In this document: piece by piece, positions 1 to 41,254 of the stretch
Position numbering within the stretch: position 1 is the first letter of the stretch
Layout of the letters: each line of letters begins with the position of its first letter
Translations under genes and position numbers: made by a program
Source of the DNA: a virus
Virus record (IMG/VR): IMGVR_UViG_3300045283_000142
Span: 1 to 41,254 of that record
Length of the DNA stretch: 41,254 nucleotides
Direction: 5' to 3' (one strand)
Notes under the pieces: model-generated
The model's input: only the letters and a program-made list of their open reading frames with translations
Database searches by the model: none
Told to the model about the DNA's origin: nothing

Positions 1-127
1 GTCACGGCAGACGATTTGAGCTTCTGATGGCTCCCATCGAGTTGAAGGGCGGGCTGATTGTGGATACGGCAGCTCTCGGTCTCGCTCTGGAGCTTGAAGC
101 GGCCGGCATCACACTCACGGGGAAGGA
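1..127. repeat. Left copy of 127-bp terminal overlap
   Basis: These 127 bases are identical to positions 41128-41254. They contain the last codons of the Bet/RecT gene and the start of the TubC-like gene. A length of exactly 127 equals a common maximum assembler k-mer, so I read this as the join of a circular or circularly permuted molecule, giving a unique length of 41,127 bp. A true short direct terminal repeat is the alternative but is less likely. Confidence 0.95.
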
Positions 128-242
128 CGGCGTGCTGACGGCGAGCCCGAAGGGCGCCGTGACGGACGAGCAGATTACAGAGATTCGGCGCTGGAAGCGG
201 CATCTTCTTGCCATTGCTGGATACCAGGCCGATGCGAGTTGA
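27..242 (+). CDS. TubC N-terminal docking domain-like small protein
   Basis: This 71-residue protein resembles the TubC N-terminal docking domain fold, originally described as a docking element of NRPS/PKS enzymes and also seen as stand-alone small proteins on mobile elements. The pattern is a leading helix, a beta pair around 'GITLTGKDGVLTASPKGAV' (about residues 27-45) and a final helix ending in a Lys-rich 'RRWKRHLLAIAG'. On the circular genome its ATG overlaps the stop of the Bet/RecT gene (TGATG), so it is translationally coupled to the recombination protein. Family assignment is by pattern recognition. Its role in the phage is unknown; a protein-protein docking function is an inference. 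Confidence 0.65.
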   Translation: MAPIELKGGLIVDTAALGLALELEAAGITLTGKDGVLTASPKGAVTDEQITEIRRWKRHLLAIAGYQADAS

Positions 243-357
243 ATCCTGCGGCGGATGGGGCGACTGGGCGTCTCTCATCACCGCTCGTCCATCGTCCTCT
301 CAATTCCGGGAGGCGTCCAGCGGGCCGCAGGGTTCATTCACACACAGGAGTTCGCCC

Positions 358-957
358 ATGACTGAGCCGGTGCGACCGCTGGAGGCGCTGATCGCGGAAC
401 TTCTCTCGAAGTGGGGCGCGATTGCCGAATACGAGCACGACGAGCGCGGAAACTTGCAATATGCAGCGGGCATTGATAGATGCGCTGAGGAACTCGAATC
501 GCTCCTCCAGGCTGCCGCCCCGCCTGCACCGACAGCGGAACAGCGAGTGACGCGCCTTGAAGTGGTCGATGAGTCAGGCCGTGCCTTCACGCGGTGGGGT
601 TGCAAGATCGAGTTGAGCTATCAGGACCGAGGCCGCACGTTGAAGGTGTTCGTGGAACCAGATCCCTCCGCTGCACAAGGTCCAGCGCCGGGATGGTTGG
701 ATGGCATACAGGCACTCGCTCGGCAGGCTGCGAATCGCATACGCGAGAGTGGTGGAACGGTAGACACAGCGGACTTAAAATCCGCCGCCGATCAGCATGC
801 AGGTTCGACTCCTGCCTCTCGCACTAATCCAGCCGCCCCGCCTGCACCGACAGCGGAACCGATAGATGTGAGGACGCTCAATGATGCACATGATCGACTC
901 AAAGTGCTTCATGCCGCCCCGCCTGAGCGCGTGAGCGAGGGGAAGGAACCGAAATGA
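358..957 (+). CDS. Hypothetical protein whose frame contains a tRNA-Leu gene
   Basis: This 199-residue protein is of unknown function. The ATG at 358 is chosen because AGGAG lies at 346-350, seven bases upstream; the frame is open further upstream but would overlap the previous gene. The N-terminus (about 1-55) is helical and acidic. Two copies of an 'AAPPAPTAE' linker (near residues 53 and 159) are encoded by a 28-bp direct repeat. Between them the frame reads straight through a complete tRNA-Leu gene on the same strand, giving the odd stretch around residues 129-155. The stop overlaps the next gene (ATGA). Either the protein tolerates an inserted tRNA as linker sequence, or the frame was once two modules joined by recombination. 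Confidence 0.6.
   Translation: MTEPVRPLEALIAELLSKWGAIAEYEHDERGNLQYAAGIDRCAEELESLLQAAAPPAPTAEQRVTRLEVVDESGRAFTRWGCKIELSYQDRGRTLKVFVEPDPSAAQGPAPGWLDGIQALARQAANRIRESGGTVDTADLKSAADQHAGSTPASRTNPAAPPAPTAEPIDVRTLNDAHDRLKVLHAAPPERVSEGKEPK
514..541 (+). repeat. 28-bp direct repeat, copy 1
   Basis: An exact 28-bp match to 832-859, encoding the AAPPAPTAE linker. The two copies bracket a 290-bp segment that contains the tRNA-Leu gene. A 13-bp remnant of the same motif (start of the repeat) recurs at 913-925. Confidence 0.9.
743..823 (+). tRNA. tRNA-Leu (anticodon TAA)
   Basis: A full cloverleaf can be drawn. The 7-bp acceptor stem pairs 743-749 with 816-822, followed by discriminator A823. The D stem pairs GTG 752-754 with CAC 765-767, and the D loop GAACGGTAGA is typical of bacterial Leu tRNAs. 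The 5-bp anticodon stem is 769-773/781-785, with loop CTTAAAA and anticodon TAA at 776-778. The T stem is 799-803/811-815, with loop TTCGACT. The variable region (786-798) is 13 nt, short for a class II tRNA. CCA is not encoded (CTA follows). It lies entirely within the open frame 358-957 on the same strand and would read UUA codons. Confidence 0.93.
832..859 (+). repeat. 28-bp direct repeat, copy 2
   Basis: Second exact copy of the 28-bp repeat at 514-541. It starts 8 bases after the discriminator of the tRNA-Leu. The pair could have mediated insertion or duplication of the tRNA-bearing segment. Confidence 0.9.
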
Positions 958-1169
958 AGGACAACACCTACCGTTGCGATTGGTGTGGGCGGTTCTATTC
1001 GTCGCCGTTGCCGGAAGGCTCAGCCTGTCCGAATCACATCCCTGAGCACAATGCGCGACTCACGGCGTCCATCAAGAGATTTAATCAACGACTCGCTGCC
1101 GCCCGTCCCGCCGTGGAGCCGCGAGAGGAGCCGACACCCGTCATCCGTCATACTAAGGAGCCGTTATGA
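954..1169 (+). CDS. Small Cys-containing protein, zinc-ribbon-like N-terminus
   Basis: A 71-residue hypothetical protein. The N-terminus has a CxxC pair (CDWCGRF, residues 8-14) and a later Cys-x-x-His (CPNH, about 25-28), a spacing compatible with a single zinc-binding knuckle. The rest is Arg/Glu-rich and probably helical, then disordered. The start is fixed by AAGGA at 943-947 and by the 4-nt ATGA overlap with the preceding stop; it ends in an ATGA overlap with the next gene. It is one of several short Cys-rich proteins in this genome. Function is unknown. Confidence 0.7.
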   Translation: MKDNTYRCDWCGRFYSSPLPEGSACPNHIPEHNARLTASIKRFNQRLAAARPAVEPREEPTPVIRHTKEPL

Positions 1170-1765
1170 AGAAACTGGCCGTCATCGCCATCACCCTCGC
1201 CGCCATCAGCACCCTCTGCGCCGTCGCCAAAGCCGCCGACTACTACTACCAGCACTTCACGCCCGCCAAGATGGACCTGCTCGGCATGCGCCCCTGCGCC
1301 TCGCATGGCGGCATCAAAGCCTCTGCGCTGTCACTGGACGAAGATCAGGTGCTGGTGGCCCTGTTCACCTGCACTGATGATCAACTCGTCCTGGCGACCG
1401 ATATGCGCCCTGGTAGCGGCACCGCCGTGGGGCAAACCTCTCAGAACATCCGCGTGCAACTGGATGCGCCAAGCGGCAACGTGGGCAGCGGGTTCGTGAT
1501 GGGTGGCGGATGGACATTCGAATGCAGCCGACGCATCGTCTCCGTGAATGTGAAGGTCGACGGGGCGCCGTCCGATGCGGCTGTCGTGCGTGGGGCGCGG
1601 CCGGATGTTACGGCCATGTCTTCCTGCGCAGGCAGTGATGCCGGGTTCACGTTCTGGCTGAATACCGGGATGCTGTCGTCTGGGTCGCATGAGGTGCAAG
1701 TGCAGGCCGCGGACGATCAGGGGAAGCAGAATCTGAGCAATGCGCTGATGGTGATGGTCCCATGA
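1166..1765 (+). CDS. Secreted protein with Ig-like C-terminal domain
   Basis: A 199-residue protein with a classical Sec signal peptide: KK, a hydrophobic core, then AKA as likely cleavage site after residue 23. The mature part has Cys pairs (near 44, 69, 120, 154) that could form disulfides in the periplasm. Its C-terminus ends with a 'SGSHEVQVQAADDQG' strand pattern typical of Ig-fold repeats. AAGGAG at 1155-1160 and an ATGA overlap fix the start. A secreted Ig-fold protein from a phage suggests action at the host envelope, for example surface modification or superinfection exclusion; that is inference. A second secreted Ig-like protein is encoded at 31195-31785. Confidence 0.75.
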   Translation: MKKLAVIAITLAAISTLCAVAKAADYYYQHFTPAKMDLLGMRPCASHGGIKASALSLDEDQVLVALFTCTDDQLVLATDMRPGSGTAVGQTSQNIRVQLDAPSGNVGSGFVMGGGWTFECSRRIVSVNVKVDGAPSDAAVVRGARPDVTAMSSCAGSDAGFTFWLNTGMLSSGSHEVQVQAADDQGKQNLSNALMVMVP

Positions 1766-2055
1766 AGTGGATTCAGATGAAGGACGAGCGCCCCCCGGCA
1801 GGTATCACGGTCATCGGCGCGAAACTGGACCAATATATCAATGCCGATTGGCGATGGTCCGGTCCCTATCTGTGGTATTGGGGTGGCGAATATTCATGCC
1901 AATACATCGAGCCGGACATCTGGATGCGCGTGGAGTTTCCAGAACTACCAGACTCGCCAGAGCGTCAGAAAGCGATTGCTGCAGGGAAGCGTGACGATGA
2001 GCGGAAGGCGCGCATCGCGGCTATTGAAGCCGAATACAAACAGGAGCCACGATGA
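1762..2055 (+). CDS. Hypothetical protein (Trp/Tyr-rich N-terminus)
   Basis: A 97-residue hypothetical protein. The first 60 residues are aromatic (WRWSGPYLWYWGGEY), like small phage DUF551-type proteins that begin 'W...M.ERPP'. The C-terminal 40 residues form a charged helix (RKARIAAIEAEY). It overlaps both neighbours by ATGA junctions, so it is co-translated with the secreted protein upstream and the membrane protein downstream. A DUF551-like assignment is tentative. Confidence 0.6.
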   Translation: MKWIQMKDERPPAGITVIGAKLDQYINADWRWSGPYLWYWGGEYSCQYIEPDIWMRVEFPELPDSPERQKAIAAGKRDDERKARIAAIEAEYKQEPR

Positions 2056-2372
2056 GCACAGAGCGCCTGGAACTGCTGAAGGATTTCCTATGGGCGTTGG
2101 TGTTCATCGCTGCGGCGCTCTGGCTGCTCTCCGCGGCGGCGCATGGACAGGAAGCCTCCGCCGAAGACAAACTGCGCCTGCAAGTCGTGCTGCTGCGCTC
2201 ACAACTCGCCGAGGCGCTGAAAGCCACCGCGAAGTGTGAAGCCGAGGGCTCCAAAGCCACCCAGCAGTTGCAGGAAGCCAATACGGAAGGTCAGGCACTG
2301 CTGAAGGCACTGGAGGCCCGCGGCTTGACCGTCAATGCCCAGAACGAGATTGTGCCGAAGAAGCCTCAGTAG
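2052..2372 (+). CDS. Membrane-anchored coiled-coil protein (spanin-like topology)
   Basis: A 106-residue protein with one N-terminal membrane helix (about 11-31) followed by a coiled coil rich in Leu, Glu, Lys and Gln (about 36-90). This N-in/C-out anchored coiled-coil layout is that of inner-membrane spanin subunits (Rz-like), but many phage membrane proteins share it. AGGAG lies at 2042-2046, five bases before the ATG. It is the last gene of the plus-strand block and its stop overlaps the end of the convergent tail-fibre gene by 7 bp. A spanin role is inference. Confidence 0.6.
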   Translation: MSTERLELLKDFLWALVFIAAALWLLSAAAHGQEASAEDKLRLQVVLLRSQLAEALKATAKCEAEGSKATQQLQEANTEGQALLKALEARGLTVNAQNEIVPKKPQ

Positions 2373-3583
2373 CCGCGGCAGATGACGTAGATTTTCTGGC
2401 TCGCGAGAAACGGGAACGTGCCAGGGTTCTGCGCATCAATCCGCATGGCGCTGGTGGACGTGGAGAAGGTGGACATCGGCGCCCCGCTCGAACTGCTCGC
2501 CACGCAGACAGGCAGATTGGCGTAGGTCGTATTCAGGTTGATGATGCAGGTGTTCTCCGCCGGGTTGCCAATCGTGATCGTGAACGCATTGGCCCGCCCC
2601 GCAATCGACGGACTCGTGCCGCAATTGCTGGTAATCGTCGGCGCCGCCACCGCATCCGTAACGTTAACGCCACCAATGGCCACCGCGCCGGTCAGTTGCG
2701 TGGTGCTACTGACGCTGAGTGTGCCGGTGAGCGCAGTGGTTCCCGTGATCGAAGCGCCTCCACTGCTCACGGAGAGGCCATTCGTCACGGACACGCCATT
2801 CGCCAAGACACTCGCCCCCGTGACACTCAGATTCGTGGCGCCTGGGTCCACGGTATTGCCAATCGACAGGCCGCCAGAGGCATGGAGACGCATCCGCTCA
2901 ACCGCTGTTGTATAGAAGCGAATCGGCGCAGCGGCTTGCGTCACGATGGAGAGGCCACCCACGCCGTCAGAAAATAAGAGCGATCCGCTGGCGAATGTGA
3001 ATCCACTGGACGCGAAGGTTGATGAGGCCGATTGCAAGACCGTCAGTGATTGATCTGTATCGTTTCCCACCAATATTCGAGCCACATTGCCGGTGCCGGC
3101 CAACGTATTCTGGATGAACCAATCATTCGTCCCAACACCGCTCCCTTGAATCCCATGAAAGCCAAATCCGGTGCCGCGGATAATGCCGGTGATGATGGCG
3201 TCCCCCGTTGTGGTCACGGCGCCAGCGGCTTCCGACATGATGCTGTCAGAGAGCGAGGTCGCACTGGTGAACTTCGCAATCTTCCCCAGCGTGCCGCTGA
3301 CCGATGATCCAGCCGCGAGCCCCACGCCATTGAAAAAGAGATTACCGCCCACCTGATAGAGCTTGTTCGTCGTGATGGACGGCGCCCCGCTTTTCAGCGT
3401 CACGGTCGCTGCGGACAATCCGCTATTGTCGGCGGGCGTTGTGCCGCCAATCGTGCAGCCGATACAGGCCGACGTGGCGCCGGTATTCGTCGTGACCAAT
3501 GTTGTGAACGCGCCCTGCCCTGGTTGGGCCGAGGCTGACGACGCACAGAGCAAGAGGCTCAGAAGGAAGACGGACGTTTTCAT
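2366..3583 (-). CDS. Tail-fibre-like protein with Sec signal peptide
   Basis: A 405-residue protein. The ATG at 3583 is chosen because it forms an ATGA overlap with the preceding gene. Residues 1-19 (MKTSVFLLSLLLCASSASA) are a textbook signal peptide. The mature part is Ser/Thr/Gly-rich and has tail-fibre hallmarks: 'LGKIAKFTSATSLSDS' (about 107-122) and 'ERMRLHASGGLSIGN' (about 228-242), the latter usually found in fibre shafts of the '...ERMRI...GnvgIGt' type. No S74 peptidase chaperone is present. Cys pairs occur near the ends. A tail fibre would normally be cytoplasmic, so the leader is unusual. It could be a secreted decoy or receptor-masking protein derived from a fibre, or a fibre with a captured leader. 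Confidence 0.75.
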   Translation of the reverse strand: MKTSVFLLSLLLCASSASAQPGQGAFTTLVTTNTGATSACIGCTIGGTTPADNSGLSAATVTLKSGAPSITTNKLYQVGGNLFFNGVGLAAGSSVSGTLGKIAKFTSATSLSDSIMSEAAGAVTTTGDAIITGIIRGTGFGFHGIQGSGVGTNDWFIQNTLAGTGNVARILVGNDTDQSLTVLQSASSTFASSGFTFASGSLLFSDGVGGLSIVTQAAAPIRFYTTAVERMRLHASGGLSIGNTVDPGATNLSVTGASVLANGVSVTNGLSVSSGGASITGTTALTGTLSVSSTTQLTGAVAIGGVNVTDAVAAPTITSNCGTSPSIAGRANAFTITIGNPAENTCIINLNTTYANLPVCVASSSSGAPMSTFSTSTSAMRIDAQNPGTFPFLASQKIYVICRGY

Positions 3584-4260
3584 GCAGTTCTCACGAGGGT
3601 CACGCCCCAAATGAAACCATTACCGCTGTTGACTTTCGTTTTGATGCCATAGCTCTTGTCAGAGCCCGATGGCCCGAAGGTGATCGCCGCACTCGTGGCG
3701 ACTTCCCCCGTAGTCGACGTGAACGTCATTGTCGCCAGTGGCGTATCCGGCGCCCCGTCGGAGAGGTCCACCAGCGCCACCGTCATCGTATTGCCGCCGC
3801 TCACCATCCCCGTGCCTTCAAGGACATACGTGCCGCTGAGATTGGCGGAATCCTCGACAAACACCGCTGTGCCGTTCTGCAGCGTATCGAACGTGGCGCC
3901 GCTCGCGTAGGTCGTGGCGGTGACGGGCGAGCTCGAGGTGCCGCCAAAGACGAAGATGCTGCCCAGCCCGCTGCTGCCCACGCCGATGGCCGTGATGGGG
4001 TCCACGGTTGGGCCGACTTGCACGCCCAGGGAGTTTTTCAGGATGAACTTGTAACTGGTTGGGGCCAGGTAAATCTGGCAGCGACCGGCGGCGTCCAGTT
4101 GGATCGGGAAGCTGTTCTGCGTGCCGATGCTGTCGCTGTAGGTGATGGCATGGGTGCTGGTGCCGGCGGCGTAGGTTTCGATGGTGCCGTTGGACAGCGG
4201 GTTGCCGTCATCGTCAAAAAACTGTTCCAGCCAATACGGGGCGAGGGTGTAGGACGGCAT
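3580..4260 (-). CDS. Tail fibre/spike head-binding-type protein
   Basis: A 226-residue virion protein. The N-terminal 85 residues match the common podophage fibre adaptor pattern: 'QFFDDDGNPLSNGTIETYAA' (about 13-32), a 'TYSDSIGT' element and 'FPIQLDAAGR' (about 51-60). This module attaches fibres or spikes to the tail machine. The C-terminal part is beta-rich. It is shorter than a full tailspike, so it may be a short adaptor that carries other receptor-binding proteins. Its start overlaps the upstream ejection-protein stop (TAATG) and its stop overlaps the signal-peptide fibre gene (ATGA). Confidence 0.8.
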   Translation of the reverse strand: MPSYTLAPYWLEQFFDDDGNPLSNGTIETYAAGTSTHAITYSDSIGTQNSFPIQLDAAGRCQIYLAPTSYKFILKNSLGVQVGPTVDPITAIGVGSSGLGSIFVFGGTSSSPVTATTYASGATFDTLQNGTAVFVEDSANLSGTYVLEGTGMVSGGNTMTVALVDLSDGAPDTPLATMTFTSTTGEVATSAAITFGPSGSDKSYGIKTKVNSGNGFIWGVTLVRTA

Positions 4261-5576
4261 TATTTGTGACTCGCGGCATATTTACGGGCGAATTCGGCTT
4301 CGGCGGCCCCGCCTTGCAACAGATCCTGTTGCAACTGCTCCAGCGGCGAGAGTTGCTTATGGCGCGCATTGAACTTCGCCGCCAGTTCCTCAGCCGGGCT
4401 CATTGGCGGCCGTTTGGCAATGATGTCGGCTACTGCTTGTTCCACTGGCTTGAACTTCGCCATCGCGGTGGCATTGGCGACTTCGACCGGCTTCGGCGTC
4501 TCCCCGAGCGCCTTGAACGCCTCCACCACCTGCTGTCGCGCCACGGTCGGATTGTAGGGCGCTGATGCCACCGTAGCGGCCTGAGGCGCTACAGAGGCCG
4601 CAGGGGCCGCCGCAGGGGCGGTCTGAGGCGCGGTTGCCTGTCGTTCTGCCCGATGACTCTCAAGGGCACGCTGAGAGGCTGCCGCTTCTTCTAAATCGCC
4701 TTCCTGCGTAAAGCGACGAATATCCGCTTTGATTGCCTCCGCATGGGCATCCTCAAGCGGTGTGCCCTTCGTCACCGCTGGGCCAGTCGCCGGCGCATTG
4801 AGCCGTTCCGCGCGATGAGCGTCCAAGGCTCGCTGTGATTGTGCGGCTTCTTCGAGATCGCCTTCGGATTGGAACCGACGAATGTCGGCCTTGATGCCTT
4901 CGGCATGCGCGTCTTCCACGGCCCCAAGTTGTGCAATCGATTTAGCCTTGGCAGCAGCAGGCATCGGATTGGCGGCCCGGTATTCAGCCCTGACGCGGGC
5001 GGTCAGTTCGCGCGGTGTCTCGGCAGGCGCTGGAGCCGCAGCGGGCTGCGGTGGGGCGACAGGCTCCGGCTCTCCCTGCAGCACGGCTTGCCCGACGTTC
5101 CGCGCCACCTTCAACGCATTCCCGATGCGAGGCGAGGCGATGCCCACGAGTTCAGGGGCGGATTGCGCGGCCGCCATGCCTCCGCGCATCGTGGCTCGAG
5201 CCGCATTCGCCACCGCTGGCACGACCACATCCGCCGCCTTCGGCCCGAAATAGCCCAGTGCGATACTCGCCCAGAGCTTCGGATCGGTCACATCGCGCTT
5301 CACCGCAGCGCCAATCTTCTGCATCGCATCCACTGGATCGTGCATCAGGTCGCCCAGTGTCACGCTATCAGGGTCGCCCGCGAAGGCCACCCCATTGCCT
5401 CCGCTGGAGGCGCTCATCTTGGCTTCAGGATGGGCTCCGATAGCGCCAGAAGACGGCAAATCGTCGTAGACGCCGGGATACTTGGCTTTGACCTGAGACT
5501 CCAGCGCCACGTCTGATAGGTCGTCATACGCGCCGGGATACTTCGCCCGAATCATCGCCGCGAGGGTCTGAGGCAT
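4260..5576 (-). CDS. Putative internal virion/ejection protein with duplicated repeats
   Basis: A 438-residue protein at the position of the last of three ejection-type genes. It begins with two copies of a 'KYPGAYDDL / KYPGVYDDL' motif (residues 12-20 and 32-40), a short repeat common at the start of phage internal proteins. A near-identical 38-residue repeat follows (about 221-258 and 275-312), containing 'IKADIRRF' and 'EGDLEEAA', with an Ala/Pro-rich linker between. The rest is Ala-rich and helical. An internal virion or DNA-ejection role is inferred from context; no lytic transglycosylase motif was seen. Confidence 0.65.
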   Translation of the reverse strand: MPQTLAAMIRAKYPGAYDDLSDVALESQVKAKYPGVYDDLPSSGAIGAHPEAKMSASSGGNGVAFAGDPDSVTLGDLMHDPVDAMQKIGAAVKRDVTDPKLWASIALGYFGPKAADVVVPAVANAARATMRGGMAAAQSAPELVGIASPRIGNALKVARNVGQAVLQGEPEPVAPPQPAAAPAPAETPRELTARVRAEYRAANPMPAAAKAKSIAQLGAVEDAHAEGIKADIRRFQSEGDLEEAAQSQRALDAHRAERLNAPATGPAVTKGTPLEDAHAEAIKADIRRFTQEGDLEEAAASQRALESHRAERQATAPQTAPAAAPAASVAPQAATVASAPYNPTVARQQVVEAFKALGETPKPVEVANATAMAKFKPVEQAVADIIAKRPPMSPAEELAAKFNARHKQLSPLEQLQQDLLQGGAAEAEFARKYAASHK

Positions 5577-6832
5577 CAGCGGCGAATCCCCAGCGGGTCT
5601 TTCGTCTGGTCGGCTGGTTCGACCGCTTGGAAGTTGCTCACATCATAGCCAGCCTTGCCGAGATTAGCGATATGGTCGGCTCGTTTCTTGACCGCATCCC
5701 GCTCTGCGCTATCTAACTTCGATTTAATGACGGCCTTGGAATCGCCCAACTGCGGCATATATTTCGCAGCGGCGGCCTGATCGTAAGCCCGCATCACACC
5801 GCCGTGAATAATGCGCCCCACTACTTGCTGCGCCTTCACGATGTCGGCAGCCGTGGCTTTCGCATCGGATACGCCAGGAATGACTGAATCCAGCGCATTT
5901 GGCACAAGCATCGCTTCATATTTCGCCACGGTTCCCGTCTTGCCAGTCGCGATGGATTCCCGCAAATCGCGGATGGCTGAGAGGCCACTATCCAGATCGG
6001 AAATCTTTCCGGCTTCTATCTGGGACAGTGGTTTTCCGGCCGATTTCACCGCAGCCGCGGCGGCGGCTTTGTCCTGCTCGACCTTCAGCCGCGCGCCTTC
6101 GATGCCGATCCGCTGCTGCTCCTGCCCGCGTTGGGCTGTCTGATTCGCGGCCTGTGACTGTTGATCAGCGGTCATACCGGTCGGTGAGGTGCCCGCCAAC
6201 ACGCGCTGCGCCTGCGTGGCTTTAGCTACTTGTTCCGGTTCCTCGGCCGCCTGTTTCGAGGCGGCGGGATTGCCCTCAATCATGGCAGACGTAATCGCCG
6301 CAATCGACTGCGGCCCCTGTTGCAGCACCGCTTGCCGCCAGACATCCGGCTTCTTCGATCCAGGGAACGCTTCCTCGTGGATCTTCATTGCCATTTCAAA
6401 GGCTTCCGGCGTATCCCCCGCCTTTTTAATCACCCGTGCCTGATTCGCCAGATACGCCTGTTCATGGCCCTGCATTTCCGCCAGTGCCCGTTTCGTATTC
6501 GCATCCTTCTCCGCGAGGTCGGCGGCATTCTTTCGCGCATCATCGATCAGTTTTTGGGCCGTGCCGTAATGCTCAGGGGCGGTCTTTCGCACCTGCGCCA
6601 GAAACGCATCCGGCGTGAGGTCAGGATTGCCGATGATGGCATTGAAGCGGTCAGCTTCGGCCTGCTTGCGCTGCTCATCGGCGAGTTTCTGCTGCCGCTC
6701 CTGCTCGAGCGCCTTCGCTGACTGGAGCGCCTGCTGCTGCACTTGCAGACGCCCAATCTGGCCGAGCGTCTCAAACGGCGTGTTGAACTTCGGCTGAACC
6801 TGCTGCCCGTAGATCGAGGGATCGATTGGCAT
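5576..6832 (-). CDS. Putative internal virion/ejection protein (coiled coil)
   Basis: A 418-residue, highly charged, Ala/Gln/Lys-rich protein predicted to be mostly helix. A long coiled coil spans about residues 28-75 and another about 100-130, with a possible third near 225-262. The C-terminal part (about 270-400) has an ordered helical pattern ('DIVKAQQVVGRIIHGGVMRA'). Composition and position beside two other ejection-type genes fit podophage proteins injected with the DNA. TGATG coupling joins it to the next gene. There is no clear Shine-Dalgarno at its start, so coupling to the gene upstream is likely. Confidence 0.65.
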   Translation of the reverse strand: MPIDPSIYGQQVQPKFNTPFETLGQIGRLQVQQQALQSAKALEQERQQKLADEQRKQAEADRFNAIIGNPDLTPDAFLAQVRKTAPEHYGTAQKLIDDARKNAADLAEKDANTKRALAEMQGHEQAYLANQARVIKKAGDTPEAFEMAMKIHEEAFPGSKKPDVWRQAVLQQGPQSIAAITSAMIEGNPAASKQAAEEPEQVAKATQAQRVLAGTSPTGMTADQQSQAANQTAQRGQEQQRIGIEGARLKVEQDKAAAAAAVKSAGKPLSQIEAGKISDLDSGLSAIRDLRESIATGKTGTVAKYEAMLVPNALDSVIPGVSDAKATAADIVKAQQVVGRIIHGGVMRAYDQAAAAKYMPQLGDSKAVIKSKLDSAERDAVKKRADHIANLGKAGYDVSNFQAVEPADQTKDPLGIRR

Positions 6833-6834
6833 GG

Positions 6835-8634
6835 CTAATACGCGAAATACGGATTTTGCTGACCGACGAGCGGCTTCGGTGAACTCGTGCCATAGCCGCC
6901 AAAGCCACTATACAAACTGAAGTCCTGCGCATATTGCCCGAGATTGTTCAGCGCCCCCGCATACGCATTCCCTGACGCAATCGAGCCAGCCCCTTGCGCG
7001 TTCCCGATGCCCTCATAGGTATTGCCCGCCTGATTCGCATAGTTCTGGCCCGCGTTGTTGGCGCCATTCGCGCCCTGCATTCCCAGTTGCGCCAGTGAGT
7101 AGTTATTGTTGAACAATTGCTGATTCGCACCCTGATTGGCGTTGAACGTCGACAGCCCCTGGTTGTAATTCTGCCCCTGCTGGTTCAACCCATAATTCGC
7201 ATACCCGAGCCCGAGATTGCCCATCCCGAGGCTGTAGTTGTTCGCCGCCTGCTGATAGCCGAGCCCCAACTGCCCCACGCCCAGCGCGTTATTCGAACTC
7301 GCATTGTAGGCGTTCAGCCCAGTCTGGGCATTCAGCCCATACGCCGCGAGATTGTTGGCATTGTTCGCCTGCGAGGCTTGGAAGCGGTTGCCCTCATTGG
7401 CGATTTGCGTGTTGTAGCCCATCCCCGCATTGAACTGGTCGGCCCCGAAGTTCGCGCTCTGATTGGCGAGCTGCCCCTGCAGGTTCTGCCCCGCATTGAA
7501 CTGCTGCTGGTTCGTCAGGTTAGCAATGTTCTGCGCCTGGGTGTTGTAGTTCAGACCGGCATTGAACTGCCCAGCATTCAAGGCGTTCGACGCATTCTGC
7601 GCCTGCGCGGTGTTCGTCTGGCCCGCATTGAACATGCCCTGCTGGAGATTCGCGCCCTGATTCGCCAGTGCGGCTTGCTGCTGGTATTGATTCGTCAGCC
7701 CGTAGGCTTGCGCGTTCGCCGAATTGTTCTGGCCGATGGTCGCCAGATTGTTGTTCACGTTCGTCTGATAGGCATTGAGCTTGTTGCTCAGGGCCGTCTG
7801 GTATTGCTGCGAGGCTGACTGCTGCGCGTAATCGCTCAAGCCCGCGAGCGTGCCGCCGGTGTGCAGCAGTCCCTTGGCCGCGGCGCTGCTCTGCGCGGCG
7901 CCCAGGCCCTGTTGCAGCCGGAACTGATATGACGGGTCGGCCGCGAGTTCCTCCGGCGTCAGATTGGCACTGAAGGCCGCTGGGTCGGCCGCTTGCCGTG
8001 CCGTCAGTGCCTCTGGCCCTTTCACTTGGTCCGGTGCAGCGGCTTGCGCAGCGGTAATCTGCTGGGCCTGCACATCGGCCGGTTTGTTGATTTGGGCCGG
8101 GGCGGCAATCGCCTGCGGCGTCACCTGCTGCGCATGCACCGCATCAGGCGCTTTGATGGCGGTCGGCGTGTAGTTCGTGTTGCCGGTGTATGGCGCTGGC
8201 GCGTTGTAGGCGCCCATCTGGCTGATCGACTGCGCGGCCTGTCCAGCGGCCCCGACATTCGGCGCCGGCGCATTGCCGCCCTGCCCGCCTTCACGGCCCG
8301 GATTATTGAAGAAGGCCGATGGCCCGACGCTGGCATTCTGCCAATACTGCGTGTTACCGGCATTCAGCCCGCCACGGCTGTTGATGGCATTGACCCAGTA
8401 GTCCGGGTCATTCGCCAGCGAGGGGTCAGCCCCAGGCATCGCGGCCCATTGCGCAATCTGGGCTCTGAGCGGATCGCCGCCGCCGGCCTGCTGCGGCGCT
8501 TCAGGCGTCACGCCGCCGGGCGTGCCGGGGTCGGTGATGCCCTGCTGATTGCCTTGCGCGGCCGTTTGCACCTGCTGGTTGAACCAGTCGTCTTGCGGCT
8601 CACCGCCGCCGGCCGGATCGTCTTCTCTCGCCAT
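6835..8634 (-). CDS. Asn/Gln-rich putative DNA-ejection protein
   Basis: A 599-residue virion protein. Residues about 225-275 contain the motif region 'YQFRLQQGLGAAQSSAAAKG' followed by 'LHTGGTLAGLSDYAQQ', shared by a widespread phage family annotated as DNA transfer/ejection proteins. From about 280 to 570 it is an extreme Asn/Gln/Ala/Gly-rich region with many 'QFNAG' and 'NYNTQ' repeats, resembling prion-like low-complexity sequence. The N-terminal 230 residues are Pro/Ala/Gln-rich. It starts by TAATG overlap with the gene upstream. The function is inferred from family and position; self-assembly of the Asn/Gln-rich part is a hypothesis. Confidence 0.7.
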   Translation of the reverse strand: MAREDDPAGGGEPQDDWFNQQVQTAAQGNQQGITDPGTPGGVTPEAPQQAGGGDPLRAQIAQWAAMPGADPSLANDPDYWVNAINSRGGLNAGNTQYWQNASVGPSAFFNNPGREGGQGGNAPAPNVGAAGQAAQSISQMGAYNAPAPYTGNTNYTPTAIKAPDAVHAQQVTPQAIAAPAQINKPADVQAQQITAAQAAAPDQVKGPEALTARQAADPAAFSANLTPEELAADPSYQFRLQQGLGAAQSSAAAKGLLHTGGTLAGLSDYAQQSASQQYQTALSNKLNAYQTNVNNNLATIGQNNSANAQAYGLTNQYQQQAALANQGANLQQGMFNAGQTNTAQAQNASNALNAGQFNAGLNYNTQAQNIANLTNQQQFNAGQNLQGQLANQSANFGADQFNAGMGYNTQIANEGNRFQASQANNANNLAAYGLNAQTGLNAYNASSNNALGVGQLGLGYQQAANNYSLGMGNLGLGYANYGLNQQGQNYNQGLSTFNANQGANQQLFNNNYSLAQLGMQGANGANNAGQNYANQAGNTYEGIGNAQGAGSIASGNAYAGALNNLGQYAQDFSLYSGFGGYGTSSPKPLVGQQNPYFAY

Positions 8635-9122
8635 TAGCTCAACACCTGGGCGCCGCGCTGCATCGCTTCCGGCACCTTGACCCGCGGGAAATTCGGAATC
8701 GTGCGCCCGTCCGGCGTCTTGATCGTCACCGTGTCGCCGCCGCCACCCATCGCGGGCACTTGTGGCGCCTGCTGGCCCAGAGACGCCAGCGTCTGCCCCA
8801 TGGGCTGCTGCTGGGCCTGGGCGGGCATCGGCTGCGCCTTCGGCACGCCCCCGCTGTAGTTCGCCGGGTTGAACTGCTGCGCGGGCTGAGACGCCATCTG
8901 GTTCAACCGCCCGAGTTGGGCCTGCCCCAGTTGCTGGTAGGGCGCCATATTCTGCTGCGCCTGCGCCTGTTGCTGCTTCTGGAGCTCCAGCGCCTTGTTG
9001 GCTGCCGCCGTCTGGGCGTCCACGGCTTTGCCTGCCTGATGTGCCTGAATCGCACTGGAGGCCGTCGTCGCGGCCGCCGAGGCCGCCAGCCCAATAATCG
9101 CCATCGTCGTCAGGGCGCTCAT
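8634..9122 (-). CDS. Small virion protein, possible ejection-complex component
   Basis: A 162-residue protein. The ATG at 9122 is chosen because it forms an ATGA overlap with the acetyltransferase gene; a longer frame exists. The N-terminal hydrophobic stretch (about 2-25, Ala-rich) is followed by a Gln/Ala-rich coiled coil with 'LQKQQQAQAQQNMAPYQQLG' (about 47-66). That layout is typical of the small protein preceding large ejection proteins in podophages, and the 'YQQLGQAQLGRL' motif recurs in that family. The C-terminus is Pro/Gln-rich with a short 'IKTPDGRTI' beta segment. Confidence 0.65.
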   Translation of the reverse strand: MSALTTMAIIGLAASAAATTASSAIQAHQAGKAVDAQTAAANKALELQKQQQAQAQQNMAPYQQLGQAQLGRLNQMASQPAQQFNPANYSGGVPKAQPMPAQAQQQPMGQTLASLGQQAPQVPAMGGGGDTVTIKTPDGRTIPNFPRVKVPEAMQRGAQVLS

Positions 9123-9598
9123 GGATGCTCCTTGAATGTCAGATGCCACATCGTCTCAACGGCTTCATAGCCCAGCCGCCGATACATCTCTCCGACATGC
9201 GGACTATCCGACGGGGCAATCATCTGCAACGACTTCGCGCCCCAGCCGCGTGCCCACGATTCCGCCCGCCGCAGCAGCCAGCCGCCCGCCCCGCGATGCG
9301 CCGGGGCGAGCCACCAGAACAGTTCGCCGGCGACCTTTTCTCCGCTCATCGGATGGATATAGCGAAGGAGCGCAATCATCCCGATGACCTTGCCGTCTCG
9401 TTCCGCGACGAAGACGCCCGCCGCCTCGTTGGTCATCAAGCCCTGAAGGAATACCTGCAAGGCTTCCACACTATCGCCCACGAACTTGCGATACTTGGTC
9501 GACGTGACGAATTCGCGCAGCATGTAGACGAGCGCGGGCACATCCTCGTCCGTGGCCTGCCGATAACTGATATCCGGTGAGACGGCGAGACTCGTCAT
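9119..9598 (-). CDS. GNAT-family N-acetyltransferase
   Basis: A 159-residue protein with GNAT architecture. 'YRQATDEDVPALVYML' (about 12-27) is the usual first strand and helix. 'GVFVAERDGKVIGMIALLRY' (about 61-80) is the central hairpin. 'LAPAHRGAGGWLLRRAESWA' (about 97-116) is motif A, the acetyl-CoA pyrophosphate loop (R-G-A-G-G). 'YRRLGYEAVE' is the C-terminal motif. The ATG at 9598 makes an ATGA overlap with the upstream gene. Acetyltransferases beside ejection genes are common in podophages; the substrate is unknown and could be a virion or host protein. Confidence 0.88.
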   Translation of the reverse strand: MTSLAVSPDISYRQATDEDVPALVYMLREFVTSTKYRKFVGDSVEALQVFLQGLMTNEAAGVFVAERDGKVIGMIALLRYIHPMSGEKVAGELFWWLAPAHRGAGGWLLRRAESWARGWGAKSLQMIAPSDSPHVGEMYRRLGYEAVETMWHLTFKEHP

Positions 9599-9822
9599 AC
9601 GCCTGACTGGAAGTGCTTCTGCGCCTGCTTCACGATGTCGGCCACCACGTTTTCGAACGACCGCGGAGCCAATGCGAAATGGTGCAGCACGCACGCCGCA
9701 TACTCGACGGCTTCGACCGGCCCGCAGCCCGTGTCGCGGACGAGAATCTTGGCGAGTGCCGCCTGTGCTTCAGCCGGTGGGCAGCAAATCTGGAGCGCAC
9801 AACATTCTGCGCCGTTGCTCAT
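9595..9822 (-). CDS. Small Cys-rich hypothetical protein
   Basis: A 75-residue protein with a Cys-dense N-terminus (CCALQICCPP, residues 7-16) and a helical remainder. The motif 'NGAECC..QICCPP' followed by 'A..AL.KILV.DTG' recurs in small proteins of tailed phages next to tail genes. Its start overlaps the upstream stop (ATGA), and it overlaps the acetyltransferase in the same way. Function is unknown. Four closely spaced cysteines could bind a metal. Confidence 0.65.
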   Translation of the reverse strand: MSNGAECCALQICCPPAEAQAALAKILVRDTGCGPVEAVEYAACVLHHFALAPRSFENVVADIVKQAQKHFQSGV

Positions 9823-10256
9823 TTTTTGACTCCGCGCTCGTTCATTTCACGGCGCACATTCCCGATTTCGATGTTGGCGAGTTGCACTTGCCCAATGACC
9901 GCATTCAGCCGCGATTCCACCGCCGCGATGCTCTGCTGGATCAATTGACGATTCGCTTCGTCCACTTTCACCTTCATATCGTCAATCTTCACCTGATCCA
10001 TCTGCACTTGCCGAATCACGGCGATGTCTGAGCGGAGCTGCGAGGTCGCCACCCAAAAAGCGCCGGTCGTGCCGAGAATGCCCGTCACAATCAGCAGCAC
10101 GGTCTGGAGTGGAAACGTGAGACGCGATGCGTCTGTCGAGCGCCGAGACTCATCGCGCGCTGGGGTCACTTTGTCGTGAGCACAAATGCCCTCGGCTCCA
10201 TCGTGGAACTCTTGTGAAGCGTTGAACCCAAAGGCCGATGCGGTGGCCTCATGCAC
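9819..10256 (-). CDS. Single-pass membrane protein with coiled coil
   Basis: A 145-residue protein whose GTG start at 10256 forms a TAGTG overlap with the upstream stop. One membrane helix (about 47-70, LQTVLLIVTGILGTTGAFWV) is followed by about 70 residues of heptad-patterned coiled coil ('VKIDDMKVKVDEANRQLIQQ'). The N-terminal 45 residues are polar and probably cytoplasmic. The layout resembles that of 30522-30836. A role as holin-like or host-membrane factor is possible but unproven. Confidence 0.6.
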   Translation of the reverse strand: MHEATASAFGFNASQEFHDGAEGICAHDKVTPARDESRRSTDASRLTFPLQTVLLIVTGILGTTGAFWVATSQLRSDIAVIRQVQMDQVKIDDMKVKVDEANRQLIQQSIAAVESRLNAVIGQVQLANIEIGNVRREMNERGVKK

Positions 10257-10534
10257 TATTTACCAACCCACCCAGTATTCGTGGGTGCTGTCGTCCCGCC
10301 CGATTCCTTCACATACAACGTGGTCAGTGCCCCGCCGTCCGTGCGCTGAAACATCGCGCCCTGCGGCGCCGTCACGACGCCATTCGGATCGCCCGTGCCC
10401 TGCATGAGATACGTGCCCGCTGGGAGGTTCACCTGCGATGTCAGCAGCGTTACCCACCGGCCCCAGACTTCGGCAATGACGGCATCGGCCTTGATGACCT
10501 TGGCATAGACCGGGAACGGCGTGACGGTGGGCAT
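10256..10534 (-). CDS. Small virion-associated beta protein
   Basis: A 92-residue protein. The C-terminal half contains the recurrent phage structural motif 'GDPNGVVTAPQGAMFQRTDG' then 'TTLYVKESG' and 'TGWV' (about 48-90). This module is common at the ends of head-fibre, tail-fibre and decoration proteins. The N-terminal 45 residues are beta-rich. The start overlaps the upstream tail gene (TAATG). It is probably a small trimeric fibre or decoration component; the exact location in the virion is unknown. Confidence 0.7.
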   Translation of the reverse strand: MPTVTPFPVYAKVIKADAVIAEVWGRWVTLLTSQVNLPAGTYLMQGTGDPNGVVTAPQGAMFQRTDGGALTTLYVKESGGTTAPTNTGWVGK

Positions 10535-11988
10535 TAACTGGCTCCGATGTTTACGTCAATCAGGGCATCCGTGAGCCGCCACGGCACCGGGTCGGTCATC
10601 ACGAATCGATCCACCCGATTCCGCGCCTGTCCGAGTTGATGCCAGACGACGCGCGTATCCCAGCGCCCAATCGCCCCCGCCGACTTCCACCGCTCCGCAC
10701 TGAACGTCTTCCCGCCATCGCGGCTGCTCTGCAACATCAGCGTCGGATCGTCGCCCTGCCCCGTAATCAGCCCCTGCCCGACATCCATCACAATCTGCAG
10801 GAAGTTCGTCGTGAACCGCTTCTGTCCAAAGGAGAGCCGAGGCGGCTGCCGCACGCGCCGCATCACGGCGCCGCCGACATCGGTGTAGATGGTCGTCGCC
10901 ATCGTATAGATCGCGCCCGTATTGCGGTCCAGCGAGAGATTCTGCGTGCCGGTATTGGAGAACCACATCCCGCGGCTGGCGTGCTTCGTGCCGGTCACGA
11001 TGTCCCACGACGCCCGCTCATGCCAGAGGGAGGTGCGGGCATCGTAGGCCCACGTCTGATCGCCGGTGGGGGCTGTCATCACATAGAACGGATGGCCCTG
11101 TTCCTGATAGCCGTCAGCAATGATGTCTGAGGTGTCTGAATAGCCTTGGAGGGCGAATTCGATGGCGTGCGTGGAGACGCGGCCCGGCGTGTAGCCATTG
11201 GTGCGCACCACCATGCCACGGCCTTGGGCGTTGTTCGTCACCCAGAGCAGGGAGCCCACGTTGTCGCTCTCGAGCAGCGCCAGCGAGAAGGGCGCCCCGA
11301 TGCCTTGCTCCATGAAGGCTTCCTGAATCGGCGCGAAGGGGAACGGAAACGAGCCATCGTTCCACCAGACCTCAGAGGTCTGCTCGCCCAGCAGGTAAAT
11401 CAGGCGGTTGCAGACCTTCATCGCCTTCCACGGGTCAGAGCCTGCGGTCCGTTGGGCAATGAGGAGCGGATTCCACGTCAGCCCGTCGAGTAGGTTGGAA
11501 ATCTGCAGCGTCGAGGTCGTGGCATCGAGGGCGAGGAAGTAGCCATCGAGGTAATCGCCGAAGCGGGCGCCAGAGTTCAGCACGGTCGTGAAGGCGTGCG
11601 TATTCACATCGTAGATGTAGCCCTGGTCGCCACTGGTGATGAAAATCTGCCCGCCCGCATCCCCATTGCTCGAGAACGTCGCCGGGAACTGGTCGGCCTG
11701 CACCGTGCCGCGCAGTGTGGTCGTATTCGCCGTGACGTTGTATTCGTAGAAGGCGAAGCCCGCAATGAACAGCGTCAAGCCGCCCTGCTCGTAGTGGCCG
11801 CGTCCTGGGGCTTGCGGCACGCTGGTGAGCGTCGTGAAGCCGGGACAGGGCATCAGGCACCACGGCGAGGCGGGCGCGGGCGATTCGATCTGCTCTGGAT
11901 ACAGATTGATGCACTGCTCATCGTCGGCCATAAAGGAGGCCGACTTATAAGCCGGGCCGACGAACCCCGCGTATTGCTGCAGTGCCAT
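10534..11988 (-). CDS. P22 gp10-like tail accessory (packaged-DNA stabilisation) protein
   Basis: A 484-residue protein. The ATG at 11988 is selected because it forms TGATG with the preceding stop; a longer frame starts upstream but lacks this. Diagnostic features of the gp10/PF11134-like family are an N-terminal 'INLYPEQIE' element (about 27-35) and repeated 'VWWNDGSFPFPFAPI' and 'DNVGSLLWVTNN' segments of a beta-propeller-like core. The 'RVRQPPRLSFGQKRF' and 'SSRDGGKTFS' segments are typical of the C-terminal third. In P22-like tails this protein forms part of the hub that closes the portal vertex. It lies next to the gp4-like gene, as expected. Confidence 0.85.
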   Translation of the reverse strand: MALQQYAGFVGPAYKSASFMADDEQCINLYPEQIESPAPASPWCLMPCPGFTTLTSVPQAPGRGHYEQGGLTLFIAGFAFYEYNVTANTTTLRGTVQADQFPATFSSNGDAGGQIFITSGDQGYIYDVNTHAFTTVLNSGARFGDYLDGYFLALDATTSTLQISNLLDGLTWNPLLIAQRTAGSDPWKAMKVCNRLIYLLGEQTSEVWWNDGSFPFPFAPIQEAFMEQGIGAPFSLALLESDNVGSLLWVTNNAQGRGMVVRTNGYTPGRVSTHAIEFALQGYSDTSDIIADGYQEQGHPFYVMTAPTGDQTWAYDARTSLWHERASWDIVTGTKHASRGMWFSNTGTQNLSLDRNTGAIYTMATTIYTDVGGAVMRRVRQPPRLSFGQKRFTTNFLQIVMDVGQGLITGQGDDPTLMLQSSRDGGKTFSAERWKSAGAIGRWDTRVVWHQLGQARNRVDRFVMTDPVPWRLTDALIDVNIGAS

Positions 11989-12248
11989 CAGCGTTTCAAC
12001 GACCCGAAGCCGTTCCACCCATAGCCGATAAATGGGCAATATTTACGCCCAAAATCACCAAGTCGCTGCATGAAGTGCTGCGTGAGAGAACCTGTGCGCG
12101 CATACCAGTTGTAGCGATAATGCTCAATCAAGGCTCGCTGTTCTTCCGGCGATGGAATGATCCGCTGCGCGTAGGTCTGCTCGCGTTCATCGATCTCGAC
12201 ATATTCTCGTTCAGGCGTGCGATGCAGGAACGGCGAATATTCAGCCAT
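11988..12248 (-). CDS. Small tail/virion hypothetical protein
   Basis: An 86-residue, charged, aromatic-rich protein with 'PSPEEQRALIEHYRYNWYAR' (about 32-51). No family was recognised. An AGAGG lies just upstream, and the TGATG overlap with the gp10-like gene makes it a translational partner of the tail hub. Small proteins between the gp4-like and gp10-like genes are common in this tail class. Confidence 0.65.
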   Translation of the reverse strand: MAEYSPFLHRTPEREYVEIDEREQTYAQRIIPSPEEQRALIEHYRYNWYARTGSLTQHFMQRLGDFGRKYCPFIGYGWNGFGSLKR

Positions 12249-12254
12249 GAGCCT

Positions 12255-12599
12255 CTAGGAACCCGCCAGCGCGAGATTCACGGTAATCGCGGTCGTTGGC
12301 CCTGTCGCGCCGGTGGCCGTCGTCGTCGCCGCAATCCACAGCCCGCCTTCGAAGTGAATCCCTGTCACCATGAACGGCGAGAGCGCCGGTCCCGTCGGCC
12401 CCATTTCCACCGACCACTTCGGCACCGTCGTGCCGACGACTGGCGGCGTGCCCGATGGCCCATCGAAGAACTGCAGAAACGCGCCGCTCGCATTGGCATT
12501 GTAGAGGTGGTAGCCCTCGACGTTGCACGCCACGCCGCGCACCTGCGTGGCCCCGGAGGCGCTGCCCGTGATCGCCACGTTGAAATACGGTGTCGCCAT
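12255..12599 (-). CDS. Small beta-rich virion protein
   Basis: A 114-residue protein with the pattern 'GYHLYNANASGAFLQFFDGP', 'VPKWSVEMGPTGPA', 'GIHFEGGLWIAATTTATGAT'. I recognise this as a common family of small phage structural proteins (beta-sandwich, ends with 'T.TGS..P.T...V....'). It sits directly after the gp4-like gene; the stop TGA and this ATG are adjacent. Likely a head or tail decoration protein; the precise role is not established. Confidence 0.7.
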   Translation of the reverse strand: MATPYFNVAITGSASGATQVRGVACNVEGYHLYNANASGAFLQFFDGPSGTPPVVGTTVPKWSVEMGPTGPALSPFMVTGIHFEGGLWIAATTTATGATGPTTAITVNLALAGS

Positions 12600-13661
12600 T
12601 CAGTGTCTCCAGTTCGAAACGCTATCGGACAAAATGTTGTAACCCGCGCCTGCGCCTTGCACGAGCGCCGGATCGACGCCCAGAATCCCCGGCTGCACGT
12701 TCGGCCGTTTCATCGTCGCCATCGCGTCTTTCCACAACTGCGGCAGCGCCGGGCACCGCTCACCGATGTTCACACCGAAAGGCGTGACGAGCCGCATCGC
12801 GAGCGTGTAGAGGAAGGCGTCCTGATAGCCAGGCGGCCCTTGCAGAATGCTATCGAGGCTCGCCGGCACGCCCACCGGCTGCGGCGTATACAGCACGAGA
12901 TCGATGGCCGGCGGCACCGGCCAAATCTTCAGCGTGCCATTGCCATCGGTCAGATTCGTCTGATAGAAGATTTGCTGCGGGAGCGCCGAGGACAACTGCT
13001 TGATCGTCACGCCCGCATACTGATCCATGTCGAGAATCGCCAGCGGCACTTCGATGGCCGTCGTGCCAGACGTGCCGGGAATGATATAGGCCGCTGTGTC
13101 AATCCACATCGGCCGGTCCATATCGACCGTCTGCCCCACACCCACCTGCACCGACAGCGTGCTCGCGGGCCATGTGAATTGCGTCTGCAACTGCAGCGAG
13201 AGCGTGAGCCGATCCGCCTGCCACGCATCGATCAGCGACTGCATCCGCCGTAGCCCCACGGCCGCCTGTCCGGCATCTGGCGTCTCGCCCGGTTGCAGCA
13301 CGCCAATTTCCATCAAGGCATCCGTGATGATGCCACGCACCGTATAGGCGAGGATGCCAGAGGTGGCCGTGACGGCTTCCTGAGCCGCTTCCGTGACCGT
13401 CGCCACCTGAATCGTCGCGGGCACGGCGCCGTTGCCGATGAAGGTGAAGGCGATGAGGGTGTAGTTGGTTTCGGCTTGTGACGGCCGGTAAGTGAAGTAG
13501 CCGTTGCCTTCGGCCGTGCAGACGCCGCTGCCCACCGTGCCGAGGGCCTGCGTGCCCGCATCGCCCGTGACATACACCGTGACGGCCCCGATATAGCCGG
13601 AGCCGTTGGTCGCATTGACCATCTGGGCGCCGATAGCCTGACCGGCCTGATTTTTGATCAT
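12600..13661 (-). CDS. P22 gp4-like head-completion protein with N-terminal beta domain
   Basis: A 353-residue protein. Residues about 105-345 match the P22 gp4 tail accessory factor family: 'IITDALMEIGVLQPGETPDA' (111-130), then 'GLRRMQSLIDAWQADRL' and a long beta-rich C-terminus ending with cysteine- and Pro-containing 'ERCPALPQLWKDAM'. The first 100 residues form an extra Gly/Thr-rich beta domain not found in P22 gp4, probably an Ig-like or decoration domain. gp4-type proteins bind the portal after packaging and nucleate the tail. The gene is followed by the gp10-like gene, consistent with this role. Confidence 0.82.
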   Translation of the reverse strand: MIKNQAGQAIGAQMVNATNGSGYIGAVTVYVTGDAGTQALGTVGSGVCTAEGNGYFTYRPSQAETNYTLIAFTFIGNGAVPATIQVATVTEAAQEAVTATSGILAYTVRGIITDALMEIGVLQPGETPDAGQAAVGLRRMQSLIDAWQADRLTLSLQLQTQFTWPASTLSVQVGVGQTVDMDRPMWIDTAAYIIPGTSGTTAIEVPLAILDMDQYAGVTIKQLSSALPQQIFYQTNLTDGNGTLKIWPVPPAIDLVLYTPQPVGVPASLDSILQGPPGYQDAFLYTLAMRLVTPFGVNIGERCPALPQLWKDAMATMKRPNVQPGILGVDPALVQGAGAGYNILSDSVSNWRH

Positions 13662-13687
13662 GGCGGATGCCTGCCTAGTATGCCCTA

Positions 13688-13706
13688 TCCGTCAACAATT
13701 GACGGA
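13688..13706. other. 8-bp inverted repeat at the end of the 479-residue gene
   Basis: TCCGTCAA (13688-13695) and TTGACGGA (13699-13706) pair perfectly around a 3-nt loop. On the minus strand the hairpin spans the last codons and the TGA of the 13692-15131 gene and lies 27 bases before the gp4-like start. No T-tract follows, so it is not a typical intrinsic terminator. It could protect an mRNA end or modulate expression of the downstream tail genes. Confidence 0.5.
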
Positions 13707-15131
13707 AAAGACATGAATCACCGGCCGATATTCGACGCCTTGCAGTTCGGCATGCATTTGGCTCACGAACAACTGCTTACTCACAGGTTCAAACCACGCC
13801 GCCCCGTATTGACTGCCCCATGGGTAGTTCCAACTGGTCGCCAACTGCGGAAACACCGATCCACTGTGGGGCAACAGGCTCATATCGTAACCGTCAGTAT
13901 TCGGAACCACGCCGATTGGCGAACTGCTTCCACCAGCGACCGCCAAGAGCGAGGCTGGATCGTAAATCCACATCGTGCTCATCGCCGTCGTCATCGAATT
14001 GCCGGTGCCTTGGGCATAGCGGCTGTCCACTTGCCCATGCGAGCACAGGTGGAAGCCAGTCACGGCTTGCTGGCCTGGACCATACCAGACATGACATTTG
14101 CCGTAGGTGCCATATTCGGAGGCATTCGCGGCCAGCGTTCTGGCAATCTGGCCGATATAGAGCACCCCTTGCTTCTGCGTGCCTTCAATCCAGACAGCGG
14201 CACCAACTTGATCGCCTGGAAACCAATTGCTGCCTGGACCAAACGTAGGCGTGCCGAAGGGCGCCCCGCACAGGTTGCCATGTGGCGTGCAGCCGGTGCC
14301 ATCTTGCGTGGGATTCAACTGGGGCTGGTCGCCAAAGCCGTCAGACTCGCCATAATGCGTCCACCCACAGTAATCCGTGTCGTTGATCCGTGGCTGGGGA
14401 TGGCTGATGTCGCTATAGAGAAGGTCCGTCGTGGGAATCGTGATGTGCGTCCCATCGAAGGCCGTGTCCGGCGTCGTGCCATTGGCTGGAGGGGTCCATG
14501 CCGCTGCATATGTGCCGAAGGTTGACCCGATGTCAATCGAACTGTAGGGTGCCCCTGACGCGATTCGCTTGCCTCCGAGAGCCGCCTGAGCACGCGCCGG
14601 CAGTTCATACATGTAGCCGCCGCAGTGCTGTGATGTTGATCCTGGGCGCCATGGGCCGAAGGGTGTCACGGTGCCGCCGCTCAGGATGGAGGTACCAAAG
14701 CACGGGTCCCAATTGGACGAAAAGGAATCCATATACGACCAGAGCATTTGGCCGCTCGTCTCATCCCAGAGAATGCCGCGGAGGTCACGGTTCGCCCCAT
14801 TCGCGGTCGGCCGGTGCTGGGCCGTCAACGTGATGTCGCCCCAATTGAACACGAACGTGCCGCGCGTGCCCACGCCGGTATAGAGCACCTCATAGACCGG
14901 ATCATTCCACCCGGTTTCCCAATTCGCCCCCGTGATGTAGAGATGAATGTTGCCGCCGATGACCCGCCCTGTCATGGCCCCCGTGGAAAAGCCGTAGCGT
15001 TCGCTGCCGGTATCCAACGGCAAGGTCATCGAGCCGAGAAAGGTGAAATCACTCGGTTGCAACACCGCGGTCGACACCGAGGTCGAGGCTGAAACCACCG
15101 GAATGCCATGCCGCCGCTCGATGTAATGCAC
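13692..15131 (-). CDS. Large beta-rich virion protein of unknown function
   Basis: A 479-residue protein. The GTG at 15131 directly follows the upstream stop (TAG GTG), with GGAG about nine bases before it. The sequence is rich in Gly, Trp, Tyr and Thr, with repeated short 'VVGGNIHLYITG', 'GTRGTFVFNWGD', 'QMLWSYMDSFS' segments suggestive of beta-propeller blades. It has several Cys (near 143, 169, 255, 281, 288, 349, 363 and the C-terminal residue), unusual for a cytoplasmically assembled virion protein. Between the W/P-repeat adhesin and the gp4-like gene it most likely contributes to receptor recognition. I do not recognise a family. Confidence 0.65.
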   Translation of the reverse strand: MHYIERRHGIPVVSASTSVSTAVLQPSDFTFLGSMTLPLDTGSERYGFSTGAMTGRVIGGNIHLYITGANWETGWNDPVYEVLYTGVGTRGTFVFNWGDITLTAQHRPTANGANRDLRGILWDETSGQMLWSYMDSFSSNWDPCFGTSILSGGTVTPFGPWRPGSTSQHCGGYMYELPARAQAALGGKRIASGAPYSSIDIGSTFGTYAAAWTPPANGTTPDTAFDGTHITIPTTDLLYSDISHPQPRINDTDYCGWTHYGESDGFGDQPQLNPTQDGTGCTPHGNLCGAPFGTPTFGPGSNWFPGDQVGAAVWIEGTQKQGVLYIGQIARTLAANASEYGTYGKCHVWYGPGQQAVTGFHLCSHGQVDSRYAQGTGNSMTTAMSTMWIYDPASLLAVAGGSSSPIGVVPNTDGYDMSLLPHSGSVFPQLATSWNYPWGSQYGAAWFEPVSKQLFVSQMHAELQGVEYRPVIHVFSVNC

Positions 15132-17162
15132 CTAGTGTGTCTCCGGCTGCGGCGCCCATGGCCCGACAATCTGATTGCTGTTCACCGCCCATTCCGCTTT
15201 GAACGGCGACGGTGGGGCGCCATCAATCGTCCGCACCGGCTTCACGGATTGCGCGGGCCAGTTTGGCTGCCACTGATTGATCAAGGCGCCGAGATTGGCG
15301 TTGCTGATCGACCGGACTGGTGGCGGGTTCGTGCCACTCGGCAGGCTCGCCGTCATGTTCCGGGCGCGTTGCGCCGGCCACGTCTGCACCCACTGGCTCG
15401 TCAGCCCCGCTAGAGTCGTCACCGAGAGCGGACCGTGCGGTGTCGGCGGACTCCCCGCGGACGGCGGCACGACCGTGGTCAGGCGCTGCGGTTCTGTCCA
15501 CTCGGTCGGCCACGCGCGCACGAGCTCGCTGATTTCCGTCGCTGAGAGCGGCCCAGAGGGCACCGGCGGGCTGCTGGGCGTGGGCGGCGCCAACTGCACC
15601 AGTCGCTGCGGCTCCGGCCAGTCGCTGGACCAGGCCTGTCGAATCGTCCATTCCTGCGGGCTATAGGGGCCCTGTGGCCGCGGGGCATCCGGCGCATCCG
15701 CCGGGAGCACCACGTTGATATCGACCACCCGAATATCCAGATCCGGGAAGGCGGCCGCCCAGATGCCTGGGTTCAGCCAACCGGTCGGACGGGTCGGGAA
15801 TTGCCCCGTGAACTGGTCGGCGAGGAAGTTATCGAGCAGGGCGGCGGTCGGGCCGATGTGATTGACGAAGATGCCGGGCTGCCCCGTCGTCACGGCGGTG
15901 TCGGTCTGGTCGGTCCCGATTTGCACGCCATTGACGAACATCCGCAGCCGCGAGCCAATCACCTCGAGCCGCAACACATCGCCATCGGTGAGCGTCACGC
16001 CCGTGGCGGCTTGGATCAGCGTCCCAACGCCCGCGACGGTCTGGAACAGGTCGACTTCAGACGCGGATGGATTCGCCACCATCGCATAGGAAGCCAACCC
16101 ACTGGCCGAGATGCGCACGACGGCCGCCGGCGTGTCGTTGCCGTAGGCGATGACCTGAATCTGGGCATACTGATCCGGCCCAAACGCAGTCTCTTTCCAG
16201 AACGACAGATTGCTGCCGGCCGCGATGCCGTAGGCATGACCCAGACCATCGGTGCCCAACTGGCCGGCGGTGGGCGTCCAGTTACAGGGGCCGAGCGAGG
16301 TCGAATAGTTGATTTCGAAGGCGTCATGCGCCGGCAATCCCACCGGCTGACACATCAACGGCGCGATCTTGTTCTCGCGGTCGTTCGGCGTCTGCAGCCG
16401 CGGCTCGAGCGAGGCGGGCCACGAGGCATAGATGGCCGTGCGTGACGGCGCCGGTTGCACGGGCACCGGCGGCAGCCCTGCTGGCGGGGGCACGAGATGC
16501 CGGGTCGTCTGGGCGGGCCAGTCGGTCGGCCACGCCCGCTGCACAATCGAGAGTTCGGTGGCTGTGATGGGGCCAGCAATGGGCGGCGGATCGGGATTGT
16601 CTGGCGCAATGGTCCACGTCGCGATGAGTTCGATATCGACTGGATCGTGCCACGCCGTGAGGATGCTGGCCGGCTGTCTGGCAAACGGCGGATTGGCCGC
16701 TGGAGGCGGCGGCAAGACGGCCGCCGTGCCAAAGGCGCGCTGGGCCGGCCAGGCCGGGAGCCATTGCCCATAGACATGCGTGAGTGGCGTATCGTAAGGA
16801 ACTGGCGGCTGAACGATTGGAGGAGGCGGAATGACCGCCGCATTGCCATGAATCGTCTGCGCGGCCCAATCGACCGTCCATTGCCCAATGATCGGATGGA
16901 ACTGTGGAACGTATGGGATTTGCGGCGGAACGAATGGCGGCGGCGGAATGACCGCCGCGTTCTTGACTTGCTGATTGTTCGGCGCCTGCAGTCTGGGCTC
17001 AAGGTCTGCCGGCCATGAGGCGAGCACCAGAGCCATCGCCAAGACCGTTTGCACTTGTCGGCGCGGCGGCTGATCGCCCGTGGAGCCTTGCGGCTCATGC
17101 GGCACCGGCGGTGCGTAACTCGCCGATTGACTGGGCGGCGGCGGCGGATAGAAGAACGCCAT
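15132..17162 (-). CDS. W/P-repeat protein with central lectin-like domain
   Basis: A 676-residue protein with a striking design. Residues about 40-280 and 480-660 are built of about ten repeats of roughly 40 residues, each with a Trp-containing helix-like part ('RAWPTDWPAQ', 'QWLPAWPAQR', 'AWPTEWTEPQR', 'QWQPNWPAQS') and a polyproline linker ('PPPPIVQPPVP', 'PPSAGSPPTPHGP'). The first ten residues include five consecutive prolines. The repeats flank a domain at about 281-455 with jelly-roll/concanavalin-like features ('YAQIQVIAYGNDTPAAVVRI', 'DGDVLRLEVIGSRLRMFVNG'), usual for carbohydrate-binding LamG-like folds. It lies in the receptor module. A long flexible adhesin presenting a lectin head is the best inference. 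Confidence 0.75.
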   Translation of the reverse strand: MAFFYPPPPPSQSASYAPPVPHEPQGSTGDQPPRRQVQTVLAMALVLASWPADLEPRLQAPNNQQVKNAAVIPPPPFVPPQIPYVPQFHPIIGQWTVDWAAQTIHGNAAVIPPPPIVQPPVPYDTPLTHVYGQWLPAWPAQRAFGTAAVLPPPPAANPPFARQPASILTAWHDPVDIELIATWTIAPDNPDPPPIAGPITATELSIVQRAWPTDWPAQTTRHLVPPPAGLPPVPVQPAPSRTAIYASWPASLEPRLQTPNDRENKIAPLMCQPVGLPAHDAFEINYSTSLGPCNWTPTAGQLGTDGLGHAYGIAAGSNLSFWKETAFGPDQYAQIQVIAYGNDTPAAVVRISASGLASYAMVANPSASEVDLFQTVAGVGTLIQAATGVTLTDGDVLRLEVIGSRLRMFVNGVQIGTDQTDTAVTTGQPGIFVNHIGPTAALLDNFLADQFTGQFPTRPTGWLNPGIWAAAFPDLDIRVVDINVVLPADAPDAPRPQGPYSPQEWTIRQAWSSDWPEPQRLVQLAPPTPSSPPVPSGPLSATEISELVRAWPTEWTEPQRLTTVVPPSAGSPPTPHGPLSVTTLAGLTSQWVQTWPAQRARNMTASLPSGTNPPPVRSISNANLGALINQWQPNWPAQSVKPVRTIDGAPPSPFKAEWAVNSNQIVGPWAPQPETH

Positions 17163-17164
17163 AC

Positions 17165-17926
17165 TTACTGTGTCAGGATCGGCGCCATATAGGTTTGTCT
17201 CGGCACAAATATCGCCGGGGCGGCCAATTTGATGACGACCACGGCCATCTCATAATCGCTACTTCCTGTAGCCGTCACGGTCGCGCGTGCCGTAGACCCA
17301 GCGCTTCCAGAATCGGCATCTTCCAACGCGACTTGTGAATTCCCGTTTCCATCGTTCTTCGTGAAAATGGAGTAGGTCGTATCGAGCGTGCCAGCCGAGA
17401 TCGTTTGATTGTCACCCGCATCCGTATAACACCCGAGTTTCAGCTCATTGGCCGCCGTCGTGGTGTTCGATGTCGTTCCTGAATCCCTTGGGGACGGGCC
17501 ATTATTCGCCGATGAATATTTCACCACGCCGTTATCGATGATGTTCGCCGAGCCTGTCGCGATTGTCAGGCCGGTATAAGCCCCCACCGCAATCGATGCG
17601 CCGAATCCGCCGGACCCTGTGCCACCGAAGGCGACCGTGATGTTATTCATCGCGGAGCCGTTGCACACGGCTGTCCAGACCGATGATTCGGATCCATAGC
17701 CTCGACCCGTGGTCGGTTGGATTGATGTCAGTTTCTCCCAGGTGACTCCGCTATCATCTGTGATACCCGTGACTGTCGGCTGACCGCCGGCGCGGTTGTT
17801 ATTGATGACAGCAACGGCCCGTGCATTCGCTGACGGTGTGGCTCCGAGACTGCCCGCATTCCAACTCGCTGTGGACACGCCGGTATTCGCATTCAGTGTC
17901 GCCGACGTGACGCGAGCCCAGGCCAT
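17165..17926 (-). CDS. Beta-sandwich virion protein, unknown function
   Basis: A 253-residue, Ser/Thr/Gly/Asn-rich protein with the pattern of a single beta-sandwich found in many secreted and phage surface proteins: 'VTGITDDSGVTWEKLTSIQP' (about 51-70), 'ESSVWTAVCNGSAMNNITVA' (79-98), and a terminal 'SDYEMAVVVIKLA' strand. It overlaps the glycoside hydrolase gene upstream by TAATG and precedes the W/P-repeat adhesin by two bases. Probably a tail-surface or decoration protein in the same complex. Confidence 0.65.
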   Translation of the reverse strand: MAWARVTSATLNANTGVSTASWNAGSLGATPSANARAVAVINNNRAGGQPTVTGITDDSGVTWEKLTSIQPTTGRGYGSESSVWTAVCNGSAMNNITVAFGGTGSGGFGASIAVGAYTGLTIATGSANIIDNGVVKYSSANNGPSPRDSGTTSNTTTAANELKLGCYTDAGDNQTISAGTLDTTYSIFTKNDGNGNSQVALEDADSGSAGSTARATVTATGSSDYEMAVVVIKLAAPAIFVPRQTYMAPILTQ

Positions 17927-19347
17927 TAGGCGTCGAGCCTCAACACCCAGTCAGTGAATGAGCCTTCACTATTCGCACCAGGTGCCGTGAATGTATGCGT
18001 GCCGGTGTTGGCGAAGCTCCCAATCGCGGTATAGCCAGCCGTTGGATCGAACCACCGCGCGGTAGTGGTTCCGCGCATCTTGGTCATATCGATCGTGAAC
18101 GTCCCGCTATGCGCTGGAGGCCGATAGGCGACTAACAGCGATCCGTCCGGTGTCGCGGAAGCCGCCACATAGTCCGATGAACCAGCGGACGATCCCCCAG
18201 CCGTCACTAACGTGCCGATGCTGCCAAGCCCAGAGGGAACGAGACTATACCAGGTGATTGACTTGACGAACGCATTGAGACGCGCGAGATCCTGTGCGCA
18301 TTGTGTATTGATATGGTTCTGCCAGATACCGGCCTTCCCAGGCCAGACATAGCCATTACCAGAAATATAGCCCCCTATAGAGGAGAGCCACGCCCACCAG
18401 AGTTGTCGCCGCACAGGCTGTGAGGATGAGGGATTCACATTGAGCCCATCCGGACCTTCCTCGTCGTAGGGTTCTTCAATCATAAAACCAGGCATCGTGC
18501 CATAGGCACGTCTGGCCTGCGTGACGCACGATCCATTCGCTGTATTCCAGCCCACATAGGCGCCATTGAGTGTAATCGACGTGCCCATCGTCCCTGGGAG
18601 ATCCGTGGCCACACAGGGGCTGCCAGCTTCGGCAGTGATCAGTTTCCCATCCGACACACTTTGCAGCCCAGTCAGGAGCGCCTGCGCATAGGTCTGATCG
18701 CTGCCTGTGAAGGGATTCCCACCAGATCCATAATCGCCGGCAATACACCAGATGATGTTTTTTCGACTCAGATAGCGCGAGGCGATCCACGCACCATAGG
18801 TTTGCATTTTTGTCGTCCCATTCGCGCCCATTTCCGGCATCCAGCCATCGGTCTGATTCGAGGACCATCCGGTATACATGGGAAACATAAAGACGACAAT
18901 GCCGAGCGCGAGACATTGATCAATCAAGGCATCGACGAAGACCCAATAGGGTTCATTGGATGTCGTCACATCAGGGGCTTCATTCGCGATGGTTCCGTAA
19001 CTGAGCGCCCCCGTCCAGTTACCTCCATCTAATCGTTTGAGGAACGGATAATCACCGGCTCCGCTCGCTGGAACATTTCTGGCTGGCCCAAGACCGCTGG
19101 TTGTAAACCGCCACGGGATCCCGACTTCGATTGCCGTGAATCCCTTGGATGCACAATCCGTTAGGTAGGTATTTCTCTCGGAGACAGGGAGCCCGACTAA
19201 GGCCCAAGACGCACGACCGAGAATGGGAAATGGCGTGCCATTCGGACTTTGCAGGGTTCGTCCGTCCGCAGCCACAGAGAGCGGGAAGACGAGCGAAGGC
19301 GGCGTGGCCGACCGCCCTCGCGTCGTTTGCAGGTAATACTTCGGCAT
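17926..19347 (-). CDS. GH140/DUF4038-like glycoside hydrolase with collagen-binding-like C-terminal domain
   Basis: A 473-residue protein resembling the DUF4038 (apiosidase-like) TIM-barrel family. After a beta-strand lead it has 'NGTPFPILGRASWALVG' (about 36-52), 'YLTDCASKGFTAIEVGIPWR' (61-80) and 'RKNIIWCIAGDYGSGG' (195-210), where D205 sits in the family's acid/base position. 'MPGFMIEEPYDEEGPD' (285-300) supplies candidate nucleophile E291/E292. Residues about 385-473 match the PF12904-type domain usually fused to it ('WFDPTAGYTAIG', 'FTDWVLRL'). The described GH140 member cleaves apiose from rhamnogalacturonan II. Here, in a phage tail block, a depolymerase acting on host capsule or exopolysaccharide is the inferred role. 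No signal peptide. Confidence 0.8.
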   Translation of the reverse strand: MPKYYLQTTRGRSATPPSLVFPLSVAADGRTLQSPNGTPFPILGRASWALVGLPVSERNTYLTDCASKGFTAIEVGIPWRFTTSGLGPARNVPASGAGDYPFLKRLDGGNWTGALSYGTIANEAPDVTTSNEPYWVFVDALIDQCLALGIVVFMFPMYTGWSSNQTDGWMPEMGANGTTKMQTYGAWIASRYLSRKNIIWCIAGDYGSGGNPFTGSDQTYAQALLTGLQSVSDGKLITAEAGSPCVATDLPGTMGTSITLNGAYVGWNTANGSCVTQARRAYGTMPGFMIEEPYDEEGPDGLNVNPSSSQPVRRQLWWAWLSSIGGYISGNGYVWPGKAGIWQNHINTQCAQDLARLNAFVKSITWYSLVPSGLGSIGTLVTAGGSSAGSSDYVAASATPDGSLLVAYRPPAHSGTFTIDMTKMRGTTTARWFDPTAGYTAIGSFANTGTHTFTAPGANSEGSFTDWVLRLDA

Positions 19348-19368
19348 CTGGGCCGAAGCCCCCGCGCC

Positions 19369-19869
19369 TTAGCCGATTTCTCGATAGACCACGCCGAAGG
19401 ACCATCCGGTCAGCGTGCCAGGGGTCGACGTGAACTGCAGGAACGTGCCGCTGGTGCTGCCGGGCATGGACTGCATCGTCTCGGCCGGCGTCGGCACCCA
19501 GAGCCAGCCGTTCAACACGTTGAAGTTGTCTGGGTAGACCTTGATTTCGGTGCCGGCGCCGTTCGCGCTGGCATTGATGCCCGCAGACCCGGCCGCCCCG
19601 GTCGTGTTGCCGACAAGGCTGGCCGTGGGCAAGCCCAGCGAGGTCTTCGCGGGCGTGGCCGAGGTCAGCGTGGGAAACACCGTGACTTTCGTGCCGATGC
19701 AGACGCCCTGCTGCGCCGAGGTGGCATTCGCGCGCTGACTCACCCAGCAGCGAAGCAGTTCATAGCCCGGCACGCCGGCGCCACCGGCCGCCACGTTCAG
19801 GAAGACGAGCTGCGGCGCACCGCTGACGGTGATGTTGTCGCCGCTGACGGTGTAGGAACGATCAGCCAT
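19369..19869 (-). CDS. Virion-associated beta protein, unknown
   Basis: A 166-residue, Gly/Thr/Ser/Ala-rich protein with beta-strand alternation ('TVSGDNITVSGAPQLVFLNV' near the N-terminus, 'STPGTLTGWSFGVVYREIG' at the C-terminus). AAAGGA lies eight bases upstream of its ATG, and it overlaps the upstream Cys-ribbon gene by 8 nt. It sits at the boundary between head genes and the receptor module. Likely structural; no family recognised. Confidence 0.6.
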   Translation of the reverse strand: MADRSYTVSGDNITVSGAPQLVFLNVAAGGAGVPGYELLRCWVSQRANATSAQQGVCIGTKVTVFPTLTSATPAKTSLGLPTASLVGNTTGAAGSAGINASANGAGTEIKVYPDNFNVLNGWLWVPTPAETMQSMPGSTSGTFLQFTSTPGTLTGWSFGVVYREIG

Positions 19870-20188
19870 GTGTAGAATCCTTTGAGGTCAAGTTGATGAA
19901 GGTCTGATCCGGTCGCTGATCGGTGATCGTCTCACCGCGTTGCAGATCCACGAAGGTCTGACCGGGCCGGTCGTATTCGATTTCTTTCCCGGTGCGCACG
20001 TCGATGTGCCTGAGCCGTTCCACCTGCCCCGTGCCGCCACATTTCGGACAGTCGATCAGCAGATCCTCGTGGGTCAGCTTGTTGTAGCCCAGCCACATCT
20101 TGCCCGGCTGTCGCTTGTAGTCACTGCAGGCGATGCAGCGCATCATGCCGATGGGCACCGTGATGAATGGCACGACTTCCAGTGGCAT
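19862..20188 (-). CDS. Zinc-ribbon-like small protein
   Basis: A 108-residue protein with two CxxC pairs: CIAC (about 18-21) and CPKCGGTGQ (about 47-55). The second resembles the DnaJ-type CxxCxGxG zinc element. The C-terminal 40 residues hold two similar 'RPGQTFVDL' / 'RPDQTFINL' units. A TAATG overlap couples it to the gene upstream. A zinc-binding accessory in head or tail assembly is inferred from position. Confidence 0.65.
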   Translation of the reverse strand: MPLEVVPFITVPIGMMRCIACSDYKRQPGKMWLGYNKLTHEDLLIDCPKCGGTGQVERLRHIDVRTGKEIEYDRPGQTFVDLQRGETITDQRPDQTFINLTSKDSTHG

Positions 20189-20736
20189 TACGCGCTCTTT
20201 TTCGCTTTCGCGGATTCGTATTGCGCCAGCACCTGTTCAAGCACCTTTTCGGGCAGCGCCGACAGCCGCTCATGCAGCGACGACCGCATCAGCCGCTTCT
20301 GCTCCGCCACGATGATGGCGCGCTCATGTTCAGGCAGCGCGTCAATCGTCGCCTTCAAGGCCTCCGCTTCCTGCCGCTGAATCGTCTCGGGATCGTCGGA
20401 CGCCATCGGCAGGGCTTTGAGGCCATAGCCGTTCTGCAGGCGCTGCTCCATCTCGTGGGCGTTCTCCACACGAATTTCTGTGCCCGTCGTCTGATGAAAC
20501 ATCAGCTTCGGAAACTCCGTGTGAAACCGCTCATGGCCCGATCCATCCCGCGGCGACTCCGCACTGGGAAAGAACGTCGGCCGCGGATCGGTGGCCGTAG
20601 GCAGGAGCCTCAGATCATGCAGTTGCCTCGGCTTGAACGGCGACCGTGCATTCTCCGCCAGTAGTCCCGAGAGCGGATTCTGCAGTAACGTCATCAGACG
20701 GTCCTGCTGCTCCTGCGTCAAGTGATTCAGATCCAT
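20188..20736 (-). CDS. Helical head-module hypothetical protein
   Basis: A 182-residue protein. I prefer the ATG at 20736 because GGAG lies four bases upstream; an in-frame ATG at 20751 lacks a ribosome site. It begins 'MDLNHLTQEQQDRLMTLLQN' (helical) and contains a 'FPKLMFHQTTGTEIRVEN' segment similar to small phage proteins with a 'YPK.MYH' motif. It ends in a Lys-rich helix. Its first 122 bases overlap the end of the glycosyltransferase gene in another frame, which is much longer than any other overlap here. Confidence 0.65.
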   Translation of the reverse strand: MDLNHLTQEQQDRLMTLLQNPLSGLLAENARSPFKPRQLHDLRLLPTATDPRPTFFPSAESPRDGSGHERFHTEFPKLMFHQTTGTEIRVENAHEMEQRLQNGYGLKALPMASDDPETIQRQEAEALKATIDALPEHERAIIVAEQKRLMRSSLHERLSALPEKVLEQVLAQYESAKAKKSA

Positions 20737-21796
20737 AAGGCTCCAGTGCATTCCAGCCGTCGCCCTTCAGCAACGCCAGCCGATTGAAGTAATTCCGATA
20801 GCGCGTCACCGCCGTGTCCAAGCCCCATTCCCACTGCGCATGCGCCCGAATCCGGCCGCGGTCCAACGTCCCGGCCTGCTGGATGGCCTTGACGTATTCG
20901 CCGAGATACGTGCAGCGGAAGCCGCTCATCCCCTGCGCCACGGTTTCGACAAACGCGCCGAAATCAGGCCCGATGACCGGCGTGCCGCACAACTGCGCCT
21001 CCGCCGACACGTTCCCAAACGGCTCCAGATAGCGCGTGGGCATCAGCACCGCGCGCGCGCCGGCCAAGAGCCGGTTGCGCTCCTCGCTGCTCACGGCGCC
21101 GACGTAGTCCCCATACGTGACCAGCGACGGATCGCCGTGCCCCATCACCACCAACCGCACGCCGGCCGCTTGCGCCGCCTGACACGCAATCGACAGTCCT
21201 TTCACCGAATCCAGACGCCCGCAATAGGCCACGTAGTCGTCGGGTTCGCCTTCGGGGAATTCATTCACGTCGAAGAAACCCGGAATCACCCCGTCGAACT
21301 CCCGGCCCTGCTCCATGCCGCTGAAGCCGTGGACGACGTGCCGCCAGAGGTGCGACTGATACACCCGATAGGGCGCACAGACGCCCCGATAGCCAATCGA
21401 ATACTCCAGCCCCATCAACTCGGGATGCTGATTCAGGATCGGCCACTGCGCCGAGCCCGCAATCGTGCAGATGATGTCGCCCGGTTGCTTCTTGGCCCCC
21501 ACCATCAACTGCGCACGGGCATTGAAGGTGGTGAACAGTTCGGAGTTGCTCTCGTAGGCCGCCCGTTGATAGGGCGTCTCGCCAAGCATCCGCGCTTGTT
21601 CCGCTTTCGTAATGCAGGTGACGAACTCGCTGCATGGCGCGGTGTTCTCCTCGCCGCCATACAGGATGACGTGCGCCCCGAGGCGTTTGAGCACCTCGGC
21701 GAAGCGCAATGTCATCACGGCAAACCCGTCGAGCTCGTAGCCCGCCGTCGTTTGGCTGTTGGGAAGGCCCAACAGATGGATGCGAAGCGGCATCAT
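20615..21796 (-). CDS. GT-B fold glycosyltransferase (GT4-like)
   Basis: A 393-residue protein. The C-terminal half has GT4 signatures: 'DDYVAYCGRLDSVKGLSIAC' (about 186-205), 'VRLVVMGHGDP' (213-223) and 'EPFGNVSAEAQLCGTPVIGP' (258-277), with the E-x7-E-type donor-binding motif. The N-terminus starts as a Rossmann strand ('MPLRIHLLGLP') then a Gly-containing loop. Two overlapping starts (ATGATG) both couple to the upstream stop. The last about 40 residues are low-complexity Ala/Gly/Glu where the frame overlaps the next gene. Location among coat and portal genes suggests glycosylation of virion proteins or of host surface glycans; the substrate is unknown. Confidence 0.85.
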   Translation of the reverse strand: MMPLRIHLLGLPNSQTTAGYELDGFAVMTLRFAEVLKRLGAHVILYGGEENTAPCSEFVTCITKAEQARMLGETPYQRAAYESNSELFTTFNARAQLMVGAKKQPGDIICTIAGSAQWPILNQHPELMGLEYSIGYRGVCAPYRVYQSHLWRHVVHGFSGMEQGREFDGVIPGFFDVNEFPEGEPDDYVAYCGRLDSVKGLSIACQAAQAAGVRLVVMGHGDPSLVTYGDYVGAVSSEERNRLLAGARAVLMPTRYLEPFGNVSAEAQLCGTPVIGPDFGAFVETVAQGMSGFRCTYLGEYVKAIQQAGTLDRGRIRAHAQWEWGLDTAVTRYRNYFNRLALLKGDGWNALEPYGSESLDAGAAGPSDDVTAESALGTTGGECTVAVQAEATA

Positions 21797-22197
21797 GTCG
21801 GCAGCGGCACTACTTGCCAGACGGACGGCGCGACCGCCATGAAGATGGCGCCCTTGCTGCCCGTGTTGCTGATCGAGAACCCCGTGGCGCCGGTAATCGA
21901 ACCCGTCGCAAAGATGCTCCCGCTCAGACAGTAGACCAGCACAGCCCCAGCGACGAGATTTTTGACGACATACATCTCGCCACCGACAGGCACCGGCAGA
22001 TTCACGCCAGAACTCGCGGCACCCGTCAAGGTGATGAGCCCCGGTGCGGGAATCGTGACGGCGGCGGCGGTGGAACCCGTCGCCCCGGTCACGGTCATCG
22101 CCGCCGTATTGAAGAACGCGGTCGGCGTGGTGAGCACCTGATTCGTGGAGGGCGGCGGATCGCCCGGTAGAAACGCTCCGCCTGCAGAATTCCCCAC
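21793..22197 (-). CDS. Small virion protein, paralogue of the upstream gene
   Basis: A 134-residue protein. The GTG start is one base after the upstream stop. Residues about 35-134 share a clear pattern with the C-terminal 100 residues of the neighbouring 202-residue protein: 'LTLTGAASSGVNLPVP', 'VKNLVAGAVLVYC', 'GATGFSISNTGSKG' and a final 'WQVVPL'. Gly/Thr/Ser-rich beta composition after the coat gene suggests a head decoration or vertex protein. It is a likely tandem duplication that lost the other copy's N-terminal domain. Confidence 0.7.
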   Translation of the reverse strand: MGNSAGGAFLPGDPPPSTNQVLTTPTAFFNTAAMTVTGATGSTAAAVTIPAPGLITLTGAASSGVNLPVPVGGEMYVVKNLVAGAVLVYCLSGSIFATGSITGATGFSISNTGSKGAIFMAVAPSVWQVVPLPT

Positions 22198-22198
22198 G

Positions 22199-22807
22199 TT
22201 AGCTCACCAGTGGCACAACCTGCCACGTTCCGGCGGTCACGCAGACGAACTGCCCACCGGCGGAACCGGTGTTCGTGATGGTGTAGCCCGTCGCGCCCGT
22301 CACGGCGTTGATCGTGCCGCTGATGCAATAGACCAGCACGGAGCCCGCGACGAGGTTCTTCACCGTGTAAGCATCGCCCGGCCGCGGCACGGGCAGATTG
22401 ACGCCGCTCGAGGCCGCGCCCGTCAGTGTCAGGAACGCTGGCGAGGGCACCGTCACAATCGCCGCCGTGCTGCCGGTCGTGCCGGTCACCGTGATGGCCT
22501 GCACTGCCGTCGTGACGACAGGCTGATTCTGGGCCGGTCCTGGCACGCCCTGCGTGAAGTCGCCCTGCAGACCGTAGCTGAACCCTTCCTGCGTGTTGTG
22601 CGGCACCGCCGCCGTGCCCATGTAGCCGCGCACGACGCTGAGGGTGGGCGAGAGCGAATCATCCGTGATGCGGACAATCTCCCCGCTCAGTGTGAACTGA
22701 CCGAGCGGATTGCCACGCAGCCCCGCCGGTCGCGTATAGGCCGCCACGGTGATTTTCGTGGCGCCGGTTGCCACGGCGCCGCTGCAGGTCGTTGCTGTCA
22801 ATGCCAT
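22199..22807 (-). CDS. Putative head decoration/fibre protein
   Basis: A 202-residue protein immediately after the coat gene, with a strong GGGAGG site about six bases before its ATG. Residues 1-95 form an independent beta domain ('SGEIVRITDDSLSPTLSVVR'), the kind of 'xGExxxV' repeat domain seen in phage structural proteins. Residues about 100-202 are the domain shared with the next gene. A strong ribosome site right after the coat suggests high expression, consistent with a decoration protein. No experimental family is recognised. Confidence 0.7.
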   Translation of the reverse strand: MALTATTCSGAVATGATKITVAAYTRPAGLRGNPLGQFTLSGEIVRITDDSLSPTLSVVRGYMGTAAVPHNTQEGFSYGLQGDFTQGVPGPAQNQPVVTTAVQAITVTGTTGSTAAIVTVPSPAFLTLTGAASSGVNLPVPRPGDAYTVKNLVAGSVLVYCISGTINAVTGATGYTITNTGSAGGQFVCVTAGTWQVVPLVS

Positions 22808-22809
22808 GA

Positions 22810-24060
22810 TTAGCCTCCCACCCGGCAGCCGAGTTCCTGCCGCAGCACCGCCGTGCCATAGAGCACGTCAATGCGCTGAATCCACTGGTCGCTCAGTGCC
22901 ACGTAATCCCGAATGACCCGAATCGACGCCCCCCGCTTCCGGCTCGCGGCCCGCCGGGCGATATCCGTCCCGCCAGGCAGCGGCAGATCCACCATCGCCA
23001 GCGTCCCGAAGTCCTTGTGGACCGCGAGATTCTGTGGCGACGACTTGCCGCTGATGTTGGCGAAGTTGGCCGCCGGCGTGTCGAACACGTAGATCGCCGC
23101 ACCGCTGACCGGCAGGTTGGTGACGTTCTGCAACTGCTGATTCGGCCCGTAGACGGCCGGCGCGAAGGGAATCGTGATGCTGCCAGCCGTGTCCGTAATC
23201 GTCGCGGTCACGACGAACTGCATCGGCTGCCCCATGTTGCTGTAGTTCTGGGGATTGACGATGTTGGTCGGCGTGGTCGCGCTGATGACCGAGAACACAT
23301 CGCCCGCGTTGAGCGTCGTCGTCGTCCATGAGCCAGTCACAAGCGTGGACGCGCCATTCGTGGCCGTGGTCGTCACGGTCGGTGTGCCGCCCAGCGTGCC
23401 CACGGTGTGGACGTAGATGTTCTGGTCCATTTCAAAGTTGAACCCGATGGTGCGCGACTTCTGCGCCATCGTGCCCGACTTGTATTGGTCCGAAATCGAC
23501 CCCACACTGTTGAACAGCCCCTTCAGATTGTCCATCAGCGCCGCATCCGCCGCCGGCGACAGCGCAATGTTGCGCCCCATGTCGTTCGGGCAGGCCTGGT
23601 TGTCCAGCTTCACCTTCGCGTTGAGGTAGGTCGTCAGCGTCGTCGGGGTCGTGCCCGGCACACCCGTGAAGTTCGACAAACCTTGGGCGAGGTTGCAGAC
23701 ATCCTGATCGATGAGGTTGCTCAGACGCACAATCTGCGGCTCGAGCACGCGCTGGCGGTAGTTGTCGATGTCCAGCGCCAACTGTTGCGAGCTCACCTGC
23801 GTGTCGACGCCGCGCTGAAACGAGAGCGTCAGCGGGACGAGCGTTTCGGTGATGGCTTCAATGCTCGCTGCCTGTCCGAGACGGCCGATGTAGCGGGGCG
23901 GTTTGCGGATGGAGAGCGTCTGGCCGAGACAGGCCCCGCCGAAGCGGAACTGGTCGTCGTATTCGGTGTTGATGAAATTCATCACGCTGCACGTATTCTC
24001 CAGAATATCGAGCGCGTTGGGCGTGATGATGTCGTTGGTAAGGAGTGTATTGGCCGGCAT
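22810..24060 (-). CDS. Major capsid (coat) protein, P22 gp5-like
   Basis: A 416-residue protein matching the P22 coat family by opening pattern ('ITPNALDILENTCSVMNFIN', about 12-31), 'GQTLSIRKPPRYIGR' (47-61) and the closing 'RVIRDYVALSDQWIQRIDVL' (about 382-401). Length is close to the 430 residues of P22 gp5. AAGG about seven bases upstream gives good initiation. A central insertion (about 210-330) rich in Thr/Ser probably corresponds to the I-domain/telokin-like region. It is preceded by a scaffold-like gene and the portal, as in P22. Confidence 0.9.
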   Translation of the reverse strand: MPANTLLTNDIITPNALDILENTCSVMNFINTEYDDQFRFGGACLGQTLSIRKPPRYIGRLGQAASIEAITETLVPLTLSFQRGVDTQVSSQQLALDIDNYRQRVLEPQIVRLSNLIDQDVCNLAQGLSNFTGVPGTTPTTLTTYLNAKVKLDNQACPNDMGRNIALSPAADAALMDNLKGLFNSVGSISDQYKSGTMAQKSRTIGFNFEMDQNIYVHTVGTLGGTPTVTTTATNGASTLVTGSWTTTTLNAGDVFSVISATTPTNIVNPQNYSNMGQPMQFVVTATITDTAGSITIPFAPAVYGPNQQLQNVTNLPVSGAAIYVFDTPAANFANISGKSSPQNLAVHKDFGTLAMVDLPLPGGTDIARRAASRKRGASIRVIRDYVALSDQWIQRIDVLYGTAVLRQELGCRVGG

Positions 24061-24069
24061 CTGTCGCCT

Positions 24070-25014
24070 TTATCGGCGACGAGCAAAGGCCTCGTTTTCT
24101 GACCGCCGTTTTTCCCTGAAACCGCTACTATCGTAGTCGTCAAGGGCTCGTTTGGCGAGGTCAGACGAGGAGGTGCCCGTCGTCTTTGTGCTGGCCCCTA
24201 CCGGCTGATAGGGGACAGGCGCCACAGAGCCCGAGACGGACGGCGAGGCCGGAGAAGCGCCAGGCCCGTTCGGTGTCAATCGCGCCAGTTCCTGCCAGAA
24301 CTCCATCGGATGGCATGTCGCCAACTTCTGGGCCAGAGGCTGATCCTTTGCGATGACGTAGAGAAGGTGTTCGGCGGCCGGATGGCTGGTCAGGGCCTGC
24401 ACCCGTTCAGGGTGGAATGGCACCTGTGCCCCAGGACCGCTCGTGCGCACCTGTTCGAAATCTGGATAGGCGGACTTGCCTTTCGCGAAGATGTCCTGCA
24501 CCTGCGCACTGAAGCGCTGTTCAGCCTGTTTCGCTTCTTCGCGAGCGAATCGCTGCTCAATTTTCCAGTCGGCGAGGTCTTCGGCGAATTCGGCGTAGGT
24601 CTTGTATTTCGTGCCAACTTCGTCTTCGGTCGGTTTGCCCCGGTTCTCCCCTGCCGAGGCGCCAGGTGAAGACGGCTCCGTCCGCGCCACAGGGGATGCA
24701 GCGGGTGCAGGGACCGTAGGAGCTTGAGACGCTTTGGCCTTCCACTCATCGCGCTCTTTTTCGAGGGCAGAGGCGCGTTGGGCGGCTTCGTCGCGTTCTC
24801 TGGTCAGGTCGGCAAAGCGGCGGCGACCGCGGGATTCTTTGGGCTGGTCGCTAGGAGCCTCGACGGGCGCTGATGGAGCGTCGGCGGGAGGTGCTTCAGG
24901 TTCGTGCCGCTCCATCGCGTCGGCGAGCACGTCCGGGTCGGCGCCGACACCGCTCAGAATGCGGCCATCAACCTCGACATCGACCTGCGTATCAGCCGTT
25001 ACTGCGTCAGCCAT
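24070..25014 (-). CDS. Scaffolding-like head assembly protein
   Basis: A 314-residue acidic, Pro/Ala/Glu/Lys-rich protein with an N-terminal 'DVEVDGRILSG' strand, a coiled coil about 65-95 ('LTRERDEAAQRASALEKERD') and a helical C-terminus ending in Arg-rich 'FREKRRSENEAFARRR'. A basic helical tail of scaffolding protein binds coat in P22. Position between portal and coat is the scaffold slot. Sequence similarity to P22 gp8 is not evident, as expected for fast-evolving scaffolds. It has no good Shine-Dalgarno and follows a 51-base gap with a possible promoter. Confidence 0.75.
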   Translation of the reverse strand: MADAVTADTQVDVEVDGRILSGVGADPDVLADAMERHEPEAPPADAPSAPVEAPSDQPKESRGRRRFADLTRERDEAAQRASALEKERDEWKAKASQAPTVPAPAASPVARTEPSSPGASAGENRGKPTEDEVGTKYKTYAEFAEDLADWKIEQRFAREEAKQAEQRFSAQVQDIFAKGKSAYPDFEQVRTSGPGAQVPFHPERVQALTSHPAAEHLLYVIAKDQPLAQKLATCHPMEFWQELARLTPNGPGASPASPSVSGSVAPVPYQPVGASTKTTGTSSSDLAKRALDDYDSSGFREKRRSENEAFARRR

Positions 25015-25030
25015 GAAGTGAAGACGGCAT

Positions 25031-25060
25031 AGTGTATGCCCGACTGTCTACGTTTTGCAA
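25031..25060 (-). promoter_or_regulatory. Possible promoter before scaffold and coat genes
   Basis: In the 51-base gap between portal and scaffold genes, the minus strand reads TTGCAA (25060-25055), an 18-base spacer, then TACACT (25036-25031). Each hexamer matches the sigma70 consensus at 4 of 6 positions. This is one of the few real intergenic gaps in the minus block and precedes the genes needed in highest amount. Evidence is only from motif and position. Confidence 0.3.
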
Positions 25061-25065
25061 CAGCA

Positions 25066-27456
25066 TTACTCTGATTCCGGCTGATTCTGCGCCTGCTCCG
25101 CGGCCGCTTCCTGCGCCTGTTGCGCCATCTGCTGCTCGTGGCTCTGTGCCCCTTCCTGCTGCGTCTGCGCGTTCACGGCGCTCTGTGAGCCCTGCTCCAA
25201 TGCCTGCTGGTGCCCCTGTGCCGCGAGATTCAGATCATGCTGCCGGTCGAAAGCGTTCTGTGTAGCTTCATGGGCAATCTGGAGCCCTGTCGACAGCCGC
25301 TCTTCCTGTGCCTCAGCCGCCTGATTGCTCGTCTCCTTCGCCGCGCCGATGCGTGCCACTTCAATCGCTCGCGCATTGTCCATGCGGGCAATCTCCAGCC
25401 TGATGTCGCCGTCCATCTTGGCCTTCTGCACGTCGGTCTGCGCTTTAATCTGCGTCTCCTGCAATGAGCCCTGCTGCTTGATCTGATCCGTCTTGATGAT
25501 CTGGTCCATCTGCTGCATCTGCTGTTGCATCTGCTGCATCTGTTGCTGCACTTCCGGCGGCAACGGCGCCGGGCCATTCGGATCCTGCGGCTTCAGTTCC
25601 GGCGGCAGCGCATTGCGCGCCAGTTCTGCCATCTTGTGCGCCTGCGGCATCGACAGCTGCTCGATGTATTCCGGCGTCAGGGCGGCCGCCATCGGCGGCG
25701 GCAGATGCGGAATCAATTCGCCCAACGCCGCCACACCTTCTTCGCGCTTATTGGCAATCGACTTCCCCACCGTGGCCGTGACGCTATACCGGCCCGCGTT
25801 GAGGTCATAGAACTTCACCAGCGCCTGCGAGAGCCCCATCATCTCCGGCGTCACGCCCGGCGGGAGCGGCTGCGGCTGCCCGTTCTGGCCCTTTGTGTAG
25901 GGCATGCCGAGAATGGCCTTCTCCGTGGCATCGTCCGCGCCGAGCACATGCAGCGTCTGGCCCTTGCGCGTAATCCGCGGCAGCACTTCCAGAATCTGGT
26001 CCGCGCAATAGATGATCGCCCGCTGCACGTTCTGCGGATAATTGCTCGTGCTCAAGTCGCTCTGCGCCTGCAACGACTGAATTGCCCGCCCGGAATGTCG
26101 CTGTGGATCACGCGACGGGTCATCAATGCTCGTCGTCGCTCTGATGGCTTCCTCAGAAGTCTTCATCAGCATCACAGCGGCCTGAATCGGCGCTTCGCTC
26201 ACATCCCGCTGCGGCGGCGGCACCGCGTTGCCCATGATGTCAATCGGGTCATACGGCAAATGCGAGTAGTTGTAGATGTTCGCCGTATCCCAAATCGCTT
26301 TGTAGTTCTCAATCTGTCCAGCAGCTGCGATGTAGGGCGACTTGTTCCCGAGCGCAAAGATTTCCATCGCCCCGGAATAGGTGTAATTCACCATCCGCTG
26401 CGCATCCATGCCCTCTTGAATCACGCCTCGCAGCACGCACTGCCCGTCCACATTCAGTTCTTCGCCCAGAATCGGAATGATCGGGATGCGCGTGCCGGTC
26501 CAGTCCCACGTCTCCAGCACCTGCGTGGCGGTAATCTTGTAGCCCTTCACCACCGGCGTGCGCATCACGCGCGACTGTCGTGCGCCCTTCGGCGGCTTCT
26601 GTGAGCCTTCGACAATCTGCCCATCTGTGCCCTGATGGAAATAGCGTTCTTTGTAGGTGACGCGCCAGTATTCCGCGATGCGCACGGTGTCCTTCGTCAC
26701 CCAGTCTTTGCACTCGGTATTCCCGATGTCCATGAACTCATCGAGACTCGTGAAGTTGATGTCGTCGCCGTATTGCGTCTTCAGCGTCTCGCGGTCGACA
26801 TCTTCCGTGACGAACATGAACTGCGCATCCGAGCGCGTCGGCTTCACGGCGCCAGGGTCGCAATACACGCTCAGGTTGTTCTGAATGCGCTCGAGGCAGA
26901 GTTCCTGATCGAAGATGGCTTCAGCTGGCACACCGTCCCACGTCTGATAGCAGTAATCAGCTCTGAGGCGGAACCAGCCGATACCGCCTTCGATCGCCTG
27001 ATCCGCGGCCCACTCAATGGGCGCATCCGCGCGGCTGTCAGCCATGAGGCGGCGCAGGTAGCCTTTGAACAGTTCCGCGGTCTGGTCGCTCGCGTCTTCG
27101 CTATTGCTGCTCACATCGAAGCCAAAATCGGCTTGCTTGATGGTGTTGCTGATTTGCCGGACAGGCTGCGAGAGGCGATCCACGACCAGACAGGGACGTG
27201 CAGGCTGCGGCGGAGCGCCTTGAATGCTGTTGCCGCCAGCGCGGGAGAGTTTGATGTCGGCGGGCCACTGATCGCCCGCGCGGAACTGCTTCGCGAGCAC
27301 GATGGATTTGCGCTGCGCGTCTTCGGCATCGGAGCAGCGCGTCCACCGTTTGCGCGCTTCGGCGATGATGTCGTCGGCTTCTTTGCCGGTCGGCGTTAAG
27401 GGCTCAGAGGGCGGCGCGGGCGCCTCTTGCACGTCAATCGCAGTCGTGTCCGCCAT
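25066..27456 (-). CDS. Portal protein, P22 gp1-like
   Basis: A 796-residue protein in the size range of P22-type portals. Typical features are 'KQFRAGDQWPADIK' (about 57-70), 'PCLVVDRLSQPVRQISNTIK' (about 88-107), 'AIEGGIGWFRLRADY' (155-169), and 'ISKR/SNKREEG'-like 'VGKSIANKREEGVAAL' about residue 560. A very long C-terminal Gln/Ala/Met coiled region (about 610-796) would form the barrel. It forms the 12-subunit DNA channel and docks the gp4-like protein. TAATG overlap couples it to the gene upstream. Confidence 0.9.
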   Translation of the reverse strand: MADTTAIDVQEAPAPPSEPLTPTGKEADDIIAEARKRWTRCSDAEDAQRKSIVLAKQFRAGDQWPADIKLSRAGGNSIQGAPPQPARPCLVVDRLSQPVRQISNTIKQADFGFDVSSNSEDASDQTAELFKGYLRRLMADSRADAPIEWAADQAIEGGIGWFRLRADYCYQTWDGVPAEAIFDQELCLERIQNNLSVYCDPGAVKPTRSDAQFMFVTEDVDRETLKTQYGDDINFTSLDEFMDIGNTECKDWVTKDTVRIAEYWRVTYKERYFHQGTDGQIVEGSQKPPKGARQSRVMRTPVVKGYKITATQVLETWDWTGTRIPIIPILGEELNVDGQCVLRGVIQEGMDAQRMVNYTYSGAMEIFALGNKSPYIAAAGQIENYKAIWDTANIYNYSHLPYDPIDIMGNAVPPPQRDVSEAPIQAAVMLMKTSEEAIRATTSIDDPSRDPQRHSGRAIQSLQAQSDLSTSNYPQNVQRAIIYCADQILEVLPRITRKGQTLHVLGADDATEKAILGMPYTKGQNGQPQPLPPGVTPEMMGLSQALVKFYDLNAGRYSVTATVGKSIANKREEGVAALGELIPHLPPPMAAALTPEYIEQLSMPQAHKMAELARNALPPELKPQDPNGPAPLPPEVQQQMQQMQQQMQQMDQIIKTDQIKQQGSLQETQIKAQTDVQKAKMDGDIRLEIARMDNARAIEVARIGAAKETSNQAAEAQEERLSTGLQIAHEATQNAFDRQHDLNLAAQGHQQALEQGSQSAVNAQTQQEGAQSHEQQMAQQAQEAAAEQAQNQPESE

Positions 27457-27887
27457 TACATGATCAGCCTTCCGCCACGCTGCCGTTCATACGGCGTCCA
27501 CTTCTCCATCACCGCCAACGCCCGCTGCTGCTCCTCAATCGACGGCCACGAGTGCCTGAGCGCATCCCGGAACAGGTCCACATTCTTCCGCTTGATCGCA
27601 TCCAGCATCAGCACCTGATATTCCGGCTGGCTCGCCTGGATGCAGAAGTAACGGTAGATTTCGTCAATCGGCTCGTCGGGCACATTGAACCCGCGCCAGA
27701 TGCCACGCGCCGTCTTCCGCCAGTGCGCCAAGCCGCCGAGCACGATGTTCAGCATCGTCAGCCGGTCACGCTCCATGCCGCGAGCAAAGAACATAATGGC
27801 GTCAGATAATTCTTTCTGCTTGTGCGTCGAATAGCCAGCGGTTGGCAAATCTGGTAATCGGATCGCATCGCCATCGTTAATGGACAC
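27456..27887 (-). CDS. Hypothetical helical protein before the portal
   Basis: A 143-residue protein, mostly helical, with Trp- and Arg-rich 'LGGLAHWRKTARGIWRGFNV' (about 50-69) and 'HSWPSIEEQQRALAVMEKWT' (about 112-131). No family recognised. It directly precedes the portal and overlaps it by one base. Its start overlaps the end of the HNH gene by 11 nt, longer than the usual 1-4 nt, which fits insertion of the HNH gene upstream of it. Confidence 0.65.
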   Translation of the reverse strand: MSINDGDAIRLPDLPTAGYSTHKQKELSDAIMFFARGMERDRLTMLNIVLGGLAHWRKTARGIWRGFNVPDEPIDEIYRYFCIQASQPEYQVLMLDAIKRKNVDLFRDALRHSWPSIEEQQRALAVMEKWTPYERQRGGRLIM

Positions 27888-28443
27888 GACGATTCCTTAA
27901 TCGAGCTGCAACTCGTTTCGAAATAATAGCGGCGCGCTTCTCATCAGAAAATGACGCCCATTGTGAACGCGAAGCAGTGCTTATTTTTGCGAGTTCTTCT
28001 GATGAATGTCTGTAGCCAAGGCCGCGCTTGTTGCCTCGCATCCGCTCAGTTGCTAACTGACGTTCTTTCGGATCAGCCCATCGCTGCTTCTGTCCAGCCG
28101 CAACTCGAGAGCGAAATGAGGAATTCGCCCATTGAGATTTCATCGTGATCGATGCGGATTCACTCGGCACTGAATGCACGGCCTTCATCTTCGCACGATA
28201 CACGGCATCGTTCGCCCATCGCTCTTTACCCATCTCGCTGACGGCTGCGACTCGTGCTTGTTCTTTTGAAATCATTCCAGCGAGCACATGCCATGCAATC
28301 TTGTCCTGCCAACGGCCATGCTCATCCCAGAGGAATTTGTGCAGAAATGCATGCATCGCCACGTTCACCCGAATCACATTGCTTGATTCGTAGGTGCCGC
28401 CCATATGACCGGGCACAAGGCGATGTTTATGGAACGTGATCAC
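27877..28443 (-). CDS. HNH-type homing endonuclease with repeated DNA-binding motifs
   Basis: A 188-residue protein. The N-terminal 45 residues carry an HNH pattern: 'HKHRLVPGHMGG' (5-16), Asn at about 22 and His31/His35, similar to the 'HHI.P.HMGG..d.SNL....EHA..H' endonucleases of phages. Four degenerate repeats with a conserved Trp-Ala follow ('GKERWANDA', 'MKSQWANSS', 'QKQRWADPK', 'SRSQWASFS'), like NUMOD3/IENR DNA-binding repeats of free-standing homing endonucleases. The gene looks more AT-rich than its neighbours, a sign of separate origin. It starts by ATGA overlap and ends 11 nt inside the next gene. Confidence 0.82.
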   Translation of the reverse strand: MITFHKHRLVPGHMGGTYESSNVIRVNVAMHAFLHKFLWDEHGRWQDKIAWHVLAGMISKEQARVAAVSEMGKERWANDAVYRAKMKAVHSVPSESASITMKSQWANSSFRSRVAAGQKQRWADPKERQLATERMRGNKRGLGYRHSSEELAKISTASRSQWASFSDEKRAAIISKRVAARLRNRRVH

Positions 28444-28697
28444 GGCTTGACCAGATCGGGTATACGGCCCCAGTCTTCCTTCTCGCGATGGAGCTTCTGC
28501 GCCTGATCCTCTGTCAGTTCATAGCGCAACTGGAGTGCGGCCTGGAGCACGGCAATCTGGGCATCAATCTCGCGGAGGTCCATCGCCGCATCCGCCACGC
28601 CGTGCCAGTCTTCATTCTCGGCTTTGACCAGCAGATCGCTGATGGTCACGGTGCGCCGACGCTGCAGCGATTCCTTCGTCGCGACTTTCTGGCTCAT
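28440..28697 (-). CDS. Small coiled-coil hypothetical protein
   Basis: An 85-residue helical protein. The heptad-like 'AAMDLREIDAQIAVLQAALQ' (about 37-56) suggests a short coiled coil, and the N-terminus is basic (LQRRRTV). It is tied by ATGA overlaps to the Cys-containing gene upstream and the HNH gene downstream. No family recognised. Confidence 0.6.
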   Translation of the reverse strand: MSQKVATKESLQRRRTVTISDLLVKAENEDWHGVADAAMDLREIDAQIAVLQAALQLRYELTEDQAQKLHREKEDWGRIPDLVKP

Positions 28698-28888
28698 CGT
28701 TCCTCGCTAGTGGTGCTGGGTGTCCTCGGTTTCATCAACCGCATCCCGCCGCAGTATTCTGGAGCCTTACAATGCTCATGTCCTTGATTCCGACAATACG
28801 GACAATACAGGCCCGTGGGATTATCAGCCATTGGGGCATCAGCGGCAGGTTCCGTTTCAAGATAGGCCCACGGTTCACGCGCCGTCAT
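28694..28888 (-). CDS. Small Cys-rich protein
   Basis: A 64-residue protein with CPYC (about 29-32) followed by CKAPEYC (about 40-46), a four-Cys set able to bind zinc. The ends are polar and probably disordered. It overlaps both neighbours by 4 nt. It resembles short treble-clef or knuckle proteins scattered through phage genomes; function unknown. Confidence 0.65.
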   Translation of the reverse strand: MTAREPWAYLETEPAADAPMADNPTGLYCPYCRNQGHEHCKAPEYCGGMRLMKPRTPSTTSEER

Positions 28889-29088
28889 TTGCCCTTGGCC
28901 TTGTGGAGATACGAGCCGAGATTACGATGCGGATGCGCGTGCTGCGGCTTGCCCTTCTCAGAGCCGCTGGCGAAGTCGTGCAACTGGCTCATCGACATCG
29001 AGCGCCGGAGCTTGTTCGCCATCGGGAACTGCGCCCCGTGTTCCGCGGCCTGCATCAATCGTTGCTGGGCTCTGCTCTTGGCTGGCAT
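28885..29088 (-). CDS. DUF3008-like small basic protein
   Basis: A 67-residue protein beginning 'MPAKSRAQQRLMQAA', the opening of a widespread small phage/prophage family (DUF3008-like), with the expected 'MSMSQLHDFASGSEKGKP' later on. It is basic and His-rich at the C-terminus. An AGGGTGA site precedes the ATG. The family's function is not known; conservation next to structural genes suggests a DNA-binding or virion-associated peptide. Confidence 0.75.
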   Translation of the reverse strand: MPAKSRAQQRLMQAAEHGAQFPMANKLRRSMSMSQLHDFASGSEKGKPQHAHPHRNLGSYLHKAKGK

Positions 29089-29091
29089 CGT

Positions 29092-30354
29092 TCACCCTGT
29101 ATAGGCGCAGCCGAGCGCCTTGAGATAATTGCGCGTATCCACCACGTCCTGCGCGCTGCACTGCCCGCGGCACCACTGATACACGCCGCCCTTGGTCGGT
29201 TCGAACCCAACGTAGAAGTATGGACCCCGTGGGTTGCCCGGCGCGAGGTAAAACGGCGGATGCGGGTCATCACCTGCAGGCTGGTCCGGCGGGCGATGGT
29301 AGTCCGGCACCATCCGCGCCACCACCTGCCAGCATGAATCCTCATGCACCGTGTTGAATTCGCTCAGGATGGTGTCATAGGTCTGCATTAGCCCACCGGC
29401 GGCGTAGTCTGACCCGCCTTCGCCGCAAGGGATGTTCCCCGGCGTATGCTCAATCGCGAGATAGCCATCCGGGAGTTGATTGCGAAACTTGATGCCGAAT
29501 AATTGCACGCGCGACGGTTGCAGATCCGGCACTTCCCCGAGCACACCCCACCCGTAGAACACACCATCCCACCCGGGCCTGAACAGGATGTAGGGCGTGA
29601 GATCAGGCTTCGCGTCGGTGCCATCACCCTTCAGCGCCGTGAGAATCCGCTTCAGATTGTCGATCAGCCATTGATGCCCATATGTGCGCCCGACAGGGTC
29701 ATTGTAATCAGGGCCAGTGCCCAGCCCATCGCCACCTAACGGCACATCTAAGAAGAACCCATCGCAAATGGCTTCGGTCGCGATGACTCTGAACGTCTCC
29801 AAGTCCTGCGTGTAGTCGTAGCCGTCCGCGAGCTCCGCGGGCCACAACGTCCCGCTCTCCCGATAGGCTTCCGTGATCGGAAACGGAATGTGCGTGTCGC
29901 CCGCCGCACGATGCGCCGCTCGCGCAATCGCGCGGTCCTCCGTGTTCAGCTTGCCGTAGAACCACGCCGGAATCGGGCCGTATTGCGTCGTCTGATACGT
30001 CAGGCCCGCCAGTGACGTAGACAGCCCGCAGACTTGTGCGCGCGTCGGTATCGCGGGGAATACCGACGCTCCCTTGTCGAGCCCTACCAGAATCGGCGCA
30101 CTCGGAGGCCACGCCAGATCCCATTCGGCTGGGTCCAGCGAGCCGTCATGCTTTAACTGGACGCCGTTCGCCCAGAAGGTCAACGAGTAGTGGCCGCTCG
30201 CCAAGGTGGGCGCGAAGTTGCCGGCACAGTCGGTCGTGCCGGCCCAGTTCCCGTTGGGACTGGTCGCCCGAATCTCCACGCCGGCCATCGACTTGGCTTG
30301 CGCGTCTTGGCAGTGAATCAGGTAGAGCACCGGCGGCAGATCAGGCGTGGTCAT
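29092..30354 (-). CDS. Predicted TIM-barrel-like protein with N-terminal Ig-like domain
   Basis: A 420-residue protein. Residues about 8-65 have the carboxypeptidase-regulatory/Ig-like pattern 'GVEIRATSPNG...TDCAGNF...LASGHYSL'. The remainder reads like a barrel enzyme: 'GLTYQTTQYGPIPAWFYG' (about 116-133), 'AICDGFFLDVPLGGDG' (195-210), 'ILFRPGWDGVFYGWG' (256-270), 'GYLAIEHTPGNIPCGEG' (298-314), and a terminal 'ALGCAYTG'. I recognise it as a recurring uncharacterised family in environmental phages. Strand-end Asp/Glu residues suggest a glycosidase, so it could be the lysin or a depolymerase, but no catalytic assignment is secure. AAGGAGG lies just before its ATG. Confidence 0.65.
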   Translation of the reverse strand: MTTPDLPPVLYLIHCQDAQAKSMAGVEIRATSPNGNWAGTTDCAGNFAPTLASGHYSLTFWANGVQLKHDGSLDPAEWDLAWPPSAPILVGLDKGASVFPAIPTRAQVCGLSTSLAGLTYQTTQYGPIPAWFYGKLNTEDRAIARAAHRAAGDTHIPFPITEAYRESGTLWPAELADGYDYTQDLETFRVIATEAICDGFFLDVPLGGDGLGTGPDYNDPVGRTYGHQWLIDNLKRILTALKGDGTDAKPDLTPYILFRPGWDGVFYGWGVLGEVPDLQPSRVQLFGIKFRNQLPDGYLAIEHTPGNIPCGEGGSDYAAGGLMQTYDTILSEFNTVHEDSCWQVVARMVPDYHRPPDQPAGDDPHPPFYLAPGNPRGPYFYVGFEPTKGGVYQWCRGQCSAQDVVDTRNYLKALGCAYTG

Positions 30355-30535
30355 TAGCCTCCTTCACGCAATGCGGACACTCGCCTTGGAACGGCGGCCA
30401 CACGCTGCACGGGCCGGTATGGCCTTGAGGCAAGCGACAGGCAAGAGGCGCCCACGTCCCAGGGATATTCAGCCAGCACGCATGGGCGTCATGCTTGATG
30501 GCCTGCGGCACCGTCATCGGTTCAGATGTGGTCAT
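30341..30535 (-). CDS. Small Cys/Trp-rich protein
   Basis: A 64-residue protein with 'ACWLNIPGTWAPLACRLPQG' (about 19-38) and CSVWPPFQGECPHC (about 43-56). The repeated 'C.L..GHTGPC' type motif occurs in small proteins that bind zinc. I start it at the ATG at 30535, which overlaps the preceding stop by 14 nt and has a weak GAAGA ahead; a later ATG at 30517 is possible. Confidence 0.6.
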   Translation of the reverse strand: MTTSEPMTVPQAIKHDAHACWLNIPGTWAPLACRLPQGHTGPCSVWPPFQGECPHCVKEANDHA

Positions 30536-30836
30536 CGATTCTTCGCTGCTGCTGCTCGCTCGCGATGCGGACTTGCCCGATGGCGGCGATTTTTTCGTTG
30601 AGCGTATTGGCGACATCATACGCCGCTGAGGCCGCCGCCGATCCGCTGGCAATTTCGTGCTGCGCATCGTCAATCTTCGACGCAATCACCTGCGAACTCT
30701 GTCGATGCTCCTGTAAATCCTCTTCTCGCGCTTCACGCGCCCACGTATGCGCCCGCCCTTCGCGCAAATAGTTCAGGACGCCCACGAGGAGCGTCCCGAA
30801 GGTCGAGGTGAGCAGCGCCGCCGTCGAAGCGTCCAT
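30522..30836 (-). CDS. Single-pass membrane protein, holin candidate
   Basis: A 104-residue protein with one N-terminal membrane helix (about 5-24, TAALLTSTFGTLLVGVLNYL) and a charged helical coiled-coil tail ('REEDLQEHRQSSQVIASKID'). It lies in the small-gene cluster that also has a lipoprotein and a 30-residue membrane peptide, a likely lysis region. Single-TM holins and pinholin-like proteins exist, but this topology is equally common among phage membrane accessory proteins. Confidence 0.5.
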   Translation of the reverse strand: MDASTAALLTSTFGTLLVGVLNYLREGRAHTWAREAREEDLQEHRQSSQVIASKIDDAQHEIASGSAAASAAYDVANTLNEKIAAIGQVRIASEQQQRRIDDHI

Positions 30837-30838
30837 GC

Positions 30839-31195
30839 TCAGGCCGCAGGCGTGTTCGCCGTCGCCGCGTCCGCGAGCTTCTGCTTGTCCGCGTCCACCT
30901 TCGTGCCGAGGGCCGCGAGGCTGTCCGCGACGGCCTGAATGGCGGCGGGGTCATTCGCCGCAATCGCGGCCGCCAACTGGGTTTTGAGGTCGGCAATCAT
31001 CGCCGCGAGGCCATTCAGGAGCGTGACGACGCTGTCGATGACCGACTCTTCCGCCGTGACCTTTGCCGAAAGTGCGTCAACGCTCGCCTTGATGTCTGCT
31101 ACGCCTGCCATGATGACTCCTAATTGCGTGAGAATGTGTTGGAGCACCGGGTTCACGCTCGCCGGCGCCTCGTGAATGTAGACGTGGATGTCCAT
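30839..31195 (-). CDS. Coiled-coil hypothetical protein
   Basis: A 118-residue protein. After a short beta start (MDIHVYIHE) it is almost entirely Ala/Asp/Leu/Val heptads ('VDALSAKVTAEESVIDSVVT'), ending Ala/Pro-rich. This is a common phage 'helical bundle' composition. A TAATG junction joins it to the secreted Ig-like gene upstream. Function unknown. Confidence 0.6.
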   Translation of the reverse strand: MDIHVYIHEAPASVNPVLQHILTQLGVIMAGVADIKASVDALSAKVTAEESVIDSVVTLLNGLAAMIADLKTQLAAAIAANDPAAIQAVADSLAALGTKVDADKQKLADAATANTPAA

Positions 31196-31785
31196 TACTT
31201 CACCACTAGCGGCAACGAAGTCTGACGAATCAGCGCACAGCCGAAATCCGTGAGCACCCGCACCCCGAGGCTATGACTGCCCACCGCTGGCTGCATGAAC
31301 CACATCCCGCTGAAGGCCGCAAGGTCTGAGCCCTTCCCGACCACCGCATCCGCCCCGTCAATCTGCACCGCGACTTCGACCACCTTGTCCGGACCGCCAA
31401 GTTGATAGTTCAGAAAGGACCGCGAGCCAGGGCGCCCAGTCGTCAGCGTCGGCGACGTGGGGAAGATAGCTGGGGCGTGAGCGCCCAACGGAGGGGCGCA
31501 GGGGTCGTTCTGAGGGGCTATCGTGAACGCCACCGATGTAGAGGGTGGGCTGACGCCCAGCGCGTTGTAGGCCAGCACAGACGCCACATGGTCGCCCGGC
31601 GGGAAGGTGCCGCTGAACGTGGTCACATTGCCGACGTCACTGATGGTGCTGTCCACGACGAATCGATAGCCCTGCACGGCGTCGGTGGCGGGGTTGGCAT
31701 CCCATGCGAAATTCACGACTTTCTGCGCCTGCACCGGCGCGACGAGCAGAAGGGCGATGATGCCTGCTTCAATGACGAGGCGCAT
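31195..31785 (-). CDS. Secreted fibronectin/Ig-like protein
   Basis: A 196-residue protein. The ATG at 31785 is chosen because GAAGA precedes it and the longer frame would start with TTG. Residues 1-20 are a signal peptide (cleavage likely after VQA). The mature N-terminal domain is fibronectin III-like: 'VNFAWDANPATDAVQGYRFV' and 'GDHVASVLAYNALGVSPPS'. The second domain contains 'SGMWFMQPAVGSHSLGVRVL', similar in style to the secreted Ig-like protein at 1166-1765. Two Cys could form a disulfide. A periplasmic or surface role in superinfection exclusion or adhesion is possible. Confidence 0.7.
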   Translation of the reverse strand: MRLVIEAGIIALLLVAPVQAQKVVNFAWDANPATDAVQGYRFVVDSTISDVGNVTTFSGTFPPGDHVASVLAYNALGVSPPSTSVAFTIAPQNDPCAPPLGAHAPAIFPTSPTLTTGRPGSRSFLNYQLGGPDKVVEVAVQIDGADAVVGKGSDLAAFSGMWFMQPAVGSHSLGVRVLTDFGCALIRQTSLPLVVK

Positions 31786-32029
31786 GGGCGTCTTCGAAGC
31801 GGCGGAGTGTCTCAAGGTGTTCCGTGCAAGGCGGTGTTTTCACTTCGTCGTTGTGATAGACCACGCTCACCGTTTCGCGGTAGAGGCCGTGGTCGAGCCG
31901 TTTGATGATGCGCTTCGCTTCCCGTTTCGCACCCCACAGCGTCCACCGACACGTGAGTGGTTGACCATTCACATAGATGAAATAATTGCCACCCGGATCT
32001 TGGCGAATTTCAACTTCCTTGTGAACCAT
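31769..32029 (-). CDS. Small hypothetical protein
   Basis: An 86-residue protein starting at the ATG that forms TGATG with the lipoprotein stop. It reads like a compact beta-rich domain ('VEIRQDPGGNYFIYVNGQPL') followed by a basic helix ('WGAKREAKRIIKRLDHGLYR'). I recognise no family with certainty. It overlaps the secreted gene downstream by 17 nt. Confidence 0.6.
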   Translation of the reverse strand: MVHKEVEIRQDPGGNYFIYVNGQPLTCRWTLWGAKREAKRIIKRLDHGLYRETVSVVYHNDEVKTPPCTEHLETLRRFEDAHAPRH

Positions 32030-32349
32030 CAGAGCACCGCGATGGCCGCATCCAGATACGGCCGAATCCGAGAATCCGCCGGCAACAGCGCCTCTTCCTT
32101 GATAATCACGGCCTTCGCTGCCCCTTGCCAGCCGCTCTGCAGCCCAATCACCAGCGCCGTCGCATCGTTCAGGATGCGATACACCACAAGGCACGCCGTG
32201 CCGTCCAGCCACTCCGAATAGCAGGCGAGGTCAATGCCATAGAGCGTGTCGGCAATGATGGTCAGCACCTGGGGCTGCGTGAGTTGTTTCGGGAGGCGGC
32301 AGGCACTGAGGCTCAACGCGAGCGTGAGGACGAGGGCATATCTGTTCAT
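32029..32349 (-). CDS. Small lipoprotein, possible outer-membrane spanin
   Basis: A 106-residue protein with a lipoprotein signal peptide: MNRY, a hydrophobic core and a lipobox LSAC with the acylated Cys at residue 17. The mature 90 residues are hydrophobic and helical ('ILNDATALVIGLQSGWQGAA'). Outer-membrane spanins are short lipoproteins, but this lacks their usual Pro-rich body, so the assignment is uncertain. It lies directly after the 30-residue membrane peptide. Confidence 0.65.
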   Translation of the reverse strand: MNRYALVLTLALSLSACRLPKQLTQPQVLTIIADTLYGIDLACYSEWLDGTACLVVYRILNDATALVIGLQSGWQGAAKAVIIKEEALLPADSRIRPYLDAAIAVL

Positions 32350-32352
32350 GGA

Positions 32353-32445
32353 TTAGTGTGCGTGAAAAAGAAACCACCCCACGAAAATACCAAGGCCGAA
32401 AATCGTCAAACACCGGAGTTTTTGAATCAATACGGATCTGGTCAT
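32353..32445 (-). CDS. 30-residue single-membrane-helix peptide
   Basis: A very short frame whose ATG forms an ATGA overlap with the preceding stop and ends three bases before the lipoprotein ATG. Its protein is a basic head (MTRSVLIQKLR) and one membrane helix (about 12-27, LTIFGLGIFVGWFLF). The precise fit between two coupled genes supports expression. It could be a lysis-associated membrane peptide, for example a pinholin- or antiholin-like toxin. Confidence 0.55.
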   Translation of the reverse strand: MTRSVLIQKLRCLTIFGLGIFVGWFLFHAH

Positions 32446-32606
32446 ACGCCCTTCTTAACGGTGACCGTGGTGTCGTTGGGGCAGTCGATGTCGTCGCCTG
32501 GCTCGAGTGGCTCGGTGCCAGTCCACTTATACCAGTGGCCGCACTCCAGAATCAGCCACCAGCCGCGGCCCTCGGCCACTTTGCACGTTGCGAGAATCTC
32601 ACTCAT
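32442..32606 (-). CDS. 54-residue Cys/Trp protein
   Basis: A small frame linked by ATGA overlaps on both sides. The sequence has three Cys (8, 22, 42) and an aromatic 'RGWWLILECGHWYKWTG' core (about 14-30), then 'PGDDIDCPND'. The spacing suggests a folded, metal- or disulfide-stabilised mini-protein. Function unknown. Confidence 0.6.
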   Translation of the reverse strand: MSEILATCKVAEGRGWWLILECGHWYKWTGTEPLEPGDDIDCPNDTTVTVKKGV

Positions 32607-32869
32607 ACGATGGGCTCTGTTTCAAGCTGACGAATGGGGGCGCCTTCACTGAATCCGACTGCATCGAACGACTCGCTATGCACGAGTAGCAGTAATTCGC
32701 CGTCGTTATCGATCTTGCGCAAGGTCGCATCGACGGGAAACGTGGTGGACAATCGCGCCCGCCCGCGCAACACGTCAAACAGGGAAGCCCTGTCGAGCAC
32801 GTAGATCACGCACTGGTCGACCGTGCTGCCCGTGCCGCGCTTCACCGCGTCTGCCCCTACCCAAGCCAT
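32603..32869 (-). CDS. Small hypothetical protein after the terminase
   Basis: An 88-residue protein with a strong GGAGGG site about five bases before the ATG; it overlaps the terminase stop by 13 nt. It reads as a beta-strand and helix mix ('VDQCVIYVLDRASLFDVLRG', then 'DNDGELLLLVHSE'). No family recognised. Confidence 0.6.
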   Translation of the reverse strand: MAWVGADAVKRGTGSTVDQCVIYVLDRASLFDVLRGRARLSTTFPVDATLRKIDNDGELLLLVHSESFDAVGFSEGAPIRQLETEPIV

Positions 32870-34350
32870 GACTGCCCTCCAGCCATCCCCACGCGCATTT
32901 TGGGCGCTATGATAACAGGTTTCGCTTTCACCACTTGCGCGAATGTCAGCGCCAGCGCATCCCCTTCGTCTGGACTGGGCACGTCCCGCGCCTTCATTTC
33001 CTTCTTGCTCTCGAGCCAGACGCGCTGCCGCAAGTCTTCGCGCAGCCCTGGCGCCGTCAGGTCGTTCTCCAGCCGTGCCGAGGTGTCAATCGCCCCGGTC
33101 AGCAGCCAATCCTTCATCTGTCCCCACATGAAGTCGCGCATGTAGCGGTATTTCTGGTCAGGGCTGTCCGCGCCGAAGTTCACTTCGGTGATGTTTCGGT
33201 GTCCAAGGCTGCGCAAGCGCGTTCCCACAGATCCAGCAATTCCCGCGGAGTCCAGAAACAACATGGCGACATGTTGCCCTCCATACGAGCTAGCGAGCAC
33301 ATCCGCGAGACGATTGGTAAGGACAGAGGGATCGCGTGTGAGCTCGCCTGGGATGCGAATAGCGGGAATACTTCGCCCGTCCCGTCCCCTTCGAAAGCGG
33401 ATGACGTTGCTGTCGGCACCTCCCCAGGCGAGGTCGCATCCGGCCACGAGTGGCTCGTCATCGAGTTCTTGCACAATTCGTTTTTGGGCATCTCTAACCC
33501 TTCCTTGGTCAATAAACTGCGCATCCTCCGCATTCGGCGGAATCCCCCGCACGCGCACCCGGAACCGATCTGAATCCTCGCCCCAGGCCTCGCGCTGTTC
33601 TTCAATCAGCGCCTTATTTGGGAACTGACACGTCCGCGCATCAATCACCCACGTCTTCCAGTGCTTCCCATCGCCGCCAAACACGATGTCGTGAAATGAG
33701 CCACGGCGCCGCGTCGGATTGCCAAACAAGAATTGCATCGGCTCGCCGTCCGTCAGCCCGCCTTCCTGCACTTCGTGGATGATTTCCGGCACGTTCGAAT
33801 CTTCATCATTGACGTAGAAGCTGGTCGACGCCGCATTGTGCTGGCCGGCGAACGATTCGCTATTGTCTGGGTCGCACGTCTGCGGGCTGCACTTCCACTG
33901 CTCCCGGAAGCCCTTGCGATACATGATGCTCGTATTGATGTCGAACCAGTGCGCCGTGATCGCCCGCTTCGCCCAGGTCGTGATACTGGGCCACGTCTTG
34001 TCCTGCAGCTGCGGCCCGGTGTTGGCCGTGATGACGCCCTTGGCGTTGCGCCGGGTCGACATGATGAACGACACCAGCATGCCTGTCAGGGCGCCTTTGC
34101 CGATGCCATGACCAGAACTCACAGCGGCTCTGATGGGCAGGACAGGATCGACGCCGTTGAAGTCTCTGAGCTTGATTTCGTGGCCGAGCCACTCGAGGAA
34201 CTCGCACTGCCAGGTGTCAGGCTCTGTGTAGGGCTCAAGCGGGCCGGGTTCGCCCCATTCGAACGCGCCGCGCACCCAGGCGAGCGGGTCGTTGTAGAGT
34301 TCGCCGCACCATTGGTGCAGTTCGTCTTCCGCGTTGCGGGCGGGAATCAT
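32857..34350 (-). CDS. terL: Terminase large subunit (ATPase-nuclease)
   Basis: A 497-residue protein. The ATG at 34350 overlaps the preceding 43-residue frame by ATGA, so I prefer it to the GTG at 34416. Motor domain: Walker A-type 'SGHGIGKG' (about 79-86), in which the usual Ser/Thr after Lys is Gly, and a Walker B-like 'FYVNDED' (about 178-184) followed by 'GNPTRRRGSF'. The RNase H-like nuclease has candidate acidic residues in 'GCDLAWGGADSNVI' (D306), 'MLFLDSAG' (D367) and 'DEGDALALTF' (about 464). The enzyme packages DNA through the portal. It follows the small-subunit gene. Confidence 0.9.
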   Translation of the reverse strand: MIPARNAEDELHQWCGELYNDPLAWVRGAFEWGEPGPLEPYTEPDTWQCEFLEWLGHEIKLRDFNGVDPVLPIRAAVSSGHGIGKGALTGMLVSFIMSTRRNAKGVITANTGPQLQDKTWPSITTWAKRAITAHWFDINTSIMYRKGFREQWKCSPQTCDPDNSESFAGQHNAASTSFYVNDEDSNVPEIIHEVQEGGLTDGEPMQFLFGNPTRRRGSFHDIVFGGDGKHWKTWVIDARTCQFPNKALIEEQREAWGEDSDRFRVRVRGIPPNAEDAQFIDQGRVRDAQKRIVQELDDEPLVAGCDLAWGGADSNVIRFRRGRDGRSIPAIRIPGELTRDPSVLTNRLADVLASSYGGQHVAMLFLDSAGIAGSVGTRLRSLGHRNITEVNFGADSPDQKYRYMRDFMWGQMKDWLLTGAIDTSARLENDLTAPGLREDLRQRVWLESKKEMKARDVPSPDEGDALALTFAQVVKAKPVIIAPKMRVGMAGGQSWLG

Positions 34351-34478
34351 GCAGGCGACTTGCGGAATTTGCGGAACAGCCAGTCGTAGATCGGACAGGT
34401 CGGCGCCCCTGAGCACAGATGCGGGAAGGAGCGGAACACGCCGAAGATGAAGTGGCCGTCCACGAAGGCGCGTCCCAT
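34347..34478 (-). CDS. 43-residue hypothetical protein before terL
   Basis: A short frame starting one base after the stop of the two-helix membrane gene and ending in an ATGA overlap with terL. Sequence highlights are 'GRAFVDGHFIFGVFRSF' then 'CSGAPTCPIYDWLF' and a basic end. The two Cys are seven residues apart. Tight packing on both sides argues for translation and it moves the likely terL start to 34350. Function unknown. Confidence 0.5.
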   Translation of the reverse strand: MGRAFVDGHFIFGVFRSFPHLCSGAPTCPIYDWLFRKFRKSPA

Positions 34479-34479
34479 C

Positions 34480-34674
34480 TCAGCGTAATCTCGGCACCGC
34501 AGGATCGACAATCCCAAAGGCCCGCATCAGCACCAGCACCACAATCAGCACTACGACGACCCAGATGATGTTGTCGATGATGGACGGATGACCAGGCGCG
34601 AGTTGGCCGAGCACCCAGATGGCGAGCCAGCCGAGGAGCACGACCACGACGACGTAGATCAGCAATTCAATCAC
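34480..34674 (-). CDS. Small two-helix membrane protein
   Basis: A 64-residue protein whose GTG start follows an AGAGG site six bases upstream and overlaps the terminase small-subunit stop by 8 nt. Two very hydrophobic segments (about 3-23, rich in Val, and about 33-52) are joined by a short polar turn with Pro and His. The layout resembles small phage holins and some superinfection-immunity membrane proteins. Location near terminase rather than a lysin makes the holin assignment tentative. Confidence 0.6.
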   Translation of the reverse strand: MIELLIYVVVVVLLGWLAIWVLGQLAPGHPSIIDNIIWVVVVLIVVLVLMRAFGIVDPAVPRLR

Positions 34675-35119
34675 TGGTGTCCTCTTTCTTCCGTGACCGC
34701 AGCTTCGCCATGTCCAACTTCGACAGCATCTCCTCGCTCGTCGTCACCTCGAGCTTGTCTTTAAGCCAGCCGTTCGCTCGAGCGCCTAACTCCAGCGCCC
34801 GCGTCTTGTCCCACAATTTGATTTCAATCGTGGTGTCCTGCGCATCATCGCCTGGCTGCAAGTTCTCGGTGCGCACCTTCACCGACGCAATCGCTTTCTG
34901 AATGCGTTCCGGCATCGCGCGCAATTCGCGCAGCGTGAAACTGCGCTTGTTGCCATGCACGGCTTCGAAGGCATCAATCAGGTTGGAATGGGCGAGGTAG
35001 CGCACTTCCTGATCCCAGTCTTCGCGCGTGATGCGATTCTTCGAGCCTTTGGTCCGGCCATGCCCAGGGCCGTTGACCAATTTGCCCTTATTTGGGGGAT
35101 TCGGATTACCGCGAGGCAT
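34667..35119 (-). CDS. Terminase small subunit-like protein
   Basis: A 150-residue protein. The N-terminus is a basic, Gly/Pro-rich DNA-contacting arm ('NPPNKGKLVNGPGHGRTKGS', about 8-27). The C-terminus has 'LWDKTRALELGARANGWLKD' (about 101-120), typical of small terminase family proteins. It lies immediately upstream of terL with two small genes between. It would recognise the packaging site; the GGAACC dyad just before it is a candidate. Confidence 0.8.
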   Translation of the reverse strand: MPRGNPNPPNKGKLVNGPGHGRTKGSKNRITREDWDQEVRYLAHSNLIDAFEAVHGNKRSFTLRELRAMPERIQKAIASVKVRTENLQPGDDAQDTTIEIKLWDKTRALELGARANGWLKDKLEVTTSEEMLSKLDMAKLRSRKKEDTSD

Positions 35120-35199
35120 TTACGATTCTTTCCACGGTTCTCGTCAAGGATTGTGCCATAGCGGTCAAGAGCGAGAAGAGGCGTTGATGGGTGCCATGT

Positions 35200-35410
35200 G
35201 GGAACCGGGAACCGTGAGGCCTCTGCATAATGTATAGCCTGAATGCATATTGACCTCGCAAGATTGATTTGGTTCCTTCGGTTCCCCATGTATATGGGAA
35301 CCGCGGAACGGAACCGGATGCTGAGGAATATGCATTAAAACACGATCTGGTCTTGATTCGGTTCCAAAACCTCGTGGGAACCGCTAGGAACCACTGGAAC
35401 CGCAGGAACC
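35200..35410. repeat. GGAACC/GGTTCC repeat cluster, candidate replication origin or pac site
   Basis: Eleven copies of the hexamer occur in about 210 bp: GGAACC at 35201, 35208, 35297, 35310, 35377, 35387, 35396 and 35405, and GGTTCC at 35271, 35280 and 35360. The last four GGAACC copies are spaced 9-10 bases apart, like iterons, and lie inside the repA 3' end; the others are in the 215-base gap before the terminase small gene. Apart from this and the dyad 35242-35336, the gap holds only weak promoter-like sequence. Iteron-type repeats beside a RepA-like gene suggest an origin; location next to terminase also allows a pac site. Confidence 0.6.
35242..35336. repeat. Large imperfect dyad centred near 35290
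   Basis: The outer arms are a perfect 10-bp inverted repeat: AATGCATATT (35242-35251) and AATATGCATT (35327-35336). Inside them GGTTCC at 35271 and 35280 face GGAACC at 35297 and 35310, and CGGTTCCCCAT (35279-35289) faces ATGGGAACCG (35294-35303, one base shorter). The right arm abuts the repA stop codon (35335-35337). The flank 35225-35270 is AT-rich for this genome, which fits a DNA-unwinding or protein-binding site. Confidence 0.65.
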
Positions 35411-36459
35411 GAATAGACGTATGGGCTGTGCTTCGTGCCTGAGCCTACACAAGATATGGTGCCTTCGGTCACAAGTTGGCGGATGCCGCGGAGCAGGGTC
35501 TGCTTGCGGCCTTCGACCAACTCGAGCCATTGGGAACTAGTGAGACGCACTTCAGGGGCGTTCGCAAGCGCCTTATAGAGCGTGTCCATCACCGCGCGCA
35601 TCTCGGCCTGTTCGCGCATGTCACCGAGCAGCACACGGCCATCATCAGTCAGTCGAATCACGCGCTCCTCCAAATCTGGGCCGATACGTTGACGGGTGGT
35701 GAGGGTGCGGAAGCCACGAAGTTTAGTCAGGATGAGCGTGTTATCCACGCTGCCGCTGATGGCCGTGGAGCCCAGGACGCTATCGAGTGGGTCACGGTCG
35801 GTCGCTTTCCCAGCATGGTGGATGAGCAGCAGCGCAGCGCCGCTTTCCCGCGCGCATTGAATCACCGGGTCGAAGGCTTTCGTGACCTCGGCGTAATCGT
35901 CCATGGATTTGACTTGCAGGAGGCGCTGAAGGGTATCCACGATGATCAGCGCTGGCTTCTGCTCGCCGGCCATTTGCATCATCGCTTTCATCAGCCCAGG
36001 CTTGGCCGGGCCGATATACATCTGGAGCCGCTTGCCTTCTTCCTCGGTGAGATGGAATTGGCGGAAATGGGAGAGATGGTCGGCCTTGCGTCCTTCCAGG
36101 GCGATATACCAGACGACGCCGAGCTCGCATTGAGAGCCGAGCCAGTCATCGCCGCGGATGATGGACACGGCGAGATGCCGAGCGGCGGTGGTTTTGCCCA
36201 CCTTGGGCTTCGCGACGAGCAGACAGACGCTGCCAGCCGGGATGCGGTCTTCCACGACCCAACGTGTCAGGTCTTCGGGTTCATTCAGCATCAGATCAAT
36301 CCCTGTGAGCACGAAGGCGGGAGCCACCGGCTTGCCATTGGTCTTGTGTAGCACCTCGCCAGGGGCTGGAGGAGGGGCGTTCGCGTCGAGTCCGTCTAAG
36401 GCGTCGAAGTCTTCTCGGCGCACTATTGCGCCTGAGCGATCTGAGCCAGCATGGGGCAC
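35335..36459 (-). CDS. RepA-like hexameric helicase/AAA ATPase
   Basis: A 374-residue protein if started at the GTG at 36459; a later GTG at 36423 is the alternative. RecA/RepA-like core: Walker A 'AKPKVGKTTAARHL' (83-96), 'LGVVWYIALEG' (113-123), Walker B 'PALIIVDTLQRL' (169-180), and the 'GAALLLIHHAGKATDRDPLD' (207-226) segment typical of RepA-type AAA_25 helicases. The C-terminal 90 residues form a winged-helix-like part ending in a 'VPAVPVVP' tail that overlaps the GGAACC repeats. It likely loads replication at the adjacent repeats. The phage lacks its own polymerase, so host replication enzymes would be recruited. Confidence 0.8.
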   Translation of the reverse strand: MPHAGSDRSGAIVRREDFDALDGLDANAPPPAPGEVLHKTNGKPVAPAFVLTGIDLMLNEPEDLTRWVVEDRIPAGSVCLLVAKPKVGKTTAARHLAVSIIRGDDWLGSQCELGVVWYIALEGRKADHLSHFRQFHLTEEEGKRLQMYIGPAKPGLMKAMMQMAGEQKPALIIVDTLQRLLQVKSMDDYAEVTKAFDPVIQCARESGAALLLIHHAGKATDRDPLDSVLGSTAISGSVDNTLILTKLRGFRTLTTRQRIGPDLEERVIRLTDDGRVLLGDMREQAEMRAVMDTLYKALANAPEVRLTSSQWLELVEGRKQTLLRGIRQLVTEGTISCVGSGTKHSPYVYSVPAVPVVPSGSHEVLEPNQDQIVF

Positions 36460-36462
36460 TCC

Positions 36463-36558
36463 TCACTGAGTTGAAAGAGAGTCGGGCCACACCCTGAGTG
36501 AGCAGAGCGTGCGCATCGCTGCGAGAACCGGCCAGTCCCGCCCGACGGATTGCAGCAT
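36463..36558 (-). CDS. Possible 31-residue leader frame before repA
   Basis: A short open frame in the 137-base gap upstream of repA, in the same frame as repA and separated by one TGA. It has a weak AAGG before its ATG. A second mini-frame of nine codons starts with a good GAGGAG and ends TAGTG on the alternative repA GTG at 36423. Either could couple translation of repA. No function is assigned; this may be noise. Confidence 0.25.
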   Translation of the reverse strand: MLQSVGRDWPVLAAMRTLCSLRVWPDSLSTQ

Positions 36559-36596
36559 ACCTTACGCCTCTATGCTGTCGTGATACAAGGCCACTA

Positions 36597-36953
36597 TTAC
36601 AAGGGTTCCAGCGTCTTGAAAAACGTCTCGAGGAACGCGATGGCGGCGCCGCTTTTCACCATCGTCCCAGTAAATCGGAATACAAACCACCCCGCGGCGT
36701 TGAGCAGGTTGGCCTTCTCGCAGTCGCTCGCCATGCCGCCCGCGCGATTGTGACGGCCCTGCAGCATCTCGCCGCCATCGACCTCGCAGCACACCTTCAG
36801 CGTCGGCCAGGCGAGGTCTGAGCGGAAGAGGCGCCCTTCCACACCGCGGTGCTCGCGCACCGGCTCCGGCAGCCGCAGGGCGCGAATCTGCAACGCAAGC
36901 AAATCTGCTAAGTCGGTTTTATTCGCGGTGATGTTGGGACGGCGCAGGTTCAT
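36597..36953 (-). CDS. Vsr/DUF559-like PD-(D/E)XK endonuclease
   Basis: A 118-residue protein. The ATG at 36953 is chosen for its ATGA overlap with the methyltransferase gene. It has the nuclease pattern of DUF559/Vsr-like enzymes: 'RLFRSDLAWPTLKVCCEVDG' (about 41-60), with acidic residues D47 and E58-x-D60, then 'GRHNRAGGMASDCEKANLLN' (about 66-85) and 'GWFVFRFT'. The family nicks or cuts DNA; Vsr acts at T:G mismatches made by cytosine methylation. Following a C5 methyltransferase it may repair or restrict, or act as a general junction-cleaving nuclease. Confidence 0.78.
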   Translation of the reverse strand: MNLRRPNITANKTDLADLLALQIRALRLPEPVREHRGVEGRLFRSDLAWPTLKVCCEVDGGEMLQGRHNRAGGMASDCEKANLLNAAGWFVFRFTGTMVKSGAAIAFLETFFKTLEPL

Positions 36954-37939
36954 GGATGCCACGCTTTCGCAATGTGTCGGGCGAGTGCTAAAGGTATTTT
37001 CGCGATGTGCGCGGAGGCGGCTTTTCGGGCGGAACTATGACTGGACGTGCGCGGCTTCTTCCACCCGAAGGCGTTATGATGATCGCGCTCCGCGCCGCCG
37101 TCATCGCCCTTGATGCCATCGTCCTTGAGAGCGTCCTCGTAGTGGACACGCTCAACTAACTTCCGTCCGTCTGGGTTCTGCCCATGTCCGCTCGTCGTGT
37201 TGTGCGCCACGTTGAACAAGGAGCCGCCGTCGTTTTTGATTGCCTTCGCTCGCTGCACACTCGGCTCATGATCAGCGCCATGAAATGACGGGGAAGGCAA
37301 GCCTGTTTGCTCGAAGAAATGAAAATTGCTCGTGCCTTTCTTAACTCTTCGAACAATCGGCATCAGTGCCGGCACATCGCCCCACAGATAGAAACTCCCG
37401 TAGTGCCAGCGAGCGCGCCCGACCCACTTCTGTGCCCCGCAGACATTCTCCACCACCATCGGGATGTGATGCCCTGCCGCCTCTGACGCTTCCCGCTGAA
37501 TCCGAAAGCATGCCTCAAAGAGGCTGTTATCAGGCGGTGGCAATGCCTTGGCCAGTTTCCACGGCATCGCCCGATACGAATACGCCTGGCACGGGGGACT
37601 GGCGACAATCAACGCCGCGCTCTTGAACTGCGAGCCTTGAATCGTCAGCACATCCTGCAGCACAAGTTGCGCGGGATACTCCATCCAACGGCCCGTCAGT
37701 GGGGCTTCTAGCATCGCGCATTGATTGGCGTAGTTGAACGACCGATCGCGCGAGTCGGTCGATGTCGAATTGAAATCCACCTTCTCTCGCTGCACCTTGC
37801 GGCCCGTAGATTCGCCCATGTCACGCTCAGGATACCGATGCCGCTCCACATCAAAGCCCACGACGCGGTAGCCTTCAGCGAGGAGCCCTTCCGTCCAGCC
37901 GCCAAGCCCGCAGAACAGATCGACGGCTAGAGGGCGCAT
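36950..37939 (-). CDS. C5-cytosine DNA methyltransferase
   Basis: A 329-residue protein with the key C5-MTase motifs in order: motif I 'VDLFCGLGGWTEGL' (6-19), motif IV 'ASPPCQAYSY' with the catalytic Cys at 117, motif VI 'VVENVCGAQ' (162-170) and a C-terminal motif X-like 'IPLALARHIAKAW' (315-327). It has an insertion at about 40-75 and a family-typical 'GSFYLWGDVPAL' (181-192). It methylates cytosine in a target sequence that cannot be predicted here, probably to protect phage DNA from restriction or for regulation. It overlaps a Vsr-like nuclease gene by 4 nt. Confidence 0.87.
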   Translation of the reverse strand: MRPLAVDLFCGLGGWTEGLLAEGYRVVGFDVERHRYPERDMGESTGRKVQREKVDFNSTSTDSRDRSFNYANQCAMLEAPLTGRWMEYPAQLVLQDVLTIQGSQFKSAALIVASPPCQAYSYRAMPWKLAKALPPPDNSLFEACFRIQREASEAAGHHIPMVVENVCGAQKWVGRARWHYGSFYLWGDVPALMPIVRRVKKGTSNFHFFEQTGLPSPSFHGADHEPSVQRAKAIKNDGGSLFNVAHNTTSGHGQNPDGRKLVERVHYEDALKDDGIKGDDGGAERDHHNAFGWKKPRTSSHSSARKAASAHIAKIPLALARHIAKAWHP

Positions 37940-38172
37940 TGGGCACTCGTGAAGCGCCGAATCTCGTCTCTCAGCGCCTCGTTGCTCTTGCGCACCTGCG
38001 AGAGCTCCACCAGCCAGCCACGGGCCAGCGTTTCAAACAAGCAGCGGTCGAACGCCAGGTCCGCGAGGATGCTCGACAAGTCGCGCACTGTGGCTTCGAG
38101 ATACTCGTTGCGGTCGAGCAGCTCGGCTTCGCTTTCCGCCAGCGTCTCGATGGTGAGTTGAGTGGCCGTCAT
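37927..38172 (-). CDS. Coiled-coil protein, first gene of the minus block
   Basis: An 81-residue protein starting at the ATG at 38172; a TTG at 38193 exists but would lie inside the promoter. It is helical and charged ('ESEAELLDRNEYLEATVRDL', about 12-31, and 'RKSNEALRDEIRRF'), with a short coiled coil. There is no Shine-Dalgarno; the proposed -10 ends nine bases before the ATG, so the mRNA would be leaderless. Function unknown; a small early regulator is possible. Confidence 0.6.
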   Translation of the reverse strand: MTATQLTIETLAESEAELLDRNEYLEATVRDLSSILADLAFDRCLFETLARGWLVELSQVRKSNEALRDEIRRFTSAQCAL

Positions 38173-38214
38173 GGGCTTGACTTGTAAACCCAATCGCTAG
38201 TAAAGTCAAGCGCC
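38173..38214. promoter_or_regulatory. Mirror-symmetric divergent promoter/operator
   Basis: The 42 bases between the two blocks contain a perfect 9-bp inverted repeat: GCTTGACTT (38175-38183) and AAGTCAAGC (38203-38211). Plus-strand promoter: TTGACT 38177-38182, an 18-base spacer, TAAAGT 38201-38206, then 8 bases to ATG 38215. Minus-strand promoter: TTGACT 38209-38204, a 17-base spacer, TACAAG 38186-38181, then 8 bases to ATG 38172. Each arm is a -35 for one direction and overlaps the -10 or start region of the other, so one repressor or a single dyad-binding protein could control both. Confidence 0.7.
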
Positions 38215-38349
38215 ATGATGAAGAAATCGACCGTCAGCCTCTATGCCTCTGAACTCGGACGCCTTGGAGGGCTCGCCAAATCCGCGAAGAAAACAGCTGC
38301 CGCACGCCTGAACGGAAAAAAAGGTGGGCGCCCGAAAAAGAGTGCTTGA
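38215..38349 (+). CDS. 44-residue basic protein, first gene of the plus block
   Basis: A small, very basic protein with 'LGRLGGLAKSAKKTAAARLN' (about 15-34) and a GRPKK tail. This is a familiar short pattern (Lys/Arg/Ala with GG, 'KKGGRPKK', AT-hook-like GRP) in phage and bacterial DNA-binding mini-proteins. It starts nine bases after the proposed -10, with no ribosome site, suggesting a leaderless transcript. It may be a nucleoid-like or regulatory protein acting on the adjacent dyad; that is inference. Confidence 0.65.
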   Translation: MMKKSTVSLYASELGRLGGLAKSAKKTAAARLNGKKGGRPKKSA

Positions 38350-38375
38350 CATACCCATTCGGTTGGGATTAAGCT
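38346..38375 (+). promoter_or_regulatory. Possible second plus-strand promoter
   Basis: A perfect TTGACA lies at 38346-38351, overlapping the stop of the 44-residue gene. An 18-base spacer leads to TAAGCT (38370-38375), only a 3 of 6 match to a -10. ATG 38383 follows. A -35 this good is rare here, so a promoter for the Cys-rich gene cluster is plausible, but the -10 is weak. Confidence 0.3.
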
Positions 38376-38382
38376 CTTGGAC

Positions 38383-38601
38383 ATGGACAACACACCTTAC
38401 GACGTGGACGACACCCGGTGCGATGCGTGCGGCCGCGACACGGCCCGCCTCTCGCCCCCGCAAGCCGTGGAACTCTGCGATGACTGCGCCGCCGCTGAGG
38501 AAACCACCTGCTTCTACTGCTGGGAGCCCACCGAGGACGGCGCCGATTACCATGACGCCTGCCGCATCAACGCGCAGGCCGACAATCAGGAGGCACGATG
38601 A
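38383..38601 (+). CDS. Cys-rich zinc-binding-like protein
   Basis: A 72-residue acidic protein with Cys pairs 'RCDACGRD' (about 12-19), 'CDDCAAAEETTCFYCWEP' (about 33-50) and a final 'CRIN', a layout like two treble-clef or zinc-ribbon knuckles. The start is ATG 38383; a TTG two codons upstream is ignored. It overlaps the next gene by ATGA. Function unknown; binding to nucleic acid or protein is a guess. Confidence 0.72.
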   Translation: MDNTPYDVDDTRCDACGRDTARLSPPQAVELCDDCAAAEETTCFYCWEPTEDGADYHDACRINAQADNQEAR

Positions 38602-38801
38602 AAGTATGGGTCTGCCCGAATTGCGGCGGTGGCATCAAACACGTCACGGACGACATCTTTCGCTGCCTCTCCTGCCGCTGGAGCGGGACGAATGTCGTGG
38701 AAATGAGTCCGTGTCCTAAGTGCAACGATACGTTCATGCCGTTACAGGAGGCTCACTGCGACATGTGTGCGGACAGCGGCTTAGTGAGGGAGGACCGATG
38801 A
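38598..38801 (+). CDS. Double zinc-ribbon small protein
   Basis: A 67-residue protein with four CxxC sites: CPNC (6-9), CLSC (23-26), CPKC (39-42) and CDMC (54-57). These fit two four-cysteine zinc ribbons in tandem. AGGAGG is five bases before the ATG, and ATGA overlaps join it to both neighbours. It probably binds DNA or RNA polymerase, but this is inferred from fold only. Confidence 0.78.
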   Translation: MKVWVCPNCGGGIKHVTDDIFRCLSCRWSGTNVVEMSPCPKCNDTFMPLQEAHCDMCADSGLVREDR

Positions 38802-39076
38802 GCACTACGATTCGCTATGAGCTCCGCATCACGCTGGATGTCGCGGTGGATGATGGCGACGATCCCCGCGACTACATCACCCAGACTGAAAAGAGCCGCC
38901 TTGAGCGGATGATTCTCCAGCACCTGAAGAAGCTGGATGGCGATGTCGAGGACATCGAAGTGATGGACACCACCATCGTGGACGACTACTGCGGTGATCC
39001 GCGCGAGAAGGGCGACGATGACGGCGTGGAATACGGCGACCCGCGCGACGAGCGCGACGAAAGGAGCCGGTCATGA
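38798..39076 (+). CDS. Small acidic hypothetical protein
   Basis: A 92-residue strongly acidic protein (Asp-rich: 'DVAVDDGDDPRDYITQT', about 14-30) with a central helix ('SRLERMILQHLKKLDGDVED'). The start is the ATG overlapping the previous stop, with GGGAGG just ahead. The charge pattern resembles small DNA-mimic-like or anti-restriction proteins, but there is no specific match, so no function is assigned. Confidence 0.6.
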   Translation: MSTTIRYELRITLDVAVDDGDDPRDYITQTEKSRLERMILQHLKKLDGDVEDIEVMDTTIVDDYCGDPREKGDDDGVEYGDPRDERDERSRS

Positions 39077-39534
39077 GTGAGCCCTTCGGCTGGTGCCCCA
39101 ACGACCATAAGACGCCCGCGCAGCAGTTCGCAGATGAGGCTCTGGAAAATGTGCGCCGTCTATCAGAGCACGTTCACCAGCGTCAGGAGGCCGCCATGAA
39201 GGACACCGAGATGCCCCTGACACACATCCCTGATGTGACGACGTATGAAGGGACATCGATTGCAGTCTTTCCGGCAGGGCGCGTCTTGACGGATGCGGAA
39301 TCGATTGCGGTGATCTTGCGTGAGGACAACGCTGTGCTCATCGCTCGCATCGAAGAACTGGAAGGCGAGATTGACGAGATTCGCGGCACGGCCACGCCCC
39401 TACTGGAGCAACTGGAGCGCATGGCCGCCACGCTGAAGACGTTCTATTACGCGGAGTTGTCGATGAGCACCTTGCAGCCGATTCTGGCGCTGTGCATCGA
39501 ACTGAACCCGGAGATTATGGAGAAGCGGCGATGA
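39073..39534 (+). CDS. Helical hypothetical protein
   Basis: A 153-residue protein with AAGGAG before the ATG and an ATGA overlap at each end. Sequence: a 'WCPNDHKTPAQQFADEALEN' start (about 7-26), a central coiled coil ('NAVLIARIEELEGEIDEIRG', about 85-104) and a helical C-terminus. No family recognised. Confidence 0.6.
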   Translation: MSEPFGWCPNDHKTPAQQFADEALENVRRLSEHVHQRQEAAMKDTEMPLTHIPDVTTYEGTSIAVFPAGRVLTDAESIAVILREDNAVLIARIEELEGEIDEIRGTATPLLEQLERMAATLKTFYYAELSMSTLQPILALCIELNPEIMEKRR

Positions 39535-39656
39535 TCGCGCAGTTCCTGCGGATTCTGCGCGAGTGGCGCGAGGACTGGCGGGCGTATTGGTCGCCGCACA
39601 TCCCGATCAGCGCCGCTCGCCGGCAACAACTGCGCCGCACCTATTTGGAGGATTGA
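39531..39656 (+). CDS. 41-residue basic protein
   Basis: A small frame that overlaps the upstream stop (ATGA) and ends one codon before the next gene. It is rich in Arg and Trp ('LRILREWREDWRAYW', about 6-20), predicted to be an amphipathic helix, then 'AARRQQLRRTYLED'. GGAGAAG precedes the ATG. Function unknown. Confidence 0.55.
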   Translation: MIAQFLRILREWREDWRAYWSPHIPISAARRQQLRRTYLED

Positions 39657-39845
39657 ATGATGTTGAACGTCATCGAGCAGGAAATTCAGAAGATTCAGGC
39701 CGAGATGGTCGCCCTCGCTGCGATGCGTGACCGTCTCGTAGAGATGCTGAAGGCCAGCCAAAACGGCACCGTCGTGGCACCGAAGAAGCGCAGCTACACG
39801 CGGAAGAAGAAGGTCGGACTGCCAGAGGCGAAGGAGGTCGCATGA
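39657..39845 (+). CDS. Small coiled-coil protein with basic tail
   Basis: A 62-residue protein starting with two overlapping ATG codons after a GGAGG site. The first 35 residues form a heptad helix ('IEQEIQKIQAEMVALAAMRD'), followed by a strongly basic 'PKKRSYTRKKKVG' tail that could bind nucleic acid. It overlaps the next gene by ATGA. No family recognised. Confidence 0.6.
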   Translation: MMLNVIEQEIQKIQAEMVALAAMRDRLVEMLKASQNGTVVAPKKRSYTRKKKVGLPEAKEVA

Positions 39846-40273
39846 GCACGAATGGAGACGGACCAATTATGGCCTTCGGTGTCTCAACCGTCATCGTCTT
39901 CGCCGTGCTGCTGTCAGGTGCGGCTATGTATGGCTGTCCGAAATACAACGTCTACTCCAGCGAGATGGCTGGAAAGGCGGAACTGGCGCAAGCGGAATAC
40001 AACCGACAGGTCAAAACGCTGGAGGCGGTGCAAGCGCAAGAATCGTCCAAGCATCTCGCGCAGGCCGAAATCGAGCGCGCGAAAGGCGTGGCTGAGGCCA
40101 ACCGCATCATCGGGGATTCACTCAAAGGCAACGAGGACTATCTACGCTATCTGTGGATTCACAATCTCTCAGAGGCTGAGAAGAATGGCGCACAGGTGAT
40201 CTATGTGCCCACCGAAGCCAATCTGCCGATTCTTGAAGCTTCGCGGCAACCTGTGAAGAAGGTGGAAAAATGA
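39842..40273 (+). CDS. SPFH/prohibitin C-terminal-like membrane protein
   Basis: A 143-residue protein with a single membrane helix (about 9-30), then 'CPKYNVYSSEMAGKAELAQA' and a long coiled coil (about 40-85) ending in 'AKGVAEANRIIGDSL'. It closes with 'NEDYLRYLWIHNL' and 'VIYVPTEANLPILEA'. That last part resembles the end of the SPFH/stomatin family, in which a membrane-anchored scaffold organises membrane domains or modulates FtsH-type proteases. The globular SPFH domain is absent, so this is a minimal mimic. I recognise a recurring phage family. It has AAGGAGG before the start and overlaps the Bet/RecT gene. Confidence 0.75.
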   Translation: MSTNGDGPIMAFGVSTVIVFAVLLSGAAMYGCPKYNVYSSEMAGKAELAQAEYNRQVKTLEAVQAQESSKHLAQAEIERAKGVAEANRIIGDSLKGNEDYLRYLWIHNLSEAEKNGAQVIYVPTEANLPILEASRQPVKKVEK

Positions 40274-41154
40274 GCACCGACCTTGTTGTCACCGCGCCGG
40301 CCGTGACGAACGACCAACTCGCCCTCATCAAAGCCACCGTCGCGAAGGACGCCACGACCGACGAACTGAAGCTCTACCTCTACGACTGCGCTCGCATCGG
40401 CGTGCATCCCTTAGACAAGCTGCTCCATTTCACCAAGCGGTCCGGTAAATACACCCCCATCACGAGCATTGACCTGATGCGCATCCGGGCCGCGGAGACA
40501 GGCGAACTCGCCGGCAGCGATGATCCCGAGTTCACCGGCACGCCCGCCCAGAACGACTTCACCGCCCGCGTCACGGTGTGGCGGCTGGTGCAGGGCACGC
40601 GCTGTGCCTTCTCAGCCACGGCTCGCTGGTCGGAATACAAGCCGGATCAGGCATTCATGTGGAACAAGATGCCCCACACGATGTTGGGCAAGTGCGCCGA
40701 GGCGCTGGCGCTGAGAAAAGGCTTTCCGAGGCAGTTGGCGGGCCTCTACGCGAAAGAGGAGATGGACCAAGCGGAGAAGGGCGAGAAGGCTGGTGTCTAT
40801 ACGAAGACAGTGCCAGCCGCCCTGACGAACAACGCCAAGGTGACGCTTGAAGTGAATCCAGAGGAAGACGCGCTGCCGCTGGACCAGCACATCCTCAAAG
40901 CCATCAAGCCGTCGAAGGACAAACTCATCGTCGGCACCGCCGTGACGCACAGGGGCGAAGAACTCCACATCGTCAAAGCCGACATCCTGGCGATTGCTGA
41001 AGAACTGGTGAAAACCGGCCAGCCGATGCTGGGCATCACGGCGATGAAGAATGGTCGCACGTTCGTCCGGGAGTTCATGTCGCCGGAAGCGCAGACCGAG
41101 AATCCAGTGAAGCCAGGGCCGTCGATGGTCACGGCAGACGATTTGAGCTTCTGA
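40270..41154 (+). CDS. bet: Bet/RecT-family single-strand annealing protein
   Basis: A 294-residue protein of the Redbeta/RecT superfamily. The Bet pattern is clear: 'ARIGVHPLDKLLHFTKRSGK' (41-60), 'TSIDLMRIRAAETGELAGSD' (65-84), 'ARVTVWRL' (99-106), and 'MLGKCAEALALRKGFPRQLA' (138-157) followed by 'GLYAKEEM'. It anneals complementary single strands during recombination and replication. No lambda-Exo, RecE or SSB gene was found nearby; the Vsr/DUF559-like nuclease is the only candidate exonuclease-type partner. The C-terminal 100 residues are divergent. Its stop overlaps the TubC-like gene (TGATG). Confidence 0.87.
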   Translation: MSTDLVVTAPAVTNDQLALIKATVAKDATTDELKLYLYDCARIGVHPLDKLLHFTKRSGKYTPITSIDLMRIRAAETGELAGSDDPEFTGTPAQNDFTARVTVWRLVQGTRCAFSATARWSEYKPDQAFMWNKMPHTMLGKCAEALALRKGFPRQLAGLYAKEEMDQAEKGEKAGVYTKTVPAALTNNAKVTLEVNPEEDALPLDQHILKAIKPSKDKLIVGTAVTHRGEELHIVKADILAIAEELVKTGQPMLGITAMKNGRTFVREFMSPEAQTENPVKPGPSMVTADDLSF

Positions 41155-41254
41155 TGGCTCCCATCGAGTTGAAGGGCGGGCTGATTGTGGATACGGCAGC
41201 TCTCGGTCTCGCTCTGGAGCTTGAAGCGGCCGGCATCACACTCACGGGGAAGGA
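41128..41254. repeat. Right copy of the 127-bp terminal overlap
   Basis: Exact copy of 1-127. It contains the end of the Bet/RecT gene and the first third of the TubC-like gene, which continues at position 128 on the circle. Confidence 0.95.
41154..41254 (+). CDS. TubC-like protein, truncated by the window edge (second copy of 27-127)
   Basis: Not a separate gene: it is the first 33 codons of the TubC-like gene, repeated because of the terminal overlap. The full gene is at 27-242. Confidence 0.9.
   Translation, partial: MAPIELKGGLIVDTAALGLALELEAAGITLTGK

Follow-up and report, generated by a model that had tools for sequence, protein, structure and literature searches.

A tRNA-Leu(UAA) gene inside an open reading frame between linker repeats in a soil tailed phage

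Altered anticodon loops in phage tRNAs have been proposed to allow escape from anticodon nucleases, and phages are reported to avoid encoding a RelE-targeted tRNA-Leu, written tta (PMC10264068). Phages with tRNA-dependent lysogeny exist as well (PMC10865867). The locus described here shares a complete tRNA with both groups; its anticodon loop, however, is identical to that of alphaproteobacterial tRNA-Leu(UAA), and a profile search for an integrase gave no match among the ORFs scanned (a subset of ORFs). The tRNA-Leu(UAA) genes of Rhizobium phage Pasto, Serratia phage 4S and Burkholderia phage Bcep43 have the same isotype and anticodon, likewise form a complete cloverleaf, and are 77-81% identical in the matched part to the tRNA of the window (the whole stretch of 41,254 bp analysed here). 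All three encode CCA, whereas the tRNA of the window does not. The annotated tRNAs of Pasto and 4S have annotated genes on either side, that of 4S immediately following a CDS, whereas here the tRNA lies inside a frame with a homology-supported domain upstream. We note that the tRNA-Leu(TAA) of Bcep43 (NC_005342.2, L085:995-1081), complete with CCA according to ARAGORN, is unannotated in the record.

That upstream domain resembles the phrog_10600 family of small phage proteins, found in Ruegeria phage RpAliso, Rhodobacter phage RcXuper and many IMG/VR phages, with the common core VTRxEVIDExGR...QDxGRTLKVF. Proteins of this family normally end at most 20 residues past TLK; here 103 residues continue through the tRNA. 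Among open-licence papers, we found no literature on phage tRNAs within protein genes.

Layout of the locus and its repeats

The window (61.3% GC) derives from a soil tailed phage whose genome encodes a P22-like portal, a terminase large subunit and RecT. An exact direct terminal repeat of 127 bp (1-127 and 41128-41254) closes the contig on itself, so the genome is probably complete. The features considered below are the following:

358..957, + strand: ORF of 199 aa containing the tRNA, with a Shine-Dalgarno-like AGGAG before ATG 358; its TGA (955-957) shares bases with the following start (ATGA)
358..513, + strand: N-terminal module, ending in YAAGIDRCAEELESLL, with in-frame codon signal
514..541, + strand: 28-bp repeat, copy 1, encoding the linker AAPPAPTAE
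544..660, + strand: phrog_10600-like domain (VTRLEVVDESGRAF...RTLKVFVEP), function unknown (PHROGs E 3.4e-6; codon signal; pLDDT 85-92)
661..742, + strand: spacer from domain to tRNA, stop-free, no codon-usage signal
743..823, + strand: tRNA-Leu(UAA) by ARAGORN and Rfam, with discriminator A at 823 and no encoded CCA (823-826 read ACTA)
832..859, + strand: 28-bp repeat, copy 2, in the same frame as copy 1
862..954, + strand: C-terminal tail (IDVRTLNDAHDRLKVL...), with a weak codon signal for the frame of the ORF and without relatives in the phage collection
954..1169, + strand: next small gene, whose start overlaps the stop of the 199-aa ORF
40270..41154, + strand: RecT-family single-strand annealing protein (Pfam RecT 5.7e-18, phrog_2780 5e-30), upstream of the ORF across the terminal repeat

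As described in the original prediction, the ORF of 199 residues reads the tRNA in frame and on the same strand without a stop, from ATG 358 to TGA 955-957. The AGGAG sits seven bases before the ATG; a mechanical alternative start, TTG 208, would extend the frame to 249 aa. The small gene upstream of the ORF (27-242) matches the TubC_N docking domain below threshold and is 64-65% identical in the sister phage L078.

The two 28-bp repeats are also as predicted: they are exact, encode AAPPAPTAE and bracket 290 bp that hold the tRNA. The copies lie 318 bp apart, corresponding to 106 codons, and are in the same codon phase. At the size and composition of this genome approximately 5e-8 such repeat pairs are expected, and the repeat is the only direct repeat of at least 20 bp in the genome other than the 127-bp terminal repeat. 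The enclosed segment carries the phrog_10600-like domain together with the tRNA.

The position of this sole internal repeat exactly at the junctions, in a contig assembled from a metagenome, might also reflect an artefact, either a misjoining of two loci through the 28-bp repeat or an undetected indel masking a stop codon downstream of the domain; that homologs stop shortly past the phrog_10600 domain would fit as well. The contig closes on itself, however, and normal sequencing reads are long relative to a 28-bp repeat, and we regard an assembly or sequencing error as quite unlikely.

The tRNA gene and its possible roles

ARAGORN calls a tRNA-Leu with anticodon TAA at 743-824, the sole tRNA in the genome. 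The original prediction of a complete cloverleaf on the strand of the ORF is borne out: RF00005 matches 743-823 at a score of 60 bits (cut-off 29; E 1e-10, model positions 1-71), the acceptor, anticodon and T stems are all fully paired, and the tRNA has the D-loop GG, A73 and a UAA anticodon. The variable region comprises approximately 13 nt with a stem of just 2 bp or so, compared with 4 in the alphaproteobacterial relatives, and full function of the tRNA is not certain with so short an arm. The 3' end reads ACTA rather than the ACCA of the compared relatives, hence a host enzyme would have to complete the CCA.

A sample of 385 genomes, which is centred on one class (that of an alphaproteobacterial MAG) and does not identify the host, gave alphaproteobacterial tRNA-Leu as the nearest tRNAs, with 82% identity across their full length. 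Compared with these, the acceptor stem is changed from GCGAGCG/CGCTCGC to GCGAGAG/CTCTCGC and the T stem from GCGGG/CCCGC to GCAGG/CCTGC, in each case with compensation on both sides of the pair. Judged from the sequence, such compensated differences favour a maintained tRNA. The exact tRNA core has no match among the viral sequences searched.

As to its role, compensation for codon usage had been suggested, as had replacement of a host tRNA cleaved in defence. The codon counts do not support the former: TTA is rare, not enriched, with 21 of 10,643 codons (2.0 per 1000; 21 of 792 Leu codons; at most four in any gene), as counted within the phage in a hand-picked set of genes from the ORF list. 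Escape from a nuclease is not favoured either, as the anticodon loop CTTAAAA is identical to that of an alphaproteobacterial tRNA-Leu(UAA), which may not be the host's. A further option is that the tRNA is kept for lysogeny, as an integration site or in place of a host tRNA disrupted by integration. Phages of this kind are known (see above), yet the scanned ORFs include no integrase, and we consider this explanation very improbable. We expect an ordinary accessory tRNA, which would be matured from a shared transcript with some penalty for the enclosing gene.

A different arrangement of tRNA and gene is seen in two terminase relatives, where a tRNA-Gln(TTG) with encoded CCA (L248:9934-10010 and L222:1944-2020) ends one base before the ATG of terL and takes the place of its ribosome-binding site. 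Processing of its 3' end would leave the terL message nearly leaderless.

Coding signal and the frame through the tRNA

Residues 53-99 of the ORF match positions 8-61 of the 62-position phrog_10600 profile (E 3.4e-6), a family for which 229 viral relatives were found. The domain possibly has an internal GTG start at 547. Its usual place is the C-terminus: in 69 of 78 homologs the tail after the TLK motif comprises at most 20 residues. The tail of 103 residues here is the longest of all, the next counted having 66. The domain is thus present outside the C-terminal position typical of the family, and the protein is chimeric. Matches to phrog_10600 in the terminase relatives L286 and L287 were not confirmed on translation (one strand, long frames partly read).

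Codon usage divides the ORF into parts. Scored per codon in the ORF frame, the N-terminal module (+0.17) and the domain (+0.15) are positive, the tail is slightly so (+0.05), and the spacer (-0.16) and the tRNA (-0.27) are negative; the segments are short, and the score of the tail rests on 31 codons. Both other forward frames score -0.36 or lower in N-terminal module, domain and tail. Codon usage therefore points to coding up to 660 and, with less weight, from 862 onwards, and does not support it across the spacer and the tRNA. An AlphaFold2 model of the 199-aa protein gives a pLDDT of 85-92 for the domain and values down to 41 for the tRNA-encoded stretch. The spacer is modelled as a helix with moderate confidence (pLDDT approximately 70-78), and part of it could be coding; the model is based on 16 sequences with a pTM of 0.32, and only its domain is reliable.

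These data bear on the possibility of a real fusion protein, in which the tRNA was taken up as coding sequence, the 199-aa product is under selection and the cloverleaf is a relic. The ribosome-binding site at the start of the frame, the overlap of stop and start at its end and the helix predicted in the spacer are consistent with such a protein. The fully paired tRNA stems with their compensated changes, the missing codon signal and low pLDDT of the tRNA-encoded part, and the early end of most relatives after the phrog_10600 domain argue against it, and we consider a selected fusion unlikely.

How unusual is a tRNA inside an ORF? Two loci of phiCbK taken as a tRNA control contain no tRNAs, and GC-rich bacterial tRNA loci were therefore used instead. 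Of 48 distinct tRNAs in these loci (GC above 55%; the tRNAs are bacterial rather than phage-borne, most of them chromosomal and from three genomes), 12 are enclosed entirely by a start-to-stop ORF of 150 aa or more, and three by one of 199 aa or more. Given the former rate, embedding alone is ordinary and no signal in itself. Moreover, the stretch 661-831 is still open in 39% of shuffles that keep the tRNA and its phase. The open frame across the tRNA is most likely a side effect of the high GC content, and not a sign of an RNA with two uses; the lack of stops in the tRNA is no evidence of selection for a double role as message and tRNA. What stands is a real domain and a tRNA with no in-frame stop between them.

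A run-on of this kind is also found in two AT-rich relatives, where the frame upstream of a phrog_10600 gene reads through a tRNA-His without a stop (L139:2063-2626, L140:74-637), although the likely ATG of these genes, preceded by GAAGGA, falls just after the tRNA-His. We regard these cases as a chance run-on over a tRNA beside the same phrog_10600 domain.

The original prediction had proposed that one RNA serves both as message and as tRNA precursor. In its strongest form, the tRNA within the gene would be under selection, cutting by RNase P would limit the small protein, and message and tRNA would be mutually exclusive. Such a role would be consistent with the absence of any stop from domain to tRNA, which would make any cut transcript non-stop, and with the shared strand of the tRNA and its flanks on either side, within a tight run of genes. 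It is weakened by the base rate of embedding, by the likelihood of an open frame by chance and by the missing codon signal through the tRNA, and no second phage with the same ORF-tRNA layout was found. Selection for a dual-use RNA is in our judgement improbable. More doubtful still is a specific version of it, namely that each transcript is either translated into the 199-aa protein or cut to yield the tRNA, such that maturation sets the protein level and ribosomes are passed to non-stop rescue.

Proposed origin and expression

The original prediction saw in the locus the capture of a tRNA by recombination between linkers. The linker part of this proposal gains from the unique exact repeat and its in-frame spacing, as well as from two relatives. 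One of them (G015, terminase 83% identical) has at locus L288 a related N-terminal module (YAEGMERCAEELEAEL) that is followed, after its linker, by a different C-terminal part, which makes module swapping at linkers plausible; weak similarity to the module is also seen in L073 and L074. The other is the sister phage L078, to which alone a search with the neighbouring gene p1 led. L078 keeps the upstream order recT-p1, and the resemblance of its syntenic gene is limited to the start MT[D/E]PVR (MTDPVR), past which it diverges, with no tRNA at the syntenic place. A simple capture of the tRNA, in contrast, does not hold, since the repeats bracket the phrog_10600 domain as well. Neither an uninterrupted gene nor either parent gene nor a true empty-site version was found among the relatives searched, and a search with the whole ORF gave no relatives among viral and genome contigs; together with the lack of a viral match to the tRNA core, this precludes an empty-site comparison. 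We therefore infer the recombination history from the repeat alone, and likewise the direction and order of events.

The reading we prefer, and hold to be rather probable, is that of a chimera formed by joining at linkers together with an acquired tRNA, with no stop left in between, a run-on frame as the result, and a tRNA processed from a common transcript. According to this reading, a tRNA-Leu(UAA) gene that looks functional would have been acquired into a mosaic region of small genes downstream of recT, with RecT as a candidate agent of short-homology joining. The 5' part of 358-957 would combine the N-terminal module, the AAPPAPTAE linker and the normally C-terminal phrog_10600 domain, followed by spacer and tRNA; the second copy of the linker would mark a join to the tail of another small gene. 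An in-frame join over 106 codons and the absence of stops would then have given a single run-on frame, presumably with no selection on the peptide encoded by the tRNA.

The tRNA is probably transcribed together with the small genes, from which RNase P and 3' nucleases would excise it, with CCA added later. Each cut by RNase P would leave a truncated upstream message that lacks a stop codon, and uncut transcripts could yield the 199-aa protein with a poorly ordered tail.

Overall, the locus is a genuine but modest oddity. A tRNA within an ORF is common in GC-rich DNA, and a base rate is needed before any single case is called special. The locus illustrates a possible route by which small phage genes are exchanged, namely at linkers they have in common, and how a coding unit can come to enclose a tRNA gene that is nevertheless retained. 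Should this tRNA be processed, the locus would provide a natural test of the effect of RNase P cutting on a translated message.

Follow-up and report, generated by a model that had tools for sequence, protein, structure and literature searches.

A tryptophan/proline-repeat protein with a shared C-terminal tag in the structural gene cassette of a P22-like podovirus, uncultivated and from soil

The stretch of DNA analysed here (the window) is a 41,254-base IMG/VR virus record that carries a portal, a scaffold and a P22-type major head protein, and its genes run in the order head genes, cassette, head-tail adaptor and head-closure protein Hc3. The source virus is an uncultivated P22-like podovirus, a bacterial virus from soil. 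A gene for a protein built of tryptophan/proline repeats, here called the W/P protein, lies between the major head protein and Hc3 (Table 1), showing that the W/P protein is part of the late structural cassette of this podovirus. Relatives of the W/P protein came from viral contigs, which are designated below, like the other loci compared, by L numbers.

Table 1. Features of the W/P locus in the window
Feature	Position	Strand	Basis or remark
Head-to-tail adaptor body, P22 gp4/Pam1-type	12603..13346	-	phrog_12985
N-terminal ~95-aa beta domain of the adaptor gene, proposed tag receptor	13377..13661	-	
479-aa protein, gene flanked by those of W/P and adaptor	13692..15131	-	kept in the core-bearing lineage
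W/P repeat protein, 676 aa, ATG start	15132..17162	-	relatives over the full length, 54-75% identity
C-terminal tag FKAEWAVNSNQIVGPWAPQPETH, aa 654-676	15135..15203	-	common to the DWP protein and unrelated proteins
C-terminal repeat arm, aa 456-676	15135..15797	-	units W511, W551, W591, W631
ConA-like lectin/CBM66-like beta-sandwich core, aa 275-455	15798..16340	-	AF2, Foldseek
N-terminal repeat arm, aa 1-274	16341..17162	-	units W50, W95, W134, degenerate W171/W183, W211, W248
Constant N-terminal region MAFFYPPPPPSQ...PPVPHEPQ..GDQPPRRQVQ, aa 1-37	17052..17162	-	conserved in the family
Upstream protein, 253 aa	17165..17926	-	own conserved C-tail VPRQTYMAPILTQ at 17168-17206; body varies
Apiosidase-like glycoside hydrolase of the cassette	17926..19347	-	PF13204 E=6e-33, PF12904 E=2e-10
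Cassette marker protein, 166 aa	19369..19869	-	conserved among W/P-positive phages
Cassette marker protein, 108 aa, two CxxC motifs (CPKCGGTGQVE)	19862..20188	-	

Two small proteins mark the cassette and strictly co-occur with the W/P protein. The 166-aa marker is 71-96% identical among the W/P-positive phages compared, and the other phages are without it; the 108-aa marker is DnaJ-zinc-finger-like, with a Pfam DnaJ_CXXCXGXG match below the cut-off. The 479-aa protein gave no match in Pfam or PHROGs, and a scan with its gene matched nothing. Cassettes of other phages of the group contain beta-helix/TIG proteins. Several cassette proteins, the apiosidase-like enzyme included, carry a short motif of similar sequence at the N-terminus, M..YYIP..RG or MPKYYLQTTRGR (loci 17926-19347, L007:6495-7289 and L008:823-2094), which is possibly another docking tag.

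The W/P protein contains 25 Trp and 111 Pro. Its arms hold seven W-x3-W pairs where 1.04 were expected, a number reached in 0 of 20,000 shuffles, and 13 W-W pairs at lags of 37-41 residues against 4.4 expected (9/20,000 shuffles), while PPP clusters alone were in modest excess over chance (568/20,000 shuffles). An iterated unit profile of 38 positions (consensus dpPppvgPlsatelaaivrsWptdWpAQraapalqpPp) detected nine units, five N-terminal and four C-terminal; a tenth, degenerate unit lies at W171/W183, in a 77-residue gap of the N-terminal arm. The period is ~39-40 aa and the signature W-x3-W-P-A-Q, in agreement with the preliminary description of about ten 40-residue Trp-Pro repeats. That description knew of no named family for the repeat, and protein and profile searches with the arms likewise returned no match in Pfam, PHROGs or PDB. 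Among 50,697 phage records, no close relative of the W/P protein and no repeats were found, and the core alone matched; in the genomes of 84,980 bacterial and archaeal species, searched by W/P profile and by head protein, no relative was confirmed. Matches of a two-repeat DNA pattern in L024, L029 and L041 were rejected as chance, being low-complexity W/Q runs. Literature searches yielded no description. The repeat is absent from every library searched.

Structure prediction by AF2 gave a mean pLDDT of 30.6 for the full W/P protein, with the arms below 50. When two units were modelled with a 60-sequence alignment, the pLDDT was 67.5 and each unit carried one short helix directly before its first Trp; the units were not packed on each other (pTM 0.23), and the model had no match in PDB. 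We also weighed a Trp-cage-like packing of polyproline, Trp and the short helix; helices do appear in the two-unit model, but as it has no PDB match, such packing is speculation. The preliminary description had raised the alternatives of an already described domain or of fully disordered, unconserved repeats; what we found were conserved units, each with a predicted short helix, and no match to a known-domain HMM. The repeats are thus not unconserved, and the folding of the units is partly modelled, as short helices of low confidence. The low pLDDT of the monomer could also reflect an obligate trimeric or oligomeric fibre that is hidden from monomer prediction, as low monomer values are common for oligomeric fibres and phage fibres are usually trimers. 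However, the arms have neither a glycine nor a coiled-coil pattern, the prediction is of short helix and coil, and a proline content of 16% with PPP runs is unusual in beta fibres; we regard such a fibre as unlikely. Direct reading of the units revealed no runs of the Gly-X-Y triplets of phage collagen-like fibres.

The W/P family shares one plan, a constant N-terminus (MAFFYPPPPP...), a variable number of units and a constant C-terminus (F.xEWAxNSNQxxGP..QPETH). Relatives in L008, L009, L011 and L013-L017 lack a core and are pure arrays, with 11-14 units in 567-608 aa; L101 has a form of 417 aa, and L073 a divergent form of 292 aa. Both Trp residues are invariant across ~100 non-redundant units, and the next Gln is kept in 84%. 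The dN/dS of the arms ranged from 0.08 to 0.24, indicating strong purifying selection: between the window and L003 it was ~0.18 for the N-terminal arm and ~0.08 for the C-terminal arm, the latter with dS near saturation, and between L008 and L009 it was 0.22. All 23 arm Trp and 90 of the 102 arm Pro are shared by the window and L003.

Successive units in the family mostly lie 36-42 residues apart, a distance that widens to near 78 where one unit is degenerate. This regularity would suit units that act as docking peptides on a regular protein surface, such as the capsid, the tail or the 166-aa marker, and the chain would then be a glue or scaffold rather than an adhesin. Such a role would also fit the few charges and many hydrophobic residues, unusual for a free chain, and the strict co-occurrence with the two markers. 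Against it, the unit number varies from ~7 to 14 among phages with closely related head proteins, so the chain is no capsid ruler, and for the capsid in particular, W/P proteins are ~75% identical where the head proteins are only 33% identical. We therefore regard docking by the units as unlikely.

Between the two arms lies the core, which AF2 modelled as a beta sandwich at residues 321-435 with a pLDDT of 50-77 over most of the stretch. Foldseek against PDB placed CBM66 and galectins best and also matched LamG, with E values down to 1.2e-6 and TM scores to the target mostly of 0.5-0.65, on a model of moderate confidence. Among the best matches to viral models were several actinophage tail or tail-fibre proteins, one of them the ReqiPepy6 tail fiber, which tblastn also matched to the core (two Rhodococcus phage ReqiPepy6 records); a PHROG tail-protein match was weak. 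The Pfam search of the window protein gave no LamG or ConA match, the core falling below Pfam's LamG models. At the level of fold, the modelled core belongs to the sugar-binding type (Concanavalin A-like lectin/glucanase) and may bind carbohydrate. The jelly-roll or lectin-like core of the preliminary description thus holds for the fold, by the CBM66, galectin and viral tail or tail-fibre matches, and lacks a curated LamG/ConA sequence match.

The core was present only in the window, L001/L018, L003-L007 and L042, and it was missing from L008, L009, L011 and L013-L017. These relatives consist of repeat arrays alone, which makes the core an optional insert. The two arms around a core that had been proposed are therefore not the basic architecture, nor is the placement symmetric, as 5-6 units precede the core and four follow it. 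The accompanying adhesin reading is partly supported, by the lectin-like fold of the core and the conserved repeats, and loses this architecture. As a separate observation, the W/P proteins of L003 and L005 are 98% identical in the core but 85% and 91% in the arms, which suggests from sequence comparison that this core was exchanged between phages.

Alternatively, as the preliminary description suggested, the repeats themselves may be the sugar-binding surface, with each W-x3-W pair stacking on sugar rings and the array providing avidity. The invariance of the Trp pairs is consistent with this, as are the carbohydrate-active products of the adjoining genes, the LamG lectins among other proteins with the same tag (see below) and the interchange of core-bearing and pure-array forms at one locus. 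Protein docking or packing of a mini-fold would equally predict invariant Trp, however, and the units have no predicted glycan-binding fold; we view a sugar-binding array as possible rather than probable.

The best clue to the function of the W/P protein is its C-terminal tag, which is shared with unrelated proteins; the preliminary description mentions neither the tag nor the constant termini. In other soil phages, a looser form of the tag, F..AWA..SN..IG, closes proteins whose bodies are unrelated, and several of these proteins are LamG lectins. Among 19 tagged passengers, bodies were similar in just 2 of 171 pairs; ten passengers were tested for domains, and four gave a Laminin_G_3 match above the cut-off and one a match below it. 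One C-terminal tag is thus found on unrelated bodies, an arrangement of conserved terminal module and variable body that points to a role in anchoring.

The same tag ends the proteins of a second Trp/Pro repeat family, DWP, observed at L008:9727-10608, L009:10991-11896 and L062:19687-20889, with the N-terminus MA[NT]IFRAPL. Its unit is RN.LLLP...PF.Q.DWP.P. DWP proteins had no match in PHROGs (L008, L062) or Pfam (L062), and the L062 protein was not found in isolated phages. Homology between the W/P and DWP repeats was rejected, since profile comparison aligned only the tail. W/P and DWP are alike in being Trp/Pro repeats with one tag, preceded by a protein of variable body and conserved C-tail, and they differ in the unit and in that preceding tail. 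TYM..ILTQ or a close variant ends the protein directly upstream of W/P in all cases except L101, whereas LWAASVM ends the protein directly upstream of DWP (L008:8395-9723, L062:18958-19683). The bodies of these upstream proteins showed no detectable similarity in 59 of 66 pairs before W/P and 25 of 36 pairs before DWP, while the identity of their last 12 residues was 6.9 and 8.3, compared with 0.86 at random.

Shared tails could be conserved DNA junctions, that is, sites of translational coupling or of cassette recombination, rather than protein docking elements. The tags do stand at gene boundaries and often overlap the next start, and in L008, L009 and L014 the tail and the following domain form one duplicated DNA segment, 66-67% identical. 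However, the codons of the upstream tails differ by 124 synonymous and 149 amino-acid changes over 11 codons (16 and 4 for WAASVM), and with so many synonymous changes, third-position ones before the W/P gene among them, the conservation acts at the protein level. Moreover, the window lineage keeps the tag even though a 1.4-kb gene separates it from the domain described next. DNA junctions are accordingly an improbable explanation.

That domain opens the adaptor gene (12600-13661). The body of the adaptor is homologous to P22 gp4/Pam1-type adaptors and stands before Hc3; it was called 'tail adaptor' in two phage records and SU10_adaptor in one relative, and it matched structures 9vyg and 7eep weakly (E=0.017). 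The window thus resembles the P22 gp4/Pam1 type in the body and in the order head protein, adaptor, Hc3, and differs in an extra N-terminal domain, which among the adaptors compared was found only with tagged passengers. This domain (VTVYVTGDGGTQ...GNGYYTYRPxQAETNYTLIAFTFIG) is called beta from its sequence pattern, and it was not found in isolated phages or plasmids.

All tag-positive adaptor loci had the beta domain and all tag-negative loci were without it. After clustering at 95% identity there were 6 clusters with both and 26 with neither, with zero exceptions, although in the adaptor tree the positives form a supported clade of five and a distant L139/L007 lineage and hence count as two independent cases, not 32. 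In L008, L009, L011, L013, L014, L016 and L017, two tags accompany two domains. The L006/L007 lineage is only 29% identical to the window in the portal, 33% in the head protein, 35% in Hc3 and 30% in the adaptor body, whereas the beta domain is 78%, the W/P protein 73% and the 166-aa marker 96% identical; cassette and domain thus travelled jointly into a lineage whose capsid genes are unrelated.

A further scan used just the domain and so did not select loci by tag. With all loci pooled, the W/P and DWP phages included, 42 distinct domains had upstream sequence, and 31 of them directly followed a tag-ended ORF; as background, the tag stood on 73 of 11,001 distinct ORF ends (0.66%). Of the 11 exceptions, the window, L042, L137 and L138 either carry the W/P gene one position further upstream or share this gene order. 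Another two show the variant FNPAWTQVNVVIQ, two are the second member of a tandem pair, and three (L184, L193 and the first domain of L206) lack a tag upstream. In the window it is the gene of the 479-aa protein that separates the tag from the adaptor domain; elsewhere, tagged genes mostly directly precede the gene that starts with the domain. Tandem beta domains, the second fused to the adaptor, were observed at L073:9457-10898 and L206:5836-7331, and in L073 one tag protein was found for two domains.

Taken together, we favour, by a modest degree of confidence, the reading that the W/P protein is a virion passenger at the head-tail junction, likely polysaccharide-binding, that is docked tag to domain. 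The association of tag and domain is observed, and the C-terminal tag would bind the beta domain at the start of the adaptor. By analogy with P22 gp4, about 12 adaptor copies would surround the neck, and several whiskers could be mounted. The array of ~39-residue units, each with a short helix, W-x3-W and a proline-rich linker, would form an extended, semi-flexible chain, as the models in part indicate. In the window, the inserted ConA/CBM66-like domain adds a fold of the sugar-binding type, which other relatives lack. The Trp pairs may contact glycans or a protein partner, and the chain may keep the particle near the polysaccharide that the cassette enzymes (apiosidase-like, beta-helix) may cut. 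Stoichiometry, virion position, docking and glycan binding are in this proposal inferred from the genes and models. Counting against this reading are the two lineages on which the association in adaptors rests, the adjacency of the two genes, which could transfer both together, the 479-aa protein gene between tag and domain in the window, the two domains but one tag protein of L073, the three domains with no tag upstream and the low AF2 confidence in the arms.

More generally, uncultivated soil phages may use a plug and socket, for which we put the chances at about even: a C-terminal peptide of ~20 residues on any passenger, in the form F..AWA..SN..IG or the longer ...QPETH, would plug into the ~95-aa beta domain that opens a downstream virion gene. 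Modular depolymerase receptor-binding proteins, which have anchor and branching domains, have been described in Klebsiella phages (PMC6872550) and Ackermannviridae (PMC11414711). In these, exchangeable specificity parts are reported to be held on the tail by a conserved terminal module, and the W/P case appears similar from its genes. Their anchor is a folded N-terminal domain; the anchor of the W/P protein would instead be a ~20-residue C-terminal peptide, and its partner domain begins a following gene. Modular tail-anchored receptor-binding proteins are thus already known, and the difference is the short C-terminal peptide and the partner domain in a following gene. T4 Hoc is reported as a fibre of the virion that is attached by a conserved C-terminal part and whose string of units varies (PMC10385173); those units are Ig domains on the capsid, whereas the W/P units are Trp/Pro peptides and their linkage points to the head-tail adaptor. 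Neither Ig domains nor a capsid-binding domain was recognised in the W/P protein by Pfam or AF2. With Concanavalin A-like lectins, CBM66 and LamG, the W/P core has the beta sandwich in common, and LamG also occurs on other tagged passengers; unlike Concanavalin A-like and LamG domains, the core is an optional insert that falls below Pfam's LamG models.

The tag peptide and the 95-aa domain are a directly testable pair and, if they bind, a possible small protein-coupling tool. Their occurrence on unrelated proteins, together with the repeat family, could flag host-contact proteins without known domains in metagenomes. Little is known of the ways in which adhesins are mounted and exchanged by short-tailed phages that infect uncultivated soil bacteria. 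If the plug and socket is true, lectins, enzymes and Trp/Pro-repeat chains would be freely exchangeable, and the TYM..ILTQ and LWAASVM tails would extend the system to a chain in which gene order is assembly order.

Follow-up and report, generated by a model that had tools for sequence, protein, structure and literature searches.

A hexamer array at the 3' end of a RepA-like helicase gene is a probable iteron replication origin in a phage genome

We analyzed virus record IMGVR_UViG_3300045283_000142 over its whole length (all 41,254 bases; hereafter, the window). Near DNA matches of the window were not found in named phages. An identical 127-bp direct repeat occupies both ends (1-127 and 41128-41254), so the record is probably a complete genome, either terminally redundant or assembled as a circle. 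The region of interest contains a repA-like gene, an array of short repeats at its 3' end and the terminase genes (Table 1); relatives of the terS candidate were 59-82% identical over the best segment.

Table 1. Features of the array and of the genes around it, with positions in the window
Feature	Position	Strand	Remark
Iteron array	35201..35410	.	11 exact GGAACC/GGTTCC
Inverted iteron pair around TATAT core	35280..35302	.	Kept in relatives
AT-richer spacer 1 (57 bp), between facing iterons	35214..35270	.	58% AT vs 40% in surrounding DNA
AT-richer spacer 2 (44 bp)	35316..35359	.	59% AT
Outer AATGCATATT inverted repeat	35242..35336	.	95 bp end to end
repA-like gene, predicted initiator-helicase, 374 aa	35335..36459	-	AAA_25/RecA-fold ATPase core plus C-terminal winged helix (Pfam, profile, model)
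C-terminal winged-helix domain coding, residues 282-350	35410..35616	-	Array adjoins its 3' end
Predicted disordered RepA tail coding, residues 351-374	35338..35409	-	Overlapped by iterons
Small terminase (terS) candidate, 150 aa	34667..35119	-	Pfam Terminase_2 E 2.5e-4, below its cut-off
Large terminase	32857..34416	-	PHROG terminase large subunit, E 6.4e-25
Conserved 121-aa gene upstream of repA	36597..36962	-	phrog_503, function unknown in PHROG; similarity does not track array

Copies of GGAACC lie in the plus orientation at 35201, 35208, 35297, 35310, 35377, 35387, 35396 and 35405, and in the inverted orientation at 35271, 35280 and 35360; a partial twelfth copy, GGAACG, occupies 35305-35310. 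These exact positions confirm the first-pass annotation, which had reported eleven copies in 210 bp, three of them inverted and four (35377, 35387, 35396 and 35405) spaced 9-10 bp apart. The hexamer was the densest of the window (11 copies in 210 bp); with the array taken out, no hexamer of the window exceeded 6 copies over that length, and in 60 order-3 Markov genomes the maximum for any hexamer was 4-6 copies per 210 bp. Over the whole record we counted 28 copies against a shuffle mean of 18.3, with 17 in the 41 kb outside the array. The local enrichment that had been put forward as a check was therefore observed, and 35201-35410 forms a defined region of dense, short repeated sites of the kind expected of an iteron origin.

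The array begins at 35410, the codon at which the coding for the RepA winged helix ends, and extends toward terS, stopping 81 bp short of the terS start codon. Consequently, five copies (35360-35410) fall within the final part of the repA reading frame, where the tail is encoded, and six lie outside the frame. The earlier placement of the array between repA and the terminase genes thus holds for these six but not for the other five.

AT-rich DNA beside the sites is a further mark of an iteron origin, and the two spacers were AT-richer than their surroundings, although the enrichment was modest (58-59% vs 40%); spacer 1 may be a melting region. Each spacer also contains one of the outer 10-bp arms, AATGCATATT at 35242-35251 and AATATGCATT at 35327-35336, the right one overlapping the repA stop codon (35335-35337). 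This repeat was indeed perfect, spanned 95 bp and lay at the repA stop, as had been described, but L023, L026 and L033, the closest relatives, did not show the conservation that would have made it the key element, and we rejected it in that role. Instead, the conserved dyad is the inverted iteron pair around TATAT, which at 35281-35301 reads GTTCCC-CATGTATAT-GGGAAC with 9 bp between its arms.

The RepA-like protein matched Pfam AAA_25 (E 1.2e-26), and a profile search against solved structures placed RSF1010 RepA first (1g8y, E 4.5e-14). Its AlphaFold2 model (mean pLDDT 85.6) had RSF1010 RepA (1olo) as the top Foldseek match, and the best profile and fold matches of the ATPase core were the RSF1010 RepA structures 1g8y, 1nlf and 1olo. 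The core has the RecA fold with a P-loop that marks an RSF1010 RepA-type protein, and the protein is predicted, from homology only, to be a hexamer with helicase activity. In the model, the C-terminal winged helix consists of helices 282-299, 308-312 and 319-331 and a two-stranded wing (336-338 and 348-350), with pLDDT mostly >90, and the region gave profile matches to AdcR-type winged-helix regulators. We infer that this domain, with its predicted DNA binding, reads the array. The last 24 residues were modeled with low confidence (pLDDT block means 38-63), and most of this tail is missing in the homologues from L023, L026 and L033.

We collected relatives with a TerS search, which returned 18 viral loci, and with a TerL search, from which 80 of 95 relatives were kept. 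In closer relatives with a complete gene upstream of terS, this gene encoded a helicase of one of several unrelated types, AAA_25 (at least three kinds), VapE (PF05272) or DUF5906, and arrays lay at the 3' end of whichever gene filled this slot, mostly built from other hexamers than that of the window. The closest RepA relatives were accompanied by 8-10 copies of GGGAAC, and other AAA_25 types by GGCTCA or GGTGAC; VapE-type genes were found beside GGTTAC, GGTAAC, GGTGGA, GGTGGC or GGGTAG, and one DUF5906-type gene beside AATCAG. Array scores of 24 loci, several of them near-duplicates, were above all 200 shuffles in 14, tied with the best shuffle in five and below it in five; no array above the shuffles was found in L006, L009, L011, L016 and L047 (5 of the 24 scored loci). 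In the weak loci L006 and L016, the top hexamer is probably not a real motif; both were kept in the counts.

In most loci with at least five copies, clusters of sites, usually facing each other, were separated by 37-84 bp (range searched, 35-95 bp), and in each of these loci this gap was higher in AT than the locus as a whole (45-71% vs 38-42%). Spacers of the VapE and DUF5906 types (L002, L018, L053 and L005) also contained stretches of alternating purines and pyrimidines, such as GCGCGCGCAC, close to TATATA. In distant terminase relatives, TGGACA and other arrays immediately preceded terS, and a DUF5906/RepB-primase protein was encoded ~1.5 kb further up; TGGACA or GGGTCA arrays directly upstream of terS and away from the helicase gene were seen in L066, L071, L078, L077, L096 and L098.

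Eight named records were also inspected for arrays at the helicase 3' end. Rhizobium phage RHph_N65 (MN988536.1) carries 13 copies of CTCCGC just downstream of its helicase/primase gene. In this cultured phage, ~13 repeats of the GGCGGAGAT type were seen at 4180-4450 of the locus (L160), directly 3' of the annotated gene. Microbacterium phage Fizzles has eight copies of GTGTCA inside the 3' part of an AAA_25-type primase/helicase gene (L159, 3956-4093), and plasmid pATHE01 has 12 copies of AGTGAA inside the 3' part of an AAA_25-type AAA ATPase gene (L164, 1738-1910). No array was found at the helicase 3' end of the AAA_25 phages SheckWes, SteamedHams (Gordonia), Ixel and Mae-JY30; pGXY040, an IncQ plasmid, has repC as a separate gene.

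A search of viral contigs with the single RepA protein returned no relatives; a query built from four aligned close RepA sequences recovered 39 loci in viral contigs and 19 in genome contigs. From these 58 loci we left out L110 and L132, in which the gene runs off the contig, the close type-1 loci L099-L106, and L124, which has too little downstream sequence, leaving 47 distant AAA_25 loci. Within 500 bp around the helicase stop in these 47 loci, GGGAAC ranked first of 2071 hexamers (48 copies vs 12.0 expected), GGAACC ranked fourth of 2071 (38 vs 11.3 expected), and GGAAC ranked second of 512 pentamers, behind ACTAG. After removal of the duplicates L112 and L127, the inverted unit GTTCC-N6-16-GGAAC occurred 14 times (in 11 loci) in the 31 kb near stops and six times in the 241 kb elsewhere in the remaining 45 distinct loci. 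It had the top count among the 350 inverted pentamers seen near stops, and TATA lay between the arms in seven of the 14 units. The motif was also found in bacterial genome contigs, again at the ends of AAA_25 genes, and in some of the distant homologues the ATPase is preceded by a Toprim or Prim-Pol primase domain. In L134 and L135, the helicase 3' end bears a different array, of CAATGG/CATTGA and overlapping hexamers in up to 10-11 copies.

We then approached the same element from the DNA side and searched viral contigs for the pattern GTTCCCN{1,5}TATAN{1,5}GGGAAC without any protein information. The pattern occurred at no fewer than 120 loci, and an AAA_25 winged-helix HMM matched 30 among the 120 listed; a control pattern with rearranged letters gave 105 loci, one of which had an AAA_25 winged-helix gene (Fisher p 4e-8 for the matches listed, the loci not being independent). 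Among the matches listed, the element lay 68-178 bp past the stop of the matched gene in 29 of 30 and at 631 bp in the other (L268). Five of these 30 were close type-1 loci (E <1e-100), one (L243) was previously known, one was L268 with its far element, and 23 were new, falling into seven clusters. Where at least five GGAAC lay in the 420 bp around the element, the gene was present in 24 of 35 loci, as against 6 of 85 otherwise (matches listed). The sole control-pattern locus with an AAA_25 gene, L307, contains CCTGTCC/GGACAGG repeats around CCCTATAGAGGG in the same place (~1958). Given these repeats of its own, this exception also fits the picture.

For covariation we used 17 loci (136 pairs), thinned by hand from 22 with near-identical ones removed, and scored an array as shared when the top hexamer of one locus occurred at least three times in the region of the other. 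When TerS was controlled for, array sharing tracked helicase identity (partial r 0.575, p 0.0002, the smallest value that 5000 permutations can give); when the helicase was controlled for, it did not track TerS identity (partial r 0.073, p 0.20). Arrays were shared by 6 of 7 pairs with helicases at least 65% identical, by 6 of 22 pairs in the 50-65% range, by 1 of 60 pairs in which neither protein was similar and by 0 of 47 pairs with TerS at least 50% but helicase less than 50% identical. Since only 6 of the 22 intermediate pairs shared, the motif appears to drift fast. A looser k-mer measure pointed in the same direction less cleanly (helicase partial r 0.386, p 0.0002; TerS 0.135, p 0.07), with 7 of the 47 TerS-similar, helicase-dissimilar pairs sharing something. 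In these relatives, helicase and array thus seem to change together in a lock-and-key manner, and a third mark of an iteron origin, a cis-encoded initiator with a predicted DNA-binding domain and a motif that covaries with it, is also present. An attempt to map specificity to the C-terminal domain in the VapE set did not discriminate it from the core, as the domain predicted sharing no better (r 0.50 vs 0.62); the winged helix is therefore the reader only by inference.

Overall, our comparisons of sequence make it very probable that the array is the iteron replication origin of the phage, read by the adjacent RepA-like helicase. The first-pass annotation had offered either an origin bound by the RepA-like ATPase or a pac site recognized by the small terminase. 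The former is now well supported by the covariation, by the motif at the 3' ends of distant AAA_25 genes and by a DNA-only search that finds such genes, and the latter is disfavored. The GC-skew inflection proposed as a further check was an ambiguous and weak pointer, with a minimum at 34927 after detrending and at 38587 in the raw curve, both confounded by gene direction.

It is unlikely that the array is instead an operator or silencer for a transcription regulator, be it a repressor or RepA itself in autoregulation or copy control. A regulator could make use of many short sites in either orientation, and winged helices are typical of regulators as well; however, no sigma-70-type promoter or terminator pattern was found in a scan of 34900-35700, and the array is located at the 3' rather than the 5' end of the helicase gene. 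Furthermore, the 121-aa neighbor does not track the array, being 67-70% identical in L002, L015, L018 and L020, which have other arrays, and 37-42% identical in loci with the array of the window, and the primase-helicase fusions among the homologues also speak against a regulator. Plasmid iterons often act in both origin and regulation, and RepA may autoregulate in addition to any origin function.

We regard it as very unlikely that the array is a pac site, at which the adjacent small terminase would bind the hexamers and start headful packaging. The array does lie directly upstream of terS, and the 127-bp terminal repeat is compatible with terminal redundancy; the arrays of distant terminase relatives also lie just upstream of terS though the helicase is ~1.5 kb away, which may point to a link with the terminase side. 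However, TerS proteins that are 92% (L015-L018) or 85% (L003-L005) identical stand beside different arrays, and the TerS of the window is 73-78% identical to those of L003, L005, L006, L009, L011 and L014, none of which shares its array; for L003, L005 and L006 the figure is 75-78%. Conversely, L023 and L026, which have the motif of the window, encode RepA proteins 55-57% identical to that of the window (51-54% coverage-weighted) and TerS proteins with undetectable similarity, and the bacterial genome contigs with the motif at AAA_25 gene ends likewise argue against packaging. We rejected the pac site for this array, as the sharing of arrays does not follow TerS identity; a pac site may lie elsewhere in the same region.

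It is scarcely credible that the repeats have no binding role and arose from the repetitive RepA tail (VPAVPVVPSGS) or from a simple repeat that is spreading. Five copies are in frame and encode the predicted disordered tail, but the other six fall outside the coding sequence, and three of the eleven are inverted. Moreover, the array persists in close homologues that lack most of the tail, and the inverted unit is conserved in distant homologues.

If the array is the origin read by RepA, the C-terminal winged helix would bind GGGAACC half-sites, and the inverted pair at 35280-35302, together with the facing clusters around the AT-richer spacers, would position RepA rings in opposite orientations. 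The spacers would then melt, and RepA would load itself in both directions as a hexameric helicase and start forks. We propose this order of events by analogy to SaPI Rep, SCCmec Cch2 and PLE RepA-origin modules.

Initiator-helicases that have iterons of their own are already known. The AAA+ core family of SaPI Rep differs from the RecA/RSF1010-RepA-type family, and the core of the window protein is of AAA_25/RecA type, so the system of the window would work like SaPI Rep/ori without being a member of that family. SaPI Rep helicases have been reported to bind iterons directly downstream of their own gene via their own DNA-binding domain (PMC7581432). As in SaPI Rep/ori and SCCmec Cch2, the window has a helicase with an origin-like array directly at the 3' end of its gene and a C-terminal domain of a DNA-binding type, but it is a phage genome and not a satellite, and its array binding is predicted. 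RSF1010 (IncQ) RepA resembles the window protein in its ATPase core, but there the iterons are bound by a separate protein, RepC, whereas the helicase of the window has a fused winged helix. The lambda O initiator has its origin repeats within its own gene, and initiators of the TP901-1/Tuc2009 and lambdoid O types recruit a helicase, whereas the likely reader in the window is itself a predicted helicase. The replisome organizers of the lactococcal phages TP901-1 and Tuc2009 have been reported to bind direct repeats within their own gene (PMC8965321). In the same paper, gp46 of Lactococcus phage F13, AAA_25-related like the RepA of the window, is described as a RecA-like RepA-family helicase that unwinds DNA 5'-3', and the passages on gp46 describe no array, the word "winged" being absent from the text (PMC8965321).

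Swapping of initiators and origins also has a precedent. In the PLE satellites of Vibrio cholerae, the DNA-binding domain of the initiator and the iteron origin covary and are exchanged as a module, and an origin-directed nuclease appears to select for RepA-origin change (PMC8263062). PLE RepA is described as a RepA_N initiator for which primase/helicase activity is not predicted (PMC7145576). The PLE origin has three ~30-bp semi-palindromic iterons, and PLE swaps a domain, whereas the phage group of the window swaps whole helicase families. In pRN1, the essential region downstream of the replication gene is reported to be a stem-loop (PMC4234260). We did not find, in open-licence PubMed Central papers, an initiator-helicase of the RecA-fold RSF1010-RepA type with a conserved inverted core that is swapped with unrelated helicases in one phage slot.

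More broadly, we lean somewhat toward the view that AAA_25 winged-helix proteins are widespread self-recruiting initiator-helicases with a recognizable origin core, GTTCCC-TATA-GGGAAC in one branch and other hexamers elsewhere. One genomic slot would then swap cassettes of initiator-helicase and origin from unrelated families. Each phage would thereby have a replication code of its own, for which satellites, superinfecting phages or origin-targeting defenses may have selected. A large AAA_25 branch would thereby gain a concrete role, comprising a helicase, a likely reader domain and a cognate origin recognizable from sequence, and a DNA pattern alone retrieves AAA_25 winged-helix genes. Arrays also occur in cultured relatives (Rhizobium phage RHph_N65 and Microbacterium phage Fizzles), and the swap of unrelated helicases and their arrays in one slot would be a natural experiment on initiator-origin specificity.
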